Shown piece after piece: positions 1 through 64,000 of a stretch of DNA of 64,000 nt. Where the stretch lies: positions 124,001 through 188,000 of the IMG/VR virus record IMGVR_UViG_3300020473_002200; one strand, given 5' to 3'. The stretch comes from a virus. A program made the position numbers and the translations under genes. The notes under the pieces were generated by a model that worked only from the letters and a program-made list of their open reading frames with translations, did not search any database and was not told where the DNA came from. Every line of letters begins with the position of its first letter. The first letter of the stretch is position 1.

Positions 1-565
1 TGACAATTTTCCCTCAAGGGAATCTGGTAACTATGAGCCAGCCTCTCCTTACGCATTACAAAAGTTAGTGGTTGAGAATTTTTGTCAATTATTTTTTAAG
101 CTATATAAGCTTGAGTCTGTTTGCTTGAGGTATTTTAACGTATTTGGGCCTGGTCAGCCTGGAGACAGTCCATATTCAACTGCAGTATCTGCATGGTTGG
201 ATAAAATTGCCACTAATCAGCCACTTCGAAGTGATGGAGATGGAGAGCAAACTCGTGATATCGTGTATATCGATGATGTTGTTGATGCCAATATAAGGGC
301 AGCTGAAAGCCCCAAGACAATGAGCGGTAATACATACAATGTAGGCACAGGTGCGACGTATAGCAATAACGAGATCTTGGGTTTACTTAAAAATAAGTTT
401 GGTGATCTTGAAATTAACCACGCGCCTGAAAGACCTGGCGACGTTAAGCATACAAAGGCAAATATAGCAAAGATTTTTGAAGATCTTGGCTGGAAGCCTA
501 AGTGGGATTTTGTATCTGGGTTAAATGAAACAATAAAGTGGTGGGGTCTAAAAGAGAACTCCTAA
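1..565 (+). CDS. NAD-dependent nucleotide-sugar epimerase, C-terminal part (5' end outside window)
   Basis: The reading frame is open from base 2, so this is the C-terminal ~188 residues of an extended short-chain dehydrogenase/reductase and the GTG at 68 is internal. The catalytic Y-x-x-x-K is seen in SPYALQK, followed by the family's RYFNVFGPGQ and the RDIVYIDDVV and YNVGTG segments of UDP-glucose 4-epimerase/WbpP-like enzymes. Substrate is a nucleotide sugar, exact sugar unknown. Its neighbours include a sugar-isomerase-like cupin, so a small glycan or sugar-nucleotide module probably extends to the left. Family call is firm; specificity is not. Confidence 0.88.
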   Translation, partial: DNFPSRESGNYEPASPYALQKLVVENFCQLFFKLYKLESVCLRYFNVFGPGQPGDSPYSTAVSAWLDKIATNQPLRSDGDGEQTRDIVYIDDVVDANIRAAESPKTMSGNTYNVGTGATYSNNEILGLLKNKFGDLEINHAPERPGDVKHTKANIAKIFEDLGWKPKWDFVSGLNETIKWWGLKENS

Positions 566-1164
566 TGAAAAGAAACCCACGATTTGAAATTTTTACTGGC
601 CCAATGTTTGGTGGAAAAACGACTCGTCTAATCGCTGCTTTAGATAGATACCAATACCAAAATAAGAGTATTTTACTGTTTAAACCAAAGATTGATAATA
701 GGTATGATAAAAATTCCGTTGTAACGCATAGCGGCTTGAGCCTATCTTCTAGGACAGTGGGGTTTAGTCGTGTGGAAAATGTGGCAAATGGAGATGAATT
801 ATTAGAAAGATTCGAGTATCTTAATTCTGGTTGCGATATAGACGTTGTCGCTGTTGACGAGGCATTTATGATTGGGGGATCCGCTAGTGCTCTTAAAGCG
901 ATTTATAATTTTTTTGGGAAAACAATACTTGTTTCTAGTCTGCAATTATCGTCTTCTGGCGAGTCCTATAAAGAGATATTAGATATTTTACCATGGGCAA
1001 CAAATATTCAAATTTGTCCTGCAGTATGTGCTATTTGTGGCGAAGACGCTTATTTTACACAAAAAATCGCAGGGAATAATGATCCTGGTAAATTGGAGAT
1101 TGGTGGATCTGATTTGTATCAGCCTCGTTGTCATAATCATTTTAATCCACAGGAATTATTGTGA
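565..1164 (+). CDS. tdk: thymidine kinase (TK1 family)
   Basis: Phosphorylates thymidine to dTMP for phage DNA synthesis. P-loop GPMFGGKTTRL at the N-terminus, a Walker-B-like AVDEAFM segment, and a zinc-lobe CPAVCAICGE plus a C-terminal CHNH match TK1-type kinases. About 199 residues is normal for the family. The start is the ATG at 565, overlapping the stop of the epimerase gene (TAATG). Works with ThyX and dCMP deaminase elsewhere in the window in pyrimidine supply. Confidence 0.93.
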   Translation: MKRNPRFEIFTGPMFGGKTTRLIAALDRYQYQNKSILLFKPKIDNRYDKNSVVTHSGLSLSSRTVGFSRVENVANGDELLERFEYLNSGCDIDVVAVDEAFMIGGSASALKAIYNFFGKTILVSSLQLSSSGESYKEILDILPWATNIQICPAVCAICGEDAYFTQKIAGNNDPGKLEIGGSDLYQPRCHNHFNPQELL

Positions 1165-1577
1165 ATAAAAGTGCATGGGTTTTAAAGTCTGAAAAAATTG
1201 TAAAAGACTGGGGCCATGAAGTAAGATGGGATTTTGTAACGCAGCAAATATTTGGTAAAAAGCTTTTTATAAAAGAGGGGTTCTCAACAAGGACCAAGTA
1301 TTTTACCAATAAAAGCGAAACTTTTTTTCTAGAAGAAGGAGAGTTAGAAGTAGTTTTCGCTCCAGAATCTTATTTATTGAATAGAGACGTTCAGTTAGTT
1401 ACAAGAAGGGTTTTAGTTAAAGGAGACGTATTTCAAATTCAATCAGGGTGTCCATACACTTTAAAGGCTTTAGCTGATTGTAATATTTATGAAATCAGTT
1501 CATCAGGAAATTCCACTTTTTGTGTTTTAAATGATGAATATTTTAATATGACTGAACAAAGGAATAAAAATGGTTGA
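1161..1577 (+). CDS. cupin-domain protein, mannose-6-P isomerase-like
   Basis: 138 residues forming a single cupin barrel: KDWGHEVRW near residue 15, then GKKLFIKEG, ETFFLEEGELEVVF and the second cupin motif VLVKGDVFQIQSG. This is the architecture of the C-terminal domain of mannose-1-P guanylyltransferase/phosphomannose isomerases, but the metal-binding histidines are sparse, so catalysis is not certain. GTG start overlaps the tdk stop by 4 nt. Placement next to an epimerase suggests sugar metabolism. Confidence 0.7.
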   Translation: MNKSAWVLKSEKIVKDWGHEVRWDFVTQQIFGKKLFIKEGFSTRTKYFTNKSETFFLEEGELEVVFAPESYLLNRDVQLVTRRVLVKGDVFQIQSGCPYTLKALADCNIYEISSSGNSTFCVLNDEYFNMTEQRNKNG

Positions 1578-2430
1578 ACCCAACCAAGTGAATTGCGTAA
1601 TCTATCACGCAGATTGTACCGATGGTTTTGGTGCAGCATACGCTGCCTGGAAACAATTGGGTAATAGAGCAGAATATCATGCATGTAGACATGGTCAAAC
1701 CCCTCCAGATGTAAAAGACAAGATTGTTGCGATACTGGATTTTTCATTTGACAATGCCACAACAAAGCAAATGATTGAAGACGCAGAGGGCTTAATTGTT
1801 ATTGATCACCACAAATCTGCAATGGTAGAGCTTCATGATATATCAAATACACATTTCGATATGACTAAATCTGGCGCTATGTTATCGTGGGAATTTTTTC
1901 ATCCTGGTAAAGAACCGCCAAAGTTTGTAAGATATATTATGGATAGAGATCTCTGGACATGGGAGCTTGATTATTCAAAGGAATTTAGCGCTGCTTTTGA
2001 TATGGTACCATTTGAATTTGAGGAATTTGAAAAGTTTGAAGATGACTCAGTATTCGATGATGCAGTTAAGCGTGGTTCATATATCCTCGCATATTCAAAG
2101 ACAGTTGTAAAAAAAGTTTGTGAGAAAGCGGTTGTCCGTTACTTTGAAGATAAAAAGATTATGATAGTAAATGCGTCACACTGGATGTCAGAAATTGGGT
2201 CTAGATTATCTCCCGATTGTGACTTTGCAGTGATCTGGTATTTTGATCATGATATGGGTATTACTAAGGTTAGCTTAAGATCTTTTCATGACAATGTAGA
2301 TGTTAGTGAGTTTGCTAAAAAATTTGGGGGTGGTGGTCATAAGAAGGCCGCCGGCTTTACTCTCCCAATAGATCAGCATATTGACAATTTATTTACTCTA
2401 GAACCAGAAAAAAAGGAAGAATCTTCATAA
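1570..2430 (+). CDS. DHH/DHHA1 family phosphoesterase
   Basis: 286 residues. N-terminal HADCTDGFGAA, an ILDFSF strand and the signature VIDHHKSA give the DHH domain, and the C-terminal GGGGHKKAAGF is the DHHA1 substrate-binding loop. Family members (NrnA-like nano-RNases, pAp phosphatases) remove residues from very short oligonucleotides or 3'-phosphoadenosine nucleotides using Mn2+. A role in recycling nucleotides from host RNA is likely. ATG start overlaps the upstream gene by 8 nt. Confidence 0.88.
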   Translation: MVEPNQVNCVIYHADCTDGFGAAYAAWKQLGNRAEYHACRHGQTPPDVKDKIVAILDFSFDNATTKQMIEDAEGLIVIDHHKSAMVELHDISNTHFDMTKSGAMLSWEFFHPGKEPPKFVRYIMDRDLWTWELDYSKEFSAAFDMVPFEFEEFEKFEDDSVFDDAVKRGSYILAYSKTVVKKVCEKAVVRYFEDKKIMIVNASHWMSEIGSRLSPDCDFAVIWYFDHDMGITKVSLRSFHDNVDVSEFAKKFGGGGHKKAAGFTLPIDQHIDNLFTLEPEKKEESS

Positions 2431-2451
2431 TTAATGATTGCGGAGGAAGAT

Positions 2452-3885
2452 ATGAAGAAAAACTCTGAGATATTATACGAGATAGCGTTAAAATTAGTCG
2501 ACGACAATGTACTATTTGAGCATGCAATGTCTAATCGTTCTGTCTATGGAATGTTGATGGAAGACATCAATGATGCCGATATTGAAAAGCTAAGATCAGC
2601 TGTTCAGGTTTCCATGAAGGCAGTTGATCAAAATATGAAAGTTGCAAATGAGCTTAATCTTGCGTCATTGGTCGACTATTTTAATAAGCTAAAAGGCTCG
2701 TTAACAAAGGCTGGCACTCTTGCTTCTAAGCTAGATTTAGCTGATGCAGATGGAGTGGCTGCTCAAATTAAGGGGTTTTTTGGGAAAAAGATGGATGTTT
2801 CCAGAGCACTTCAGGCTGTAATTGATTTACAAAATAAGTCGAATACTGCCGGCCAAACGCTAGCCAGCGCAATTCAATTAATTAGTAAAAACCTTGAAGG
2901 TAAAGTTGAAGACGACGTTACCTTAAGTGATCTAGACGCTGACAAACACGGTCTTACAGCTGATGATTTAAAATCAGGTGTATCAAAGGCTTTTAAGAGC
3001 TCTAAGCCTAAGGGCTTTTTGGCGAAGCTTGGCGCTTTAATGGGCAAATCAAAATTTATTGCTTCAATTCCTGGAGCTGAAGAGATTGATGAGTTGCCAG
3101 TCGATAAATTGGCTGACGAATTATTAAATTTGACATTCGGCCAGCTAAAGTCACTAGACGTAGAAGTTCAAAAAACTTCTGCGGCCGCTGAAAAAGCAGT
3201 AGTCCCACCAGATGTTGTAAAGGGTGTTCATAGTTCTGCCGAAGAAGCTCCGCCTCCTGGAAAAGAATCTGAAGAAGGTCCTGTTGCTGCTTCTGCTGAA
3301 GGTGGCGAAGGTGAAGGTAAAGAGGGCGAAGAAGGTGCTGAAGGTGCTGAAGGTGAAGAAGGCGCTGAGGGTGAAGAGGTTCCAGAAAACCCTGAGGAAG
3401 AGTCTGATCCTGCAAAAGAAATAAAGGCCGCTGCAGCCGAAGTACAGTCTAAGCCAATGTCACCAAAAGATGCTGTCGCCAAAGCTTTATCTGATTGGGA
3501 GTCTTCGTTATCCGACTCGAGTCAAAAAACGCTTCAAGCTAAAGGCAGAAGCCAAGAGTTAAAAGATGGAATCTTTACCGGTATTGATAAAGGCAAGGCT
3601 GCTGTTGAAAAAGCTGTTGCCAAGGCAGTTAAGACCTGGCGTGGCGCGCACGAAGAAACGCTGATTAAGTCAAAGAGGTTTGCTAAGAAAAACTTTGATT
3701 CTTTAGAGGAGCTAATTCCAAGTCTTGCAGCACAGGTCTTAGTTCAGACTAGCGAAAGTCGACAGCGCAAGATCACAACAACTCAAATTAGAAAATTTGT
3801 TCATAAAAGATTAGACGATGTGTTTCGTCCACAAAATCGTTTGTACGAAACTTGGCAAAAGAATGCTGGTCTATTAAAAGATTAA
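2452..3885 (+). CDS. hypothetical helical protein with Glu/Gly/Ala-rich linker
   Basis: About 477 residues. ATG 2452 is preferred over ATG 2434 because GGAGGA lies just upstream of it. The N-terminal ~220 residues are helical and charged; residues ~260-330 are a low-complexity linker of repeated GEEGAEGE units; the C-terminal third is helical and basic (TRKI..RKFVHKRLDDVF). No enzyme motif. It resembles long internal or virion-associated proteins of large phages, but I do not recognise a named family. Confidence 0.75.
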   Translation: MKKNSEILYEIALKLVDDNVLFEHAMSNRSVYGMLMEDINDADIEKLRSAVQVSMKAVDQNMKVANELNLASLVDYFNKLKGSLTKAGTLASKLDLADADGVAAQIKGFFGKKMDVSRALQAVIDLQNKSNTAGQTLASAIQLISKNLEGKVEDDVTLSDLDADKHGLTADDLKSGVSKAFKSSKPKGFLAKLGALMGKSKFIASIPGAEEIDELPVDKLADELLNLTFGQLKSLDVEVQKTSAAAEKAVVPPDVVKGVHSSAEEAPPPGKESEEGPVAASAEGGEGEGKEGEEGAEGAEGEEGAEGEEVPENPEEESDPAKEIKAAAAEVQSKPMSPKDAVAKALSDWESSLSDSSQKTLQAKGRSQELKDGIFTGIDKGKAAVEKAVAKAVKTWRGAHEETLIKSKRFAKKNFDSLEELIPSLAAQVLVQTSESRQRKITTTQIRKFVHKRLDDVFRPQNRLYETWQKNAGLLKD

Positions 3886-3886
3886 A

Positions 3887-4318
3887 ATGGAAAATAACCA
3901 CAGACCTTCTTGGGATAGCGTCTGGGCGAATGTAGCAACTGCGATTTCTAAAAGATCATATGATCCACGCTATCAGGTAGGCGCAATCGTCGTAACGTCT
4001 GATAACACTCAGGTATTATCAGTGGGGTATAATGGTAATTACTCTGGTGGTCCCAACGAAGTTGAGTCAGAAGTACCTGGGCAATCTGGTTTTATTCATG
4101 CAGAAATAAACTGTTTGCTTAAGATGGACTATAATAACCCGAAGACTAAAGTAATGTATTTAACTTTAAGCCCTTGTAAGATGTGCGCAAAGGCGATAGT
4201 GAATGCTGGAATATCTGAGCTTGTTTATTTAAACGAATATAGGGATAAAACTGGTTTAGATATTTTACGTGAAGCAGGAATAAAGTGTAGAAAATACTTA
4301 TTTAGTGATGGAGTATAG
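3887..4318 (+). CDS. dcd: deoxycytidylate deaminase
   Basis: Converts dCMP to dUMP, the substrate of the ThyX encoded at 37.5 kb. The zinc site is visible as HAE (with the catalytic Glu) and PCKMCAKA. The segments DPRYQVGAIVV and VGYNGNYSGGPNE are typical of dCMP deaminases. 143 residues, ordinary length. Starts one base after the previous stop. The symbol follows common phage usage; T4 calls it cd. Confidence 0.88.
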   Translation: MENNHRPSWDSVWANVATAISKRSYDPRYQVGAIVVTSDNTQVLSVGYNGNYSGGPNEVESEVPGQSGFIHAEINCLLKMDYNNPKTKVMYLTLSPCKMCAKAIVNAGISELVYLNEYRDKTGLDILREAGIKCRKYLFSDGV

Positions 4319-4319
4319 C

Positions 4320-4685
4320 ATGAATAAACCTGAAGCTTTTTTAAAGGCTCTTTTATTAAAAGAGTATGAAGACAGACTAAAAACAGTTTCCCTACTAAAG
4401 GAGACTGCAGTAACAGACTCTAAGGGTAGGGTTGTCCTTGATCCTGATTTAAAGGTTCGCCACAAAAGTTCAGGGTTCGAGTATACCATTAAAAAGATTA
4501 AAGATGATAATGGGAATATTTCTATCACTTTAAGAACACCTGACGCCCCTAGGGTGAAGCCCTCTCCTTCTCATACTCACGTAATCGCAGGCCAAGAAGA
4601 AGAGCTAATTTCAATGCCAGATACAGATGATGCTGAATTTGCTATTGATCAAGAAGAATTTGAAAAAGATTACGAGGTTGATTGA
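4320..4685 (+). CDS. hypothetical small acidic protein
   Basis: About 121 residues. The ATG at 4320 is chosen over an upstream ATG at 4305 because of the spacing to GGAG at 4310. N-terminal amphipathic stretch AFLKALLLKEYEDR, then a central beta-like KHKSSGFEYTIKKI region and an acidic tail. No known family recognised. It sits between dCMP deaminase and the SOD-like gene, in a block of probable virion proteins. Confidence 0.65.
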   Translation: MNKPEAFLKALLLKEYEDRLKTVSLLKETAVTDSKGRVVLDPDLKVRHKSSGFEYTIKKIKDDNGNISITLRTPDAPRVKPSPSHTHVIAGQEEELISMPDTDDAEFAIDQEEFEKDYEVD

Positions 4686-5374
4686 TGAAAGATTTAAATA
4701 AGAAGATTATGTCTGAAATTAAAAGATCTCTTGGTGACAACTTAGACGAAGCATATGTAACACAGGCTAAGAAATATGAATTGTCAACAGAGCTACTTAG
4801 CGATAAAACAAAAAATAGCCACCAGGAAATTTTAGAAGCGCATGTCGAAAAACTAAATGAGGTTTCGGCATTCTTAGATACTGCCGAAAGAGAACTAGCA
4901 GATATTAATAACTCTAAGCTTCGTTCTCTTAAGGAAGATGAAGTATATAATCTTAATGCTTCATTTTTACATGCGTATTATTTTGAAAATATAGGCGATC
5001 AGCATTCTGTTATTAATATGGATTCTATTGCATTTATGCGATTGGAAAGAGATTTCGGCTCTTTTGATAATTGGCAAAAGGATTTTATAGCATGCGCGCT
5101 AAGCTCTCGAAACGGCTGGGCAATAACTGTTTATAATTTTTTCCTAAATAGATATATGAATATTGTGGTAGATTTGCACAGCAATCATGTTCCATTTGCA
5201 AGTTATCCAGTCATAGTTTTAGATTGTTGGGAACACGCTTATTATAGGGACTATTTGGGAGATAAGAGATCTTATACGTTCGCAATGATGAAAGAACTCA
5301 GGTGGTCTAGGATCGAAGAGCGTATCAAGAAGGTCGAGGCCATGGCAAAAGTTAGTCAAGGAAAAGCGCAATGA
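4685..5374 (+). CDS. Fe/Mn superoxide dismutase-like protein
   Basis: 229 residues. The C-terminal half carries the SOD signature DCWEHAYYRDY plus GSFDNWQKDF, SSRNGWA and NHVPFASYPVIVLD, the family order around the metal ligands (Asp and His of DxWEHAYY). The N-terminal histidines are less regular (LHAYYFENIG). An extra ~80 residues precede the fold. It lies among acidic, virion-type genes, so it may be a structural protein with an SOD fold and not an active enzyme. ATG overlaps the previous stop (TGATG). Confidence 0.75.
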   Translation: MKDLNKKIMSEIKRSLGDNLDEAYVTQAKKYELSTELLSDKTKNSHQEILEAHVEKLNEVSAFLDTAERELADINNSKLRSLKEDEVYNLNASFLHAYYFENIGDQHSVINMDSIAFMRLERDFGSFDNWQKDFIACALSSRNGWAITVYNFFLNRYMNIVVDLHSNHVPFASYPVIVLDCWEHAYYRDYLGDKRSYTFAMMKELRWSRIEERIKKVEAMAKVSQGKAQ

Positions 5375-5991
5375 ATAGAGACGATATTAAAGAATTCTTA
5401 GAATTAGCCATGGGCCTTAAGAAGAGTAGTCGAATGCTTGCCGAAGCTGGCGAAGATGAAGATGATCCCTTTGCAGACGATGAAGAGGGTGGAGATGAAG
5501 AAGCTGGAGATGAAGAAGGTGCCGAAGGTGATGAAGAAGAAGAAGAGGAAGAAGTAGAAGTTACTAAAGACGAAGAAATCGAGCTTAATAAAAGTTTAGA
5601 TGATTCATTAAATGCTTTATTTATAGATATTGAGACAGATGCATTAAAGAGTGCAGCTGTGCAAAAGCAGGAAGAGTCATATTCTCTTCGAGCTGCTTTA
5701 TTGAAGGAATCTGAAACGCCTGATTTAGACATAGAAAAATTTGCTTCTGAAACTGCACGAATTATTAAGAACGCAGATGTCTTATTAGATATCGAAGAAA
5801 TTATTATGTCTAAAGCAAGAGATTATTTATTGTCAAAATATGATGAAGATACAGAGTCTGATTTTCTAGAAATTATGAGAACTAGATTTCATGTTGATCA
5901 TCGTACTGATCATGAAAAAGACCAGGATCAAAGAGAGATCCCAACACCTATCGCTGTAGGTGCTGGTGGTGGCGAGGGCGGCGGCGCTTGA
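5371..5991 (+). CDS. acidic low-complexity hypothetical protein
   Basis: 206 residues, with residues ~27-65 almost wholly Asp/Glu with Gly and Ala. The early segment SRMLAEAGE contains L-A-E/A, a match to the T4 prohead-protease consensus, which would fit a processed head-core protein; that is inference. The C-terminus is Gly-rich. It is the third acidic protein of this block and overlaps the SOD-like gene by 4 nt. Confidence 0.65.
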   Translation: MNRDDIKEFLELAMGLKKSSRMLAEAGEDEDDPFADDEEGGDEEAGDEEGAEGDEEEEEEEVEVTKDEEIELNKSLDDSLNALFIDIETDALKSAAVQKQEESYSLRAALLKESETPDLDIEKFASETARIIKNADVLLDIEEIIMSKARDYLLSKYDEDTESDFLEIMRTRFHVDHRTDHEKDQDQREIPTPIAVGAGGGEGGGA

Positions 5992-6254
5992 ATAGAAAAT
6001 CTGTTCATATTAATCTTAATGAATCTGTACATGCAGAGTTTAGGATTCTTGCATTTAAGAATAAGCTCTCGATGCAAGAGATAATCTCGGGGCTTATAAC
6101 AAGCTTAGTCGATAAAGACCCATATCTGGAAGAACTTATCCAAAAGCTTAAGGAAAATAAGCGAAATAAAGAGCTTAAAAAGATAACCAACGTTGAATCA
6201 ATAGATATTTTTGATGAAATAGTTTCTGGCTCACCCTGGAAGACTGAAGAATAG
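5988..6254 (+). CDS. ribbon-helix-helix-like DNA-binding protein
   Basis: 88 residues starting at TTG 5988, which overlaps the previous stop TGA. The N-terminus KSVHINLNESVHAEFRILAF is a beta strand followed by a helix, then KLSMQEIISGLI, the arrangement of Arc/MetJ-type proteins. The C-terminus is charged. A small repressor or plasmid-partition-type DNA binder is plausible; the target is unknown. Confidence 0.6.
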   Translation: MNRKSVHINLNESVHAEFRILAFKNKLSMQEIISGLITSLVDKDPYLEELIQKLKENKRNKELKKITNVESIDIFDEIVSGSPWKTEE

Positions 6255-6262
6255 TATCCATT

Positions 6263-6290
6263 TTGTCATTTGTGTGATAGTTAATATTAT
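6263..6290 (+). promoter_or_regulatory. putative promoter upstream of lysis cassette
   Basis: TTGTCA (6263-6268), 16-nt spacer, TATTAT (6285-6290). It sits in one of the few non-coding gaps in this part of the window, before the gene at 6305. The predicted start point falls near the Shine-Dalgarno GGAGGTG, which weakens the call. Confidence 0.35.
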
Positions 6291-6304
6291 CATGGAGGTG
6301 CCCT

Positions 6305-6517
6305 ATGACACAAATGGCGAAAGCATTCGCGGATAAGCATTTAGAAAGATTTGTATCAAGAAAATTTTTAGCATGGATTACAGCTACTGGTTTGTGCGCT
6401 TATGGAACAGTAACAAGCGGAGATTGGGTTGCGGTAACTTTAGTCTATATAGGTTCACAAGCCTTAGTAGATTTGGCCGTCCAATGGAAGCACGGTAAAT
6501 CGATAAACAAGGAATAA
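6305..6517 (+). CDS. small membrane protein, possible holin
   Basis: 70 residues with two hydrophobic stretches, around FLAWITATGLCAYG and WVAVTLVYIGSQALVDLAV, and charged ends. Strong Shine-Dalgarno GGAGGTG. It is directly followed by a one-TM coiled-coil protein and a secreted one-TM protein, an order that fits a holin/spanin lysis cassette. Sequence family not recognised, so the holin role is inferred from size, topology and context. Confidence 0.6.
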   Translation: MTQMAKAFADKHLERFVSRKFLAWITATGLCAYGTVTSGDWVAVTLVYIGSQALVDLAVQWKHGKSINKE

Positions 6518-6519
6518 AG

Positions 6520-6882
6520 ATGGAGTTTTTACAAAAGACTTGGAAGTTTTTCTTAGGTATATTTGTCGCTATTATAGGTGGCATGCTTCTTTTTAGAAAG
6601 GACAATGCTGCTGAAATAATAGAGGAATCGACAAAGGCAGGTGACAGCTCTTTTGATAAGATAAAAAAATCAAATCAAATTAGAAATGAAAAAGATGATG
6701 AAGCCGATTCAAAGCACCAAAAAGAAATTGATAAAATTACCAGCATATATGAAAAAAATAAAGCCAGCTTAAATTTTAAGATGAGAGCAAAAATTGAAAA
6801 ATCTATTAAGAGTAGTAATCCTGAGGCTGCGACAGCTCAGTTAGCAAAATTTTTAGGTGCTGATAATTTAGATGACCTATAG
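6520..6882 (+). CDS. one-TM coiled-coil protein, possible inner-membrane spanin
   Basis: 120 residues. N-terminal membrane anchor around FFLGIFVAIIGGMLLF, then a charged, helical, coiled-coil-prone domain rich in Lys, Glu and Asp. Topology resembles Rz-type i-spanins of phages. It starts 2 nt after the previous stop. Role inferred from topology and from the neighbouring membrane genes. Confidence 0.6.
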   Translation: MEFLQKTWKFFLGIFVAIIGGMLLFRKDNAAEIIEESTKAGDSSFDKIKKSNQIRNEKDDEADSKHQKEIDKITSIYEKNKASLNFKMRAKIEKSIKSSNPEAATAQLAKFLGADNLDDL

Positions 6883-6924
6883 TCCATACCTAAACTTTTC
6901 TCAAATTTTGATATTATCTTAAAC

Positions 6925-7365
6925 ATGGTTAAAAAGATTTTTTGCATATTTTTGTCTATATCGCTATTATGTAGCGTTTCACTTGCGCAAGAGTCGAAAG
7001 TAAAGACTTTGCAAGAGGGTCAATCTGCACCCTTTACTGGCACTTTATTAAACAAAGAGGCGATAGCAGAGATTCTCATTAAGGCGAATAGCTTTGAGGA
7101 GCAATGCAATTTGAGGGTAAAAAAAGAGACAGATATTTCTAATGCAAATTGTCAATTGAGCATAGATAAATTAAAAAATGCTAATCTTTTTGAAATATCA
7201 GTGTATAAATCTCAAAATGATTTTTTACGTAAGCAAATAGATTTATCTATTAAAGAGCTTGAAAGAAAGTCTACTGCAACAGAGTGGTGGTTCGTTGGAG
7301 GGTTCGTTGCTGGCGCGCTAATTGCCATTGGGGCAGGTTATCTTACTCATAAAATAGCAGATTAG
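6925..7365 (+). CDS. secreted protein with C-terminal membrane anchor
   Basis: 146 residues. N-terminal signal peptide (KKIFCIFLSISLLCSVSLAQ), then a segment SAPFTGTLLNKEAIAEIL of a kind I associate with conserved aquatic-phage proteins, a coiled coil, and a C-terminal membrane helix WWFVGGFVAGALIAIGAG. The combination of export signal, coiled coil and TM helix suits a spanin or lysis-accessory protein. No enzymatic motif. Confidence 0.6.
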   Translation: MVKKIFCIFLSISLLCSVSLAQESKVKTLQEGQSAPFTGTLLNKEAIAEILIKANSFEEQCNLRVKKETDISNANCQLSIDKLKNANLFEISVYKSQNDFLRKQIDLSIKELERKSTATEWWFVGGFVAGALIAIGAGYLTHKIAD

Positions 7366-7414
7366 GGATCATTACTATAATAAGGTGATAATTAATCATT
7401 GAGGTGTACACACT

Positions 7415-8599
7415 ATGAAATATAAAAAAGTCAGAAAAATTATTAACAATATTCTTTTTGAGACGACCTATAACATAAGATCAACAGATGACCATCGTGC
7501 TGGTCAATTTGCGGCGCATCAGGATGATCCTGAAAATGAAGAGTCAAAGGTTGGTTTACCCAAGGAAGTTCCACTGCAGCCAGATGATGCGACTGGGATC
7601 AACGCGATTATGTCTCGTCCACCTGTAGAGGATGATGACTATGTTCCAAAAACGCCTTCGGATTTAGCTGCAGCTGTGAAGGCGATGTCTGAGCTAATGG
7701 ATAATGATGAAATTGTTTCTGTGTATGCACAGTTTAAAGACATCTTAAAAAAGGGCGGCGATCCAGAAAACGTAAATGAAGGATATGATGATTATGATGA
7801 ATTTGAGCTTCCTGATGATAGCGATATGCCGGATGAATTTAGATCTGGATATTCAATAGAGGATGAACCTGATGAGGAGCCTGAAGAATCTGAAAAGTTC
7901 CAGGCGTCGAAATCATCTGGTGAGGCTTCACTTTCTGACTTGGTGAACACTGGGTTAATGCCGGGTGTATCTGGGGAGTCTGGCGCGAAACAATGGATCG
8001 GCAGAAAGAAAAAGAAGATGGCTGCTGTTCATTTAATCGGTGATGATCAAATTCAAAAAGCAAAAAATTACGCAAGAGACATTTGGGTTGGAGCGCTCGA
8101 GGCGACAGAGGCACTAGACTCTGAAGAAGCAGCAGCGCTAAAAAAATCTGATTATACGTTGACTAACCCTGCTTTTTTAAGCTTTTTTAATCTTGGTTTT
8201 TTGGAGCCATCTTTAAAGCCGATTAGAGTCCAGCGCGATCGAGACGCAAAAGAAGAAATTGCGTCTTTAGATGTACCACCCCAGATAGAAACGATGGTGT
8301 TTAATCAGTTAATAGGGAACTCTCCTATTAGCGCTAGAAAAATTCGTCTCAAATTAAATAGAGGATTTCCTGATATGAATCTTGAAGAGATGGATGATGT
8401 CGTTTCAAAGGCAATGGATTTTATTAAGTCAAATACAGAAAAGTATCAAAAAGAGTACCTTTCAGATGCTGACTTCATCAAAGCCGTTAAGGACGCCTGG
8501 AGCAAAAAATCAACGAAGGAAAAAATGGATATAACATTTTCTGCTATCGACGATGCAGAAGACTTTCAAGATCAGGCTGGGAAAATAGGGTTGAGATGA
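7415..8599 (+). CDS. hypothetical acidic virion-type protein with tag-like N-terminus
   Basis: 394 residues, acidic. The N-terminus KKVRKIINNILFE-T has the same design as the capsid-targeting-like tags at 21-32 kb: basic amphipathic helix ending in L-x-E. The middle (residues ~125-180) is an Asp/Glu-rich linker and the C-terminal half is helical. I do not recognise a family. A packaged or core protein is a reasonable inference from the N-terminus and neighbours. Confidence 0.6.
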   Translation: MKYKKVRKIINNILFETTYNIRSTDDHRAGQFAAHQDDPENEESKVGLPKEVPLQPDDATGINAIMSRPPVEDDDYVPKTPSDLAAAVKAMSELMDNDEIVSVYAQFKDILKKGGDPENVNEGYDDYDEFELPDDSDMPDEFRSGYSIEDEPDEEPEESEKFQASKSSGEASLSDLVNTGLMPGVSGESGAKQWIGRKKKKMAAVHLIGDDQIQKAKNYARDIWVGALEATEALDSEEAAALKKSDYTLTNPAFLSFFNLGFLEPSLKPIRVQRDRDAKEEIASLDVPPQIETMVFNQLIGNSPISARKIRLKLNRGFPDMNLEEMDDVVSKAMDFIKSNTEKYQKEYLSDADFIKAVKDAWSKKSTKEKMDITFSAIDDAEDFQDQAGKIGLR

Positions 8600-8973
8600 A
8601 GCTTAAGTCTATTATGGGCGAAGGTTTTCTAAGAGAAGAATTTACATCGCCTTCATTTTTGCCCAAAGAGCTTCCAGGTAGATCAAATGAATCTCCTTGT
8701 AATGTAGCTGGTAATTCAAGCTGGAGTGAAGACGAAGGAGTTTCGAATAAAAGCTTTAGTTTTATAAGTCGTCAACCTATGCATTCATTTTGTGAATATA
8801 TATTCGATTTAGAACAACAACACGGCGTTCATGTAGCACTTTCTTATAAGGCTGATGATAACACTGTAGATCTAAAGGTGCCACATCAATTGCTGGGGGG
8901 AAATCATTTTAGACATTTCTTTCAAGAGATAGATAATATCTACTATGATGTAGTAGAAAGTTTTAAAAAATGA
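8596..8973 (+). CDS. hypothetical protein
   Basis: 125 residues. N-terminus KLKSIMGEGFLREE contains an L-R-E site. The C-terminal half (HSFCEYIFDLEQQHGVHVALSY, then VDLKVPHQLLGG and HFFQEIDNIYYDV) has an alternating helix/strand look faintly like pterin dehydratase folds, but the active-site His pair is not evident. Overlaps both neighbours by 4 nt, so it is part of a tightly coupled operon. Confidence 0.6.
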   Translation: MKLKSIMGEGFLREEFTSPSFLPKELPGRSNESPCNVAGNSSWSEDEGVSNKSFSFISRQPMHSFCEYIFDLEQQHGVHVALSYKADDNTVDLKVPHQLLGGNHFRHFFQEIDNIYYDVVESFKK

Positions 8974-9353
8974 CTGATTATACAAACCAAGAATTTCAAA
9001 GAATATTGGGGAATCCAGAAAATGAGATTATTTCTGATTCTCTTAAGGAGCGCTTAGGCCCTTCATCACAATCCATAGATTTATCTATATCATTTGGTAA
9101 GCAGCGTTTTGAGTGCACACTAGATTCTTTCTCGTTAGTGCCTGATAAAAGAAAGTTGTCTAGAATATCTTTACTGCTTGGGGCAGAAGTAATAGGTGCT
9201 TTAATGTCCGGGGATGAATTTGTCATTAACTGTAACAAGCCAGATATTTATATTACAGCTAGCGATTGCGAATCGATCGATTGTTTTAAATATAATAATG
9301 ACACCTATGTGCTAGAGGTTTCTATAATGCAAAAAGGAGTATTAAGTGATTAA
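8970..9353 (+). CDS. hypothetical protein
   Basis: 127 residues, mixed alpha/beta, no recognised motif. Begins with ATG overlapping the upstream stop and ends overlapping the next gene's GTG. Part of the 7.4-12.2 kb block of probable virion genes. Confidence 0.55.
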   Translation: MTDYTNQEFQRILGNPENEIISDSLKERLGPSSQSIDLSISFGKQRFECTLDSFSLVPDKRKLSRISLLLGAEVIGALMSGDEFVINCNKPDIYITASDCESIDCFKYNNDTYVLEVSIMQKGVLSD

Positions 9354-10173
9354 TGATGATCTTATAAGAAAAGCAGTCCTAGAGGCCTTCGCATTGATAT
9401 CAGAGCAAGTTCAGGATGCGTCACAAGAAGAAAAAGAAAAACAACAGGCAATTTCTAACACCATAGATGATGAAGGTATTAGAAAGAAAAAGTCGTCTAA
9501 GGACGAAGTTGAAGAAGATGAAGAGGGTACCGAAGAAGACACTGGTGATAAAAAAAGCGACAGCTTAGATTTGGTTAAGAAAAAAGAAGATAAAGACAAT
9601 AAGTTTTCTTACGAAATTCCTGAAAAGATGCCAAAGAATGTTCAATTTAAGGATGTGCTACACCAATTAAACGCACTAAGATCAGGTGCCAGCACAAAAG
9701 ACAGTGATGTAAAGCAAGGTCTTTTGAAATATTTCGATAATCTAGATTCTGATGAAAAGCAAGAGCTTTTTTCTATGATGGCTGGATTCGCTACAATCAT
9801 GAACAAGGCGGGAGATGTAGAAGATGCTCCTATGCCAGATGATATTAAGAAACCAAAAGGCAAAGATGACACAAAGGTGCAACCGGTTAAAAAAGCTGGT
9901 AACGCCCCGATTGTCGTAGGTGAAAATTCACAGAAGCTATCAGAGCTTATGATCGTTTTAGAAAACACGAAGGAAAAGCACCGATGTATTAATGGTAAAC
10001 TTGTACCATTCGCCTCTACACGTGCAATAAAAGATATAGAGGGCAGGATATCTGACGCTGAATCTTCTAGAAATACATGCTCAAGAGGCTCTGAAGCAAG
10101 ATCACATTATAATGGGTTATTAAAGTATTTGAGAATGCAATTAAGAGCAGCTCAAAAGGTAAATGGGTCTTAA
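9346..10173 (+). CDS. acidic/lysine-rich hypothetical virion-type protein
   Basis: 275 residues from GTG 9346. N-terminus IRKAVLEAFALISE ends in I-S-E, again like a prohead-protease site after an amphipathic helix. Residues ~45-95 are a charged KKEDKD/EEDEEG linker, and the C-terminal 70 residues are a compact basic domain (CINGKLVPFASTRA...RGSEARSHYNGLLKYLRMQ). Function unknown; core or internal-protein character is inferred. Confidence 0.6.
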   Translation: MINDDLIRKAVLEAFALISEQVQDASQEEKEKQQAISNTIDDEGIRKKKSSKDEVEEDEEGTEEDTGDKKSDSLDLVKKKEDKDNKFSYEIPEKMPKNVQFKDVLHQLNALRSGASTKDSDVKQGLLKYFDNLDSDEKQELFSMMAGFATIMNKAGDVEDAPMPDDIKKPKGKDDTKVQPVKKAGNAPIVVGENSQKLSELMIVLENTKEKHRCINGKLVPFASTRAIKDIEGRISDAESSRNTCSRGSEARSHYNGLLKYLRMQLRAAQKVNGS

Positions 10174-10786
10174 AAAAGAAGTAACGATTAATGATATTAT
10201 TACGGCTCTTTTTAATGGAAGGGTTGTATATGAGCTGCAGGGCACTAGCGCATACTTTGGTTATGACGTAGGTGGTTCTGCATTTTTTTTAGAAGAAAAA
10301 CTCCAGACAAGGATAGAGGGCCTGGAGAATGATTATCTAAGGGTTGTTCGTGCAATTTTTCGCTGCATTAATATAGACACAATAAACCCAAGATCGATAT
10401 GGCTAAAATGCAGAATTGAAAGTCCTTTAAAGATAATACAAGTTATAGACATTGGGTCAACTGGAATTTCTTTGACTAAGAAAAAGTGCTTAAATTTTCT
10501 AGGTCGTATTGACGGTATTAACTATGGGCACTTTCATATTGTTAAGAATCCTGGAGCTTATATTGGTAGTGCTACAGACTTCGTAGCATTATTGGAAGAT
10601 GATCTCGATTTGAGCGCTAAGATAAGTGATTTGCCTAACGATACTAGGAAAAAGTTGTTTCAAAAGTTGGAAAAATTTTTATTATTAAATGGTAGATCTA
10701 GAATACCAGATTGGGATATATCTAAATGTCGATCAATTTTAATTGAGACAGCTAACGAAAGCGTAAGAATATTTAGGAGACACTAG
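10163..10786 (+). CDS. hypothetical protein
   Basis: 207 residues, overlapping the upstream gene by 11 nt. Mixed alpha/beta with an RxRIPDWDISKC segment near the C-terminus. No motif I can assign. Context: block of probable structural or assembly genes. Confidence 0.6.
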   Translation: MGLKKEVTINDIITALFNGRVVYELQGTSAYFGYDVGGSAFFLEEKLQTRIEGLENDYLRVVRAIFRCINIDTINPRSIWLKCRIESPLKIIQVIDIGSTGISLTKKKCLNFLGRIDGINYGHFHIVKNPGAYIGSATDFVALLEDDLDLSAKISDLPNDTRKKLFQKLEKFLLLNGRSRIPDWDISKCRSILIETANESVRIFRRH

Positions 10787-11023
10787 GTGGACGAGTACAA
10801 GGGATATATGAAAGTAGCCTTTTTAATGCTTCAAGATAACCATGATTGGATGGATTTCAAGAAAGTTATGCTTAGATCTTTACCTCCAAAAATGAGAAAA
10901 AATTTTAGCACTCGCCACCCAAAAACGAAAAAGCAAACCTTAAATAATTTCGAAAGACAAATGATTGATATTTATTTTGGTGAGACCGGTATTAAATTAA
11001 GACTGGAGAGTAATCATGATTAA
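10787..11023 (+). CDS. small hypothetical protein
   Basis: 78 residues from GTG 10787, immediately after the previous stop TAG. Basic centre (KVMLRSLPPKMRKNF, KTKKQTLNNF). Unknown function. Overlaps the start of the next gene by 8 nt. Confidence 0.55.
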   Translation: MDEYKGYMKVAFLMLQDNHDWMDFKKVMLRSLPPKMRKNFSTRHPKTKKQTLNNFERQMIDIYFGETGIKLRLESNHD

Positions 11024-12242
11024 AGAAAAATATGCTAAATTGTTCGCTCGTGAAGTGATATTGGATGAAAGTTATGGGATGGTTGTTTCCCCCAACGAGT
11101 TGCATGCGATGTTCGTCGAGCCCTTTGCAGATATTTTAAAAGCCGTAAAGCTTACCCTTAAAGATGTAGGCGTAGGTGTTCTGTATAATATGCGAATATT
11201 ATTTACATTTAGTACTACAAAAAAAGCCAGATTATTAGAGGCCTATAAACAAAGACGAGAAGAGTTTGAAAAAGAGCATGAGGCATTTAGAAAAAAACTA
11301 GAAATCCCTGGTGAGGCAAAACTACTGGCTTTTATGGCGAACCCCGCCTTATATATGGGCGCTGCAGCAATTGGTAAGGGTGTTGATGTAGCCTCTTTTG
11401 TTAATGACACTTTTAAAGAACAAAGAAAAGCGATGAAAGATGCCGAAGAGCCTGACTCTGGCGGACCTACCGGACCAACCGCTGACGCTCGTGGTCCAAT
11501 AAGGGGGGCTTTGGCTGATTTAAAGAATTTATTTTTTGGTGAATCTTATAAACCAAGCATTTTAAATCAACTTTTGGAAGTTGGTGGAGAAAATCCAGAT
11601 GTCGCTGCTGACGTTGAGGCTGAAATTGAAAAACAGGGTATTGATATAGACTTAGAGAAAATAAAATCTGGATTTAGCGATTTTGTTAAAATGAAAGAAG
11701 AAACTATCAAGGAGATCGAAGACGAAGGAATCCCTGCTAGACTAAAGGCTTTATCTGCGATGATGAGCGCTAAAAATTATGAAGAATTAGAAGCAGCAAT
11801 CACAGCCGCCAATTCTGCAGAAATTGATATGGGTAATTATTTAAAGGATTTTAATGACGAAATGACTCGCGGCAAAGAAGAGATAGCTGCCGCATTTTCA
11901 AAAGACAAAGAAGAGAATGGCTCTGATAAAGGTGCTGAGTCTAAATTAATGCAACAAATGAGAAAGCTACCAAAGATTAAAAAGTTGGGTGATAAAGCAA
12001 CTGAAGAAGACTTTGAGGAAGCAATGGAAGAATATCTTTTTAATACTCTGAAGTCGAACTTACAAGTAGACGGCGGAAAGATTATTTCTGACATTCAAGG
12101 TGATATGCAGGAGATTGTTGAAATATTACTAAAGCCTTGGGCTAGTGTTGATGAAATGTCAGAAATCAAAGATGCCAGTCCAGAAGCTGAAGAAATGGTT
12201 AAGAAGATAGAGGGTATGGTTAGAATAATTCAGGGTAAATAA
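11016..12242 (+). CDS. hypothetical helical virion-type protein
   Basis: 408 residues. N-terminus YAKLFAREVILDES ends in L-D-E/S, a plausible prohead-protease site. A charged helix (RREEFEKEHEAFRKK) is followed by a hydrophobic stretch around LLAFMANPALYMGAAAIG, then a Pro/Gly linker and a long acidic helical C-terminus. No enzymatic motif. Membrane-interacting internal head or pilot proteins can look like this, but this is inference only. Confidence 0.65.
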   Translation: MIKEKYAKLFAREVILDESYGMVVSPNELHAMFVEPFADILKAVKLTLKDVGVGVLYNMRILFTFSTTKKARLLEAYKQRREEFEKEHEAFRKKLEIPGEAKLLAFMANPALYMGAAAIGKGVDVASFVNDTFKEQRKAMKDAEEPDSGGPTGPTADARGPIRGALADLKNLFFGESYKPSILNQLLEVGGENPDVAADVEAEIEKQGIDIDLEKIKSGFSDFVKMKEETIKEIEDEGIPARLKALSAMMSAKNYEELEAAITAANSAEIDMGNYLKDFNDEMTRGKEEIAAAFSKDKEENGSDKGAESKLMQQMRKLPKIKKLGDKATEEDFEEAMEEYLFNTLKSNLQVDGGKIISDIQGDMQEIVEILLKPWASVDEMSEIKDASPEAEEMVKKIEGMVRIIQGK

Positions 12243-12311
12243 ATCGATAACTACAATTACATATTAGGTTTTTAGTTTATAATTGGATTAATCAAATTAT
12301 GGGGCTAAATT

Positions 12312-12650
12312 ATGAAGAATTGGATACCTGAAATATGTTATGAGGAAGATGCAGAGGGAATGAGTTCTCATATCCCCTTTATACAAGTACCTAAAAATCA
12401 AGAAATGCCAAGATTTCTATTTATTTTCGAAAGCCAAGAAACTGGCGAGTTTGAGCCAGGTGAAGATGGTAACCCTTTACCAATTTACAATATGGACTTG
12501 CACCAATACGCAGATATGGCTACATTAAAAAATAATTTAGATCCCGAAACATTTGATAAAGTTAGGCTGGCTCTAGGTTTAGAACCTTTAGCCATTGCAG
12601 CAAAAAAGGGTCAAGAAATATCTCAAAAGGTTAGAGAAAACCTCAATTAA
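12312..12650 (+). CDS. hypothetical protein
   Basis: 112 residues: a beta-rich N-terminal half (RFLFIFESQETGEFEPGEDGNPLPIYNMDLHQY, quoted here only as its start RFLFIFESQETGEF) and a helical C-terminus DKVRLALGLEPLAIAAKKG. Appears conserved in style with aquatic phage proteins but I cannot name a function. Preceded by a 69-nt gap containing a TATAAT without a matching -35. Confidence 0.6.
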   Translation: MKNWIPEICYEEDAEGMSSHIPFIQVPKNQEMPRFLFIFESQETGEFEPGEDGNPLPIYNMDLHQYADMATLKNNLDPETFDKVRLALGLEPLAIAAKKGQEISQKVRENLN

Positions 12651-12653
12651 GTT

Positions 12654-12682
12654 GTGTAATTTGTTGTGCTTTAGTGTATAAT
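12654..12682 (+). promoter_or_regulatory. phage promoter, TGYAA-type (leaderless)
   Basis: GTGTAA (12654-12659), exactly 17 nt, TATAAT (12677-12682). The ATG of the next gene is at 12689, only 6 nt below the -10 box, so the transcript should begin at or next to the start codon with no Shine-Dalgarno. Confidence 0.7.
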
Positions 12683-12688
12683 TTATAC

Positions 12689-13369
12689 ATGAATAAAGCA
12701 TATATAACTGAAGAAATGGCTGGTCGTGCATTAAATAAAATGTATGGCTTTAATCAAAAACTTTCTGCGCTTTATAAGTCTGAAGGACTTGACATAAAGT
12801 CAGATATTGGTAGAAGAAATATTTTAATGTCGTCTATCCAGGAAAGAGAATTTTCCAAGGAATTAGCTAAAGTATTTAGCGGTGTCGTAAATGACGGAAG
12901 ATCAGGTCAACCTGATATTGTTATTGGAGAAATTGACACCGAGCTTGAATGCAAATTAACATCACCACACAGTAATAAAACGTGGGCGCTGCAATGCGAT
13001 TACGCGACCCTTCAAAAAAAAGGTTCTTTGGATTTTTTGTATATGCTGGTCGATAGGGATTTTGAAAATGCAGCAGTCCTATATTTCGAAGGCTTAACAA
13101 CGGAAGATTTTCACCCACCCGCTGCGGGCTCTCGCGGAAAATCTAGAATGAGAAAAGCTTTTGCTATGCAAAAGTGCACCCCCTTATACGGCGAAGTTGT
13201 CGATAAAAATCAAGAAATTATAGATAGAGCAAAAAAAGTGGTGGAAGATGAAAAAAAACCACCCTATCAAAAGAAAAAAGCTCTAGAAAGAATTATAAAT
13301 TGGGGTAGGAAAGAAAAGCAATATTCTTTCAAATTGGAGAAAATAGTTGGAAGCGAACAACAACCCTAA
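12689..13369 (+). CDS. PD-(D/E)XK nuclease-like protein
   Basis: About 226 residues. GRSGQPDIVIGEIDTELECK shows the PD-x(n)-(D/E)-x-K catalytic pattern of restriction-endonuclease-fold nucleases, followed by TWALQCDYATL. The basic C-terminus could bind DNA. Start set at ATG 12689, six bases below a -10 box, suggesting leaderless expression. Specific role (recombination, host DNA degradation) unknown. Confidence 0.6.
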   Translation: MNKAYITEEMAGRALNKMYGFNQKLSALYKSEGLDIKSDIGRRNILMSSIQEREFSKELAKVFSGVVNDGRSGQPDIVIGEIDTELECKLTSPHSNKTWALQCDYATLQKKGSLDFLYMLVDRDFENAAVLYFEGLTTEDFHPPAAGSRGKSRMRKAFAMQKCTPLYGEVVDKNQEIIDRAKKVVEDEKKPPYQKKKALERIINWGRKEKQYSFKLEKIVGSEQQP

Positions 13370-13715
13370 AGTTGGAGATTACGTCTTCTTGTTTTTTGAT
13401 AAAACGGGCAGTATATTTTCTGCTAGAGTTCTTGAAAAAACAGTCAAGGAGACTATTTCTGATGGTTTAAAGACAGAGTATATTTTAGAAGCCTATAGAC
13501 AAGAGTCTGATGAAGTTGTATCTCATAAATTGAAGTATAGCGAAGAAAAGTGCAAAATGTTTTCAACTCTTGAAGATTTACAAGTAGAGTTGCAAGAACA
13601 CGTCAACGCCGCAGTTAATGCGATGTTAACAGAATGTCGAGAGACGTTTACATTTGCAAAGGCAAACTCAGAGGGGGCAAACATTGAAGAAAATATTACT
13701 TCTCGACGCAAATAA
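13347..13715 (+). CDS. SH3-like small barrel protein
   Basis: 122 residues from TTG 13347 (GGAG upstream), overlapping the previous gene by 23 nt. KVGDYVFLFFDKTGSIFSARVLEK is the GDxV...G.V strand pattern that recurs in many tiny proteins of this window. Helical C-terminus. Function unknown. Confidence 0.55.
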   Translation: MEANNNPKVGDYVFLFFDKTGSIFSARVLEKTVKETISDGLKTEYILEAYRQESDEVVSHKLKYSEEKCKMFSTLEDLQVELQEHVNAAVNAMLTECRETFTFAKANSEGANIEENITSRRK

Positions 13716-14514
13716 TCTAATTTATAGAGCAAGATATTCAGCGAAATATGCACGTGAAGGCGATGCAGCTATTGTTTATTCTTTTTTTAGAAGTTTAAGA
13801 CCTCTAGTGGAAAAGTTTGATCCTGATATATGCTACTTTGTAAGAGATGGTGCACCAAGCGATCGACTGGATATATTACCAGAATATAAACAAAATAGAA
13901 TAAGAGAGCATGACGAAAGTTTTTTTAGTCAAAAGAAAACAATAGAAGAGCTTGTAGATTCATGTTTTCCTATAACAGTATGTCGTGATAAAGAGCTAGA
14001 AGCAGATGATTTAATAGCTTATCTTGTTCTAGAAGTACATAGACAAGATGAATGTGTAATTATCTCTTCAGACACAGATTTCGTACAACTATTACAAGAA
14101 CATGAAAATTGTGAGTTGTATAATCCAATTACTAAAAAAATGAGACTGGCTCCAGAATACGATTATTTAACCTGGAAATCCTTAAGGGGTGATGGATCAG
14201 ATAATATTCCTGGTATCCCTAGGGTCGGCGATAAAACTGCTGCAAAGTTAGCATTAAACTCTGGTGAACTTCATACATTTTTAAATAAGGATAAAAACAA
14301 TAAAGAGATTTATGAAAGAAATAGGAATTTAATAAAATTTAGAAACCCCAAAGATGTATCCAAGATTTTTGTGGGTAATAATAAGGCTGATTTTGATAAG
14401 ATTAAGGCCAAGTTTATTGAACTAAACTTTCATAGCATGGTTAATGAAAAGTCTTGGGTAAAATATAAGAAAACTTTTGAGGGAATTCTAAATGAAAACT
14501 GTATTAAGCAATGA
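13684..14514 (+). CDS. 5'-3' exonuclease / RNase H (FEN family)
   Basis: About 276 residues. Start set at TTG 13684 because GAGGGG precedes it and the fold begins at KKILLLDANNLIYRA. Acidic metal ligands are seen in LLDAN, ELEADDLIAYL, ISSDTDFVQLL and the H3TH region GSDNIPGIPRVGDKTAAKL. It resembles T4 RNase H and the PolA 5'-nuclease domain, which remove RNA primers during replication. Confidence 0.88.
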   Translation: MKKILLLDANNLIYRARYSAKYAREGDAAIVYSFFRSLRPLVEKFDPDICYFVRDGAPSDRLDILPEYKQNRIREHDESFFSQKKTIEELVDSCFPITVCRDKELEADDLIAYLVLEVHRQDECVIISSDTDFVQLLQEHENCELYNPITKKMRLAPEYDYLTWKSLRGDGSDNIPGIPRVGDKTAAKLALNSGELHTFLNKDKNNKEIYERNRNLIKFRNPKDVSKIFVGNNKADFDKIKAKFIELNFHSMVNEKSWVKYKKTFEGILNENCIKQ

Positions 14515-14686
14515 GTCACAGGCATTCTTAAGAAAAATTAATATGATTAATGAGCAAGAGATTGCCTATAGGTTTGGTGATTTGTTTATAGCTGAAAATT
14601 CTATAACGGGCGCAAGAAGACAGCTGCAAAGTGTTCCAGATTACGTAGTGGAAAACTCTAAAAAGCCTGGTTTGCTGAAGGGTTAA
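14492..14686 (+). CDS. small hypothetical protein
   Basis: 64 residues, ATG 14492 within the end of the exonuclease gene and ending 1 nt before groEL. NEQEIAYRFGDLFIAENSITGARRQL is the main ordered segment. No family recognised. Not a GroES: it lacks the mobile-loop and barrel pattern. Confidence 0.55.
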   Translation: MKTVLSNESQAFLRKINMINEQEIAYRFGDLFIAENSITGARRQLQSVPDYVVENSKKPGLLKG

Positions 14687-14687
14687 A

Positions 14688-16262
14688 ATGCAAAAAAGAA
14701 TTTTAAAATATTCAGAAGAACTACGAGGTTCTTTGCTGGAAGGTGTATCAAAGTTGTCAAGCGCAGTTAAGATCACCATGGGCCCACGGGGTCAAAATGT
14801 CTTAATAGAAATTAATGAAGCACCTCCAATTTTAACAAAGGACGGTGTCACTGTCGCTGAGGCGATTAATCTTGTTGATAGATTCGAGAATTTAGGCGCC
14901 CAAGTTGTGAAAGAAGCTGCTCGTCAAACAGCTGAAATCGCTGGCGATGGCACAACTACATCGACAGTTTTGGCTCAAGCAATTTTTGAGCAAGGAAGCA
15001 AGTATCTAAATACGGGTGGTAATATTAGAGATTTAAGAGAGTCGTTAATACAAGCAAAAGATTTAGCGATCTCTGCTCTAGGAGAAATGGCTATTGATAT
15101 TAGAAATGAAAAAGACCTAAAGAATGTTGCTACAATTTCTGCTAATGGCGAAAAATCGTTAGGAGAAATTATTTCCGATGCAGTTAGTAAGGTTGGATCA
15201 CATGGATATGTGACAGTTGAAAACTCCAAGGGGTACAATACGGAGCTTGTTTTAGTTGATGGATACCAAATAGATAGAGGTTACATTTCACCTTATTTTG
15301 TGACAAATCAATCGAAGCAAACAGTGGAGTTTAAAAATCCTCTTGTATTATTAACAAATCAAACTATAACTAGTTTGAAAAGTATTATGTCAATTTTGGA
15401 AGAGACTGTTCGTGAAAATCGACCTTTAATTATAATGGCTAATGATGTAACAGGTGAGGCTTTACAAGGTTTGATTTTGAATAAGTCAAAGGGCAATTTA
15501 CAATGTTGCGTTTTGAGACCTCCGGAGTTCGGTATCGCTCGTGAGCAGGCGCTTGAAGACTTAGCTGCTGTCTTGGGAGCTGAATTAATTCACGATAATC
15601 CAGATGAGTGGTCTAATATGCCTATCTTTTCAATGCTGGGTAGTTGTAAAACGTTTAAAGCATACAAAGAAAAGAGTGTGTTTGTTGATTGCAATTCTGA
15701 TCATGATGTCATAAACCAAAGAATTGCAGCAATAGAGTCTCGTTCTGGAGAACCAAACGTATCTATAGATGAGCGCAGCGTACTAGACCGCCGTCGAAAG
15801 CGAATGACAAGTGGGGTTGCGATTATCTATGTTGGGGGTTCTACGGAAAGTGAAGTCAACGAGCGTAGAGATCGTGTTGATGATGCCGTAAACGCTACTC
15901 GCGTTGCGTTAGAAGATGGAATTATCCCGGGCGGCGGTGCAGCGTTGTTTAGGGTTTCCGAACAGCTTTGCAGTAAGACTGAACCAGGGTATCAGATTTT
16001 ATCTCATGCATTAAAGATGCCTGTATACCAAATATCAAAAAACGCAGGTGATATACCCGAGGTAATTTTAGAAAAGTTAAAAAGCACTAAGGGGAACTCG
16101 GGATATAACGCTATTAGCGGTAAGATTACAAATGTAATGAAAGAAGGAATAATTGATCCAGTGAAAGTAGCGGTTTCAGCATTAGAAAATGCCACTAGCG
16201 CCGCATTAAATCTATTATCGGTTGGTTGCGCAGCCGTCGTGAAAGAACAGGAGAAGCGTTAA
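14688..16262 (+). CDS. groEL: GroEL-type chaperonin (phage)
   Basis: 524 residues of group I chaperonin. ATP-site motifs are intact: ITMGPRGQNVL, TKDGVTVAE, AGDGTTTSTVLA and the equatorial DGIIPGGGAALF; the ATPase Asp in DRVDDAVNATR is retained. The C-terminus ends in basic residues with no GGM repeat. No co-chaperonin gene is present in the window, so host GroES or a distant phage gene would be needed. Likely folds the capsid or other phage proteins. Confidence 0.95.
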   Translation: MQKRILKYSEELRGSLLEGVSKLSSAVKITMGPRGQNVLIEINEAPPILTKDGVTVAEAINLVDRFENLGAQVVKEAARQTAEIAGDGTTTSTVLAQAIFEQGSKYLNTGGNIRDLRESLIQAKDLAISALGEMAIDIRNEKDLKNVATISANGEKSLGEIISDAVSKVGSHGYVTVENSKGYNTELVLVDGYQIDRGYISPYFVTNQSKQTVEFKNPLVLLTNQTITSLKSIMSILEETVRENRPLIIMANDVTGEALQGLILNKSKGNLQCCVLRPPEFGIAREQALEDLAAVLGAELIHDNPDEWSNMPIFSMLGSCKTFKAYKEKSVFVDCNSDHDVINQRIAAIESRSGEPNVSIDERSVLDRRRKRMTSGVAIIYVGGSTESEVNERRDRVDDAVNATRVALEDGIIPGGGAALFRVSEQLCSKTEPGYQILSHALKMPVYQISKNAGDIPEVILEKLKSTKGNSGYNAISGKITNVMKEGIIDPVKVAVSALENATSAALNLLSVGCAAVVKEQEKR

Positions 16263-16561
16263 TGAGAAATAAAACGACAAGATCAGATAGAAATAATAGA
16301 CAAGACAGAAGATCGCAGCAAAGACCAGATAGAAAAAATGATCCTATCATTATCATCAATATCAACTGGGAAGATCTAGTCCATAAAAATGATGAAGAAA
16401 TTAGATCCCTAAGCGATCGGCTTAATAAAAATCTTAGATTAGCCAGAACAAAGAAAGATGAAAAATCTTCTAAGTTAATTGAGAAAGAAATTTGTTATAT
16501 TCAAAGAGAAATTGATCAAAGAGATAAAAGAAAAAAAGCTCATTTTAATTTTCGAAAGTAA
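16262..16561 (+). CDS. small basic hypothetical protein
   Basis: 99 residues from ATG 16262 (overlapping the groEL stop, TAATG). Very rich in Arg/Lys/Asp/Asn, with one beta-like IIIININWEDLV segment and a coiled-coil C-terminus. No family recognised; possibly nucleic-acid binding. Confidence 0.6.
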   Translation: MRNKTTRSDRNNRQDRRSQQRPDRKNDPIIIININWEDLVHKNDEEIRSLSDRLNKNLRLARTKKDEKSSKLIEKEICYIQREIDQRDKRKKAHFNFRK

Positions 16562-16589
16562 TGCAAATCATTATTTTCTATGGTATAAT
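16561..16589 (+). promoter_or_regulatory. phage promoter, TGYAA-type (sigma gene)
   Basis: ATGCAA (16561-16566), 17 nt, TATAAT (16584-16589), then a strong Shine-Dalgarno AAAAGGAG and ATG 16610. The phage sigma gene thus appears to be driven by the same promoter class found elsewhere, allowing self-activation. Confidence 0.7.
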
Positions 16590-16609
16590 ATAATAAAAAA
16601 GGAGAAAAG

Positions 16610-17377
16610 ATGTCAGAAGCATTACAAACATACTTCACTAGAGTTGGCAAATATCCACTTCTTACCCGAGAACAAGAAATTGATTTAGCTAAAAAGATTG
16701 AGGCTGGTGACGCAAGGGCGAAAAATCAGATGATTCAATCAAATTTAAGACTTGCTATATCAATTGCAAAAAAGTACCATGGCAAGGGTTGCTCTCTAGA
16801 AGATTTGATTCAAGAATCTAATATGGGATTAATCAAAGCTGTTGATCGTTTTGATTGGCGTAAAGGCTTTAAGTTTAGTACATATGCATATTGGTGGATT
16901 AAACAATCTGTTAGGACACATGTAGCAAGTCAGGCTTCTGATATTAAGCTGCCTGCCCACACCAGAAATCTTCTTTGGAAAATGAATGAAATGATCAAGG
17001 AATATGAAGAAGAGTTTGGTCAACGTCCTTCATACGACGAAGTATCGGAAGCTTTGGGTATCCCGACTAGTACGCTAATGTCTATGATCAAGTGCTCGAC
17101 ACAGCTGTCACTTGATGCAAATATTAGGGATAGATCTGGTGGCGCTGGTAGAAAGATTGCAGAAGTTGTTCCAGATAATGAAGCGACGTCTGTTGATGAT
17201 CTATTAGACTCTGTTAAGATAAAGGGTGTAATGAGAAGCGCATTAAAAAGTCTTACAAGCAGAGAGGAAAATATTATACGTTTAAGATTTGGGATTGGTG
17301 AGCCAGCCGAACAGTCAAATGAACAGTTTTCTTTAAGTAAAGCTGAAGTAAAAGAAATTAGGAGGATTGCAAAATGA
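16610..17377 (+). CDS. sigma-70 family RNA polymerase sigma factor, atypical region 4
   Basis: 255 residues. Regions 1.2 (YFTRVGKYPLLTREQE), 2 (NLRLAISIAKKY, LEDLIQESNMGLIKAVDRFD, KFSTYAYWWIKQSV), 3 and 4.1 (SLTSREENIIRLRFGIG) are clear. Region 4.2, which reads the -35 box, is abnormal: the usual L-x-x-I-G helix is missing and the chain ends at FSLSKAEVKEIRRIAK. This fits a normal -10 (TATAAT) with an altered -35 (TGYAA) in the promoters of the window. The next gene overlaps by 4 nt and looks like a detached region 4. Confidence 0.93.
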   Translation: MSEALQTYFTRVGKYPLLTREQEIDLAKKIEAGDARAKNQMIQSNLRLAISIAKKYHGKGCSLEDLIQESNMGLIKAVDRFDWRKGFKFSTYAYWWIKQSVRTHVASQASDIKLPAHTRNLLWKMNEMIKEYEEEFGQRPSYDEVSEALGIPTSTLMSMIKCSTQLSLDANIRDRSGGAGRKIAEVVPDNEATSVDDLLDSVKIKGVMRSALKSLTSREENIIRLRFGIGEPAEQSNEQFSLSKAEVKEIRRIAK

Positions 17378-17652
17378 GTATGCCAAAAGGATATAAATCT
17401 GAAAATGGTTATGCAACAGTAGTAAAGTCAGGTGGCATGAGCTATAAGGATATAGCTGAAGAAATGACCCGCCGCGGCTTTAAGATGAAGCATTCTGCTG
17501 CTAGAAATATTTTGTTGGAGGCTATGAAGAAATTAGCTGTTGGGGTTTGCGAACTATACGATATGAGCGACACTGATATTATGAAAGTAGCAAGCGACCC
17601 CCGATTTCAAGAATGTGTTGCTTCATATTTAGAAGAAGAATCTATGATCTAG
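17374..17652 (+). CDS. HTH protein resembling free-standing sigma region 4.2
   Basis: 92 residues, ATGA-overlapping the sigma gene. MSYKDIAEEM...MKHSAARNILLEAMKKL can be laid over the sigma region 4.2 pattern (LEEIG..F.VTRERIRQIEAKALRKL): same helix-turn-helix and same terminal AxxKL. By analogy with T4 gp55/gp33, it may give the truncated sigma factor its -35 contact in trans; this is inference. Alternative: an independent small DNA-binding regulator. Confidence 0.65.
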   Translation: MSMPKGYKSENGYATVVKSGGMSYKDIAEEMTRRGFKMKHSAARNILLEAMKKLAVGVCELYDMSDTDIMKVASDPRFQECVASYLEEESMI

Positions 17653-17664
17653 TTAGGAGAGTAT

Positions 17665-17988
17665 ATGCTTATATTTGAAAGATTTATCGCAAGAGGGAAT
17701 TTTAATATTCAGGATTTTTTTAGCGCAGCTGGTATTACTAGCGATGAAGAGCTTAGGGCTTATTGTGCTGAAAAGAATATGACAGCCCCAATAAATGAAT
17801 ATTTTGCTAGCCCTAAGGTAGCTGATAATGTGGTTGAAAAGAAGACCGCCAAAAAGCCGACTATAAAAAAGAAGCCTGTTGCAACAAAAGCGCTTGTAGA
17901 GGATAATGAAAAACCAGTCCCAAAGAAGACTACCAGAAAACCTCGTACACCGCGTAAAAGAGCACCAAAGAAAACACAAGATAAGTGA
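17665..17988 (+). CDS. hypothetical protein with histone-H1-like basic tail
   Basis: 107 residues. N-terminal ~50 residues form a small helical domain (FNIQDFFSAAGITSDEELRAYCAE); the C-terminal half is a Lys/Pro/Thr/Arg tail (KKTTRKPRTPRKRAPKK) like H1 tails or AT-hook regions. Good Shine-Dalgarno AGGAG. Probably binds nucleic acid. Confidence 0.65.
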   Translation: MLIFERFIARGNFNIQDFFSAAGITSDEELRAYCAEKNMTAPINEYFASPKVADNVVEKKTAKKPTIKKKPVATKALVEDNEKPVPKKTTRKPRTPRKRAPKKTQDK

Positions 17989-18149
17989 TATTTTTAAAAA
18001 AGATAATGCTGCCAGCAGCAATCCTTAATATGTTTATGTGTGTTGTAAGTTATGAATTTTTAAATAAAGATGTCGCTCTTTTGAATTTTTTGACAGCATG
18101 CGTTTGCTATCTTTCTTGGAGGATAGGAAAAGTGCAAAATGACTTATAG
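17985..18149 (+). CDS. small two-helix membrane peptide
   Basis: 54 residues from GTG 17985, which overlaps the previous stop (GTGA); an internal ATG at 18006 is an alternative start. Two hydrophobic stretches, AAILNMFMCVVSY and LLNFLTACVCYLSW. Ends inside the start of the peptide deformylase gene. No function assigned. Confidence 0.5.
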   Translation: MIFLKKIMLPAAILNMFMCVVSYEFLNKDVALLNFLTACVCYLSWRIGKVQNDL

Positions 18150-18744
18150 AAAAATTCGTGAATGGCCGAATGAAGAATTAAAAATAAAATCTGCCAATAT
18201 TGACATCTTAAAAGATCGAGAAGCTATAAACGATTTACTTGATACTTTTAAGGTCGTTGGTGGTTATGGGTTGTCTGCTCCTCAAATTGGGTTACATGTT
18301 AGAGCGATTGTAATAAATCCCAGCGCGTTAAAAAAGGATGATTCTTTAAATAACGAAGAGCTAATGCTAAACCCTGTTATTATAGACAGAAAGGGTACAC
18401 AAGTTTTTAGTGAAGCGTGTTTTTCTTTGCCTAATCTAAGTTTAGATATAGAGAGGAGTTCTGAGGTACTAGTTGAGTGGAAGAATATCGATGGTGAATT
18501 AAAAAGACAGTGGTTTAGTGATTATTCGTCTGCCTGCGTACAGCATGAAATCGATCACTTAGACGGCGTTCTTACAATAGATAGAATTTCGCAGCTACGC
18601 CGAAGTATGATTATTAAGAAAATCAAAAAGAAAAACTTAGAAGTAATAAAGGCCAGCAAAAGACCTAGCGATGAAAGATCAAGACAAAAGTCTTTAAGAA
18701 CAAGAAAGAAAAATCGTATAAAAAGGAAAGCAAACAAAAGATGA
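18139..18744 (+). CDS. def: peptide deformylase with basic C-terminal extension
   Basis: Removes the N-formyl group from new proteins. All three motifs are present: GLSAPQIG, EACFSLP (with the metal-ligand Cys; the usual Gly is Ala) and QHEIDHLDG. After residue ~150 there is a ~50-residue very basic tail (KIKKKNLEV...RKKNRIKRKANKR), which may anchor it to the ribosome. Peptide deformylases are frequent in aquatic phages. Confidence 0.92.
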   Translation: MTYRKIREWPNEELKIKSANIDILKDREAINDLLDTFKVVGGYGLSAPQIGLHVRAIVINPSALKKDDSLNNEELMLNPVIIDRKGTQVFSEACFSLPNLSLDIERSSEVLVEWKNIDGELKRQWFSDYSSACVQHEIDHLDGVLTIDRISQLRRSMIIKKIKKKNLEVIKASKRPSDERSRQKSLRTRKKNRIKRKANKR

Positions 18745-19016
18745 GTTTTAACGCGATTAGAACGAAAGTATTAGTACTAGCAGGTAAGTGTCCAGCGATC
18801 CTTAAAAGTAGTTCATATGAAGATGTCGAAGAGTGGATTAACACCATAAATCGATTTAAGAAACCAAATGAAGACTATCAGGCGTCTGTTTACAGGTACT
18901 GGGCGCGCCAGCAGCTTTATGATAATAAAGAGCAATTAGAAGATACTCTTGAAACAATCTCTAGGGTGTGTAATACAAACGATACAATTTTTTCATTGGC
19001 TGCGAAATCAGATTAA
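18741..19016 (+). CDS. hypothetical protein
   Basis: 91 residues, helical (EDVEEWINTINRF, YWARQQLYDNKEQLEDTLETI). Overlaps the deformylase stop by 4 nt. No family recognised. Confidence 0.55.
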   Translation: MSFNAIRTKVLVLAGKCPAILKSSSYEDVEEWINTINRFKKPNEDYQASVYRYWARQQLYDNKEQLEDTLETISRVCNTNDTIFSLAAKSD

Positions 19017-19270
19017 TGAGAAAGAATGATCTGGTAAAAAGAGTTAAAAAGAGCGAAAGAACATTTTATAATGAAATGGAATTAGACTCTATTGGAATAA
19101 TCGTCAAAGGCCCATACGAAAAAAATGTGTCTGATATTATTTACGCTATAAAGCCATGGTTAAAGCAAAAGGTGAGATATACTGAGATAAAGATGGTTAT
19201 AGACATATTAAGTGAAAATAGGGTTTATAAGCATTGCGTTATTGAAGAATACGAGAGGGTAAAGAGTTGA
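19016..19270 (+). CDS. hypothetical protein
   Basis: 84 residues, start overlapping the previous stop (TAATG). A helix-rich basic protein; NEMELDSIGIIVKGPYEKN and VYKHCVIEEYERV are the ordered parts. No assignment. Confidence 0.55.
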   Translation: MRKNDLVKRVKKSERTFYNEMELDSIGIIVKGPYEKNVSDIIYAIKPWLKQKVRYTEIKMVIDILSENRVYKHCVIEEYERVKS

Positions 19271-20280
19271 GAAAGACAATTACGTTTGATGATGTTTTAT
19301 TGGTTCCCCAATATTCAGAGATTTTATCTAGAAAACAAATTGATCTTTCTGTTAATTTAGGGGATAATTTATTGGATCTGCAATGTCCTTTTGTGTCTAG
19401 CCCAATGGACACTGTGACAGAGCATACAATGGCTATCTCTATGGCGAAGTATGGCGGTCTTGGTATTGTCCATAGATATAATACGATCAAGGGACAGGCT
19501 GATATCGTAAGAGAAGTCCAGATGAAAACTGATAAAGTTGCTGCAGCTATCGGTGTTTCGGGAGATTTTTTAGAACGTGCCCAAGCAGTTATTTCAGAGG
19601 GCGCAAAAATACTTTGTGTTGATGTGGCACACGGCCATCACGCTTTAATGAAGAATGCTTTAAAAAAATTACGTGATATCTTTAGTGATGATATTCACAT
19701 TATGGCGGGTAATGTAGCAACTCTTGACGGCTTTAATGATTTGGCTGATTGGGGCGCCGATAGTATTCGTGTAGGTATTGGTGGGGGCTCTATTTGCTCC
19801 ACACGAATCCAAACTGGTCATGGAGTCCCAACTCTACAAAGCATACTAGATTGCTCGCAGACGGATCGTAATGCCTTGATAATCGCAGATGGTGGAATGC
19901 GGAGCACAGGTGATATTGCAAAAGCGATAGCTGCCGGAGCTGATTTAGTGATGTGCGGTTCTCTATTTGCGGGTACCGATGAATCACCTGGAGAGGTATT
20001 TTCAGCTTCTGATAATAAGAAATATAAAGTATATAGAGGTATGGCTTCTGTGGAGGCACAAAGGGACTGGAAGGGCAGCCATAATTCAGTCGAGGGTATC
20101 TCTACAACAATACCATATAAGGGCTCTATTAAGGACATAATTGAATTAATGAAAAAGCAATTAGCTAGTGCATGTTCATACTCTGGTGCCGTTAGCTTAA
20201 GCGAATTTAGAAATAAATCTGAGTTGATTGTACAATCAAACTCGGCCCAACAAGAAAGCTCTACTCATATTTTGAGATGA
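19267..20280 (+). CDS. guaB: IMP dehydrogenase / GMP reductase family enzyme, CBS-less
   Basis: 337 residues from TTG 19267. [24 protein letters not shown], the catalytic-Cys loop [11 protein letters not shown], the DGGMRSTGD phosphate-binding segment and the [10 protein letters not shown] flap are all in order. The regulatory CBS pair of bacterial IMPDH is absent, as in GMP reductase. The C-terminal VEG...IPYKG and [10 protein letters not shown] match IMPDH more than GMPR, so conversion of IMP to XMP for guanine nucleotide supply is favoured. Confidence 0.88.
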
Positions 20281-20615
20281 ATTTATTTTATGGCGTCGCT
20301 TTAATCCTCACACTGCAAGCCATGGCCTGGGTCGGCGCAAACGGCCAATTTTCAGAATATTTCAAAAGCTATAATACACTTCTCATTTGTGTCGCATTAG
20401 CAATTCCAATTTCTATTTGTGGGTATTTTGGTTCAAGATTTCTATATGCTCATTTTTCATCAGCATGGTCAATTCGATTTATTGGTTTCGGATTATCTTA
20501 TTTGGTGTTCCCATTTATGACGTGGTTTTTATTGGGTGAAACAATGTTTACCCTTAAGACGGCGATTTGTATATTTTTGTCATTCTGCATAATACTTATT
20601 CAGGTATTGATGTAG
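20277..20615 (+). CDS. four-TM membrane protein (SMR/EamA-like size)
   Basis: 112 residues with four hydrophobic helices ([72 protein letters not shown]). Resembles small multidrug-resistance or half-EamA proteins in topology. Substrate unknown. Overlaps the IMPDH stop by 4 nt. Confidence 0.6.
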   Translation: MNLFYGVALILTLQAMAWVGANGQFSEYFKSYNTLLICVALAIPISICGYFGSRFLYAHFSSAWSIRFIGFGLSYLVFPFMTWFLLGETMFTLKTAICIFLSFCIILIQVLM

Positions 20616-20626
20616 GATGGTGAGCT

Positions 20627-20866
20627 TTGCGAAAAATCAGTTTATTACTAATAGCCGTTTCATTTCTTTTAATGGGCTCTGGTCCTAAACCAACCAAAAC
20701 AAAATTTTATAATTTTGATGATCTTTTAATTAACGGAGAATATAAGAAACCCCAGGTTTTGTATACTGACGCTAGACAAAAGGTTCGGTTTGAGAGATTA
20801 CTAAAGCTTAAAAAAGATTTTCTCCCCAAACTTGAGGCTACTAAGGCTGATCCTGCTTTAAGATAA
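20627..20866 (+). CDS. small exported protein
   Basis: 79 residues from TTG 20627 with GGTGAG upstream. N-terminal signal peptide (KISLLLIAVSFLLMGSG) and a short charged mature part (FDDLLINGEYKKPQVLY). Function unknown. Confidence 0.55.
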   Translation: MRKISLLLIAVSFLLMGSGPKPTKTKFYNFDDLLINGEYKKPQVLYTDARQKVRFERLLKLKKDFLPKLEATKADPALR

Positions 20867-20878
20867 AGGACTTATGAT

Positions 20879-21517
20879 ATGAGAAGCAAATTAAGAACAT
20901 TAATTAGAGAAATGCTTGAAGATGAGCTTAGTCCAGTCGCTCCGCAACGAACAATACCCCAGAATGAATGGACTTTATTGCAGTCTGGTGATCCAAGAAG
21001 AGAGCAAGTAAAACAAAACTTATTCGATTTAGTGCAGCAAACATACGCTCCTATCGGTGGCCACTTTAAAATTACTAGTCCTGATAGTCTAGATAGATAC
21101 ACCTATTGGGTCGTTAAAGATATTGATGATGATGCAGATGTTGATGTTGCGATTATGGGAAAACCTGATGTCGGCGGAGTAAAAATGGGGGCCGCAGCAA
21201 ATGATGGCTCACCACAGGCCTCAGGGGAATATAAGAGCAAATCTGCAGAGCTTAGAGCTGGTGGATCTATTGCCGGTATTGGGAATTGGTGGGGTGAGGT
21301 TAGCGGAAAGCCTGCGTACGCCATGTTAAAAAGAGGCGCAAAGCCAGTTGAGGATGAAGCGAAGGTTGCACAATTACTCGCAGGTGATGACTATATTTTT
21401 CATGGAGAACACCCGGACCCAAATGCTCCGCCATTGTTTAAGAGCGCAAAGGGTTGGTATACTAAAAAGTTCGGAGCTAAAAGCTCAACAAAGATCATAT
21501 TGGGGAATCCAGCGTGA
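20879..21517 (+). CDS. tagged putative packaged protein, unknown payload
   Basis: 212 residues. N-terminus MRSKLRTLIREMLEDE is a divergent member of the tag family (I-R-E or L-E-D-E cleavage). Payload: PIGGHFKITSPDSLDRYTYWVVKDID, then a DVDVAIMGKP strand, a Gly-rich SIAGIGNWWGEVSGKPAYAMLKRG section and LLAGDDYIFHGEHPDP. The alternation of strands loosely recalls GNAT acetyltransferases, but no acetyl-CoA motif is certain. First gene of the tag cassette. Confidence 0.7.
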   Translation: MRSKLRTLIREMLEDELSPVAPQRTIPQNEWTLLQSGDPRREQVKQNLFDLVQQTYAPIGGHFKITSPDSLDRYTYWVVKDIDDDADVDVAIMGKPDVGGVKMGAAANDGSPQASGEYKSKSAELRAGGSIAGIGNWWGEVSGKPAYAMLKRGAKPVEDEAKVAQLLAGDDYIFHGEHPDPNAPPLFKSAKGWYTKKFGAKSSTKIILGNPA

Positions 21518-21705
21518 ACTTATTACGAGAATATATAAGCGCGCTATTAGAGTTTAGTATAAAGGCTAATAGGAAGAACACTCACCAAGATGGAACATGT
21601 CAAAGTCGTGGTTATATGAGCGGGAAAGATGTGACATGGACCGGCGACGATACAAATGACGAGCTGTATGGCTGGTATAAAAAAATGGGAATGATGGAGG
21701 ACTAA
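21514..21705 (+). CDS. short tagged protein (type B tag)
   Basis: 63 residues from GTG 21514, overlapping the previous stop. Tag MNLLREYISALLEF, then only ~48 residues containing WTGDDTNDELYGWYKKMGMMED. Too small for most enzymes; either a mini-payload or a truncated gene that kept its tag. Confidence 0.65.
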   Translation: MNLLREYISALLEFSIKANRKNTHQDGTCQSRGYMSGKDVTWTGDDTNDELYGWYKKMGMMED

Positions 21706-21944
21706 TGAAAGTCACAAAACGACAATTAAGAAAAATCATTTCAGAAGCGCTAGCACTGGATCTAGAAGTCGGCGATGTAATTCTTACTGGTCGTTTTAAA
21801 AACAAGAGAACAGTCGTAAAGAGTATTGGGACTGATGACATGGGCCAACCTACTATAAACGGGATGAAAGCGCTCAGCTTTAGAATAGAGAAGCTGATGC
21901 CAAAATCTAAATGGAGTAAAAAGTCTCTGGAGGAAGAAGAGTGA
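21705..21944 (+). CDS. tagged SH3-like small protein (type A tag)
   Basis: 79 residues. Tag MKVTKRQLRKIISEA, followed by LEVGDVILTGRFKNKRTVVKSIG and GMKALSFRIEKLMP, a compact all-beta barrel of the GDxI...V type. Close in style to many small phage barrel proteins of this window, here joined to a capsid-targeting-like peptide. Confidence 0.72.
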   Translation: MKVTKRQLRKIISEALALDLEVGDVILTGRFKNKRTVVKSIGTDDMGQPTINGMKALSFRIEKLMPKSKWSKKSLEEEE

Positions 21945-22909
21945 AAATCACAAAACGACAACTGCGAAGAATTATCAGGGAATCTACCTACGAAGATTGG
22001 CGAGATGATATTAACATCGCTGATGATTGGTATGGTGATCTTAGCAACACGCAAGATGAGTATAGTAAGCTACGATCACCTGCAGGTAACAGGATAGGAA
22101 TAAGCTGGTACCTTGGCGTTCCTATGTGGTCTAGCTATGCCAAGTCGACGTTCATGAAAAGGTATGGAAATCGCGCTGGCGCTACAGTTAGGATTGTTAG
22201 AGACCGGAAGGACCCTCCACTGGTAGGGTATATTACAGTTAACGGTATAAAGTCTCTTGACCTCAGCGACCTTAGCAACGTCGATAAACGCCCTCGAGAA
22301 CTAGCTGACTTACTGAAAAAAACTATGGACGAAAGTCTTAAAGACCCCGAGCGAATGGCTCAGTACAAAGATTACCTGAATTCAAATCGAGGGCCCGGGA
22401 TGGTAATGGCCTCTGCAAGATCGTCATGCTCTAAGATGAGAATCACAGAGGCGCAACTAAGAAGAATTGTTAAAGAATCTTTGAAGACAGAAATATTCGG
22501 CTTTGGTAAAAAGAAGAAGAAAGAAAGCAAAATAGAAAAACCCGTTTATCTTATAAGAGTAGATAGTTTTCCAAAAAGCTGGGCCGCCCATTCCTACAGA
22601 ATAAGTAAAGACCAAGATAATGAAAATAGAAAATCTGAAAAGCAACTAGGAAAAGAGATTGGCGCAGAAGTAGACATGGCTCTTTTGAATAATCGATATA
22701 TTCTAGCTGTGCAAAAGCCTTATGAAACTAGCGCTGAAGCAAAAAGCGTAGTTAGTAAAATAAACACCGTAGTTAAGAAAATGCTTGAAGATGAATCAAT
22801 CCACTTTGGCAAAGATAAGCAAACTCCAGAAGCAATAAAGTCTGGTAAAATAGCGTCTATTCTTGTGTGGGATTCGGAAAAAAGTCTTCCTTGGGAGAAG
22901 TTGCTATAA
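21941..22909 (+). CDS. double-tagged protein (two type A tags, in-frame fusion)
   Basis: 322 residues from GTG 21941. Tag 1 is MKITKRQLRRIIRES at the N-terminus; tag 2 is MRITEAQLRRIVKES starting at Met166 (base 22436), same frame, with no convincing ribosome-binding site before it. Payload 1 (~150 residues) and payload 2 (GKKKKKESKIEKPVYLIRV...KPYETSAEAKSVVSKI; SPOR-like in spacing but unassigned) are unrelated. Best explained as two adjacent tagged genes fused by loss of a stop; the inner tag would supply a second cleavage site. Confidence 0.75.
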   Translation: MKITKRQLRRIIRESTYEDWRDDINIADDWYGDLSNTQDEYSKLRSPAGNRIGISWYLGVPMWSSYAKSTFMKRYGNRAGATVRIVRDRKDPPLVGYITVNGIKSLDLSDLSNVDKRPRELADLLKKTMDESLKDPERMAQYKDYLNSNRGPGMVMASARSSCSKMRITEAQLRRIVKESLKTEIFGFGKKKKKESKIEKPVYLIRVDSFPKSWAAHSYRISKDQDNENRKSEKQLGKEIGAEVDMALLNNRYILAVQKPYETSAEAKSVVSKINTVVKKMLEDESIHFGKDKQTPEAIKSGKIASILVWDSEKSLPWEKLL

Positions 22910-23235
22910 TGAAAGTTACAAAGAAACAGTTGAGAAGAATAATCAGGGAAGTTTCTGCTTCACGCGCGATGTTAAATAAAGCACGTGAAGTTAACCGTGG
23001 TAAGGCAGCTGATTTATTTCAAAGGTTTGATGATCTAGGACACAGGCTAGCCCAGATGAGTAATTCTGATCCGGATTACGAAAATGTTAGTGATGATTAT
23101 GACATACTCGAAGATGAGCTTGAAGATCTTGGTTACGAAATTCCTTCGTCCTTTAATCCGTTTAGGGTCGATAGCGGCAAAATTCGAGATAAAGCCACTG
23201 GAGAAATTGTTCACACAAGGCAAAAAAGAAGATGA
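22909..23235 (+). CDS. tagged helical protein (type A tag)
   Basis: 108 residues. ATG 22909 overlaps the previous stop. Tag MKVTKKQLRRIIREV; payload is a helical hairpin rich in Asp/Glu (KAADLFQRFDDLGHRLAQM, DYDILEDELEDLGYEI) and a short basic tail. No family recognised. Confidence 0.7.
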   Translation: MKVTKKQLRRIIREVSASRAMLNKAREVNRGKAADLFQRFDDLGHRLAQMSNSDPDYENVSDDYDILEDELEDLGYEIPSSFNPFRVDSGKIRDKATGEIVHTRQKRR

Positions 23236-23402
23236 AGTTAGATGTCAAGACCTTAATAACGATAGTAACTTTTGCTGCCACGATGGGCGGCTTTTACTAT
23301 TCCACTCAGCTAAGGTTAGATCATCTAGAAGAGAATGTCGCTAGTGTAGAAAAGCAAATCAAGCAACTTAAGAAGCAAAAGAGAAAAGTTAGGACGAAGT
23401 AA
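23232..23402 (+). CDS. one-TM coiled-coil peptide
   Basis: 56 residues, ATG overlapping the previous stop (ATGA). A membrane helix (LITIVTFAATMGGFYYS) followed by a short coiled coil (LEENVASVEKQIKQLKKQKRK). No tag. Small spanin-like or membrane-anchoring peptide; function unknown. Confidence 0.6.
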   Translation: MKLDVKTLITIVTFAATMGGFYYSTQLRLDHLEENVASVEKQIKQLKKQKRKVRTK

Positions 23403-23729
23403 GTGTACGAATACCGAGCATTTGTCAGAAAAGTATATGATGGTGATACAGTTACTGTAGATATTGATCTGGGATTCGACGTCATTCTTAAGGCTCAGAA
23501 AATACGTCTACTTCGTATAAACGCTCCTGAAGTCAGAGGTGAACAAAGAGAATTTGGCTTAAAGTCTAGAGACGCCCTTCGTCAAAAAATTGGTAATAAA
23601 TGGATTAGGCTAAAAACAGAAAAAGATAAGAAGGGTAAGTTCGGTCGCTGGCTTGGGGAGATTTGGTTCAATGATGAGTGCGTAAATGATTGGCTTCTAA
23701 GAGAGGGATTCGCAGAGGTATATAAATGA
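23403..23729 (+). CDS. staphylococcal-nuclease-like (thermonuclease family) protein
   Basis: 108 residues from GTG 23403. VYDGDTVTVDI, IRLLRINAPE, EQREFGLKSRDALRQ and KFGRWLGEIW place the Asp, Arg and Glu catalytic residues of the SNase fold in order. Ca2+-dependent cleavage of DNA or RNA is expected. No signal peptide and no tag, although it sits inside the tag cassette. Confidence 0.85.
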   Translation: MYEYRAFVRKVYDGDTVTVDIDLGFDVILKAQKIRLLRINAPEVRGEQREFGLKSRDALRQKIGNKWIRLKTEKDKKGKFGRWLGEIWFNDECVNDWLLREGFAEVYK

Positions 23730-25006
23730 AAATCGCAAAGTATCAGCTAAGAAAATTTATCCGCGAAAGTTTTTCTTCTGAAGATTTTAAGGATGTTTAT
23801 AATACTGCAAGGATGGCTCATGTAGGTCAAACCAGACGCGATGGTTCTGAGTATTTTTCACACCCATCAGAAGTTAGAAATATCGCCAGAAGTTTTTATC
23901 CTAGAGATAAACTCGCGCAATTAGCGGCTCTTCTTCACGATTCCTTAGAAGACGCCCCAGGATCTACAGTCGAGTCTGCTGAGGAGATGGAAGATTTTAT
24001 CAGGGGTTCTATACAGGATAATTCTCAAGCTGATGAAGTGATTAGGGTCGTACGCGCTTTGACTCATGAAAAGGGTGGAGATTATTTGTCATACGTAGTC
24101 GGTTTAATGGGTGATGTGCCTACTCTAAGGGTAAAGTTATCAGACATGGTTCATAATCTTACCGATAATCCGTCTCCAAAACAAAAAGCAAAATATAAAT
24201 CAGCTTTAGACGCAATTTCAATAAAGACTTCAGGCCAGCCTCCTTCTGGAATTTCTAGCAAACATTGGGACACTCTTCTTTCTTTGGCTGAGAATAAAAA
24301 TCATTCTTTAAAAGAATATATTGGTTTATTAATTGAGCTGGATGAAGTGGCACTTCTTAGTGAGGGTGAGGGTATATCTTGTCCTATTCGCGGGGCTTGG
24401 TACGGCGGCATGCCTGCAGGCGGCGGGTTTGGTCCCCATAAAGAGTACACTGTCGCAGCCCAAAGATACGGAGAGGCTGCTCATTGTATTCTTGGTTCTC
24501 TTGGTAGAAGGGTCGGTGCACCCGGAAAAACAGAGTGGCATTCAATGATGGTCGGCGAACGCGAGCACCTTCTAGAAGAAATCGGCATCATGATGAAAGT
24601 GATAGAAGAGTATTCTAGAGACTTGTACATAGACCAAATTAACGATATCACTCGCTATAGAGAAGATCGAAGGGAAGAGATTGCTGAGTGGAACCAGGGT
24701 GCAATTGATGACATTAGAAAGACGGCACCAAAACTTGAAGAAAAAGCTAGAAATAATATGGGCCGCTTAAAAGCAATAAAAGATGCTGAGCCAGAGTTTC
24801 CAGACTCTGTTTTTAAAGTTGCGCTTTATACATACCAAAGCTTAGGTATGCTAGGCAAGTTTATGCTTGAGAGTATTGAAGACTGGGACGATGAAAAAGG
24901 GACCGGTTTAGATCCTGCAAAAAACGCTTTTAAAAACCGGCGACTGCGTGGAAGAACTTTTATGTTAGCCGCGGCTATCGATGAAATGATTGAGGACTTA
25001 TCATGA
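23726..25006 (+). CDS. tagged RelA/SpoT-type HD hydrolase (putative (p)ppGpp hydrolase)
   Basis: 426 residues. Tag MKIAKYQLRKFIRES, then an RSH-type HD domain at residues ~28-170: AHVGQTRRDGSEYFSHP (His46), ALLHDSLEDAP (His71-Asp72, Glu75-Asp76) and KLSDMVHNL (Asp140, Asn144), the Mn2+ ligand set of alarmone hydrolases. No synthetase domain. The C-terminal ~250 residues are helical and unassigned. If packaged, it could remove alarmones at the moment of infection. Confidence 0.82.
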   Translation: MKIAKYQLRKFIRESFSSEDFKDVYNTARMAHVGQTRRDGSEYFSHPSEVRNIARSFYPRDKLAQLAALLHDSLEDAPGSTVESAEEMEDFIRGSIQDNSQADEVIRVVRALTHEKGGDYLSYVVGLMGDVPTLRVKLSDMVHNLTDNPSPKQKAKYKSALDAISIKTSGQPPSGISSKHWDTLLSLAENKNHSLKEYIGLLIELDEVALLSEGEGISCPIRGAWYGGMPAGGGFGPHKEYTVAAQRYGEAAHCILGSLGRRVGAPGKTEWHSMMVGEREHLLEEIGIMMKVIEEYSRDLYIDQINDITRYREDRREEIAEWNQGAIDDIRKTAPKLEEKARNNMGRLKAIKDAEPEFPDSVFKVALYTYQSLGMLGKFMLESIEDWDDEKGTGLDPAKNAFKNRRLRGRTFMLAAAIDEMIEDLS

Positions 25007-25959
25007 GCTTACTACGAAGATACATAAGGGAAGCGTTAATAAGCGAAAGCGCTAACTTAAAAAAGCTTAACGAAATTATAGAAGAGTGTTGCATTAGATA
25101 CTGCTTAAAAGAAGGCATTATATCTATACCGTCTAATCCAAAAAACTATATTGTTGTAGAGGGCCGATGGCTTATAAGAAAGTCTTTACTTGCCGAAAGA
25201 AAAAGTGATACTTTGGCGACAATTGATCAAGCAAGAAAGTCCTCGAATTATTGGACTCCTGGGAAATGTGGCGATTTTGAGCACACTTATGGGAGCATAA
25301 GTACAAATCTTAAGCATGGCCGCGGTATGGATCATATTGAAAAATATTTAGATGATGATGAAGGTGAAGCATATTGGAGATGGTATGGTTCATGTGCAAA
25401 AGGGGTGGATAAATTCCAGTGGTTACAAGCAGATATGATAGCCGGTGCGGGTGGTGCGATTGTTGATCTTACAAAAGCTGCTGGGAAGGGGTTGTATAGA
25501 ATACTTAAGCCGGCCGTGAAGAAAGCCGGTCGTTTAGCATTAAACGTAGCAGACGAAGCTGGAAAACTTGCTTTAAAGTCGACCGGCAAAGCTTTGGGGA
25601 TCGCGTGGGATGTTATAAAAGACGTAGTAACAGATTCCGCAGACGCTACCTGGGACTGGATGAAGACTAGGGGGACAAAAAAAGACCTCACGACATTGGC
25701 TTATGAAAATCCGGATAAATTTATTGAATTTCATAATACAACAAAAGGCAGATTACAGGGCGCTGGTTTGCCGGTCGATTCAGCTGGAGAGACAGCCAGC
25801 ACAATGGGTTTGCTACAAACAGATATAGGGAAACAAACAGCAGAAACTGCTGCTAGCTCATTAGGTATTACTGCTTCTCAATTGGAAGATTTATTAATAG
25901 TTCATATGCACACATTTAATGAGCTTACTTTAGCTAAAAAGAGGACGGCTTTTACATGA
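25003..25959 (+). CDS. tagged protein with amphipathic helical centre (type B-like tag)
   Basis: 318 residues. Tag MSLLRRYIREALISES. Residues ~145-215 alternate Gly/Ala and Lys in long amphipathic helices (AGKGLYRILKPAVKKAGR, DEAGKLALKSTGKALGIAW), which might interact with membranes or DNA. Cys-containing N-terminal region (EECCIRYCLKEG). Function unknown. Overlaps both neighbours by 4 nt. Confidence 0.7.
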   Translation: MSLLRRYIREALISESANLKKLNEIIEECCIRYCLKEGIISIPSNPKNYIVVEGRWLIRKSLLAERKSDTLATIDQARKSSNYWTPGKCGDFEHTYGSISTNLKHGRGMDHIEKYLDDDEGEAYWRWYGSCAKGVDKFQWLQADMIAGAGGAIVDLTKAAGKGLYRILKPAVKKAGRLALNVADEAGKLALKSTGKALGIAWDVIKDVVTDSADATWDWMKTRGTKKDLTTLAYENPDKFIEFHNTTKGRLQGAGLPVDSAGETASTMGLLQTDIGKQTAETAASSLGITASQLEDLLIVHMHTFNELTLAKKRTAFT

Positions 25960-27080
25960 AACTACTACGTGAATACATAAGAGAGTTATTACTAATAGAA
26001 TCCGATGAAGTTGATGCCGACGGGTACATCAAAGGTGAGGATGGGAAATGGTATAATCCCCAAGGTCGAAAGCAATGGGAGTTGCCATGGCAATTTAAGA
26101 ATAGCAGGAAGACAGGCAATATCAGGTACTACCCCGACGAGGATGGGACTTGGACTATTAAGCCACCATCGCCTATTCCCTCCAAGTATAACGGGGTTGA
26201 GGGTTACGTCTTGCATGCTGCGTACGAAAAGAATGGGGATGTCAAGTACGGAAGCAAAGTCGCCGGTGTGGATTTGCATGCAGGACAGTCCGCGGAATGG
26301 TGGGAATATCCGAAAGACGGCTCGATCGTAGTAGTACATCCAGAGCTCTATCAACGTGATGACGGTTACCCCTGGTTCACAAATCCCGAGTGGGTGGCGT
26401 ACTATAAAAAGGCGCTGGAAAAGATAATGACTTTGGGTGGAAACGCCTTCTCTTTCGCGAAATTCCAAGGGTTTATAGTTCAGGCCCAAGATCCTAATAG
26501 CGAATGGGCAAAGAGGCTTAGCGACTTAGGGGTAGCTGAAGGTCATACGCTATTAGAGCGTTATGGAAGAGCACTCCTCGATCCTGGTGATGAAGATTGG
26601 GTCGAGCAGGCAAAAGCAGCACGAGAAGGTGCAAAGTTACAGGGGCTATCATTTGAACTGTTTAAATGGCTTGGTGCCCATCTTGACTGGATGAAGACCT
26701 ATTATAAGAAGAGTATAAGTGATTTAGTTCTCCTCGAGCTTCTTGATGTGTACGAAGAATCCCAATCCGCTCCTAAGCCGGATTTAGAGGACGATGCCAC
26801 CGCCACTAAGGAAGGGAAAGAGCTAGCGCTCAAATTAGCTGACGCCATGTACATGCCTGTATTCGCTAAAGGCTTTGCAAAAATATGGCGTAAATTAAAT
26901 ATAAGTCCAAGGGAAGAGATTAGGGCGTTCTCGAAGTACGCAAGGGGAAATCGCACTGATGGTTATACACAGGCACATGATCTCTTAAGGAAGCATGATG
27001 AAACGACATATCCTAGTGGTATCATTTATGAGATACCAGACGAAGCCTATGCAGCGCTAGCAAGAGAATATTACAGCTAA
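25956..27080 (+). CDS. tagged protein, unknown payload (type B tag)
   Basis: 374 residues. Tag MKLLREYIRELLLIES. Payload opens with a Trp/Tyr-rich region (DGKWYNPQGRKQWELPWQF, GTWTIKPPSP), then a mixed central part and a helical C-terminus. No catalytic motif recognised. Codon choice is visibly more G/C-rich than in flanking genes, a hint of separate origin. Confidence 0.7.
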   Translation: MKLLREYIRELLLIESDEVDADGYIKGEDGKWYNPQGRKQWELPWQFKNSRKTGNIRYYPDEDGTWTIKPPSPIPSKYNGVEGYVLHAAYEKNGDVKYGSKVAGVDLHAGQSAEWWEYPKDGSIVVVHPELYQRDDGYPWFTNPEWVAYYKKALEKIMTLGGNAFSFAKFQGFIVQAQDPNSEWAKRLSDLGVAEGHTLLERYGRALLDPGDEDWVEQAKAAREGAKLQGLSFELFKWLGAHLDWMKTYYKKSISDLVLLELLDVYEESQSAPKPDLEDDATATKEGKELALKLADAMYMPVFAKGFAKIWRKLNISPREEIRAFSKYARGNRTDGYTQAHDLLRKHDETTYPSGIIYEIPDEAYAALAREYYS

Positions 27081-27813
27081 TGAAACTACTACGCGAGTAC
27101 ATAAGGGAGTTGTTGAGAGAGAAGGGCGAGCTTGGTAAAAAAGTGTTCGCTCAATCTGCACCTGAAGGTTCTCGCCACGCCGGAGATGAGCCGGACACTA
27201 AGTTGGAGACCAGTTTGAAACGTGCGCTAGCGAATCACTTGTTTGCAGGCGGCGCTTCATCAAAAGAGTTGGGTGAGCTTGGTCCCTACATATTGCGGTT
27301 CATGGATGATCCGGACTACAACGATGTCTTTATCAGATATTCGGGTGGAGAAGTTTGCAGAGGGACTCGGCTGAGTTTAGAAGAAGCCAGAAGTCTTATA
27401 CCTGGTTTCGACAACATGCCACTTGAGAGTGCAACAGGTCGTACACATGCATTCCAGAAGTTTGAAGCTTGGACACAGAAGGTCTCTGTTCCTCCATTTG
27501 AGTATTCCCCTAAGTCTGGCAACCAAGTGTCCTCGTGGTCAACGAACAGCGAAAGAGTCTGTACTCGGTTCGCGAAAAAGAACGCCGGTATTTGGGATGG
27601 AAATGTTGGCGTAATTCTATATACAGACTCTAGCCAAAATGATTTCTTAGATTTTAGCGAGCTGTACAAGTTTGGAGCGCTAAGTAAACACAGCCATGAA
27701 AAAGAAGTAGCAGCATTTGGTCCTGTGTTGGTAACGGCAGTTAAGGTTTACAAAGAGGTTACCGAAGAACAATGGGCTGAAGTGCAAACTGAAGTAGAGT
27801 TAGGAAGACCAAA

Positions 27814-27817
<4 letters not shown>
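27080..27817 (+). CDS. tagged ADP-ribosyltransferase (R-S-E class)
   Basis: 245 residues. Tag MKLLREYIRELLREK. Payload shows the ART triad in order: Arg94 in VCRGTRL, Ser-Trp-Ser-Thr at 152-155 after a beta strand, and Glu207-Lys-Glu209 in HEKEV, an E-x-E motif typical of arginine-specific ARTs. T4 Alt, which modifies host RNA polymerase, is likewise packaged and injected; the same use here is inferred. Paralogue of the next gene. Confidence 0.8.
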
Positions 27818-28864
<1,047 letters not shown>

Positions 28865-28865
28865 A

Positions 28866-29456
28866 ATGAACCTACTACGCGAGTACATAAGGCAACTGCT
28901 AACTGAATCCACTATTGATCCAAAGATCATGAGAATGATCGACAAGGCAGAGAAATATGGTCTTTTCGTGGACATCACATCTAACAGCGTAATCATCTAC
29001 GACGGCCACAACACCGATAAACCGCGCGCTAAAATTCACTTTGAAAGAGATACATCTTTCGGCCCCTGCAGAGGTGGAGCTTACGTTACTTATGCAAAAG
29101 CAGAAGGTGGCTTTGGCCCATTAGCTTATGACGTTGCCATTGAGGCTACAGGCGGTCTGATGTCAGATCGAACTGAAGTTTCCCACGAAGCGATGGTCGT
29201 TTGGGATTACTACGCGAATAACAGGCCCGATGTCAAAGTAGACCAGCTGGACATAATGAAGGACTACGGAGAAGAACAGTTAACTCCTGATGACAAGTCC
29301 GACGATTGCGATCAGGTACCGGCGTACGACAGGTACAAGTCAGACTGGCACAAGTCAGGCCTGTCAAAAAAGATAAGCAAGAGGGGTACGCCAGTCATAG
29401 ATGAGCTTAGAGCGCGTTTCATGCTTTACGACGATAGGGAAGACCACACACTATGA
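28866..29456 (+). CDS. tagged protein, recurrent phage payload (type B tag)
   Basis: 196 residues. Tag MNLLREYIRQLLTES. Payload: CRGGAYVTYAKAEGGFGPLAYDVAIEATGGLMSDRTEVSHEA (seen as separate strands and a helix), then VVWDYYANNRPDVK and DDCDQ. The GFGPLAYDVAIE element looks like the acetyl-CoA-type loop/helix of GNAT folds, but I cannot confirm the chemistry. Proteins of this look are, to my recollection, common in large aquatic phages. Confidence 0.7.
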   Translation: MNLLREYIRQLLTESTIDPKIMRMIDKAEKYGLFVDITSNSVIIYDGHNTDKPRAKIHFERDTSFGPCRGGAYVTYAKAEGGFGPLAYDVAIEATGGLMSDRTEVSHEAMVVWDYYANNRPDVKVDQLDIMKDYGEEQLTPDDKSDDCDQVPAYDRYKSDWHKSGLSKKISKRGTPVIDELRARFMLYDDREDHTL

Positions 29457-30436
29457 AACTACTACGTGAATACATAAGAGGGTTACTTCAAGAAAGTGTT
29501 AGCCCAGAAAAGTTGAAAGATCTTGCTTCGAAGATAATGGTTTCCCCGAGCAATGATTTTTCTGGTCAAGTTGGAGAAAAGATAGCTCTGATGTGGCATC
29601 CGAATGGAATGAACCTAAATAGCATCAAGAATAATAATTTCTTCCCATTTGCAGATATAGCTGCTGGGCCCCTGCCTTCTGCTACTGGCGAGCGGACTTA
29701 TAGGCAAAGACAAAACGCTAGCCATCCGTTTCCACCTCTCTATTCTGTAAAAGCAAGTAGCAGCATTACTTTTAGAAAAGGTGTATGGCAAGGAGCTGAT
29801 CCTTTTGCTAATTCAAGAATCAAAGGTAGCACTATATACGAATTAGTCAATGAACGCGGCCAAAATGGTTTAAGAGACGAAATTGATGCAATTTATGGAC
29901 CTGCCGAGGCTGGTAAAGTAGTCAAGCTAAGATTGGGAGCTATCGGGATCTTTCCTAGAGCGATGGCTAAGGACGAATCTGAAGAGCCGAGAGATGCTTT
30001 TGCTGACCCTAGAGCGATAGGTGTTACAGTTAAAAAATACGGTCCGAAGGAATTTGAGTTTGTAGCAAGCGCGGCCGGGCTTTATGAAAACCCAGTGACA
30101 CGCGTTGGTAAGCTTGGTAGCGAATCCCTAGTAAGTGGCGCGTTTGGCGCCCCTGATAACTTAACCAGCGAAGATATGCAGCAACCAGCCTCTGTAATTC
30201 CTGCACAAACTAGCGGCAGAAAAGATCAAAAATCAGATAGCGCTAGAGTAGCCGACCAAGAAACTTTAGACAGTTTGAGAAGTAGTATTGCTGCTATTGA
30301 TGACTCAAGGATTAGTCTTTCTAATCAAGATTTAAAAACTTTAGCAGATATTAGCACTCTAGAACCTGATGAATTTGAAGAAATTAGAGAGTTAGTTAGA
30401 GGAATATTGTCTAGAAGATCTGGAGAAGAAGCGTGA
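29453..30436 (+). CDS. tagged protein, unknown payload (type B tag)
   Basis: 327 residues. Tag MKLLREYIRGLLQES. Payload includes ATGERTYRQRQNASHPFPPLYSV, STIYELVNERGQNGLRDEID and KVVKLRLGAIGIFPRA, then a disordered Ser/Asp-rich stretch and a C-terminal helical domain. No known motif; the first ~200 residues could form one enzyme-sized domain. Confidence 0.7.
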   Translation: MKLLREYIRGLLQESVSPEKLKDLASKIMVSPSNDFSGQVGEKIALMWHPNGMNLNSIKNNNFFPFADIAAGPLPSATGERTYRQRQNASHPFPPLYSVKASSSITFRKGVWQGADPFANSRIKGSTIYELVNERGQNGLRDEIDAIYGPAEAGKVVKLRLGAIGIFPRAMAKDESEEPRDAFADPRAIGVTVKKYGPKEFEFVASAAGLYENPVTRVGKLGSESLVSGAFGAPDNLTSEDMQQPASVIPAQTSGRKDQKSDSARVADQETLDSLRSSIAAIDDSRISLSNQDLKTLADISTLEPDEFEEIRELVRGILSRRSGEEA

Positions 30437-30969
30437 ATCTCCTACGCGAGTACATAAAAGAATTGCTATCTGAGAATAAGCTGTCCAGCGCTGAGATACA
30501 ACACCTGCAGGCCATCAAACGCGGTTCAAGACATGAACGACGACGACCTCAGGCAATCGTCATAGGCAGGCTAATAGATAAGGGTTTTGTAACCGGCGAT
30601 ATGAAAGGTAATCAATTTCTCCCAGGTTACGGCGCTTCATCTAGTGCTAGCAACCTTGCCATCACTCCAGAGGGTGAAGCAGCATTAAGAGCAACTTTAG
30701 GCAAGGCAGACTCAGACATGGCCAAGTACCAAAAGATAATAATGCAAGCGGTCATCGACGCTGCAGGCAGTTCGGTACCAGAACACGAGTTGCCAGGTTA
30801 CAACCCAAAGACATTCAAGCTAAGAGGAAAGTACCGCAAAGCGTTTGACGAGTTGCGTGGGTTCGGAAGTGACATCGACGCCTTAACGATACAGAGAGAT
30901 TCACAAGGCAACAGAATGGTTAGCCCAGGACCTGATTTTGAGCGTATTAAAAGCGAGTTAGGATTATGA
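30433..30969 (+). CDS. tagged protein with winged-helix-like payload (type B tag)
   Basis: 178 residues from GTG 30433. Tag MNLLREYIKELLSEN. LSSAEIQHLQAIKRG...AIVIGRLIDKGFVTG...LAITPEGEAALRATLG follows the helix-helix-helix-wing order of MarR/winged-helix domains, ending in T-P-E-G. A DNA-binding packaged regulator is possible. Confidence 0.65.
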   Translation: MNLLREYIKELLSENKLSSAEIQHLQAIKRGSRHERRRPQAIVIGRLIDKGFVTGDMKGNQFLPGYGASSSASNLAITPEGEAALRATLGKADSDMAKYQKIIMQAVIDAAGSSVPEHELPGYNPKTFKLRGKYRKAFDELRGFGSDIDALTIQRDSQGNRMVSPGPDFERIKSELGL

Positions 30970-31763
30970 AACTACTTCGCGAGTACATAAGAGAGCTACT
31001 GAAGGAAGATCCAATGGGTTTTGTTCAGGATCTCGCCGCGGCATCTGATCAATTCCGTGACGAAGACTTTAACGAGTTTCACGGCGGCAACCCAGGTAAG
31101 TCAGGAGGCAGGGCGATCAAGCGTGCATTTGCTGCCAACGCTGATTATAACTTTCTCAACTCCTTAGATACTGTTCATTGGATTAAAGACGCTTACAATC
31201 TCAAACCGCTCATAGGCAGATCTCGAGATGAATTATCAGCCACTATGACTCTGCCTAGCGAGCCTTTTAAAGCGCCAAGAGGTTTTAATGCTGACCTAGA
31301 GTTAGGCTTGTGGATAAAGGGTCGTATAACTCTGGCAGCCAATAGTCAAGACGACCTGTACACTGGTACTTACTTCGATTACATGAGAGGACGTGATCCC
31401 GAACAGTTTGAAAAAGATAAGCACCGCAAAGCATCATCAGGTGTAAACAAGAGACCCACTGTTTCAAAAGATTATAGCAGGTACGCAAAGCTAAAAAGAG
31501 GCAATGAGTACCATGAAAAGCTGGCCAGAAAGATTCCGTATGTTCTGGATCAGTCGACTTGGAATCCAGCTTCTATAAACGAGGCGCTAGTAGACAACTG
31601 GCGAGCAAAGGGACTGATTGTCTCGGACCAAAGTATTATCGATGCAATCAAGGACAACCCAGAAGGCGACGGTGTAGGCTGGCTAAAAGAATTTTATGAG
31701 ATGGCTGAGGTATTCGACGTTCCAATGTATGACACAGACAAAAACGTAATCTGGAGCCCGTAA
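30966..31763 (+). CDS. tagged protein, unknown payload (type B tag)
   Basis: 265 residues. Tag MKLLREYIRELLKED. Helical and charged payload with KSGGRAIKRAFAANADYNFL, DTVHWIKDAYNLKPLIGRSRDEL and a region FDVPMYDTDKNVIW at the end. No assignment. Confidence 0.7.
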   Translation: MKLLREYIRELLKEDPMGFVQDLAAASDQFRDEDFNEFHGGNPGKSGGRAIKRAFAANADYNFLNSLDTVHWIKDAYNLKPLIGRSRDELSATMTLPSEPFKAPRGFNADLELGLWIKGRITLAANSQDDLYTGTYFDYMRGRDPEQFEKDKHRKASSGVNKRPTVSKDYSRYAKLKRGNEYHEKLARKIPYVLDQSTWNPASINEALVDNWRAKGLIVSDQSIIDAIKDNPEGDGVGWLKEFYEMAEVFDVPMYDTDKNVIWSP

Positions 31764-32569
31764 TGAAACTACTACGCGAGTACATAAGAGAACTTTTAAA
31801 TGAGAAAGCCCGAGTGCGCGGCTATATTAAGCCGTCTTCTTCTTTTCACACACTTCTACAGTGGGAGCTTGTGGTAGAAGAATTACTACAGCTTCAGAAG
31901 CAGGGTGTTGATACTCGAGGAGGCATGAGCTTAAATCAGAGACTACTTCAGATAATCGATGAATATTTTGGTTTTCAATACAATATCGAGGTAGAGAGGT
32001 ACGATCTCCTAACTCAAAAGAACATTTTAGACTTCATCGAGGATTTTACCAATCACAGATTTTGGGGACTGGAGAGAGAGTTCGGTAGTTATTTTCCCGA
32101 TATAAGTAAGTTGAAGTTTGCTTACTTCTATTCTCGTGGAGATCTTGAGCCTCATGTACTGATGGATGAAGAATTTACAACTCAGATTTATGGTGGTCTA
32201 GACAATCAAAAACGTCTTAGTCACTATACAACTCAAGCGGGAGTAGAAAGAATTCAGGCAGCTATTGACTCAGGTCGACCTTTCGATATATCATGTTTCA
32301 CCGTTGCGGAACGCCCTTTCTTTAGACCTGAATCTAGCTTGGTCGTGGAGTTAATAGGTAATGTTCGTGGGGGTTTTAGGAGTGATATTAAATCTGTCGC
32401 AGTTGATACTGGGCGCAGAGCATGTAATATGTATAGACTAGAGTACCCTGGCAAAGATCAGGATAATATTTGTAGAGAGCTGGACTCTTGTGATAGCGAA
32501 GTTCGTACTTCTTTGTGGAATGAATATATAGCGACGCCTGAAAAGATATTAAGCGTTAAGAAGGTATAG
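31763..32569 (+). CDS. tagged ART/KptA-like protein (type B tag)
   Basis: 268 residues. Tag MKLLREYIRELLNEK. The C-terminal half starts with KRLSHYTTQAGVERIQAAI, a pattern seen at the first strand/helix of H-Y-[EDQ] ADP-ribosyltransferases and RNA 2'-phosphotransferases, followed by FDISCFTVAERPFFRP, SLVVELIGNV and NEYIATPEKI, where a late Glu could complete a triad. Assignment is tentative. Last gene with a clear tag. Confidence 0.62.
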   Translation: MKLLREYIRELLNEKARVRGYIKPSSSFHTLLQWELVVEELLQLQKQGVDTRGGMSLNQRLLQIIDEYFGFQYNIEVERYDLLTQKNILDFIEDFTNHRFWGLEREFGSYFPDISKLKFAYFYSRGDLEPHVLMDEEFTTQIYGGLDNQKRLSHYTTQAGVERIQAAIDSGRPFDISCFTVAERPFFRPESSLVVELIGNVRGGFRSDIKSVAVDTGRRACNMYRLEYPGKDQDNICRELDSCDSEVRTSLWNEYIATPEKILSVKKV

Positions 32570-32571
32570 GG

Positions 32572-33207
32572 ATGTCATCTCAACTTATCATGATTTTAAA
32601 AGAATCAATTTCAGTAGTTCCTACTGGAAAATATATCTTTCAGCATAAGGGGTATCCATTATCAGTTGAGGAGCAAGCAAAAGATCTAGCCGAGGTTGTC
32701 GCCCAGTATCAAAAAAGAAAAGTTTCAGATAAATTACAGAAGACATGCGATGAAAATTTTAATAAACTTTTTCAAGTTTTTTTGGAGTCCAAAGGTAGAA
32801 CGTACAACGTAGATTATTATGACATGGTGATCGTTGGTCTAAAGCCAATAATCATAAAGCTCAAGAAGTACTATGATCGCCCTAGGCCCGCTGCATTAGC
32901 CAAGAGTATGGGCATAGATTTTTTAGGTGATGAGCTCGATTCTGCCCAATCTCCGTCATATCCAAGCGGCCACACCATCCAGTCTTACGTAATGGCAAAA
33001 ATGTTAAGTGATCAATTTCCAGAGCATGAAGAGAACTTGCTTAAAATAGCAGAGATAATTTCACAATCAAGGATTGATCGCGGAGTACATTTTCCAACTG
33101 ATATAGAGTATGGTAAAGAAGTTGCCGAGTCTTTATTTCTTCAAATAAAAGAGGGTCTAGGCGGTGAAACGCCTCAAGACAGGCAAGTATACGATCAAAT
33201 GGATTAA
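32572..33207 (+). CDS. PAP2-type acid phosphatase
   Basis: 211 residues. The three PAP2 motifs are present: KKYYDRPRP, PSYPSGHTI and SRIDRGVHFPTDI, giving the catalytic His, Arg and Asp residues. Soluble class: no clear membrane helices. Its N-terminus SQLIMILKES carries an L-K-E/S site at residues 10-12, so it might be a diverged member of the tagged group. Possible substrates: nucleotides or lipid phosphates. Confidence 0.85.
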   Translation: MSSQLIMILKESISVVPTGKYIFQHKGYPLSVEEQAKDLAEVVAQYQKRKVSDKLQKTCDENFNKLFQVFLESKGRTYNVDYYDMVIVGLKPIIIKLKKYYDRPRPAALAKSMGIDFLGDELDSAQSPSYPSGHTIQSYVMAKMLSDQFPEHEENLLKIAEIISQSRIDRGVHFPTDIEYGKEVAESLFLQIKEGLGGETPQDRQVYDQMD

Positions 33208-33285
33208 GAAAAGTTGAAAAACAACTAGACATCCATTAATTTATTAAATATTTAGATTAAAATAGATTCATCTATTGGGGGTTAT

Positions 33286-35439
33286 ATGCCGTATAAGTTT
33301 AAAGGTAAAAGGGACTGCACACAATCTGGTGGTTCAAAAGGCAAGTTTCAAACTGTCAAAAATGATGGATCAAAAAGATGTTATAAAACAGAAAAACAAT
33401 ACAAAGCGTCCCAAGCCTGGGCTCATGAATATGATGAGGCCGGCTACGGTGAAGAGATTAATGAGGATATTGCGCGAATTCTAGTTGGAGACTTTACTCT
33501 AGAAGAAGGGCAGGCTATTAATCCTAGAAAGCACTATTTGGATTCTGGTTATTCTGGTGGCGCCGCAAGAGCGATCAATTATATGACGTGGTTAAGCGAC
33601 GGAATGCCAACAGCTGCAGACAATAAGCCATACGCGGATGATATAGAAAACTTTATAAATTTTAGAAATTCTTATGGGGCTTTTGAAACATTTAGTTCTG
33701 CAACTCTTTTTTCATTTCAACAAACGGGTGATTTATCGAAAGATGAAATAGAGCTAGGGAAAGGAACAAAGATTCAACTTTTAGAACCCATGAGCAATAC
33801 CACCATAAATGATAATAAAGTAGCGATGAAAGGAAGAGCTGTTGGAAGTCTTATTAAGGTTAAAACCCAACAGGGTTTAGAAGGGTATCTTCACATTAAT
33901 AGAATTCATCATAATCTTGCTGGGACATCTAAAGGGAAAATTAATGATGCTGAAATTGGGGCTGCAATAGAAAGCGTCGTGTTTGCAGCGATTAATGGCC
34001 TGGGAAGGGATGAGGCTTTTGAAATGGCTGTAAGAGATCCAAGAGCTGCAAAATACCCTAACGCGAGTGATTCAGAAAAAGCTAGATTTGAATCCTTAAT
34101 GAAGTCGGGATATGATTCAGTGGAAAATTATTTGAGTAAAGACACTGCACCAAGCTTTTCAGATCCGGTTGACCCTCGGCCCCAAGAGGGAGAAGGTAAT
34201 ACTGCAGCAGTCGATGTCCCAGTAAACGCCGGCGGTCAAACTGCTGAGATTCATGTCAAGTATAATGACAAAACCAGGATGTTCGGTTTAAGAAAAGCAG
34301 ATGGATCTAAGGCTTCTCCTGAGTTTACAAAAGCCAGAAATGCTGTTTTAAGTCAATATGTTCCGACTTTACCAAGCTATATGTCTTGGGTTTCTAGCTA
34401 TAAAAAGAGAACTAATTTCGATCCTTATATGATAGCTGACTTAAGTAATAAAGAAGTTGAGGGTCGTTTAAGAAAGTTTGGAACGATAGAAATAGGTCCG
34501 GATTGGAATCCCATGACAGAAGCAACACCTGAGGGAGCCAGCAACGTTTTCTTAGATCCGAGAAGCTTAGTTACAAATATGCATAAGGACGGAATATTCC
34601 AGAGTGGAATTTCTTCTTTAATGCAGCTTGATCCTTTATTGCTAGCTAAGCCGCCGTTTGATTTAATACCGGGATTATTAAAGACAGACGTTGAAAACGC
34701 CATTAGACCAAATGCAGACCGTGCCCCTGGCGGCGTTTATTATTTCAACTTTTCCGGAAAGGGCTCAACCGCAACTCTTGAAGTGATGGCATTTGCTGTT
34801 GATTTAGAAGTGAATGTGGTAGTTCATAACTCAATTGAGGGTCAAAGCTCTAAATCCAAAGGTTATGATATTCAGGTAGAGGTAGGTGGGGAAACTTTGA
34901 CACCTTTTCAGATTCAGATAAGCTCTTTAGCAAGAGGTAAGCCGTTACAAGTTGGGAAGACTTCTGACTTGCCAAAATTACTTAGTTTAATAGATCCCGA
35001 AAAGAGTAATAAGGTTCCGGAAAGGGTCGAGAAAGTAATAGAGGACGGACTAATTAGAAAAATGATAGAAGAATTAACTGTTATTTCTGAAAGTCAAATC
35101 TCATTAATCATTGAAGAGCTCACAGGCGCAGATAAGTCTGAGATTAAAAAGATGATTGCTAAAGAAATTGAGGGTACCGCGAATAAGAAGATGACGCAAA
35201 AAGTGTTCCAGGCTGAATTTAATAAGGAGCTTAAAAAAGCGCTCGGCGTATCATTTATTGGTGAGCCTGGAAAAATTAATAAGTTTGTCGCAGACACTAT
35301 TCAGAAAGAAATAGAGAAAATGTTTAAAGATAAAGCAACTCAAAATCAAATTGGTGAAATAACAAAAGCTGTTATTAAAAAGCTTTATCGCGAACTAAGC
35401 TACTCTTCAGTTCACATCGTCGATAGAATCAAGCTCTAA
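33286..35439 (+). CDS. large virion-type protein with C-terminal helical domain
   Basis: 717 residues. Basic N-terminus with KSQAW-like repeat region (CTQSGGSKGKFQTVKNDGSK), an SH3-like piece (GTKIQLLEP, GSLIKVKTQQGLEGYLHI), a long middle part, and a C-terminal domain of helices (IRKMIEELTVISESQISLII, KKALGVSFIGEPGKINKFVA, ITKAVIKKLYRELSYSS) that I associate with structural proteins of large aquatic phages. Strand pattern and size fit a capsid- or tail-associated protein; no enzyme motif. Confidence 0.6.
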   Translation: MPYKFKGKRDCTQSGGSKGKFQTVKNDGSKRCYKTEKQYKASQAWAHEYDEAGYGEEINEDIARILVGDFTLEEGQAINPRKHYLDSGYSGGAARAINYMTWLSDGMPTAADNKPYADDIENFINFRNSYGAFETFSSATLFSFQQTGDLSKDEIELGKGTKIQLLEPMSNTTINDNKVAMKGRAVGSLIKVKTQQGLEGYLHINRIHHNLAGTSKGKINDAEIGAAIESVVFAAINGLGRDEAFEMAVRDPRAAKYPNASDSEKARFESLMKSGYDSVENYLSKDTAPSFSDPVDPRPQEGEGNTAAVDVPVNAGGQTAEIHVKYNDKTRMFGLRKADGSKASPEFTKARNAVLSQYVPTLPSYMSWVSSYKKRTNFDPYMIADLSNKEVEGRLRKFGTIEIGPDWNPMTEATPEGASNVFLDPRSLVTNMHKDGIFQSGISSLMQLDPLLLAKPPFDLIPGLLKTDVENAIRPNADRAPGGVYYFNFSGKGSTATLEVMAFAVDLEVNVVVHNSIEGQSSKSKGYDIQVEVGGETLTPFQIQISSLARGKPLQVGKTSDLPKLLSLIDPEKSNKVPERVEKVIEDGLIRKMIEELTVISESQISLIIEELTGADKSEIKKMIAKEIEGTANKKMTQKVFQAEFNKELKKALGVSFIGEPGKINKFVADTIQKEIEKMFKDKATQNQIGEITKAVIKKLYRELSYSSVHIVDRIKL

Positions 35440-35442
35440 AAC

Positions 35443-36288
35443 ATGCTACAAAATCTAGTCGGTAATACTCCGCTTATTGAGTTATCTTCTGGGATACTCG
35501 TTAAGCTTGAAACATACAACCCCACGGGTTCCATTAAAGACCGTATAATTTCCTATATCGTCCGGAAAGCTGTCGAGTCTAAAGAGATCAAACCCGGTAT
35601 GACTCTGGTCGAAGCGACATCGGGAAATACTGGCATAGCGCTTTCTGCTATGGGATCTCACATCGGACACAAAGTTAAGATTATTATGCCGTCAAACATG
35701 TCGGAAGAGCGCAAACAGATGATGAGACTATTTGGCGCAGAGATAGTTGAGGTTGCTCCGCATGATTTTAAAGGCGCAATTGCCCTAAGGAATCAGATGG
35801 TGAAAGAAGGCTGTTGGTCTCCCAATCAGTTTGAGAATAAACTGAATATCGAATGCCACTTTAAAACTACAGCTGATGAAATATATAGACAGCTTCAAGA
35901 TATGGGAGAAGTCTGGGGTGCTTTTGTTTCTGGCGCTGGTACCGGCGGAACCATGATGGGTATTCAAAAATACGTGGAATGTGAAGGGTTGGGTACTCAA
36001 TTGATCTTCATGAAACCAGCTGAAAAAGAGCACGGTATCCAGGGTGTTGGCGATGGTGGAGATTATCTGTTAGATCAAAATCTATTGACTCACACTGTCG
36101 AGATTAAAACGCAAGATGCAATAAAAAAATCTAAAATACTATCTCAAAAACTTGGCATTCCTGTCGGAATATCAGGTGCCGCTAATGTACTTGCAGCAGA
36201 GTGGTACGAAAAAAATCATCTAACATATGGCAAAACAATCACAATGCTTTGTGATAGGGGGGAAAGATATTTGTCTAATGTGACTTAA
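35443..36288 (+). CDS. cysK: cysteine synthase (O-acetylserine sulfhydrylase-like), PLP-dependent
   Basis: 281 residues. NPTGSIKDR holds the PLP lysine, ATSGNTGIALS the substrate loop and GAGTGGTMMG the phosphate-binding loop; NLVGNTPLIEL is the family's opening. Shorter than the usual ~310 residues, mainly at the C-terminus. Makes cysteine from O-acetylserine (or a related donor) and sulfide. With IscU, the A-type carrier and ferredoxin in this window it could supply sulfur for Fe-S proteins. Confidence 0.9.
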   Translation: MLQNLVGNTPLIELSSGILVKLETYNPTGSIKDRIISYIVRKAVESKEIKPGMTLVEATSGNTGIALSAMGSHIGHKVKIIMPSNMSEERKQMMRLFGAEIVEVAPHDFKGAIALRNQMVKEGCWSPNQFENKLNIECHFKTTADEIYRQLQDMGEVWGAFVSGAGTGGTMMGIQKYVECEGLGTQLIFMKPAEKEHGIQGVGDGGDYLLDQNLLTHTVEIKTQDAIKKSKILSQKLGIPVGISGAANVLAAEWYEKNHLTYGKTITMLCDRGERYLSNVT

Positions 36289-36292
36289 ACGT

Positions 36293-36321
36293 CTGTAAAT
36301 AAGAAATTATATTTTTATAAT
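36293..36321 (+). promoter_or_regulatory. phage promoter, TGYAA-type, overlapping a start codon
   Basis: CTGTAA (36293-36298), 17 nt, TATAAT (36316-36321). The ATG at 36320 lies within the -10 box, so a transcript from here could not carry that start codon; either translation begins downstream (Met18) or this promoter serves the following genes. Confidence 0.5.
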
Positions 36322-36649
36322 GGAATACGCAATAATCATATTCGGACTGCTGGCTATTGGTTGTACTTGTATGCTTTTTATGACGATTACTACGTATAAT
36401 AGAAAGATATCTGAAGTACATAAGGCTCTTGCCAGTTTGCACATTAAGGTTTTGGGCTTAGAGTCTGATTTAAACGTCGAAAAGAAAAAGAGCAAGACTG
36501 TAGGTTTTAAAAGTCGCAAAGTAGAGCCTGATGTTAGAAAAGAAGTGATATATAAAGTACCAAAGAAAATTACGGGTGACTTAACAATGACACATCATGG
36601 AAAATCTGCTTTGGTTCAGGCAACACTGAAGGTGAAGAAAACAGAATAA
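36320..36649 (+). CDS. one-TM hypothetical protein
   Basis: 109 residues. N-terminal membrane helix AIIIFGLLAIGCTCMLFMT, then a short coiled coil and a basic C-terminal part (KSKTVGFKSRKVEPDVRKE). No family recognised. The start is uncertain because a promoter -10 overlaps the ATG. Confidence 0.55.
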   Translation: MEYAIIIFGLLAIGCTCMLFMTITTYNRKISEVHKALASLHIKVLGLESDLNVEKKKSKTVGFKSRKVEPDVRKEVIYKVPKKITGDLTMTHHGKSALVQATLKVKKTE

Positions 36650-37011
36650 TGTTAAAAAAAACACGTCCTAAGTTCATAGAAAATTCTAGGGTTCCGATTT
36701 GGTTATCATATTTGGCTCCAATTGATATATGGGCAATCAGTTTTGGTTTTTGGGTATGGTGTAGAGGCACATTGTCTGAAGCGACTAGAAGGCATGAGAC
36801 AATACATTTCCAACAACAGCTGGAGCTTCTATTCGTGGGTCAATGGATCTTGTATGGCTCTTTTTGGCTGTGGGGTTTAATAAAGTATCGCGATGGAAAA
36901 CTTGCTTATCGTGAAAGCCCGTTTGAAAGAGAAGCCTACAGAAATGAAATGGACATTGATTATTTAGCTTCAAGACCTAGATTTAACTGGGTAAGGTATA
37001 TAAGAGGATAA
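36649..37011 (+). CDS. HExxH-containing membrane protein (putative metalloprotease-like)
   Basis: 120 residues. RRHETIHFQQQLELLF contains H-E-x-x-H preceded by a Trp-rich hydrophobic segment (WAISFGFWVWCRG) and followed by a TM-like stretch (VGQWILYGSFWLWGLI) and FEREAYRNEMD, where a late Glu may be the third ligand. Catalysis not demonstrated. Overlaps the previous gene by 1 nt. Confidence 0.6.
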   Translation: MLKKTRPKFIENSRVPIWLSYLAPIDIWAISFGFWVWCRGTLSEATRRHETIHFQQQLELLFVGQWILYGSFWLWGLIKYRDGKLAYRESPFEREAYRNEMDIDYLASRPRFNWVRYIRG

Positions 37012-37019
37012 GCAGTATT

Positions 37020-37217
37020 ATGAATTTTAAGCCTGGTATGAGAGTAGTTCACTATCAACAGATGAACCGTCCTGGCGTTATTTTAGAAATAACACAGGTA
37101 AAAAGTAAGCAGTGGATGGTGGGGGGTACAACACAAGAAAGACTGGTTGCTGTTGTTAGGCATGATGACAATACCGTGTCTAATTTCTATACATCTGATC
37201 TTAGGCTAGAAGAATAG
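37020..37217 (+). CDS. SH3-like small barrel protein
   Basis: 65 residues: FKPGMRVVHYQQMNRPGVILEI, QWMVGG, RLVAVVRHDDNTVSNFYTSDLRL. Same strand plan (G..V, PGVI.EI, value/trp strand, final D.R.) as the other small barrel proteins of this window. Confidence 0.65.
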   Translation: MNFKPGMRVVHYQQMNRPGVILEITQVKSKQWMVGGTTQERLVAVVRHDDNTVSNFYTSDLRLEE

Positions 37218-37225
37218 CCAAAGTC

Positions 37226-37254
37226 GTGCAATTACACCTTATATTTGATATAAT
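37226..37254 (+). promoter_or_regulatory. phage promoter, TGYAA-type
   Basis: GTGCAA (37226-37231), 17 nt, TATAAT (37249-37254), followed by AAGGAGGT and the ATG at 37278. Confidence 0.72.
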
Positions 37255-37277
37255 AAAAATATAAGGAGGTGGTTGCT

Positions 37278-37472
37278 ATGGCAGCTTGTGTTGCGATTTT
37301 TGTTTTTATTTATGGCATTATGGAGAAAGATTTTTGGTGGGCTCTGTGGGCCTGCGCAGCTTCTTTTTTCGTTGCGCTTTTAATTGAGATAATTTATGCA
37401 ACAATGGCGTTCACAGCAATGTTCAGTGCAATTGAAGCCTTCTCTAATCTTGTGAGCCAAATGCTGTCATAA
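37278..37472 (+). CDS. small membrane protein
   Basis: 64 residues from ATG 37278, 7 nt after AGGAGGT. Two hydrophobic helices (ACVAIFVFIYGIM; FWWALWACAASFFVALLIEII) and an amphipathic C-terminus. Function unknown. Confidence 0.6.
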   Translation: MAACVAIFVFIYGIMEKDFWWALWACAASFFVALLIEIIYATMAFTAMFSAIEAFSNLVSQMLS

Positions 37473-37477
37473 TTCAG

Positions 37478-37506
37478 GTGTAAAAAAACAAATTTTCATA
37501 TAAGAT
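37478..37506 (+). promoter_or_regulatory. phage promoter, TGYAA-type (thyX)
   Basis: GTGTAA (37478-37483), 17 nt, TAAGAT (37501-37506). Lies in the gap before thyX; AAGGG precedes the thyX ATG at 37538. Confidence 0.6.
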
Positions 37507-37537
37507 TTTCTTGATTATTATAATTTAAGGGTCTTAT

Positions 37538-38248
37538 ATGAAAGTCTTTACATTCGATGATAATATAGGTTCGGTTGAATACGTCAAGCACGATGGCGAT
37601 GATTTAACTGTTGTAAATGCAGCCAGGGTTTCTTTTGGCGCTCATAAGGAAAATATAGATGATAAAGATATTAAGCTCATTAATTACCTTATGTCTCATG
37701 GGCATACTAGTCCTTTCGAGCATTGTGGTATTACGTTCCGCTTCGTTACTCCTCTTTTCATAAGAAGCCAACATCATCGTCATCGCACTTGGTCGTATAA
37801 TGAAATTAGTAGACGCTATACATCAATAGATCTACAGTTTTATGAGCCAAAGGCATTTCGTTCGCAACATAAATCTAATAGACAGGCTAGCACTGATAGT
37901 CTAATAAACCCAGACACTAGCTCAGCGACTTTACGATTATTACCTACCGCGTCTTATCCTGCTAGTGCAGCAGTGGCTGATCATCATAAAAAATCTTTAG
38001 AATTATATAACGTGCTTATTGAGAAAGGTGTATGTCGTGAACAAGCGCGCGGAGTATTACCACAAAATTTATATACACAGTATTACGGTACGGTAGACTT
38101 ACATAACCTTTTAAAGTTTGTTTCTTTAAGAATTCATGAAGGTGCGCAATGGGAAATACAGCAGGTTGCAAAAGCTTGCCTACAAATTACTGAGCAATTT
38201 TTCCCTCATTCAGTGGAGGCTTATAGAAAACATAAGGGCGATATATGA
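37538..38248 (+). CDS. thyX: flavin-dependent thymidylate synthase ThyX
   Basis: 236 residues. The ThyX motif RHR-x7-S is present as RHRTWSYNEISRRY, preceded by SPFEHCGITFRF and followed by EQARGVLPQNLYTQYYGT and LRIHEGAQWEIQ. Makes dTMP from dUMP using FAD and methylene-THF. Fed by the dCMP deaminase at 3.9 kb. Confidence 0.95.
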   Translation: MKVFTFDDNIGSVEYVKHDGDDLTVVNAARVSFGAHKENIDDKDIKLINYLMSHGHTSPFEHCGITFRFVTPLFIRSQHHRHRTWSYNEISRRYTSIDLQFYEPKAFRSQHKSNRQASTDSLINPDTSSATLRLLPTASYPASAAVADHHKKSLELYNVLIEKGVCREQARGVLPQNLYTQYYGTVDLHNLLKFVSLRIHEGAQWEIQQVAKACLQITEQFFPHSVEAYRKHKGDI

Positions 38249-40521
38249 GGTTTTTACTTATCTTTATTTTCTTATTGGTTGCTTGTGAAGACAAGACTAG
38301 CCCAATAGGTCAATCAGGCGGAGCAGGTGCTGATGCACGTTTAATATTGGATAATCAAGATGCCGGACAAGAGGCAGATGTATATATCTTGGACTATCAA
38401 CCACCCCCACCCCCTCCGGAACCTGAGCTAACTCGTGAAGAGCGGTGTGCTCAAACTTCTGTAGAAGAAACGCAAGCATATTGTTCATGTTTCCCAGACT
38501 GCTGTGATCGTCAACGATGGTATTGTCCTCCCAACCCAAGGCAAACAATAGACGTAATGCAAGTTATTCTAGAAGTTTGTGATGAAAATAAGCAGCGTTG
38601 TGAGTTTGGGGCTGATCCTAATTGTCCTCCACCGGAAATCATATCACGAAGTGAGTGTGTGACTCAATGGGAGTGCCCACCTGGGACAAGCGGAGAGTTC
38701 ATTAGATGGTTTGAGTGTCAACTTGAAGATGGTTCCCTGGGCCAGCAACAAATAATATGTGATAAAGGAAGTTTGAGGCATCTGCCATGCCAGCCCTGCG
38801 ATCCAGAATCTTGCGACGGCGAAGATAACGATTGTGATAATTTAATTGATGAAGGATTTTTTCCATGTGAAACTGCGTGCGGACCCGGGGTAGGGTTGTG
38901 CGTAGAGGGAGAAGTGACTCAATGTAACGCTGAAGAGCCTGGCGAAGAGCGTTGTAATTTCGAAGATGATGATTGTGACGGTGCAGTCGATGAGGGCCAA
39001 AGGAACGCATGTGATGAGTGCGGACCACTACAGCCAGACATCTGTGATGGTATTGATAATGACTGCGACGGGACAGTCGACGAAGAGTTAATTAGGGAAT
39101 GTGAAACAGCTTGTGGGCGTGGGATTGAAACTTGCGACGGCGGTAACTGGATATCCTGTACTGCAACACAACCGGTTGACGAAGAATGCGACGGCGAAGA
39201 TAATGATTGCGACGGAAGAATAGACGAACAACTAGAATGCTTATGTACTATTCAAGATGTTGGAAACCTTATGCCCTGCTCAGAGCCTCCTTTGATTTGT
39301 GGTCAAGGGTTCAAGACGTGTGAGTGTGTAGATCCAAATTGTACAGAAATGAGGGTAACTGACTGCGCAGCACTATGTACATATGTCCCTATGCCCGAAC
39401 CACCGATTTGTGATCCAAGAGTCGGTATTGCTTTAGAGCAAGAAGAGTGTAATAATTTTGATGAAGATTGTGATCAAAATATAGACGAAAACTTAAGTCA
39501 GGCATGCTATACTGGTGAGCCTGAAACTTTATTGGTTGGCGTTTGCGTTCCCGGAGAAGTATATTGTGATCGCGGGACTTGGGGTAATGATCGTAATGGG
39601 CGTTTTGAACCCGGGTATTGCTTGGGAGAGGTGACCCCGCAGGAAGAAATTTGCGATGGTGCGGATAATGACTGCGATGGAATAGTTGATTATGGCGAGG
39701 AAATTAGAGAGACTGATATACTTTTCATTGTAGACTGGTCAGGTTCTATGGATCAAGAAATCGAGGCAGTCAGGATTGCACTTAATAGATTTGCAACTCA
39801 CTTTGCAGCAGAAGAACCACTTCAATGGGGCTTAATAGTTGCGCCTAAAGAAGCACCTCGTGGAGATGACGAGTTATTAGTTCTTGTTTCTGATATTTCT
39901 CCTTTTGATCAATTTTTAGCAGCTTTTGCAGCTTTAGGCGCTGAGGGTATGGATACGGGGAGTGAAATGCTTTTAGACGCAATTTATTTAGCTGTAAGAA
40001 ATATTTCAGGTGCAGCTAACGTGGATATTGCAAGTACGACATGGTGGAGAAATACAGGATCACTACCAGAGAAAGAAAACTTTAATATCAATTGGAGGCC
40101 AACTTCGGAAAGAATTGTGATTGTATTTAGCGATGAAGTAGAGCAATCATATCTTAGAGATTTAAATGATCCGGAAGGGCCAAATCGACCAATAACGAAA
40201 GCAATAGTTGAAGACGCAGTTCGAGCAGGAATAAACTTAAAAGTTTATGCATTTTCCGATGGCGGGTTTGGGGTTCAAGGTAGATTTTGGGAGAGCTTAA
40301 CCCTGGCTGGGAACGGTGCTTTATTTGATTTGACGTCAAACGCAGTTAGCATGTATAATGATCTAATGTCAATAATCGATGAAGCTTGCTTACCAAGAGA
40401 TCAACCGGTTGAAGAGCAAGGTGCAATGAACTTTTCTGATTCTAGCTATACATATGTGAGCATGTATGATTATAACGTGTCTAAATATCATTATGACTAT
40501 AAGAACAAAATATGTAGATGA
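38245..40521 (+). CDS. lipoprotein with MopE-type metal-binding repeats and VWA domain
   Basis: 758 residues. N-terminus MRFLLIFIFLLVAC is a lipoprotein signal (lipobox LVAC). Residues ~190-480 hold six Cys/Asp repeats of the form C-D-G-x-D-N-D-C-D-G-x-x-D-E, the MopE-type putative metal-binding motif. From ~490 a von Willebrand A domain begins with the MIDAS DWSGSM. Such surface proteins are common in Myxococcota-like bacteria and rare in phages, so host capture is likely. Possible roles: virion adhesion or surface exclusion of other phages. Confidence 0.85.
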   Translation: MRFLLIFIFLLVACEDKTSPIGQSGGAGADARLILDNQDAGQEADVYILDYQPPPPPPEPELTREERCAQTSVEETQAYCSCFPDCCDRQRWYCPPNPRQTIDVMQVILEVCDENKQRCEFGADPNCPPPEIISRSECVTQWECPPGTSGEFIRWFECQLEDGSLGQQQIICDKGSLRHLPCQPCDPESCDGEDNDCDNLIDEGFFPCETACGPGVGLCVEGEVTQCNAEEPGEERCNFEDDDCDGAVDEGQRNACDECGPLQPDICDGIDNDCDGTVDEELIRECETACGRGIETCDGGNWISCTATQPVDEECDGEDNDCDGRIDEQLECLCTIQDVGNLMPCSEPPLICGQGFKTCECVDPNCTEMRVTDCAALCTYVPMPEPPICDPRVGIALEQEECNNFDEDCDQNIDENLSQACYTGEPETLLVGVCVPGEVYCDRGTWGNDRNGRFEPGYCLGEVTPQEEICDGADNDCDGIVDYGEEIRETDILFIVDWSGSMDQEIEAVRIALNRFATHFAAEEPLQWGLIVAPKEAPRGDDELLVLVSDISPFDQFLAAFAALGAEGMDTGSEMLLDAIYLAVRNISGAANVDIASTTWWRNTGSLPEKENFNINWRPTSERIVIVFSDEVEQSYLRDLNDPEGPNRPITKAIVEDAVRAGINLKVYAFSDGGFGVQGRFWESLTLAGNGALFDLTSNAVSMYNDLMSIIDEACLPRDQPVEEQGAMNFSDSSYTYVSMYDYNVSKYHYDYKNKICR

Positions 40522-40742
40522 AAATTAAAACTTTGGATTTACACATGGTACGTCATGCGTATGTAGATGATAAGGTGAGGGAATTTTTAAATTTCGCCGA
40601 CCTACCAGTTAGAATTATTACTGGTAGGTCTAAGCAAATGAGGGAGATTGTACTGGCAATTATTAATGAATATGAGTATGAATTTCATTTTGAAAGTGCC
40701 CATAATTTTGGCGCTTTGATTATAAGTGATATTAAACGCTAA
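40518..40742 (+). CDS. Smr-domain-like small protein
   Basis: 74 residues. LDLHMVRHAYVDDKVREFL matches the LDLHG start of Smr domains (Gly replaced by Met), then IITGRSKQMREIVL in place of the T-G-x-G region. Smr proteins nick or bind nucleic acid. The missing Gly makes nuclease activity uncertain. Contains a perfect 11-bp inverted repeat at 40599-40630. Confidence 0.65.
   Translation: MKIKTLDLHMVRHAYVDDKVREFLNFADLPVRIITGRSKQMREIVLAIINEYEYEFHFESAHNFGALIISDIKR
40599..40630. repeat. perfect 11-bp inverted repeat inside the Smr-like gene
   Basis: GACCTACCAGT (40599-40609) and ACTGGTAGGTC (40620-40630) are exact reverse complements around a 10-nt AT-rich loop. RNA hairpin or protein-binding site; no U-tract follows, so not a typical terminator. 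Confidence 0.75.
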
Positions 40743-41055
40743 AGCTTTCACCGCATCCACAAGTTCTCTTGGCATTTGGATTAATAAACTTGAAGCCCTT
40801 ACCAGACAATCCGTCTATATAATCAATTTCAGTCCCCATTAAGTAAAGGTAGCTTTTGGGATCCACGTATATGGTTACTCCTTCACTTTCTATTACGCGA
40901 TCTTTTTCTTGTTTTTCGTAAACGAAATCTAAATAGTAGCTAAACCCAGAGCAACCTCCGCCTTTAACACCTGCCTGTAATCCCAATGGTGTCTTTTCTT
41001 TGTTTTCCATAATTTGTTTTACTTTATTGCTAGCATTTTTTGTTAACTTAATCAT
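40732..41055 (-). CDS. A-type Fe-S carrier protein (HesB/IscA/ErpA family)
   Basis: 107 residues on the minus strand, one of the few such genes. The three conserved cysteines are seen in GGCSGF and TCGCGESF. These proteins hand Fe-S clusters to apo-enzymes. Converges with the Smr-like gene (11-nt overlap) and is divergent from the structural gene at 41103. A minus-strand promoter of the phage class precedes it. Partner IscU-like scaffold is at 53.3 kb. Confidence 0.92.
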   Translation of the reverse strand: MIKLTKNASNKVKQIMENKEKTPLGLQAGVKGGGCSGFSYYLDFVYEKQEKDRVIESEGVTIYVDPKSYLYLMGTEIDYIDGLSGKGFKFINPNAKRTCGCGESFSV

Positions 41056-41075
41056 CTTAGTCTCCTTATAGAATA

Positions 41076-41104
41076 GTTATAACTGCTCAGGAGGATTTTT
41101 ACAT
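41076..41104 (-). promoter_or_regulatory. phage promoter, TGYAA-type, minus strand (Fe-S carrier gene)
   Basis: On the minus strand ATGTAA (41104-41099), 17 nt, TATAAC (41081-41076), then AAGGAG and the ATG at 41055. Its -35 overlaps the start codon of the opposite gene at 41103. Confidence 0.6.
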
Positions 41105-41546
41105 GGCAACAACAGTTACAAAAACGACTTTCACTAGTAGAATTTTGGAATCGATCACAATCAATGGCCAGCAACAGCAGGTTTATACAATGCTTTCAAT
41201 CCCAAATGTCACCGACTATAGTCATAGAATTATGTCTGTAGCTACGACTGCCACAACTCTTCTAACTCTCGCAGCCGCCGACGCGGGCGGTGCCATTGAC
41301 AAAGTAAGAATGCAATACGTTAGACTAACTAACTTAGATGACGCCAATGATATTCAATTAACATTTACTCTTACAAGTAGTCATACTTACGAAGTTGTTC
41401 TAGGTCCAAAAAAGACCCATATGCTAACCCATAAGCAAGGTGACGTAACTACGGGTGGTGATGTAACCCTTGAAGACATTGTGTCGATTAAGGGTACAGC
41501 GTCAACAGCTGCAAGCGATTTAGAGATATTTACTGTTTCCACTTAA
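41103..41546 (+). CDS. putative virion decoration/fibre-type protein
   Basis: 147 residues, Thr/Ala/Ser-rich and all-beta looking, with strong CAGGAGG ribosome-binding site. QYVRLTNLDDANDIQLTFTL and VVLGPKKTHML are reminiscent of a small structural protein common in aquatic phage genomes. Lacks Cys and signal peptide. Probably exposed on the virion; exact place unknown. Confidence 0.6.
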   Translation: MATTVTKTTFTSRILESITINGQQQQVYTMLSIPNVTDYSHRIMSVATTATTLLTLAAADAGGAIDKVRMQYVRLTNLDDANDIQLTFTLTSSHTYEVVLGPKKTHMLTHKQGDVTTGGDVTLEDIVSIKGTASTAASDLEIFTVST

Positions 41547-41557
41547 CATTAATGTAT

Positions 41558-41586
41558 ATGTAAAACTATAATTCCAGATATAGAAT
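41558..41586 (+). promoter_or_regulatory. phage promoter, TGYAA-type (PEP carboxykinase gene)
   Basis: ATGTAA (41558-41563), 17 nt, TAGAAT (41581-41586), then TTGGAG and ATG 41611. Gives the metabolic gene its own promoter. Confidence 0.6.
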
Positions 41587-41610
41587 CATTAATGATATTG
41601 GAGCACCTTA

Positions 41611-43059
41611 ATGAAAAAATCTAGAATTGAATTACGTGAAATAGCAATAAAAAAAGAGCGCGCGACGCCACTTCCGTCTGGGGCATTAGTCGTTGAGACA
41701 GGTGAGCATACTGGAAGATCTCCCAATGCGAAGTTTATAGTAAAAGATGATAGCGTTAAAGATAGTATAGATTGGGCATATGTAAGGGGTATGGACCCAA
41801 AGGTGTGGGAAGAAATAAAAGGGGATTTTTTCGCTAGTGAAAATTTTAAGAAGGGTTTATTCGAATCTTCTGTTTATGCCGGCCATAAAGATTTTGGAGG
41901 GATTAGCGTTAAGATTCATTGCGAGCTAGCTTGGCATTCAATCGCATCATTAAACATGTTCCAAGAAATTGATGATTGTGATAAATACGATTTTTCTCTT
42001 TATTATGTACCGTCATTTACCGCAGAGCCTTTTGTATTAATTTCTTTTGAGGATGGATTAATAATAATTTCTGGTACACAATACGCAGGAGAAATGAAGA
42101 AAAGCGTATTCACTATTTTAAACCATATATTACCAGAAGAAAATATATTTCCGATGCATTGCTCTATTAATTTAGACTCTAATCTAGAAAGCCCAACGGT
42201 GTTTTTTGGATTATCTGGAACCGGTAAAACTACATTATCAGCAGATTCAAATAGGAGATTAATTGGTGATGACGAACACGGTTGGTCAAGTTCGGGTCTT
42301 TTTAATTTTGAAAATGGTTGTTACGCAAAGGTCATAAACTTAAGCCAAGAGGACGAACCAGAGATCTGGTCAGCATGTCAAAAAGAGGACGCTGTTTTAG
42401 AGAACGTAGTTTTAAAAGGCGATGGTACCTTAGATTTTTTTGATAATTCAAAAACAGAAAATACAAGGGCGTCATATCCAATATCATATATTGAAAATTC
42501 TGTCTCAAGTAAAAGCACAAAGCTCCAGCCCAAAAATGTTATTTTATTGACGTGCGATGCATTTAGTGTACTACCAGCAGTGGCAAGACTAACACCGGAA
42601 GAAGCGTGGAAATTTTTTATTATTGGATATACTTCTAAAATCGCTGGAACAGAAAAGGGGATAAATGAGCCAACAGCAACATTTTCACCTTGTTTTGGAT
42701 TACCTTTTATGACAAGAAAACCAAAAGAATATGCAGATATGTTAAAGAAGAATTTAGAAAATTCAGATATAAATTGTTGGATGCTAAATACCGGGTGGAA
42801 TAGAGGACCCTATGGGGTGGGAGAGAGAATTTCTCTAGAAGACACTCGAGATATCTTAAATAAGATTTATGATGGTACATTGGCAAAACTAAAGACTTTT
42901 GAACATAGCTACACAGGATTGAATATTCCTTTAGATGTTACAGTGGACTTGACATTATTGAAGCCGGAGCTGGGGTGGAATAATATAAAGGAATATGAGA
43001 GCGTATGTGGCAATTTGTTGGATAATATGCGCAGCGTATTGTCAAATTTAAGCATTTAA
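41611..43059 (+). CDS. pckA: phosphoenolpyruvate carboxykinase (ATP)
   Basis: 482 residues. PSGALVVETGEHTGRSPNAKF is the substrate loop, GLSGTGKTTLSAD the kinase-1a P-loop, LIGDDEHGWS kinase-2, and FSPCFGLPFM and NTGWNRGPYGVGERI complete the ATP-PEPCK set. Shorter than the usual ~530 residues because the N-terminal domain is trimmed. Interconverts oxaloacetate + ATP with PEP + CO2. Very unusual in a phage; it could redirect TCA carbon during infection. Confidence 0.93.
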   Translation: MKKSRIELREIAIKKERATPLPSGALVVETGEHTGRSPNAKFIVKDDSVKDSIDWAYVRGMDPKVWEEIKGDFFASENFKKGLFESSVYAGHKDFGGISVKIHCELAWHSIASLNMFQEIDDCDKYDFSLYYVPSFTAEPFVLISFEDGLIIISGTQYAGEMKKSVFTILNHILPEENIFPMHCSINLDSNLESPTVFFGLSGTGKTTLSADSNRRLIGDDEHGWSSSGLFNFENGCYAKVINLSQEDEPEIWSACQKEDAVLENVVLKGDGTLDFFDNSKTENTRASYPISYIENSVSSKSTKLQPKNVILLTCDAFSVLPAVARLTPEEAWKFFIIGYTSKIAGTEKGINEPTATFSPCFGLPFMTRKPKEYADMLKKNLENSDINCWMLNTGWNRGPYGVGERISLEDTRDILNKIYDGTLAKLKTFEHSYTGLNIPLDVTVDLTLLKPELGWNNIKEYESVCGNLLDNMRSVLSNLSI

Positions 43060-43065
43060 ATTTAA

Positions 43066-43094
43066 TTGAAAAACTATTAATAAACAAATATTAT
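43066..43094 (+). promoter_or_regulatory. sigma-70-like promoter
   Basis: TTGAAA (43066-43071), 17 nt, TATTAT (43089-43094). The ATG at 43103 lies 8 nt below the -10, so the leader is at most 1-3 nt. Confidence 0.5.
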
Positions 43095-43102
43095 TTTTTT
43101 AT

Positions 43103-43267
43103 ATGGAAATACAACCAGGCGATATTGTTAAGAATAAAGATGGAAGGGTCGGTATTGTTTTAAGCATTGATGAAAAAAAGACACCAGAAAGGCGTTGTTT
43201 GGTTCTTTTAAGGGGAAAACCAGCTAATATTTTATTGAGAAACTTGTTTAAGGTTGATCGACGTTGA
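43103..43267 (+). CDS. SH3-like small barrel protein
   Basis: 54 residues: IQPGDIVKNKDGRVGIVLSI, then RCLVLLRGKPANILLRNL. GDIV...GIV strands as in the other barrel proteins. Nearly leaderless start. Its 3' end overlaps the 3' end of the minus-strand gene by 20 nt. Confidence 0.6.
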   Translation: MEIQPGDIVKNKDGRVGIVLSIDEKKTPERRCLVLLRGKPANILLRNLFKVDRR

Positions 43268-43577
43268 TGCCTTCCATACAATACGAAAAGCATTCGTATA
43301 TTCTGTTTGCGTAAGACACACAATAAACGTCATAAAGATCCCATTTTTCTTTTTTACTAAAGCTAAGAGGGCGTCCCTTCTTGGCGACCACAAGAAGAGT
43401 TTCATCTTTAAATAATTTGCTATATCCCCTAAAGTCATTCCAGCCTGGATATGATTCAATATCGATTTTTTCATATAGCTTAATAAAATCACCTTCGGTG
43501 GGCGCAAGAACAAGGCTTTCAGGACTAACACTTTTATTAAAGTTCAGCTTTACTAATGTCCCGGGTATTAGAATCAT
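43248..43577 (-). CDS. hypothetical minus-strand protein, barrel-like
   Basis: 109 residues on the minus strand. ILIPGTLVKLNFNK and ETLLVVAKKGRPLSF and WDLYDVYCVSYANRIYECFSYCME are beta-like strands, and the plus strand has no comparable open frame here, which supports it as real. Divergent from the DUF4385 gene; its start lies 17 nt upstream of that gene's ATG on the opposite strand. Confidence 0.6.
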   Translation of the reverse strand: MILIPGTLVKLNFNKSVSPESLVLAPTEGDFIKLYEKIDIESYPGWNDFRGYSKLFKDETLLVVAKKGRPLSFSKKEKWDLYDVYCVSYANRIYECFSYCMEGINVDQP

Positions 43578-43594
43578 ATTTTGAAAGGCAAGCT

Positions 43595-44023
43595 ATGGTA
43601 AGTACTAAGGAATTTCTTAAAATTGTAGAAAACGCTAATAGATGGAAACATGATATTAATTATAGCGTGAATCCACTAAAGTATGAGGTAACAGATGATT
43701 GCGGTGGTATGTACACATGTGAACCATATAAAACAAAGTTATTAAAACTTTGGCGCTTTTCAACACCGGCTGCCTCAAAGGAAAGCTCTAAATCAATTAA
43801 AGGTATGTTTTTTGATTATCTAAATGAAGGTGATTTCGTTGGGGCAGACCTGGCTCTAAAGTATTTACGTGCTGGATCCATTAGAGATGCAATTCCAAAG
43901 AAGTCTAAAAAATATTTTAAGTTAGCCTACAAAGAGATTAAAGATAATATAAAGTATTTTTCTTTAAGAAAAGAATTTGAGAAAAGAAAAAACCAAGAGC
44001 AGGAGCGATATGGAGAAAGGTGA
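43595..44023 (+). CDS. DUF4385 family protein
   Basis: About 142 residues from ATG 43595; an upstream ATG at 43556 would overlap the opposite gene. CEPYKTKLLKLWRFSTPAASKESS and YLNEGDFVGADLALKYLRAGSIRDA match the DUF4385 core (PYK.EILP.WRFKTP, GDFVGMD.ARK.LQMG.TR). The family is known from phages and bacteria but has no established function. Confidence 0.75.
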   Translation: MVSTKEFLKIVENANRWKHDINYSVNPLKYEVTDDCGGMYTCEPYKTKLLKLWRFSTPAASKESSKSIKGMFFDYLNEGDFVGADLALKYLRAGSIRDAIPKKSKKYFKLAYKEIKDNIKYFSLRKEFEKRKNQEQERYGER

Positions 44024-44207
44024 TCTAGTATTATTTCGTAATAGTGCTAATACTATGCCAAGCGCTTCAGATAACGTTGGTTTAATTATTGAGGTACAAG
44101 CCAGGGGTCCGGTGCCAGGAGCATATGTTCTTTGGCCGGATGAAGAAAGAGCGGAATGGATAAAAATCGAAAGCCTCGTAAAAGTTGAAGCGGTCGTTTC
44201 TCGATAG
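44010..44207 (+). CDS. SH3-like small barrel protein
   Basis: 65 residues from ATG 44010. EKGDLVLFRNS, VGLIIEVQARGPVPGAYVLW and AEWIKIESLVKVEAV show the full barrel plan. Overlaps both neighbours. Confidence 0.62.
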   Translation: MEKGDLVLFRNSANTMPSASDNVGLIIEVQARGPVPGAYVLWPDEERAEWIKIESLVKVEAVVSR

Positions 44208-44826
44208 TACACCCCAAGGTGTCTCTCTCGAATCGTCCACTATATTTATAGGCGCCCAACAAAAGGGTGAACAGGAGGTCAATGTTGAATTGGCAGGCAG
44301 CGATTCCGATAATAGCGTTAGGGATAATGCTAAGCATAATACTACTCAAGGCGGTAGGGATTTAAACTACGACAAGCCTATTGAAGTACTTACGGAGTGG
44401 TTGGGAGAAATGGGGTGGACGGTACAATGGTATTCCTCGGGTGATCACATAGATGCCGCCACTCTCGCTACTCGATTAGTTACAATAAACAAACGTCAAA
44501 TCCCACGACATCGCTACTATTCTCTTCTACACGAGTGCGCCCACGTCGACCTCCTGGCAGGCCCTCCAGAGACACGAAGCGGAGAACCCCATGGTTACCT
44601 TGACTTGTGGTACGCAACCGTCAACGAGAGGACCCTGCGCCACCGTGTTGCCGTTGTTATCGATGAAATTAAAACATGGGAACACGGAATCAAGCTGGCG
44701 CATAAATTGGGCCTAGGCGTGGACAAGCTAAAATATATGGATTTTAGAAATCGTAATCTGAAAAGCTACTTCGAGTGGGCTCTTGAAAGAGATGATGAAG
44801 ACGTAGATGGAACCCAAGGTAGGTGA
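44185..44826 (+). CDS. zinc metallopeptidase-like protein (ImmA/IrrE-like)
   Basis: Up to 213 residues. YYSLLHECAHVDLL has the H-E-x-x-H site, with VIDEIKTWEHG as candidate third-ligand region. The ordered domain starts near NYDKPIEVLTEWLGEMGW. The start is unsure: TTG 44185, TTG 44290 and ATG 44410 are all in frame. More G/C-rich than neighbours. Could cleave a host regulator, or serve as an anti-defence protease; unproven. Confidence 0.65.
   Translation: MKRSFLDSTPQGVSLESSTIFIGAQQKGEQEVNVELAGSDSDNSVRDNAKHNTTQGGRDLNYDKPIEVLTEWLGEMGWTVQWYSSGDHIDAATLATRLVTINKRQIPRHRYYSLLHECAHVDLLAGPPETRSGEPHGYLDLWYATVNERTLRHRVAVVIDEIKTWEHGIKLAHKLGLGVDKLKYMDFRNRNLKSYFEWALERDDEDVDGTQGR
44282..44365 (+). CDS. 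27-residue hydrophobic peptide
   Basis: AGGAGG at 44272-44277 precedes ATG 44282; the frame encodes one membrane helix (IPIIALGIMLSIILLKA) before a TAA. It overlaps the peptidase frame. Either a real mini-membrane peptide or a translational coupling device for the peptidase gene. Confidence 0.4.
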   Translation: MLNWQAAIPIIALGIMLSIILLKAVGI

Positions 44827-45013
44827 AATATGGCAATGGCATCGTGATGACTCTGGATGTCAAGAGATCTATGGGCCCGGAATTGTTATGGGAATTAAAG
44901 AGGGATATGAGTATAATAGCCAAGAGTATTTTGTCACATTCCATTTTGCCAATAAAGGGATCATGAATATCCCGATCCCAATGGTTAAAAGGTTCATGTA
45001 CTTAATAACTTGA
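44807..45013 (+). CDS. SH3-like small barrel protein
   Basis: 68 residues: PKVGEIWQWHRDD, GPGIVMGIKEGYE, YFVTFHFANKGIMNIPI. Barrel plan as in neighbours. Start overlaps the peptidase end by 20 nt. Confidence 0.62.
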   Translation: MEPKVGEIWQWHRDDSGCQEIYGPGIVMGIKEGYEYNSQEYFVTFHFANKGIMNIPIPMVKRFMYLIT

Positions 45014-45042
45014 TTGAAAACTTCACTAACTACAATTATAAT
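45014..45042 (+). promoter_or_regulatory. sigma-70-like promoter (methyltransferase gene)
   Basis: TTGAAA (45014-45019), 17 nt, TATAAT (45037-45042), then AAAGGAA and ATG 45067. This one is close to the host sigma-70 consensus. Confidence 0.65.
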
Positions 45043-45066
45043 TTCTAAAAGAAAGGAAACCTCCCT

Positions 45067-45693
45067 ATGAAGAAATTTGGTCTGATTGTAGCTGATCCAC
45101 CTTGGAGTTTTAACGACAAGCTTAAGTATGAAAAGCAGGACGCGACGGTCCGCGGAGCGGACATGATGTATCCAACGCTATCGATTCCTGCTATAGCCGA
45201 CCTGCCGGTTGGAGAATTGGCCGCTGAGAATTCGCTGCTAGCCCTCTGGGTCCCTTCAAGTCACCTAACCAATGGTCTAAAGGTTATGGAGGCCTGGGGT
45301 TTCACGTACAAACAGCTATGGATTTGGGCGAAGACACAAAAGCATGATCGGAGTAAGCTTGCATTTGGGATGGGTCGCCTGGCTCGCAACTGTCATGAGC
45401 CTTGCCTGATCGGCATTAAGGGTAAGTACACAAAGGAATTGGCAAACCGAAGCCAACGTAATGTATTCCTACATCCGTCTCTTCCGCATAGTAGCAAGCC
45501 AGAAGATCTCCAAAATAGTCTAGACACCATGTTCCCCGAGCGGGCTGGTCTAGAAATTTTCGCGCGCCGAGCAAGGCTCGGATGGACATGTATTGGAAAC
45601 GAGTCGCCGCAAACGATGGGTGAAGATGTTCGGGATAGCCTGAAGACTCTTTTAGAAGGTAAGCCTATCGAAGACGATCCGCTACCATGGTAA
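45067..45693 (+). CDS. MT-A70 family adenine methyltransferase
   Basis: 208 residues. ADPPWSF is the DPPW catalytic motif; YPTLSIPAIADLPV, LLALWVPSSHL, WIWAKTQK and ECHEP-like NCHEPCLIGIKG, then SSKPEDL and RAGLEIFARRARLGW are the usual MT-A70 order. Methylates adenine N6 in DNA or RNA. Solitary, with no paired nuclease, so probably protects phage DNA or alters regulation. More G/C-rich than surrounding genes. Confidence 0.9.
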   Translation: MKKFGLIVADPPWSFNDKLKYEKQDATVRGADMMYPTLSIPAIADLPVGELAAENSLLALWVPSSHLTNGLKVMEAWGFTYKQLWIWAKTQKHDRSKLAFGMGRLARNCHEPCLIGIKGKYTKELANRSQRNVFLHPSLPHSSKPEDLQNSLDTMFPERAGLEIFARRARLGWTCIGNESPQTMGEDVRDSLKTLLEGKPIEDDPLPW

Positions 45694-45706
45694 TTGGATA
45701 AATTTA

Positions 45707-46114
45707 ATGGTTGAGGAATTTAAAAGTTTCAGAAAGTGCGGGCAATGTACTGTCTGTTGCGTTGAACTTGAAATTCCTGTATTACAAAAACCAGCGAAGC
45801 AACGATGTGATAAATTAACACGAACCGGTTGTAGCATATACGCTGATAGCCCGAGCGTGTGTAAGGGGTTTCAATGCGTTTGGTCTGAAAAAATGCTACC
45901 TAATTCAGCTCGGCCTGATAAGTCTGGAATATTTGCATATCGTCATGACTCACAGTGGGGACCAGCTCTTTCTTTAGTCGAGTTAAGGTCTGGCGCATTT
46001 ATGAGAAACGCTAAAAATATTAATAAGCTTCAGGTTCTTGTTGATAGGAATGGTTGGGCTATGATCATTACAGACTCAAAAGGGCAACAGGCTGCTATGG
46101 TACCAGAAGAATAA
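45707..46114 (+). CDS. YkgJ-like cysteine-cluster protein
   Basis: 135 residues. CGQCTVCCVELEIP gives C-x2-C-x2-CC, followed by RCDKLTRTGCSIYADSPSVCKGFQC, the zinc/iron-chelating UPF0153/YkgJ pattern. May bind a metal or Fe-S cluster. Biological role in phage unknown. Confidence 0.8.
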   Translation: MVEEFKSFRKCGQCTVCCVELEIPVLQKPAKQRCDKLTRTGCSIYADSPSVCKGFQCVWSEKMLPNSARPDKSGIFAYRHDSQWGPALSLVELRSGAFMRNAKNINKLQVLVDRNGWAMIITDSKGQQAAMVPEE

Positions 46115-46419
46115 TGAAAAAAACAAAAAAGAAACCTGCAAAGAAACCTGTTAGAAGAAAAAAGTCGAAGTCAACGACCAAGCGTGTGCCGTCTATTTTA
46201 GAGTACGCAGGATATGAAATTGGTCAAGAGGTTTGGGTTCGAACTGATCCTTACGGAACAGAAGAGTGGGCATTCGGTACCATACTGGAATTTCATCCAA
46301 CAGATACTACTGAGCCCTCATTTTCATTATTTGATAAAATCAGAAAAAGATTCGCTGTAGGTGCTATTTCAAAAATTGCAGAGTCTCCGCCCAAGAGATG
46401 GATGGGGAAGCTAAGGTAG
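46114..46419 (+). CDS. SH3-like protein with basic N-terminal tail
   Basis: 101 residues from ATG 46114 (TAATG overlap). First ~25 residues are Lys/Arg repeats (KKTKKKPAKKPVRRKKSKS), then a barrel (YEIGQEVWVRTDPYGTEEWAFGTILEF). Likely nucleic-acid binding through the tail. Confidence 0.62.
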   Translation: MKKTKKKPAKKPVRRKKSKSTTKRVPSILEYAGYEIGQEVWVRTDPYGTEEWAFGTILEFHPTDTTEPSFSLFDKIRKRFAVGAISKIAESPPKRWMGKLR

Positions 46420-46712
46420 TGAAAATACCACCAGTTGGCTCTATTTATCGCTTATTCAATCGTAGAAAGCGATCCATATTTATAAAAGGAGGTGAAGGAT
46501 TGCAGGAACTACCTTTTAAAATTAACGATAGAGTACGTTGTCGTGGGTTTGAAGGTAAACTGTATCCCGGAACCGTTTTAGAATGTAATTGGACGAATGC
46601 AGGATACGCTCGTTTTATTTTAGTGAGAGTAAAGCTTGATAATATCAGGGGAGAAACTCGCGTAAATTGGAGCTTATTTCCTGATCGCGTTTGTTTGTTA
46701 AAGGAGGAATGA
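46419..46712 (+). CDS. SH3-like small barrel protein, two possible starts
   Basis: 97 residues from GTG 46419 (overlapping the previous stop). An in-frame TTG at 46500 is preceded by AAAAGGAGGTGA, the best Shine-Dalgarno in the window, giving a 70-residue form that is just the barrel (FKINDRVRCRGFEGKLYPGTVLE, ARFILVRVKLDN). Both forms may be made. Confidence 0.6.
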   Translation: MKIPPVGSIYRLFNRRKRSIFIKGGEGLQELPFKINDRVRCRGFEGKLYPGTVLECNWTNAGYARFILVRVKLDNIRGETRVNWSLFPDRVCLLKEE

Positions 46713-46972
46713 TGTCTTCTGAAGTAAAGAATGCTGAGGTTTTTGATTTTACCGCACATAGAATGCGTAAAGTTATTCTCAATACAAAGAGAAACCCAAA
46801 GAAAACCCAGGCCGAAGTTAAAACATTGGAAGCATGTTTAGAGCTGTATCTCGCGCAGACAATACAGATTAGTTGGGTTGATGGTGAACCCTATATGCAG
46901 TTACATGAATCAAGTGCGCTCGATGAAGAAGGTCTTAAGGAAAAATTCAGTCAGCTTATAAATGGAATTTAG
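46712..46972 (+). CDS. hypothetical protein
   Basis: 86 residues from ATG 46712 (AAGGAGG upstream; ATG 46709 is adjacent). Helical centre with KKTQAEVKTLEACLELYLAQ. No family recognised. Confidence 0.55.
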   Translation: MSSEVKNAEVFDFTAHRMRKVILNTKRNPKKTQAEVKTLEACLELYLAQTIQISWVDGEPYMQLHESSALDEEGLKEKFSQLINGI

Positions 46973-46973
46973 T

Positions 46974-47312
46974 ATGCAAAAGGGCGCATCCCTTCCACCA
47001 GATTATGAGACAGACCCATGGGTTGCTGCTTTCATTTGCGAACTGCATGCAATGTTCGGGACTCCTGTAACTGGAACAGTCTGTACAAACAAGGAAGACA
47101 AATTACAATATTTATGGGCAAGGATTGGAATTGCTAATGCGTTGTCATTGCATGAAAATTTATGGCGTCCATTGAGGAAAAAAATTGATCCTCAAGTCGC
47201 TGCAGACGCATTTGCAAGAAGGTACCATATGATCACCAATAAGATGGTAGTTGAACAAGTGCCGTTTTTTTCCCCAAGGGGTGAAACCAAAGCTTTAGTT
47301 TCGCCTTCATAG
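46974..47312 (+). CDS. hypothetical protein
   Basis: 112 residues from ATG 46974. WVAAFICELHAMFGTPVTG, YLWARIGIANALSLHENLW, RYHMITNKMVVEQ. Helical; no assigned family. Confidence 0.55.
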   Translation: MQKGASLPPDYETDPWVAAFICELHAMFGTPVTGTVCTNKEDKLQYLWARIGIANALSLHENLWRPLRKKIDPQVAADAFARRYHMITNKMVVEQVPFFSPRGETKALVSPS

Positions 47313-47332
47313 TTAAATGACCTAGGAGCTTT

Positions 47333-47626
47333 ATGAATTTTTCTAGAAAATTAAAAAGAAATCAAATGAAGAAGCAATTAAAAAACCTTAAAAAGGTGTC
47401 AAAAGGCATAACGAAAAGAATGGATTCGTTAGGCGATAACTGTAGAGCATGTGGAAAAGAGTTTGACAATAGAGATTCAGAAGCTTTAGCTTCATGGGTT
47501 GTTTATGTTGTTGATGGCGATCCTAGACTTATTTGTCCCGCCTGTAAGCAAAAGATAGACGAAATGTCGAAAGAGGAGGAATTTGAAGATGCTAGAATTA
47601 ACGCGCCAGGAGGCATCGAAACTTAA
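47333..47626 (+). CDS. zinc-ribbon protein with basic coiled-coil N-terminus
   Basis: 97 residues. The N-terminal third is basic (KLKRNQMKKQLKNLKK), then CRACGKEF and LICPACKQK form a two-knuckle zinc site. Probably nucleic-acid binding. Confidence 0.62.
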   Translation: MNFSRKLKRNQMKKQLKNLKKVSKGITKRMDSLGDNCRACGKEFDNRDSEALASWVVYVVDGDPRLICPACKQKIDEMSKEEEFEDARINAPGGIET

Positions 47627-47783
47627 GTCAACTTTAAACTGGGTACTCGACGCAACGCTTGGCGGTCAAGAAGAAAAGATTATGATTGAAAGAATTAGAG
47701 ATAAAATATCGAATATTCTTAAGTCAGATCCGAGAAGGCAAAATATTACGCTAGTTTTAAGCGAGGAAAATGAAGTTAATTAG
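47589..47783 (+). CDS. small hypothetical protein
   Basis: 64 residues from ATG 47589 (GAGGAGG upstream). LTRQEASKLKSTLNWVLDATLGG then IRDKISNILKSDPRRQ. No assignment. Confidence 0.5.
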   Translation: MLELTRQEASKLKSTLNWVLDATLGGQEEKIMIERIRDKISNILKSDPRRQNITLVLSEENEVN

Positions 47784-48069
47784 AGATAAGAAAATACAGC
47801 AAATGTCTGCTGGGGAATCTTATGTTATTAAAAAATTAACCAAGCCAGAGTTTATTCTGTATGTAAAAAAAGAAATTCCAGAACTATTTGCAGAAGCAGT
47901 TAGCCAAAAAAGTACAGAGAAATTTGCAGATATTTTAGAAATGATTAACAACGTTTGTGAGGTCCTTAATATGGACTGGTATGAGTGTTCTAAGATAAAA
48001 TCTAATAAACGATGGGAGTTTGGAAAGTACAGCTTTATTGTCGCGGAAAAGACTGATTTAATTGATTGA
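47770..48069 (+). CDS. MazG/PRA-PH-like all-alpha NTP pyrophosphohydrolase-like protein
   Basis: 99 residues. KLIRDKKIQQM resembles the K-L-V-R-D-K-I opening of phosphoribosyl-ATP-PPase-like proteins, with FAEAVSQKSTEKFADILEMINNV for the E-E-x(n)-D-I helix; the usual Glu pair is weakened, so activity is doubtful. Related in design to the gene at 62001. Confidence 0.6.
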   Translation: MKLIRDKKIQQMSAGESYVIKKLTKPEFILYVKKEIPELFAEAVSQKSTEKFADILEMINNVCEVLNMDWYECSKIKSNKRWEFGKYSFIVAEKTDLID

Positions 48070-48235
48070 GCAACACTGTTTGTGACTCAAATACGAGATC
48101 CTCTTCATTATCTGGGTATTTAATTAAAAAAAGCCGGTCAGTTTCATTTTGTACTGTATATATTTCTATAATCCTAGCTGTACGATTGATTGAATTGATT
48201 ATTATGTATTCATTTTCTTTTGCTCTAACGTACAT
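48035..48235 (-). CDS. SH3-like small protein on the minus strand
   Basis: 66 residues. NEYIIINSINRTARIIEIY, RLFLIKYPDNEEDLV and ESQTVLLNQL form a barrel-like strand set. The competing plus-strand frame (48066-48263) is an unnatural hydrophobic run, which favours this strand. TATAAA lies 5 nt before its ATG, hinting at leaderless expression. Confidence 0.5.
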   Translation of the reverse strand: MYVRAKENEYIIINSINRTARIIEIYTVQNETDRLFLIKYPDNEEDLVFESQTVLLNQLNQSFPRQ

Positions 48236-48262
48236 GGCATTTATAAATATTGGAGAATTTTG

Positions 48263-48487
48263 ATGTTTAGTTATTTTTTGGTATCATATATTAGTCTAGT
48301 TATGACTAATGGCTCTATGTGCTTACCTGATACACCTATTATAGAAGAAAAAGCAAGTTCGGATTTTATGCCGGCTGTTATCTACGCAGATCCTAATGAA
48401 GTAAGAGCTTTAGAGGCTGCCAATACTCAAGTCGAACTAGACTCTGGCGTTAAAGCAGATGTTCAAGTATTCATGGTTAAAAGATGA
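48263..48487 (+). CDS. small exported or membrane protein
   Basis: 74 residues from ATG 48263. Hydrophobic N-terminus (FSYFLVSYISLVMTNGSMC) may be a signal or lipobox-like sequence; mature part acidic (DPNEVRALEAANTQVELD). Unknown. Confidence 0.5.
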   Translation: MFSYFLVSYISLVMTNGSMCLPDTPIIEEKASSDFMPAVIYADPNEVRALEAANTQVELDSGVKADVQVFMVKR

Positions 48488-48687
48488 AAAGAGAGATAGT
48501 TACGAGCACTTGTGAGTGTTGTCAAATAAAAATGATCGGAGTATTATACAAGTCTATAAGTAATGATCCATATTTATTTGAGTGTATTCTTTGCAACCCC
48601 AGGGAGTTCGAGCTAACTTATGAATCAGATAGAAGTAGGGGATCTTGTAACTCATCGAATGAGCAAGGTTCAGTTATTCAATTTTGA
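48484..48687 (+). CDS. small zinc-ribbon-like protein
   Basis: 67 residues. CECCQIKMIGVLYKS and FECILCNPREFEL give two Cys pairs suited to a zinc knuckle. ATG overlaps the previous stop; the last third overlaps the next gene by 68 nt. Confidence 0.5.
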   Translation: MKREIVTSTCECCQIKMIGVLYKSISNDPYLFECILCNPREFELTYESDRSRGSCNSSNEQGSVIQF

Positions 48688-48820
48688 TATTCCACGAAGA
48701 CCCAGTTCTTTACCTGGGATCGTTTTAGAGATAAATCACGATAAATTATTAATTTTATGGGAAACCTATACAGAGTGGGTTGATCTTGCTTATTTATTAA
48801 AGATAAGCAGGGTTAAGTAG
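48620..48820 (+). CDS. SH3-like small barrel protein
   Basis: 66 residues: IEVGDLVTHRM, SLPGIVLEINHDKLLILWETYTEWV, LAYLLKIS. Clear match to the window's barrel pattern. Confidence 0.65.
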   Translation: MNQIEVGDLVTHRMSKVQLFNFDIPRRPSSLPGIVLEINHDKLLILWETYTEWVDLAYLLKISRVK

Positions 48821-49314
48821 TGAAAAAGAAACTATCAGTTTTTTTCTTTGAGGGCCTATTATTGAATTATCCAGAGGGTAATTTACGAGAAGAATGGCTA
48901 AAAGATCCAGAGTGCTTATATTACCCCAACGTTTCAGATATTCCTGGCCCAGATGCTTGGGATCAATTTGCTTGCTCGTTTTTTCGTCGTGAAATAAATG
49001 AATTGAAAAGTGATGTTATTTTAATGACTGGAATTGAAGCTCAAGAAAATAGAATAGAAAGTAGAATAAAGCAACTTATTAAATTTTTAGGTGTTGAAAT
49101 TGACACAGTAATAAGAAAAGACCCAGGTGAAGAAACTTTTAAGTTTTGTATGTCTAAATTGGGCTATCACCTAAGTTGTATGAAGGACACAAAAGCTTCA
49201 TATAATGAGATTAATTTATATCTAAATGATCTAGAACTAGCAAAGGATATAGCTGACTATATTATTACTGAATTTTCTATCACTACAATTGTACATGATT
49301 TATACTCGAGTTAA
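48820..49314 (+). CDS. HAD-like protein, apparently catalytically dead
   Basis: 164 residues from GTG 48820. Overall order resembles Swiss-army-knife RNA-repair-like HADs (VFFFEGLLL, DIPGPDAWDQF, VILMTGIEAQENRIESRIKQLIKFLGVEID), but the nucleophile motif DxD is replaced by FFEGL, so the phosphatase site looks lost. Tentative fold call. Confidence 0.5.
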   Translation: MKKKLSVFFFEGLLLNYPEGNLREEWLKDPECLYYPNVSDIPGPDAWDQFACSFFRREINELKSDVILMTGIEAQENRIESRIKQLIKFLGVEIDTVIRKDPGEETFKFCMSKLGYHLSCMKDTKASYNEINLYLNDLELAKDIADYIITEFSITTIVHDLYSS

Positions 49315-49348
49315 TTTTGGTATATATTTATTGAACACAGGAGCGAGT

Positions 49349-49870
49349 ATGAAAAGAAGATTACGCGAGCAAGAAGTAGTTATAGTTCAAGCAGGCGAGG
49401 CTCATAATGAAGCCCTAGAGTCTTGTTTAGCACAGATAAATAGTATGTTAAGAGCTATGCACCTTTGGTTTCATGCAGCTCATAATACGGTTTATGGTAT
49501 GCCTTTTATGGGTGATCATAAATTGTACGAAGAAATCTATGAGAATATCCAGAACGAAATAGATGACTTTATAGAGCGCTCGATAGGTTTAACACGAAAT
49601 CAATCTATGGGTTGCCCTATCAAGATTACCGCTGCAGCTGAAAAAATGTTGGCTGCATTACCCTCACCATCAGCTCTTGAGGGCTGTGGGATTTCTGAGA
49701 CTGGTAGAGATATTGTGGAAGCCTATTTAGAGCTTTTAGAAATAACTTATGAGAAGCTAAGTGGCTCCGGCCATATGTCACTAGGGCTGGATGATCTAAT
49801 GTCATCCAGCGCCAATACTCACGAAAGATATTTCTACCTCCTAAACCAAAGAGCAACAAAAAATCGATGA
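49349..49870 (+). CDS. Dps/ferritin-like protein
   Basis: 173 residues from ATG 49349. LRAMHLWFHAAHNTVYGMPFMGDHKLYEEIYE and EIDDFIERSIGL match the Dps signature with H, D/E ferroxidase ligands. Dps proteins bind iron and protect DNA. The N-terminus KRRLREQE ends in L-R-E, tag-like but short. Placement among barrel genes gives no further hint. Confidence 0.78.
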   Translation: MKRRLREQEVVIVQAGEAHNEALESCLAQINSMLRAMHLWFHAAHNTVYGMPFMGDHKLYEEIYENIQNEIDDFIERSIGLTRNQSMGCPIKITAAAEKMLAALPSPSALEGCGISETGRDIVEAYLELLEITYEKLSGSGHMSLGLDDLMSSSANTHERYFYLLNQRATKNR

Positions 49871-50028
49871 GTGAAAATTTTAAAGATCAAATTTCCGAAG
49901 CAGCAGAAAGATTGACTGCTGGCGCAAGCCCAAAAAAGCTCTTGGAAGAATATGCCACAAGACTAGATTTACATCATGCGTTTTTCATTGTAACTCAGGC
50001 TCAAATTCTTTCTAGAAAAGATAAGTAG
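49867..50028 (+). CDS. small helical protein
   Basis: 53 residues, ATG overlapping the Dps-like stop. Helical (FKDQISEAAERLTAGASPKKLLEEYATRL). Too short for the fold to be assigned. Function unknown. Confidence 0.55.
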   Translation: MSENFKDQISEAAERLTAGASPKKLLEEYATRLDLHHAFFIVTQAQILSRKDK

Positions 50029-50032
50029 TTTT

Positions 50033-50061
50033 GTGTAATTTACCCCAGATTAAGATATAAT
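50033..50061 (+). promoter_or_regulatory. phage promoter, TGYAA-type (small RNA gene)
   Basis: GTGTAA (50033-50038), 17 nt, TATAAT (50056-50061). Expected start near 50068, at the beginning of a 170-nt structured non-coding stretch. Confidence 0.72.
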
Positions 50062-50067
50062 ATAAAA

Positions 50068-50238
50068 GTATTCAGTTGGAATACATGTAGTGCGTGCTTC
50101 TCGGTAAGAGAATATTATACGATAAAGGGAACCTAGTTGTGACGTTCCAGCACGCGGAGCGTTTCAAGATTCTCTAAAAATAGTAACAGGTGAACGAGTC
50201 GTTTTACTAGGAGCGCTCAAGTAACCACCCATTTTTTT
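50068..50238 (+). ncRNA. structured small RNA, unassigned
   Basis: Largest non-coding gap in the window (50029-50247). Helices visible: GCGTGC (50091-50097 region) with GCACGC (~50149); TTCTC/GAGAA hairpin with GGTAA loop (~50098-50112); GGAAC/GTTCC (~50128-50147); GAGCG/CGCTC (~50156 and ~50213); TAGTAAC/GTTTTACTA (~50180-50210). AGAGAAT (~50107) can instead pair with ATTCTCT (~50169), so two shapes or a pseudoknot are possible. Own promoter and T-run end. Not a tRNA or tmRNA that I recognise. Confidence 0.6.
50188..50238 (+). terminator. putative intrinsic terminator of the small RNA
   Basis: GGTG (~50189) can pair with CACC (50226-50229 region), enclosing the GAGCGCTC palindrome, and TTTTTTT follows at 50232-50238. 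Reasonable rho-independent end for the small RNA, though the stem is imperfect. Confidence 0.45.
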
Positions 50239-50247
50239 GGATAAAAT

Positions 50248-50496
50248 ATGCCACATAGACTCGCTCCAGATGATATAGGGACAGTTTTGGCAGAACTACA
50301 GGCTGGAATAATTCCTACAAGCATCTTTTTGAATAATCATATTGAAAAAAAAGACCCATTTGCTGGTATGAGCAAAGAAGAATCTAGAACAATGAAGAGA
50401 AAATGGCGTAAACTTAAAAAGAAATTTGGCGTTAAAAACAAATCTCTTACTCATCAAGCAGCCACAGTGAGATTTCACTTAAGGAAAAGCAATTAA
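50248..50496 (+). CDS. small basic hypothetical protein
   Basis: 82 residues. LAPDDIGTVLAELQAGIIPTSIF then a strongly basic KRKWRKLKKKFGVKNK region. No good Shine-Dalgarno upstream. Unknown function. Confidence 0.55.
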   Translation: MPHRLAPDDIGTVLAELQAGIIPTSIFLNNHIEKKDPFAGMSKEESRTMKRKWRKLKKKFGVKNKSLTHQAATVRFHLRKSN

Positions 50497-50735
50497 TGAA
50501 ATTAGTCGAATTTTTGATTATGGAAAATCTCCCGCTAAATGGTAGCTATTTGAGGATCGAAGAACTAAAGAAAAATGTGATGTCTGATTTTTTTTCTATA
50601 AAAAAACAGGCAAAACCAGATATATTTGAAATAGCTTTAGAAAAGCTTGACTCGAAACAATGCGTTTTTATCAATAAAGGAACAAAATCAATTGCAGCAA
50701 CACAATACGGAATCAACAAATTTAGTCAATCATAG
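50496..50735 (+). CDS. small hypothetical protein
   Basis: 79 residues, start overlapping the previous stop (TAATG). Helix then winged-like end (FEIALEKLDSKQCVFINKGTKSIAATQYG). Possibly a small winged-helix protein; weak. Confidence 0.52.
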   Translation: MKLVEFLIMENLPLNGSYLRIEELKKNVMSDFFSIKKQAKPDIFEIALEKLDSKQCVFINKGTKSIAATQYGINKFSQS

Positions 50736-50757
50736 ATATAATAGAAATAGTATTACT

Positions 50758-50928
50758 GTGGGAGACTCAGTTGTTGTAAATATTGGGAAGAAATATATCG
50801 CAATTGTGAAGGGACTGAAGTTAGATAATAAAAATAAAAAAATATTTGCTTATCTAAAGGTATTTAGCGATGGACTCCCAACAAGGGTCGACGTTTCTGA
50901 TTGTAAAATAGCTAAGAACGACATATAA
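50758..50928 (+). CDS. SH3-like small barrel protein, start uncertain
   Basis: TVGDSVVVNIGKKYIAIVKGLKLDNKNKKIF (shown by its first part TVGDSVVVNIGKKYIAIVKG) and RVDVSDCKIA follow the barrel pattern. The frame is open back to 50647, but the upstream part overlaps the preceding gene and lacks strands; GTG 50758 or a start slightly upstream is likeliest. Confidence 0.5.
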   Translation: MGDSVVVNIGKKYIAIVKGLKLDNKNKKIFAYLKVFSDGLPTRVDVSDCKIAKNDI

Positions 50929-50935
50929 GGCTTAA

Positions 50936-51009
50936 CCGCCTCGGCTGGCTGGTGGTTAGGAGGCGTCTTATAAGCGTCTTGAAGCAGGGTTCAATTCCCT
51001 GGAGGCGGA
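50936..51009 (+). tRNA. tRNA-Ile (anticodon TAT)
   Basis: 74 nt. Acceptor CCGCCTC/GAGGCGG is perfect, T arm CAGGG-TTCAATT-CCCTG is perfect. Anticodon loop CTTATAA gives TAT (reads AUA), on a GGCGT/GCGTC stem with wobble pairs. The D arm is weak. AUA is a common codon in this AT-rich genome and is often rare in hosts. Confidence 0.75.
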
Positions 51010-51024
51010 CTAATTTTCCCATAG

Positions 51025-51097
51025 GGGCCTGTAGCTCAGTGGTTAGAGCACCCGGCTCATAACCGGACGGTCCTCGGTTCAAATCCGAGCGGGCCCA
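51025..51097 (+). tRNA. tRNA-Met (anticodon CAT)
   Basis: 73 nt. Acceptor GGGCCTG/CGGGCCC, D arm GTAGCTCAGTGGTTAGAGC, anticodon arm CCGG-CTCATAA-CCGG with CAT, T arm CTCGG-TTCAAAT-CCGAG. Elongator Met or lysidine-modified Ile cannot be told apart by eye. Confidence 0.92.
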
Positions 51098-51131
51098 CTA
51101 TTTATTTTTAGCTTTGCAATAGGAGAAAATT

Positions 51132-52880
51132 GTGGGAAGAACAGTAATACGCGCTGATGGTGTTGAAGAAGATACGCTTGAAGACAAAGACGGTGACACC
51201 AAAGTTCAGGTAGAAGAATCATCTGACGAAGATAAAATTAGATTCGATACTGCAGGTACCGAGCGTATGATCATCACAGATGCTGGCCTAGTTGGGATAG
51301 GAACATCTTCACCAATATCAGAGCTAGACGTTGCTGGCAAAATATCAATCACATCTGAAAACTCAACACCATCCCAACCGGCAGATGGTAAAGGTTATCT
51401 ATATACTAAGTCTGATGGTAAGCTGTACTGGCGATCATATGATTTATCTGAGACTGATTTAACAGCTGGTGGATCGAGTGGTATATCTCACGATGGAAGT
51501 ACAGCAGATGGTGTACTAACATACAAGGATGCAGATGAAGCCACGGTAGAATCGAATATGACGTTTGATGGTAATACCTTAACGGTCTCTGGAAATGTTT
51601 CTAGTAACTATGTCGCAATTCTCGATAATGATCAAAGTTCGGCTGGTCATGTCTTAAAACTCTTAACTGATGGTAACGGTTCCGGTAGTCGGATTCTAGA
51701 AATGGAAGACGGCGATGGTGACGTTGTGTTCCGTGCCCGAGCCGATGGGCGGTTTGGGTTTGGGCCAGATGGCGTAAGCAGTATGGGCGCTGGTACATTT
51801 GTGGTGGGCATTGATAATTCATCTCATACCGCTGATATAGCTATATCCCAAAGGCTACAACACCTTGGAGACAGTAATACATATCTAGATTTTCCAGCTG
51901 CTGATCAAGTCCAAATTGTAGTTGGTGGTGTAGATATGCTTCATATTACTGAAGATGACAGTCAGGATAAAATTGTCTTTAATGAAGGTGGGGCAGATGT
52001 TGATTTTATAATAGAGTCACCTAATGAAACAAAAGCTTTATATCTCCACGCTGGAAATGAAGTACTTCATATTAATCATGGCGAATCAAATTTCCAAACA
52101 AAAATTCATAATACAAATGATTTAGCGCTTACAGTAAATTCCACTGGGGTAGTCCTAAATGATGATGGTCATGCTACAAACGATTTTCGTGTAGAAAGTG
52201 ATAACAATGATCACATGTTATTTGTAGACGCTGGCGCTGATAAAGTTGGTATAAATGATAATGACCCTATATCTGAATTATCTGTTGCTGGCAAGATATC
52301 GATAACAGCTGAAAGCTCTACACCATCTGCCCCAGCAGATGGTCACGGGTGGCTTTATACTAAGTCTGATGGTAAAATATATTGGCAGTCAAATGATGTG
52401 TCTGAAACTGATCTAACAGCTACCGGATCGGGCGGAAGCTCATCAGAGTCCAATGTTACGTCAACTCTTACATATGATAATGCTGCCTTTGATCTAGGTA
52501 CAAGTACTTATACAGCGAAGGATACAGTCATATCGGCGCTAGCAATTGCTGCTAATAAAACTATTACGGGCGTATCTTTTGAAATTCCTGCAGCGTGGAC
52601 GTTAAATAGTGGTACAGCCAGCGGAGAGATGCAAATTAAAATTGGTGATGTTTGGTACAAACCCCAATACTACACAGAGTCGTATGGGTATATCTCCGAG
52701 TCAGGTTATTGGTTAAAAAACCACACTACAGGAATTTACGGTTTTGTAGGTAGTAGGCAATCAAGTACGAGTTCGGGAGTAGCGGTTACCGTAAAGGTTA
52801 AGGGTGTCACTAATGATACATCGAATAGCGGCGGATATTTAACTGCCGGATCTATAAAAATAACAATCTATTACACCTAA
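51132..52880 (+). CDS. tail-fibre/virion appendage-like protein
   Basis: 582 residues from GTG 51132 (AGGAG upstream). N-terminal module [26 protein letters not shown] followed by [18 protein letters not shown], the repeated strand-turn pattern of phage fibres and adhesins. The ~65-residue stretch around residues 53-115 (ISELDVAGKISI, YLYTKSDGKLYW) recurs near 375-440 as an internal duplication. A distinct C-terminal beta domain (TITGVSFEIPAAWT) may bind the receptor. Confidence 0.75.
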   Translation: MGRTVIRADGVEEDTLEDKDGDTKVQVEESSDEDKIRFDTAGTERMIITDAGLVGIGTSSPISELDVAGKISITSENSTPSQPADGKGYLYTKSDGKLYWRSYDLSETDLTAGGSSGISHDGSTADGVLTYKDADEATVESNMTFDGNTLTVSGNVSSNYVAILDNDQSSAGHVLKLLTDGNGSGSRILEMEDGDGDVVFRARADGRFGFGPDGVSSMGAGTFVVGIDNSSHTADIAISQRLQHLGDSNTYLDFPAADQVQIVVGGVDMLHITEDDSQDKIVFNEGGADVDFIIESPNETKALYLHAGNEVLHINHGESNFQTKIHNTNDLALTVNSTGVVLNDDGHATNDFRVESDNNDHMLFVDAGADKVGINDNDPISELSVAGKISITAESSTPSAPADGHGWLYTKSDGKIYWQSNDVSETDLTATGSGGSSSESNVTSTLTYDNAAFDLGTSTYTAKDTVISALAIAANKTITGVSFEIPAAWTLNSGTASGEMQIKIGDVWYKPQYYTESYGYISESGYWLKNHTTGIYGFVGSRQSSTSSGVAVTVKVKGVTNDTSNSGGYLTAGSIKITIYYT

Positions 52881-52889
52881 GGAAGTAAG

Positions 52890-53108
52890 ATGATTACAGG
52901 AAAATTATTCGGAGGCTTAGACGTTATTGGAGAAGCTATTTTGTTAAAAGAATTGCCCAATAACGAAGTTGTGATATTAGTATTAGAGCTTCCTTCGCCA
53001 ATAGGGGCTATGAATATGAATCAACCACACGAATGTAAGACTACTTCTTGGAGGGTGCTTAGTGCTGATACTGCTCAAGAAAATGTACTAACTTACGTAC
53101 CTAACTAA
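52890..53108 (+). CDS. small beta-rich hypothetical protein
   Basis: 72 residues: LDVIGEAILLKELPNNEVVILVLELPSP then TTSWRVLSADTAQENV. Beta-rich and near the barrel family in size, but without the clear GDxV start. Lies right after the fibre gene. Confidence 0.55.
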   Translation: MITGKLFGGLDVIGEAILLKELPNNEVVILVLELPSPIGAMNMNQPHECKTTSWRVLSADTAQENVLTYVPN

Positions 53109-53127
53109 AAGCAATAGGAGAAAAAAA

Positions 53128-53283
53128 ATGGCGAGGCAATCAAGAATACCAGGAAAGACTAAAAAGAAAACGCGACAAGGCAATGGAAAGTATAGCAAAT
53201 TTTCTCAAAAAGGAAGTCAATCTACTGGGGGTGGTAAAACGCCCAAAGGCTACCGCAAAAGATATCGTGGGCAAGGTCGTTAA
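53128..53283 (+). CDS. very basic 51-residue protein
   Basis: ATG 53128 follows AGGAG. Composition is Arg/Lys/Gly/Ser/Gln (ARQSRIPGKTKKKTRQGNG, GYRKRYRGQGR), with no acidic residue. Resembles tiny basic proteins conserved in cyanophage-like genomes. Likely nucleic-acid binding. Stop overlaps the iscU start (TAATG). Confidence 0.6.
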   Translation: MARQSRIPGKTKKKTRQGNGKYSKFSQKGSQSTGGGKTPKGYRKRYRGQGR

Positions 53284-53669
53284 TGGCATATTCAAAAAAA
53301 GTATTAGACCATTATGAGAATCCGCGCAATGTTGGAACTCTTAATAGGGACGACACTAGTGTTGGCACTGGCCTTGTTGGTGCACCAGCTTGTGGTGATG
53401 TAATGAGATTACAGATCAAGGTTAGCGAAAACGGTATCATCGAGGATGCTAAATTTAAAACGTACGGTTGTGGTTCTGCAATAGCATCATCTTCATTGGT
53501 CACAGAGTGGATAAAGGGAAGATCTATAATCGAAGCTCAAGAAATTAAGAATATAGATATAGCGGATCATCTTTCACTTCCGCCTGTTAAGATTCACTGC
53601 TCTGTTTTGGCTGAGGATGCAATAAAGGCTGCAATTCAAGATTATAAAGATAAGCAAAATAATAATTAG
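53283..53669 (+). CDS. iscU: IscU/NifU-type Fe-S cluster scaffold
   Basis: 128 residues. All three cluster cysteines and the assembly Asp are present: GAPACGD, YGCGSAIASSS and LPPVKIHCSVLAEDAI (close to the family LPPVK-x-HCS). Builds Fe-S clusters using sulfur from a desulfurase (not seen here; host IscS may serve). Complements the A-type carrier at 40.7 kb and the ferredoxin at 28.5 kb. Confidence 0.93.
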   Translation: MAYSKKVLDHYENPRNVGTLNRDDTSVGTGLVGAPACGDVMRLQIKVSENGIIEDAKFKTYGCGSAIASSSLVTEWIKGRSIIEAQEIKNIDIADHLSLPPVKIHCSVLAEDAIKAAIQDYKDKQNNN

Positions 53670-53674
53670 ATTTT

Positions 53675-53953
53675 GTGATTTATAGAGCTACCCTTAAGAA
53701 ACCCTGGAGATCTCATAGGGGAAAGCTGTACCCATCAGGTTCCACTTTCGAGTTAAGCAAAAGGCTAGAAGACATAAACTCATCTATATATAATTTCAGT
53801 GCCCCTGGTATAGGATACGGAATAGTTGTATTACCTAATCGCATTTTCGAAATACCCTCTGAAGGAGAAAGACATATCCGCAAACTAAGAAAAGAAATGA
53901 TAGATGAACATATAAGAAAGACATCTAATCCATTTATAAAAAGAAAAGATTGA
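53675..53953 (+). CDS. small hypothetical protein
   Basis: 92 residues from GTG 53675. Beta-rich first half ([37 protein letters not shown]), helical basic end. Unknown function. Confidence 0.55.
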
Positions 53954-53970
53954 TTAAATTTATTAATCAT

Positions 53971-54058
<88 letters not shown>

Positions 54059-54071
54059 ATATGGAGATATC

Positions 54072-54695
54072 ATGCCAAAGACTATAGTGAAAGCATATCA
54101 GGTAGAAGAGACTGCTCTTCAAGATAAAGATAATGATACAAAGATCCAAGTGGAAGAATCTGCTGATGAAGACAAAATAAGGTTCGATACCGCTGGAGCA
54201 GAGCGTATGATTATTGATAATGTGGGGAATGTTGGGATCGGTACGTCAAGCCCGGGTACTCTACTTTATATCCACGGGGACGCTCCAGTGGCTACAGTGC
54301 GTAGAGATAATAATGCTGACACTAGCGCTATTCAATTTCAGGGAGCTGCAGGGTATATCGGAGCCTATGTAAAATTCCTGGCAGATGAAAGCGGCTCTGG
54401 TGGGACTAATAATGATTTGGCTTTAGGCACCGGAGCAACAGTCGCCGAAAGGGTACGGATCAGGGGAGATGGCAAGGTTGGTATTGGTACAACATCTCCA
54501 GCAACAGAGCTACACATCAATGGCAGTCTTACTTTTACTGAAAGAAGCTCTGATCCCGCAAATCCAGCTGAGGGTAATTGCGTATTGTGGATGTCTAATG
54601 GGTCTGGATCTGGTGATGATGGAGATATTATGATAAAAATTACAGCTGGCGGTTCCACAAAAACAGTTACTTTAGTGGATTTTAGTTCTTCTTAA
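54072..54695 (+). CDS. fibre-like protein sharing N-terminal module with the gene at 51132
   Basis: 207 residues. [44 protein letters not shown] matches the start of the 51132 product almost residue for residue (key parts DKIRFDTAG and GIGTSSP). The middle ([21 protein letters not shown]) and the end ([17 protein letters not shown]) continue the fibre pattern. Probably shares an attachment module with the larger protein. Confidence 0.72.
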
Positions 54696-54719
54696 AAGAA
54701 ATTCAAGATTTTGTTTATG

Positions 54720-54749
54720 CTGTAAGCTCTAGGTCCCCATATTTAAGAT
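54720..54749 (+). promoter_or_regulatory. phage promoter, TGYAA-type
   Basis: CTGTAA (54720-54725), 18 nt, TAAGAT (54744-54749). It ends one base before the ATG at 54751, so the true start of the next gene may be ATG 54772. Confidence 0.45.
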
Positions 54750-54750
54750 C

Positions 54751-55347
54751 ATGAGGGTCATTAAATACTTAATGATTGTTTCAATCATTTTGTTACCAAA
54801 TATGAACGCTTGCTATCATCAGAATGTTACGAGCGCAATCGTTGAAGTAGATTGTACAAAAATATCACATGTACCAAAAGCGATACCAGGAACTCCAAAT
54901 ATCTCTATTAGCTCATCGCACTGTAAAGACTACCAATTTAATTTAAGATCTATTAAGTTAGCTTTGGATATATTTGTGCAAGAGTATTCATCTTCGTTTG
55001 ACATAACGGAAGACGAAGCGTGGCTATTATTAAGCGGTTTGCATATTGAGGTAAGCGCCATCCCCAGAACAGTTAAGGCTGCGTATACTGTGGATGGTAA
55101 ATTATTAGAGGGGGACGTACCGGTTAGCGGATTAGCGCTAAATAAAAACCTAATATGGGTTGAGATAAAAACATCTCAAATTTGGTCGTCTGCTTTAGTT
55201 CATGAATTAATCCATACAATAATATGGAGAAAGAATATAGTCCACGCTGATCCTGATCATGAAGGAAAAGAATTTTCTGGCTGGACAAAAAAGCATACAG
55301 AGTTAATAAAAAGAATAAACAAAATTTTATTAGATGCAGAAATATAG
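54751..55347 (+). CDS. lipoprotein with HExxH zinc site
   Basis: Up to 198 residues. Signal with lipobox LPNMNAC (RVIKYLMIVSIILLPNMNAC). ALVHELIHTIIW is a gluzincin-type H-E-x-x-H, with a late HEGKEFSGW as candidate third ligand. A secreted metalloprotease, perhaps acting on the host surface or envelope. Start may be ATG 54772. Confidence 0.7.
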   Translation: MRVIKYLMIVSIILLPNMNACYHQNVTSAIVEVDCTKISHVPKAIPGTPNISISSSHCKDYQFNLRSIKLALDIFVQEYSSSFDITEDEAWLLLSGLHIEVSAIPRTVKAAYTVDGKLLEGDVPVSGLALNKNLIWVEIKTSQIWSSALVHELIHTIIWRKNIVHADPDHEGKEFSGWTKKHTELIKRINKILLDAEI

Positions 55348-55358
55348 AAGGAGCAAAA

Positions 55359-55562
55359 ATGCCAATTTATAAATTTAAGTGTGATAGCTGCGGCTACGAG
55401 TTTACAGTAATAAGAAAGATGTCTGATGATGGAGATGTAGTGTGTGAAAATTGCTCATCAACATTAACGAACAAATTAGTTGCTAAAACATCATTTACAC
55501 TTAAGGGGGCCGGGTGGTATAAAGACGGATATTCTGGTAAAGCGAAACCTAATACAACTTAA
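55359..55562 (+). CDS. FmdB-type zinc-ribbon regulatory protein
   Basis: 67 residues. PIYKFKCDSCGYEFTVIRKM and VVCENCSSTL with AKTSFTLKGAGWYKDGY are the full FmdB/CxxC_CxxC_SSSS signature. Two Cys pairs bind zinc. Function unknown; often annotated as a regulator. Confidence 0.88.
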   Translation: MPIYKFKCDSCGYEFTVIRKMSDDGDVVCENCSSTLTNKLVAKTSFTLKGAGWYKDGYSGKAKPNTT

Positions 55563-55578
55563 CTCTATATTTAAAGGC

Positions 55579-56019
55579 ATGGGTAGTAATATAGTATCAA
55601 TTTCTATTTATACGAATAATCAAAGAGTAAAATTGACACCAGATACTGATGGCATGTTTTTAGTTCCTAATTCAAAAACTAATTCTTTTTCAAAGCCATT
55701 AATAAAGGTTACAGCTGTTCAATTAGTTAGTCATCCAAAAATAAAATACATGGATCCTGTTCTGACTCTTGATGACGGTAGCAAATTGAGGGTTTTTCAA
55801 GGTGGTGATCCAACTGCAATATTAACATTGGCAATTTCTTTACTTGAAAAACATGACAAAAAATTTAAGAAAAAGATACCTGTATTTTCAAAATCAATGA
55901 AAAAGAAAAAAGTAATCACAATTCTAGATGCACCATTCAATAATGTTTATGTAAATCCAGATTACGACGACTATGATTATCCATGGGATGATCCCAATCT
56001 ATATGATGACGCTGATTAA
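55579..56019 (+). CDS. hypothetical protein
   Basis: About 146 residues from ATG 55579. KVTAVQLVSHPKIKYMDPVLTL then a basic KKFKKKIPVFSKSMKKKK stretch and an Asp/Tyr-rich end (PDYDDYDYPWDDPN). No family recognised. Confidence 0.55.
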   Translation: MGSNIVSISIYTNNQRVKLTPDTDGMFLVPNSKTNSFSKPLIKVTAVQLVSHPKIKYMDPVLTLDDGSKLRVFQGGDPTAILTLAISLLEKHDKKFKKKIPVFSKSMKKKKVITILDAPFNNVYVNPDYDDYDYPWDDPNLYDDAD

Positions 56020-56026
56020 TTTATTT

Positions 56027-56055
56027 TTGTAAATTTTAATTTGCAATAATATAAT
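56027..56055 (+). promoter_or_regulatory. phage promoter, TGYAA-type (near-leaderless)
   Basis: TTGTAA (56027-56032), 17 nt, TATAAT (56050-56055). ATG 56064 lies 8 nt below, so the transcript has almost no leader. Confidence 0.68.
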
Positions 56056-56063
56056 AATACGTT

Positions 56064-56303
56064 ATGAATGAATGGGAACCGCTAGTAGTAAAAGGGCAGC
56101 ACGTTATTCATATTTTGAATAGTGTTAAAATGAGTACTTTGATATCGATCCGCGAAGACTTAGGGGAAATGACATTTGTTAATGCAGATGTAGTTCGAAT
56201 AGTCGAAAAAGCAATTTTCAATCGACGAAAAAGACAGACTTTAGAGCATCTAGAAACTGTCTCTATTGAAGAGCCAGATTTTTGGGATGAGCCTGATGAA
56301 TGA
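56064..56303 (+). CDS. small hypothetical protein
   Basis: 79 residues. Begins directly below a phage promoter. Mixed content (VKGQHVIHILNSVKMSTLI, AIFNRRKRQTLEHLE). No assignment. Confidence 0.52.
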   Translation: MNEWEPLVVKGQHVIHILNSVKMSTLISIREDLGEMTFVNADVVRIVEKAIFNRRKRQTLEHLETVSIEEPDFWDEPDE

Positions 56304-56793
56304 ATTGATACTTGCTCTTTGCTTATCTGTTCCTGCTTTAGGGATGTCTACTTACAAAAATAAAAAAGCGTGCCAATACATGCCCCAAATAGTAAAAAGC
56401 GCTAAGAAACACGAAATAAAAATAGAAATCTTAGTTAGCTTAATTTTTGTTGAAAGTAGCTTTAGAAGAAAAGCTGTTAGTAATAAGGGAGCGTGTGGAT
56501 TGACTCAGGTGATGCCAAAATATACTGGCAAATATTCTCCTATTAAGAAATACAGCTGTGATCAACTTAAGGATCCTTATACATCTATAAGAGCTGGTTC
56601 AAAAATACTTAGGTGGTGGATCAACTACCATGATGGAGACCTCAAGCGAGCTTTATGTTCGTACAATGCAGGTTTTCGATGTGGTAAGAATAAAAAAAGA
56701 AAGATAAGTAAGCTTGGAATGAAGTACTCTAGAAAAGTATTGGAAAAAGCTAACCTTATTGAAACTAAAAAAAATCAATTCTTAAATAAATGA
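56296..56793 (+). CDS. secreted lytic transglycosylase (SLT family)
   Basis: About 165 residues from ATG 56296, chosen because it gives a signal peptide (NELILALCLSVPALGMS). Catalytic Glu in IFVESSFRRKAVSNKGACGLTQVMP, then DPYTSIRAGSKILRW and SYNAGF are the Slt core. Cleaves peptidoglycan; likely used in lysis or entry. Earlier ATG/TTG starts exist. Confidence 0.85.
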   Translation: MNELILALCLSVPALGMSTYKNKKACQYMPQIVKSAKKHEIKIEILVSLIFVESSFRRKAVSNKGACGLTQVMPKYTGKYSPIKKYSCDQLKDPYTSIRAGSKILRWWINYHDGDLKRALCSYNAGFRCGKNKKRKISKLGMKYSRKVLEKANLIETKKNQFLNK

Positions 56794-56813
56794 AATCATT
56801 ACATTTTTAAATT

Positions 56814-56846
56814 TTTTTTAAAAAAAATGCCCTTTAGGGGTTTTCA
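56814..56846 (+). terminator. weak putative terminator before hsp20
   Basis: A-run, then CCC-TTTA-GGG, then GTTTT: AAAA..TTTT and CCC..GGG can pair with a bulge. In the 139-nt gap between the transglycosylase and hsp20 genes. The stem is short, so termination is only possible, perhaps in both directions. Confidence 0.35.
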
Positions 56847-56932
56847 TTCATAAAACGGTGTCTATCGTATTAATAGCGGTGGTTAAAAAATAATCATTCG
56901 TGACATGCGATTAGTAAAACAAAGGAGGAAGC

Positions 56933-57352
56933 ATGTTTAATCCAGTAGTTCGTGATAGTTTTTTTGGTGAGTTTGACAATATCTTTAATACATTGGTTCG
57001 ACCAAGCAATAGGTATTCTGTTATCACAGGCCAAGTTACGCCTAAGGCAAATATTTCAAAAGATAATGAAGGATATCAAATCGCAATTGCTGCGCCTGGT
57101 TTGTCTAGGGCAGATTTTAATATCGAAATTACAGACAACGTATTAACGGTATCAACAGAGGGCAATGTTAAAAATAATGAAAACTCTTTAAGACAAGAAT
57201 ATTCTTATCATAAGTTTTCTCGTGCTTGGAGTCTTCCTGAGAATACAAGCGTTGAAGATATTACAGCTGACTATACTGCGGGTATTCTTAATTTGAACAT
57301 CCCGGTTAATGAAGTTATTATTAATAAGACAAAAAAGATTGAGGTTAATTAA
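56933..57352 (+). CDS. small heat-shock protein (Hsp20/alpha-crystallin)
   Basis: 139 residues, strong AAAGGAGG upstream. [37 protein letters not shown] and the [13 protein letters not shown] motif are the Hsp20 core. A holdase that pairs with the DnaK next door. Hsp20 is common in large aquatic phages. Confidence 0.93.
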
Positions 57353-57363
57353 AGGAGAAGCTC

Positions 57364-59256
57364 ATGTCGAAAGTTATTGGTATCGATTTAGGGACGACAA
57401 ATTCATGCGTTGCCGTTATTTCAAATGGTGATCCAGAAGTAATTACTAATGAGGAGGGCAATAGAACAACTCCTTCTGTCGTAGCATTCACAGACAAGGG
57501 TGATAGACTTGTTGGTCAAACTGCAAGAAGGCAGGCAGTTACGAACCCTAAGAAAACGATTTTTTCTGCTAAGCGATTTATTGGTATGAAAACCAATGAT
57601 ATGAAAAAAGAGATCAAGAGGGTACCTTACACTGTTATTAATGCTAATGATGGATCTTGTAGGATCCAGATAGGTGATAAAGATTATTCACCGCAAGAAA
57701 TTAGTGCACAAGTACTTTCTAAATTAAAGGAAGCTGCTGAAAGATATCTGGGCGAGTCAGTCACTGAAGCAGTCATCACCGTCCCTGCATATTTTAATGA
57801 CGCACAACGCCAAGCCACAAGAGATGCTGGTAAAATCGCAGGACTTGACGTAAAACGAATTATCAATGAGCCTACCGCGGCAGCGCTTGCTTATGGCATG
57901 GATAAAAAGGGCGAGCGTAAAATTGCTGTTTATGATTTGGGCGGTGGTACTTTTGATATCTCTATTCTTGAGATTGACGCTGGTGTTGTCGAAGTCCTTA
58001 GTACAAATGGTGATACCCATCTAGGTGGTGACGACTTTGACAATGTTTTAATCGATTATATTGTCGCTGAATTTAAAAACGAATCAGGCATTGATGTTTC
58101 TAAAGACGCTATGGTCATGCAAAGGTTGAAAGAAGCCGCAGAAAAAGCTAAGATTGAACTTTCAAGTACGCAGTCAACTGATATTAACTTGCCATTCCTA
58201 ACAGCAGACTCGACCGGCCCAAAGCACCTTAATTTATCGCTTTCACGATCTAAGTTTGAACAACTCATCGATGGATTAGTGCAAAAATCTCTTAAGCCAG
58301 TAAAGGCTGCTTTAAAAGATGCGAGTACAAAGACTTCTGAAATTGATGAAGTTATTTTAGTTGGTGGATCAACCCGTACACCACTTGTTAGGCAAGCAGT
58401 TGAAGAGCTCTTTGGAAAGAAGTGTAATTCTTCTGTAAACCCTGATGAGGTTGTCGCCTTAGGTGCTGCAGTCCAGGGAGGTGTTTTTTCAGGTGAAGTT
58501 AACGATATTTTATTGCTTGATGTAACCCCATTGTCTTTAGGGATTGAAACGCTTGGTGGCGTTATGACAAGACTAATAGACAGAAACACCACAATCCCAT
58601 GTAAAAAGTCTGAAACCTTTAGTACCGCCGCAGATAATCAACCAGCAGTTGATATTCACGTACTGCAAGGTGAGAGAGAATTTGCTACAGATAATAAGAC
58701 CTTAGGTAACTTTAAGCTAGGTGATATTCCTCCTGCTCCTCGAGGTATTCCGCAAATCGAAGTTACTTTCGATATTGATGCAAACGGAATCGTAAGTGTG
58801 TCAGCAAAAGATAAGGCTACAGGTAAAGAGCAAAGTGTTGTAATTGAAAATGGTGGCTCTCTTTCCGATGAAGATATCCAGCGGATGGTCGAAGAAGCTC
58901 AGGCTAATAAAGAAAAAGATCAAGAGAGAAGAACACAAATTGATAACATGAATAAACTCGAAAGTCTAATTTATCAAACTGAAAAGACTATGACTGAGCA
59001 TGAAGACAAAATGGAAGATGGAGATCTAGATGATATTAAGTCTGCCCTGGAGTCTGCGAAGAGTCTATTAGGTACAGATCAGCATGATGAAATCGCTGAT
59101 ATGCTGCAGGAATTTGAAACAAAAGTTCAAGAAGCTGTTGGTAAAATGTACCAAAAAGCCATGCAATCCGCGGCTCAGGAAACAGCAGCTCAAACCCCTG
59201 ATGCTGAAGAGCCACCCAATGATGACATAGTAGATACAGAATTTAAAGATGCATAA
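57364..59256 (+). CDS. dnaK: DnaK (Hsp70 chaperone)
   Basis: 630 residues, complete: [67 protein letters not shown], the linker [16 protein letters not shown], the substrate domain and an acidic tail ending EFKDA. No DnaJ or GrpE in the window. Phage-encoded DnaK is unusual; it likely assists virion protein folding together with GroEL and Hsp20. Confidence 0.95.
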
Positions 59257-59270
59257 TTTTTAGTTATATC

Positions 59271-59299
59271 GTGCAAATTGTTTGACCGTATGTTATAAT
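59271..59299 (+). promoter_or_regulatory. phage promoter, TGYAA-type
   Basis: GTGCAA (59271-59276), 17 nt, TATAAT (59294-59299), then AAGGTGGAAGG and ATG 59326. Nearly identical to the promoter at 37226. Confidence 0.72.
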
Positions 59300-59325
59300 A
59301 TAAAAGAAGGTGGAAGGAATACTCG

Positions 59326-59517
59326 ATGAGTAACTTAAGCAAATATTATGGCAAAGGTAAGCTTGTTGTTTTGAAATTTGAAGACAATGGAGCAATCGGC
59401 GCAATTCAATATGCGAACCATAGAAGCGATAAATATCAAATTATGTGGAAAAGGCCTGGGGGCGAGCGCTGGATTGGATTACATTCTAGATTAGCCCTCA
59501 AGCCTTATTTGGGATAA
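59326..59517 (+). CDS. SH3-like small barrel protein
   Basis: 63 residues: YYGKGKLVVLKFEDNGAIGAIQYANHRSDKYQIMWKR, GERWIGLHSRLAL. Barrel strands with final R/W turn as in the family. Confidence 0.62.
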   Translation: MSNLSKYYGKGKLVVLKFEDNGAIGAIQYANHRSDKYQIMWKRPGGERWIGLHSRLALKPYLG

Positions 59518-59520
59518 TTT

Positions 59521-59934
59521 ATGAAATACTCTGCTGGTACAATCATTATAGATGAATCAGGGCCCGAGAAGACTGTTCTGTGCCTTCGAGCATATTCGAA
59601 TTGGGATTTCCCCAAAGGTCAGCTTGAAGAAGGTGAGCAAGCCATTACAGCTGCAATTCGTGAGACTTCGGAAGAAACCTCATTGCAGCATGGCGCTGAT
59701 TATATTTTGACAGGAGATACTGCTCCTTCGATTACTTATGGGTCTGGAAAAAACAAAAAGACTGCAACATTCTTTTTAGCAAAAAGAATGTCAAGTAAGC
59801 AACCTGTTTTGCCTGTTAATCCAGATTTAGGCAAACCAGAGCATGATGAATGGAAATGGGTACCCTTAACTGAGATTGGCTTTCTTTATAGTGGGCGATT
59901 TGATCCAATTATTAATTTTTTACAAAAAAACTAG
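59521..59934 (+). CDS. Nudix hydrolase
   Basis: 137 residues. The Nudix box is complete: GQLEEGEQAITAAIRETSEETSL matches G-x5-E-x7-REUXEE-x-U. WDFPKGQLEEGE suggests an Ap4A/ (d)NTP-type hydrolase. Cleanup of damaged or regulatory nucleotides. Confidence 0.88.
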   Translation: MKYSAGTIIIDESGPEKTVLCLRAYSNWDFPKGQLEEGEQAITAAIRETSEETSLQHGADYILTGDTAPSITYGSGKNKKTATFFLAKRMSSKQPVLPVNPDLGKPEHDEWKWVPLTEIGFLYSGRFDPIINFLQKN

Positions 59935-59939
59935 AGTTC

Positions 59940-59968
59940 GTGCAAAACCAGGACGCACCTGGTATAAT
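59940..59968 (+). promoter_or_regulatory. phage promoter, TGYAA-type (RNA ligase gene)
   Basis: GTGCAA (59940-59945), 17 nt, TATAAT (59963-59968). ATG 60000 follows GGGGAG. The GTG of this -35 is in frame with the ligase but is not its start. Confidence 0.7.
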
Positions 59969-59999
59969 AAACTACAACCAACAACATGGGGAGCAAACC

Positions 60000-61139
60000 A
60001 TGAATGAGAATATTGTCCGTATTGTTCAACTTATTACCAGCGAAATTCGCACTCAAGAAGATAAAAAGGAGAAGTGGGCCAGCTTTAAGCGTGAACATGC
60101 TGATACGCTTCGTGATTTGCTTGAGTTAAATCATACCGATTTTAAAAATCCTGGGACTTTGCTTGGTTTTGATATCGATGCAGAGCGTGGTTTGATTTTG
60201 TTAAATTATACAGGTCAAGCGCATAATGAGCTACATGACGTTGAGGGTGGGTGGTCACAACCTTTACGCGAAATGCGCGGTTTGATTTACGACTTCACAA
60301 CTGAGGTGCCCACTCTTGTTTCGCGTGGCTTCGAGAAGTTCTTCAATGCAAACGAGCTTCCAGAGAATACTTACGAAGCGCTGCGGGAAAAGTATGGGCA
60401 GAATGAATTCATTGCTCGTGAAAAAGCAGATGGTCACATGATTGAGTACTTTGTTCATAAGGGAGAATTATGCGCATCGACCCGTGGTAAGTTTGGTACA
60501 GCTAGCTCTGTAGAGGCTTTGTCTATGTTTACGGTAGATGATTTTATTAGCATGAATAACACAATCGGTGGAGATCTACTTTCAGTTGTAGTAGAGCTAG
60601 TGACACCGAACACTGAAGTGCATGTTGATTATGAAGGAAAGGAAACGCTTTATCTTCTGGCTGCCTATACAAAGAGCGGCACCAAGCTCCCTCTTCGGCA
60701 TATCGAGACACTAGTGAACGATAATCCAAAGTTGTTTACTTTACCGAACGCACGTATGATGACACTTGATCAAATGATTGAAGAGATCAATGATCGTTCT
60801 GTCCATAATAACGAAGGTTGGGTTATGGATTTCAATGGTCAGCTTATTAAGTTTAAGTACATCGACTATATTGGGCAAATGGTTAAGGAAAAGCTTAGCT
60901 ACAAGTATATCATGAATTGTATTAGGAATGATAGGCTTGATAAGATGTTTTATACACTACCGGAAGAACTTCGGGAATTTGCCTATACTATGGTCGATGA
61001 TGTCTGGGCTAAGGCGACTGAAGCTAGGTTGGCAAATGACCATAAGGTATTGTACACAATGCATTCGGATCTAGAGGGTAGCACTGCTTATTTCCAAACC
61101 GTTTGTCGCGCTTTCTATCGAGAGTGTGTAAGTGTTTAA
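60000..61139 (+). CDS. T4 Rnl1-type RNA ligase
   Basis: 379 residues. Motif I EKADGHMIEYF carries the adenylated lysine; the earlier MRGLIYDF, the VVVELVTPNTEVHVDY motif III and the EGWVMDF...IKFKYI pair (motifs IV-V) follow. Seals RNA, typically cleaved tRNA anticodon loops. With seven tRNAs and HAD/PNK-like phosphatases here, a tRNA repair role is likely. Confidence 0.88.
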   Translation: MNENIVRIVQLITSEIRTQEDKKEKWASFKREHADTLRDLLELNHTDFKNPGTLLGFDIDAERGLILLNYTGQAHNELHDVEGGWSQPLREMRGLIYDFTTEVPTLVSRGFEKFFNANELPENTYEALREKYGQNEFIAREKADGHMIEYFVHKGELCASTRGKFGTASSVEALSMFTVDDFISMNNTIGGDLLSVVVELVTPNTEVHVDYEGKETLYLLAAYTKSGTKLPLRHIETLVNDNPKLFTLPNARMMTLDQMIEEINDRSVHNNEGWVMDFNGQLIKFKYIDYIGQMVKEKLSYKYIMNCIRNDRLDKMFYTLPEELREFAYTMVDDVWAKATEARLANDHKVLYTMHSDLEGSTAYFQTVCRAFYRECVSV

Positions 61140-61293
61140 AAAGAAAAACTCGGTTCGCTTCGCCAGAGTATTGACTAGCGTATCACGAAAGCTAGAAAAT
61201 ATTGGGGCGGTAAAAACTGCGCTATGGTTAGAGAAGCGTGCCGAGTCTTTTGATAAAAACTTAGTAGCCGACAATGTTTTAAAGAGGTTTTAA
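61132..61293 (+). CDS. small basic hypothetical protein
   Basis: 53 residues from GTG 61132, overlapping the RNA ligase end by 8 nt. Basic helix (KKKNSVRFARVLTSVSRKLE). Function unknown. Confidence 0.5.
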   Translation: MFKKKNSVRFARVLTSVSRKLENIGAVKTALWLEKRAESFDKNLVADNVLKRF

Positions 61294-61300
61294 TAAACAG

Positions 61301-61376
61301 GCTGGCGTAGCTCAATTGGTAGAGCAGCTGATTTGTAATCAGCAGGTTGTAGGTTCAAGTCCTATCGTCAGCTCCA
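61301..61376 (+). tRNA. tRNA-Thr (anticodon TGT)
   Basis: 76 nt with encoded CCA. Acceptor GCTGGCG/CGTCAGC, anticodon arm CTGAT-TTGTAAT-CAG region with TGT, T arm GTAGG-TTCAAGT-CCTAT. Confidence 0.93.
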
Positions 61377-61390
61377 TTTTATAAGGAAAT

Positions 61391-61480
61391 ATGATGGGTT
61401 TTTGGGGGACATTTTTCACTGTACTTTTGGCACACTTTGTTTATGATTTTATTGTTGCAAATTCTACCGAAGAATATTAA
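61391..61480 (+). CDS. 29-residue membrane peptide
   Basis: AAGGA precedes ATG 61391. One membrane helix (GTFFTVLLAHFVYDFIVA), then an acidic end. Between two tRNA genes; TAA abuts the first base of tRNA-Lys. Confidence 0.45.
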   Translation: MMGFWGTFFTVLLAHFVYDFIVANSTEEY

Positions 61481-61553
61481 GGGCTGCTGGCGCAATTGGT
61501 AGCGCATCGGACTTTTAATCCGCTGGTTCCGGGTTCGAGTCCCGGGCAGCCCA
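61481..61553 (+). tRNA. tRNA-Lys (anticodon TTT)
   Basis: 73 nt. Acceptor GGGCTGC/GCAGCCC, anticodon arm with loop CTTTTAA (TTT), T arm CCGGG-TTCGAGT-CCCGG. No CCA encoded. Confidence 0.93.
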
Positions 61554-61560
61554 CTATTTC

Positions 61561-61634
<74 letters not shown>

Positions 61635-61659
61635 TAACTAAAAAGAGAGAAGGTATACA

Positions 61660-61806
61660 ATGCCACAGTTAAGAATTAGAGATGTAAAAGAAGAGTTAGA
61701 CGGAACGAATAAGAGGCTTGATAAAATCAGGAATGCAGTCTATGTACTTGCTATTGCTCAACTCGGTCTTATTGCTTATTTATTGTCTAGTGTGTTGTCA
61801 CAATGA
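61660..61806 (+). CDS. 48-residue membrane peptide
   Basis: GAGAGAAGG precedes ATG 61660. Charged coiled-coil N-terminus (RDVKEELDGTNKRLDKI) and a C-terminal membrane helix (VYVLAIAQLGLIAYLLSSVL). Stop overlaps the next start (ATGA). Confidence 0.58.
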   Translation: MPQLRIRDVKEELDGTNKRLDKIRNAVYVLAIAQLGLIAYLLSSVLSQ

Positions 61807-61919
61807 GTTTAGACGTACTTGGGGATATAATTCTCGCGCTAGGTATTATCGTAGGCATGGGGATCTTTATAAGGTGTAATTGCGATTACTTACCTAGAGA
61901 GGAAAAGATAGATGATTGA
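61803..61919 (+). CDS. 38-residue membrane peptide
   Basis: ATGA-coupled to the previous gene. One membrane helix (DIILALGIIVGMGIFIRC), then a short acidic tail. Function unknown. Confidence 0.5.
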   Translation: MSLDVLGDIILALGIIVGMGIFIRCNCDYLPREEKIDD

Positions 61920-62004
61920 TTTTTTGGTTAATGTATCTACTTTGGGTTTAGCTATTTTTATAGGCTCTGTTGCATTTGATTATTGGCGAAAGCACCGAAG
62001 ATGA
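61912..62004 (+). CDS. 30-residue membrane peptide
   Basis: Starts inside the end of the previous gene. One membrane helix (VNVSTLGLAIFIGSVAFDY) and a basic end (WRKHRR). Third of three coupled mini-membrane peptides. Confidence 0.48.
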   Translation: MIDFLVNVSTLGLAIFIGSVAFDYWRKHRR

Positions 62005-62309
62005 GTGATCTCCCAAAGCTGGTTAGGAATAAGATCCCTGAGATTATTGCAGAATCTAACAGGGGTTGCTCATATAGGATTGCCTCTCGTGAGGAAATGA
62101 GGTTATTATTATTTAATAAGCTTAAAGAAGAGAGCGAAGAATTTCTGGAAAAACCGTGCGTAGAAGAAGCAGCAGATATATATGAAGTTTTTCTTGCTAT
62201 TTTGTCTCATTGGGATATAGATTTTTCTGATGTAATAAACCACTCATATTATAAAAGAGATGAGCGCGGTGGTTTTTCCAATGGCGTTATTTTAGAAAGT
62301 GTTGATTAA
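62001..62309 (+). CDS. MazG/PRA-PH-like NTP pyrophosphohydrolase
   Basis: 102 residues from ATG 62001 (ATGA overlap). PKLVRNKIPEIIAESNRG is the classic K-L-V-R-x-K-I-P-E-I-I opening, then LKEESEEFLEKPCVEEAADIYEVFLAI, the E-E-x(n)-E-E-x-x-D-I metal site. Hydrolyses aberrant or regulatory nucleotides (MazG also removes ppGpp in bacteria). Confidence 0.85.
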   Translation: MSDLPKLVRNKIPEIIAESNRGCSYRIASREEMRLLLFNKLKEESEEFLEKPCVEEAADIYEVFLAILSHWDIDFSDVINHSYYKRDERGGFSNGVILESVD

Positions 62310-62383
<74 letters not shown>

Positions 62384-62403
62384 CTTTTATTAAGGGATAA
62401 ACG

Positions 62404-62874
62404 TTGAATATTGGATTAGATTTTCACGACACAGTATCGTATGCTCCTGATTTTTTTAAAGAGTTAACTAAAGGGTGGGCTGGTAAAGTTTATATTGTTA
62501 CCGGTACTCCTCCCTCTAAACGAAATGAAGTATTTGAAGATTTAGAGAAGCTAGGGTTTATAGAGGGCGAAGATTACGAAGACATTTTGTGTGGTTTTGA
62601 ATATGAAAAGAAAGATATGGGTTTAGAGCATTTTGAAAAGATGGCTTATCATAAATTGAGTCTTCTTAAGAGATATAATATTACGGTCTTTTTTGATGAT
62701 AATCCGTACTATGTTAATCTCATGAAAGATTATGACATTCAAGTGTTTCAACCTATTATGGGGAAGAAATATCTAAAGGCCTTTAAGAAAGCTGATCCAT
62801 TTTTTACATGTAATCTTCAAAAAATGCAATTTGATTACTTGGAAGAGTTGAAGAATAAGAAGATGAAGAAATGA
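62404..62874 (+). CDS. HAD-family 5'-nucleotidase-like phosphatase
   Basis: 156 residues from TTG 62404. NIGLDFHDTVSYAP (nucleophile D-x-x-x-T), VYIVTGTPPSKR (motif II Thr) and TVFFDDNPYYVNL (acidic motif) are in order. Resembles NT5C-type or RNA-end phosphatases. Between tRNA genes and near the RNA ligase. Confidence 0.8.
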   Translation: MNIGLDFHDTVSYAPDFFKELTKGWAGKVYIVTGTPPSKRNEVFEDLEKLGFIEGEDYEDILCGFEYEKKDMGLEHFEKMAYHKLSLLKRYNITVFFDDNPYYVNLMKDYDIQVFQPIMGKKYLKAFKKADPFFTCNLQKMQFDYLEELKNKKMKK

Positions 62875-62880
62875 TTTTAT

Positions 62881-62962
62881 GGCTGGGTGGTGGAATTGGT
62901 ATACACAGCAGACTTAAAATCTGCCGCCGCGAGGATTGAGGGTTCGAGTCCCTCCCCAGCTA
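62881..62962 (+). tRNA. tRNA-Leu (anticodon TAA)
   Basis: 82 nt. GGCTGGG/CCCAGCT acceptor (one G-T pair), TGGTGGAATTGGTA D region typical of tRNA-Leu, anticodon loop CTTAAAA giving TAA, long variable arm, T arm GAGGG-TTCGAGT-CCCTC. Confidence 0.92.
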
Positions 62963-62967
62963 CTATT

Positions 62968-62996
62968 TTGTAAATTCTATAAAATTCATATACAAT
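62968..62996 (+). promoter_or_regulatory. phage promoter, TGYAA-type (leaderless)
   Basis: TTGTAA (62968-62973), 17 nt, TACAAT (62991-62996). ATG 63003 starts 6 nt below the -10; no Shine-Dalgarno. Confidence 0.62.
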
Positions 62997-63002
62997 TAAT
63001 TT

Positions 63003-63518
63003 ATGAAGGTGTTGCACATATTTGATTTTGATGATACATTAGTGTCGTCAGATTCGAATGTAGTAATTGATCATGAAGATGGTACAAGATCGATATTATC
63101 ATCAGACGCTTATGCAACTTATGACGAGCAGCCAGGTGATCAATTAGATTTTAGCGATTTTGATAACTACCCTAAAAATGCAGAAATAATAGAAGATGTC
63201 TTTGACGAATTATTTTTGGCAATTAATTCTGATGGTATTGAGTCTACAGTTATATTGACAGCCCGCGGAAACCCTAAACCCGTTAAGCAATTCTTAAATG
63301 ACAATGGCGTTACCGGTGTGTATGTTCATGCTGTAGGCAGTAGTGATCCGCGTGAGAAAGCCAAGTACGTTTTATCAAGAATTAAAGACAGCGATATAAA
63401 ATTAGTTAGGGTCTTTGAAGACAATGCTAGGAATATTAGAGAAATTCGAAAGGTGATTCGTGCCAATGGGGAAGTAAAATTGCAAACCCATAGAGTTGTA
63501 GATGGAGAAATTATTTAA
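63003..63518 (+). CDS. HAD-family phosphatase (PNKP-like)
   Basis: 171 residues. VLHIFDFDDTLVSSD is the DxDxT nucleophile, STVILTARGNP motif II, and VRVFEDNARNIREI the acidic motif. Similar to the phosphatase half of phage polynucleotide kinases. Together with Rnl1 at 60 kb it may prepare RNA ends. Expressed from a leaderless-type promoter. Confidence 0.85.
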   Translation: MKVLHIFDFDDTLVSSDSNVVIDHEDGTRSILSSDAYATYDEQPGDQLDFSDFDNYPKNAEIIEDVFDELFLAINSDGIESTVILTARGNPKPVKQFLNDNGVTGVYVHAVGSSDPREKAKYVLSRIKDSDIKLVRVFEDNARNIREIRKVIRANGEVKLQTHRVVDGEII

Positions 63519-63551
63519 TCTCGATTATATTTTTTTTATATTTAAAGATAG

Positions 63552-64000
63552 ATGAAAAAAGTTTTCTTTACCATCCTTGCCCTTCTATTAACGTCATCGG
63601 CGTTTTCATATCCTCTGAATATAGACGTAGCTAAAGAATATAAGATACCACTTGAGATTGAAAATTTTAGATATTGGTATGGTGATATTGAATATGGATA
63701 TCTTATCTATTTGGGGAAAGAAGACGTTGCTGGATTCGAGACTGAACTACATCTCTATTTTTTAAAAAAGAAAATTTCGAAATCTATAATGATTTTGGGA
63801 CCAGCTGGGCTTGATAGCATGAATTGTCTTAGAAAATATAGGGATGTACTGAATCTCCTCAATAAAAAGTATGGGCATTTTACATATCAAAGATCAACGA
63901 AGGATCCCATAATAGATGACTTAGTAACTGCAGATGTTTGTACGCCTGTTCGTGTCGGTTTGCGTACAATAGACACCTATTGGAAGTCTAAAAAATTTCA
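63552..64000 (+). CDS. exported hypothetical protein, 3' end outside window
   Basis: Frame is open from ATG 63552 to the last base (at least 149 residues). Signal peptide (KKVFFTILALLLTSSAFSYP) then IDVAKEYKIPLEIENFRYW, FLKKKISKSIMILGPAG and CLRKYRDVLNLLNKKYG. Envelope or periplasmic protein; no family recognised. Confidence 0.65.
   Translation, partial: MKKVFFTILALLLTSSAFSYPLNIDVAKEYKIPLEIENFRYWYGDIEYGYLIYLGKEDVAGFETELHLYFLKKKISKSIMILGPAGLDSMNCLRKYRDVLNLLNKKYGHFTYQRSTKDPIIDDLVTADVCTPVRVGLRTIDTYWKSKKF

Follow-up and report, generated by a model that had tools for sequence, protein, structure and literature searches.

The internal proteins of phage T4 carry N-terminal capsid targeting sequences, which are removed by gp21 after an L/I-X-E site; the proteins enter the prohead core and are ejected along with the DNA (PMC9026906, PMC12373910). 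About 40–370 copies are found per head (PMC9026906). On the side of the alarmones, the HD-domain alarmone phosphodiesterases of jumbo phages have been proposed to act in counter-defence (PMC7824862), and both phage alarmone hydrolases and a proposed counter-defence role for them are already published (PMC7824862, PMC12846349). PaSpo of phage SSU5 removes the marks that FaRel2 leaves on tRNA (PMC11559606), and CapRel SJ46 defends against phage (PMC9712102). There are also injected polyvalent proteins with RelA/SpoT synthetase domains, which carry out the opposite chemistry (PMC5512222). An earlier note on the DNA studied here had suggested counter-defence against stringent-response and toxSAS-type systems; for non-packaged enzymes this idea was in print before (PMC7824862).

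ToxSAS and stringent-response defences are quick to act, and an enzyme that the phage makes only after infection may be too late to counter them. To our knowledge, the alarmone-erasing enzymes of phages are known only as proteins made once infection has begun. No report of a packaged alarmone hydrolase was found in the literature searched; since the greater part of subscription journals and preprints lay outside it, this does not establish priority. The search suggests that the novelty lies in combining a known phage alarmone hydrolase with a known T4 type of injected internal protein.

The window, that is, the whole stretch of 64,000 nucleotides that was analysed, spans positions 124001–188000 of the 188,264-base virus record IMGVR_UViG_3300020473_002200, and its source appears to be a large T4-type virus of bacteria. 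The ORF at 23726–25006 (plus strand) begins with an ATG and encodes 426 amino acids. Its start overlaps by 4 bp the stop of the preceding gene (23403–23729), which is staphylococcal-nuclease-like by profile match (SNase, 1.3e-11). The ORF divides into four parts, namely a tag of 14 residues, an HD domain, a possible second tag and a C-terminal domain, with the following features.

23726–23767, plus strand: N-terminal tag, aa 1–14, MKIAKYQLRKFIRE, a predicted capsid-targeting propeptide common to neighbouring genes
23768–24295, plus strand: RSH-type HD hydrolase domain, aa 15–190 (Pfam, PHROG 990, PDB, AF2, Foldseek)
23861–23863, plus strand: H46, metal ligand (HP motif), invariant in 57 homologues
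23936–23953, plus strand: HDxxED catalytic motif, H71-D72-S-L-E75-D76, with H71, D72, E75 and D76 invariant
24143–24157, plus strand: D140 (metal ligand) to N144, in VKLSDMVHN, with D140 and N144 invariant
24302–24346, plus strand: possible second, degenerate tag (weak), aa 193–207, HSLKEYIGLLIELDE, at the junction of the HD and C-terminal domains
24347–25003, plus strand: C-terminal domain of unknown function, aa 208–426

The earlier note had described a tag followed by an HD domain with the full metal set of a hydrolase, and the profiles, the alignment and the fold all bear this out. Absent from it were the tag-like segment at residues 193–207 and the unrelated C-terminal domain of 220 residues. 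The segment HSLKEYIGLLIELDE is similar to a 10-letter tag type of the neighbouring genes, and the homologues L002/L019 and L021 (L numbers refer to individual contigs) carry a clear tag at the same junction between the HD domain and the next domain. The C-terminal domain is possibly a second cargo; searches of Pfam, PHROG and PDB with residues 208–426 gave nothing above noise, and a search of the viral contigs gave no relative.

By sequence and modelled fold, residues 15–190 belong to the RelA/SpoT (RSH) hydrolase family, with hydrolase activity as a prediction. PHROG 990 (metal-dependent phosphohydrolase) matches the domain at 5e-23, Pfam HD_4 at 1.2e-5 (25.5 bits, slightly below its cut-off of 27.2), Pfam HD at 2e-4 (slightly above its cut-off) and NCBIfam SpoT at 1.2e-10, which lies below the full-length cut-off. 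All 17 matches of the PDB sequence search (17/17; best 2.8e-10) were RSH or small alarmone hydrolases, comprising Rel, SpoT, MESH1-like and ppGpp/(p)ppApp hydrolases, and RSH hydrolases come ahead of other HD families in sequence similarity. Pfam found no synthetase, TGS or ACT domain in the 426 residues, and a hydrolase domain without these is the make-up of a small alarmone hydrolase (SAH). PADLOC gave no match to the protein.

H32, H46, H71, D72, E75, D76, K137, D140 and N144 do not vary across 57 aligned homologues, which were taken from both viral and cellular contigs. Among them, H46, H71-D72, E75-D76, D140 and N144 make up the H..HDxxED..D..N set that RSH hydrolases have, and by this alignment no metal or catalytic residue has been lost. 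D39 and M141 replace a Ser and an Arg of SpoT, and with D39 in place of the Ser, ppGpp may not be the substrate.

The AF2 model of residues 1–191, made with the 57-sequence alignment, reached a pLDDT of 92.4 and a pTM of 0.88, with the tag as a separate low-confidence helix (mean pLDDT 48 over residues 1–10); a run on the full 426 residues with a 4-sequence alignment reached a pLDDT of 43. In Foldseek against the PDB, the top 31 matches were all RSH, RelA or small alarmone hydrolase entries, among them MESH1, RelH, TdActApo2, SpoT, Rel, RelA and the Bacteroides (p)ppApp hydrolase, and other HD phosphohydrolases entered only after these, at E>0.1; the AF2 alignment included RSH homologues, and the fold and sequence evidence are therefore not fully independent. 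The earlier note had named a fold closest to a non-nucleotide HD family as the outcome that would tell against it, and the closest solved folds are instead all alarmone hydrolases. A generic non-nucleotide HD family for residues 15–190 was rejected on fold and sequence.

The exact substrate is a separate matter. The best fold match is human MESH1 with PAPS, and MESH1-type enzymes can use either NADPH or PAPS; PaSpo of SSU5, in turn, reverses the tRNA modification by FaRel2 (PMC11559606). Both are in favour of a packaged and injected enzyme whose substrate is not a free alarmone, acting on NADPH/PAPS or repairing tRNA with a 3'-CCA pyrophosphorylated by toxSAS. We regard this as unlikely, though worth keeping in view: no sequence feature of the ORF separates the candidate substrates, and in the tree the closest group contains hydrolase domains of cellular Rel/SpoT proteins.

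The pN/pS of the HD domain is 0.15–0.21, with synonymous sites saturated, which points to purifying selection. This strong selection and the invariance of every catalytic residue argue against an internal core or scaffold-like structural protein with a borrowed HD fold and dispensable catalysis. Tagged core proteins of T4 can be structural, and IPIII affects head assembly (PMC9026906), but for the present protein such a role is very improbable.

The tag of the hydrolase is one of many. Fifteen near-consecutive ORFs between 20879 and 32569 start with one of two tag types, with the consensus (M/V)K(I/V)xxxQLR(R/K)(I/F)IxE for type 1 and (M/V)(K/N)LLREYI(R/K)xLLxE for type 2; ORFs 20879, 21514 and 25003 have small variants. 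Two untagged genes, 23403 (SNase-like) and 28538 (ferredoxin), are interspersed. Apart from the hydrolase, the tagged ORFs are as follows.

20879–21517, plus strand: tagged cargo gene (LRTLIRE), with a homologue, 90% identical, fused behind the HD domain in L002
21514–23235, plus strand: tagged ORFs 21514, 21705, 21941 (two tags) and 22909
25003–28509, plus strand: tagged ORFs 25003, 25956, 27080 and 27814 (a 10-letter tag type; LLRRYIREAL in 25003)
28866–32569, plus strand: tagged ORFs 28866, 29453, 30433, 30966 and 31763 (a 10-letter tag type)

The tag survey covered this array and a 20-kb stretch around the head genes of the same genome, and the motif searched was [LIVM][RK].[VIFLY][IVLM].E. 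Its background frequency is 1.7e-4 per residue (20 matches in 118,056 residues), which gives a chance of about 0.3% per gene of finding it within the first 15 residues. It occurs there in 14 of the 15 array ORFs, and the fifteenth, 21514, has the same tag minus the final E; a chance origin was rejected on this background rate. Between array genes the tag DNA is 71–78% identical over 36 bases with synonymous differences, and directly past the tag the identity falls to the chance level of 26–34%; the tag is thus a protein-level module common to unrelated cargos. A scan for T4-like late promoters (TATAAATA variants) turned up no convincing candidate ahead of either the array or the capsid gene.

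Several smaller observations belong to the array. ORF 21941–22909 has tags at aa 1 and aa 166 and apparently holds two cargos in a single polypeptide. An out-of-frame tag remnant (28506–28540) lies just 5' of the YfhL-type ferredoxin gene (28538–28864; NCBIfam 8.7e-31), and its AGGAGG may be the ribosome-binding site of that gene. The last gene of the array encodes a PAP2-family phosphatase (32572–33207; 6.6e-11), whose N-terminus holds ILKE/S (the slash marks the site) in the absence of the strict tag motif. Further along the window, 41611–43059 is a phage-borne ATP-type phosphoenolpyruvate carboxykinase (NCBIfam 2.9e-168).

The tag ends in a site of the kind that a prohead protease cuts. In the hydrolase, cleavage is predicted after E14, at (F)IRE/S, and short terminal propeptides with an (L/I)xE end are found in this ORF (FIRE/S), in the array and in the homologues. 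LxE alone is a weak motif. The same genome encodes a Peptidase_S77 (G000:68554–68997; 3.7e-26) and a Gp23 capsid protein (1.9e-65), and the capsid protein itself has an LxE site, ...LLENQAGQALRE/ASALAGG (...QALRE/ASAL), which aligns with VSE/A and ISE/A in Flavobacterium phage immuto and Microcystis phage Mel-JY01, the cultured phages closest to this one by capsid protein. Tag-like segments also occur on genes adjoining the protease and capsid genes, at the N-terminus in L006:9563, 9989 and 15089 and at the C-terminus in the head-region gene L006:10760 (...KRVRMVIRKMLEDE). Taken together, the LxE site, the resident S77, the matching site of the capsid protein and the independent tags of homologues support the view that the tag behaves like a capsid-targeting propeptide of T4.

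Tagged proteins are likewise present in immuto (L179:2778, MKKSQLRQIIKE; L179:7221, MADNFNLRSFLTE), for which the literature search found no virion proteomics; its phosphohydrolase L180:16749 was rejected as a counterpart of the hydrolase, being a different HD protein. Tagged P-loop proteins turn up repeatedly in the vicinity of the capsid gene or of the tagged hydrolase: L006:15089–16648 (outside the window, directly after the capsid gene, with no family match), L030:2203–2940 and L025:3574–4449 have the P-loops GPPAAGKG, GAPGAGKS and GGPGSGKS and are zeta-toxin/kinase-like by eye. C-terminal tails of a different kind, WQKNAGLL/RWRKNAGLL, are found on window ORF 3885 and L006:16648, and RWQKLAGII/RMKKLAGIV on the scaffold-region proteins L179:16457 and L181:24970 of immuto and Mel-JY01; from their sequences, these NAGLL/LAGI(I/V) tails look like another head-protein signal in common.

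Of all the evidence, the flanks of this hydrolase in other contigs say the most, for there the homologues carry the tag in varied positions. At 42–80% identity, 11 of 13 viral homologues, which include near-identical contigs and amount to about nine independent cases, are tagged by one fixed motif at the N-terminus, at the C-terminus or mid-ORF; the two exceptions, L018 and L020, lack the strict pattern and have another LRE/VKE site at the same boundary. The motif matches none of the 55 distant homologues (≤38% identity). The tag is N-terminal in L029 and L030, C-terminal to the HD homologue in L022–L026, and between the HD module and a second cargo in L027 and L028. In L021 an N-terminal tag on the HD module is followed by another tag and cargo, and in L002 the module lies between two tags inside a 619-aa ORF, where the cargo that follows shares 90% identity with 20879, a gene of its own in the window. 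An independent run of tagged genes, on a 289-kb contig, includes the L030 homologue. The HD module shares about 75% identity among the four closest sequences, in which E14 is invariant; the upstream sequence is unrelated and ends in FIRE, IIKE, AVKE or ALRE at the domain edge (with three extra residues between tag end and edge in L002).

The tag of the distant homologue L060, MKSFTEHLTE, is of the T4 type: its Leu 8 and Glu 10 match the two positions on which processing of the T4 capsid-targeting sequence is reported to depend (PMC9026906). L060 branches elsewhere in the tree than the tagged clade, which suggests an independent tagging event. The tagged clade is monophyletic (98/94 support) and lies, within a 97/95 group, beside a set in which cellular Rel/SpoT domains occur together with a small number of phage enzymes; many stand-alone phage hydrolases fall outside that group. 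Cultured phages in the searched collection yielded no member of the clade. An IMP dehydrogenase/GMP reductase family gene stands a few genes upstream of the hydrolase both in the window (19267–20280) and in L002 (1104–2123); GTP-synthesis enzymes are regulated by ppGpp, and a functional link of this neighbour with the hydrolase is possible.

It is worth asking whether the hydrolase is an ordinary phage enzyme that is never packaged, with a tag that serves for docking to a phage complex or for stabilising the nascent protein. Untagged stand-alone HD hydrolases are frequent in phages (PMC7824862, PMC12846349): a search with the SpoT HD domain gave 460 records at E≤1e-3, including a few that carry a wrong label or come from hosts, and there is no tag on the alarmone hydrolases of the isolates CC2, Va1, BcepSaruman, PVP-SE1, Javan119 and Mwe-JY26. 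However, the tag ends in a prohead protease site, occurs on head-region genes adjoining the protease and capsid genes, and among hydrolase homologues is near-universal only in the tagged clade. Of the contigs above 100 kb with a tagged homologue, all four have S77 (two of the four are probably near-identical), as do 3 of the 11 large contigs whose homologues are untagged. An enzyme that stays out of the head is therefore improbable.

The reading that we consider fairly likely is that the ORF encodes an alarmone or pyrophosphate hydrolase that is targeted to the capsid in the style of T4, released by the protease and injected; from the evidence above we infer that it is packaged, cut and injected, and likewise what its substrate and its benefit would be. 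As the head assembles, the precursor would enter the prohead core by means of its tag, and there the gp21-like S77 protease would cut after IRE, at the edge of the HD domain, and perhaps a second time after the tag-like segment at aa 193–207. Once freed, the RSH-type hydrolase would remain inside the capsid alongside the DNA until ejection into the next host, where the enzyme would strip the 3'-pyrophosphate from (p)ppGpp, (p)ppApp or toxSAS-modified tRNA. The removal would precede any phage transcription, and translation and nucleotide pools would stay permissive. At a T4-like dose, a slow enzyme could trim the basal alarmone pool or a limited number of damaged tRNAs within minutes, but would hardly clear a full stringent ppGpp pool; a few hundred packaged copies would indeed fit the small pool of damaged tRNA better, a point in favour of tRNA repair. 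As for the injected alarmone eraser that the earlier note had put as a question, its identity as an RSH hydrolase has gained support from fold and sequence, and its tag has turned out to be capsid-targeting-like.

With slightly less assurance, we also lean towards a broader picture, taken as a whole: large T4-type environmental phages would have a family of alarmone or pyrophosphate erasers that travel in the virion. The same hydrolase would have acquired capsid tags in more than one lineage and at more than one position, at least once as an independent T4-type tag, and would act before the first transcript. It would belong to a modular injected-cargo system in which a tagged cargo can be a gene of its own in one phage and part of a multi-cargo protein in another, having moved between the two. 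If a pre-loaded hydrolase is real, phages spend capsid space so as to erase alarmone-type signals from the very outset. The tag rule, an amphipathic segment ending in [LI]xE plus S77 and gp23, would offer a simple read-out of the injected cargo of a phage, and most of the cargo it predicts here is without a known family.

How does this locus compare with the known systems? Like T4 IPI, IPII, IPIII and Alt, it has a short terminal propeptide with an (L/I)xE end, along with S77 and gp23 in the same phage, and like the T4 internal proteins it places several unrelated cargos under one tag, with ejection alongside the DNA proposed here. Unlike in T4, there are about 15 cargos in one run, far more than in T4; the tags are also inside multi-cargo ORFs and at C-termini, the latter a position less common among T4 internal proteins; and the cargo is an alarmone hydrolase by prediction, rather than a restriction inhibitor or an ADP-ribosyltransferase. 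By description, the tag sequences differ from that of T4 without recognisable homology, and only the (L/I)xE end is in common. With MESH1, RelH, the N-termini of SpoT/Rel and PaSpo of SSU5, the protein shares the HD fold, the H..HDxxED..D..N set and the lack of a synthetase domain; it differs from them in its putative capsid tag and extra C-terminal domain, and it falls in its own clade. The HD-alarmone phosphodiesterases of jumbo phages are likewise phage-encoded, of the same enzyme superfamily and of the same proposed purpose, but packaging or injection is not proposed for them in the accessible part of that report (PMC7824862). Finally, the polyvalent proteins with RelA/SpoT synthetase domains are a parallel case of injected multi-domain phage proteins acting on alarmones (PMC5512222). 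A polyvalent protein unites several recognisable effector domains and a processing peptidase in one polypeptide, whereas the ORF has a single recognisable domain; its L002 homologue is multi-cargo. In contrast to the polyvalent proteins, the ORF encodes a predicted hydrolase rather than a synthetase, and it would depend on prohead-protease sites.
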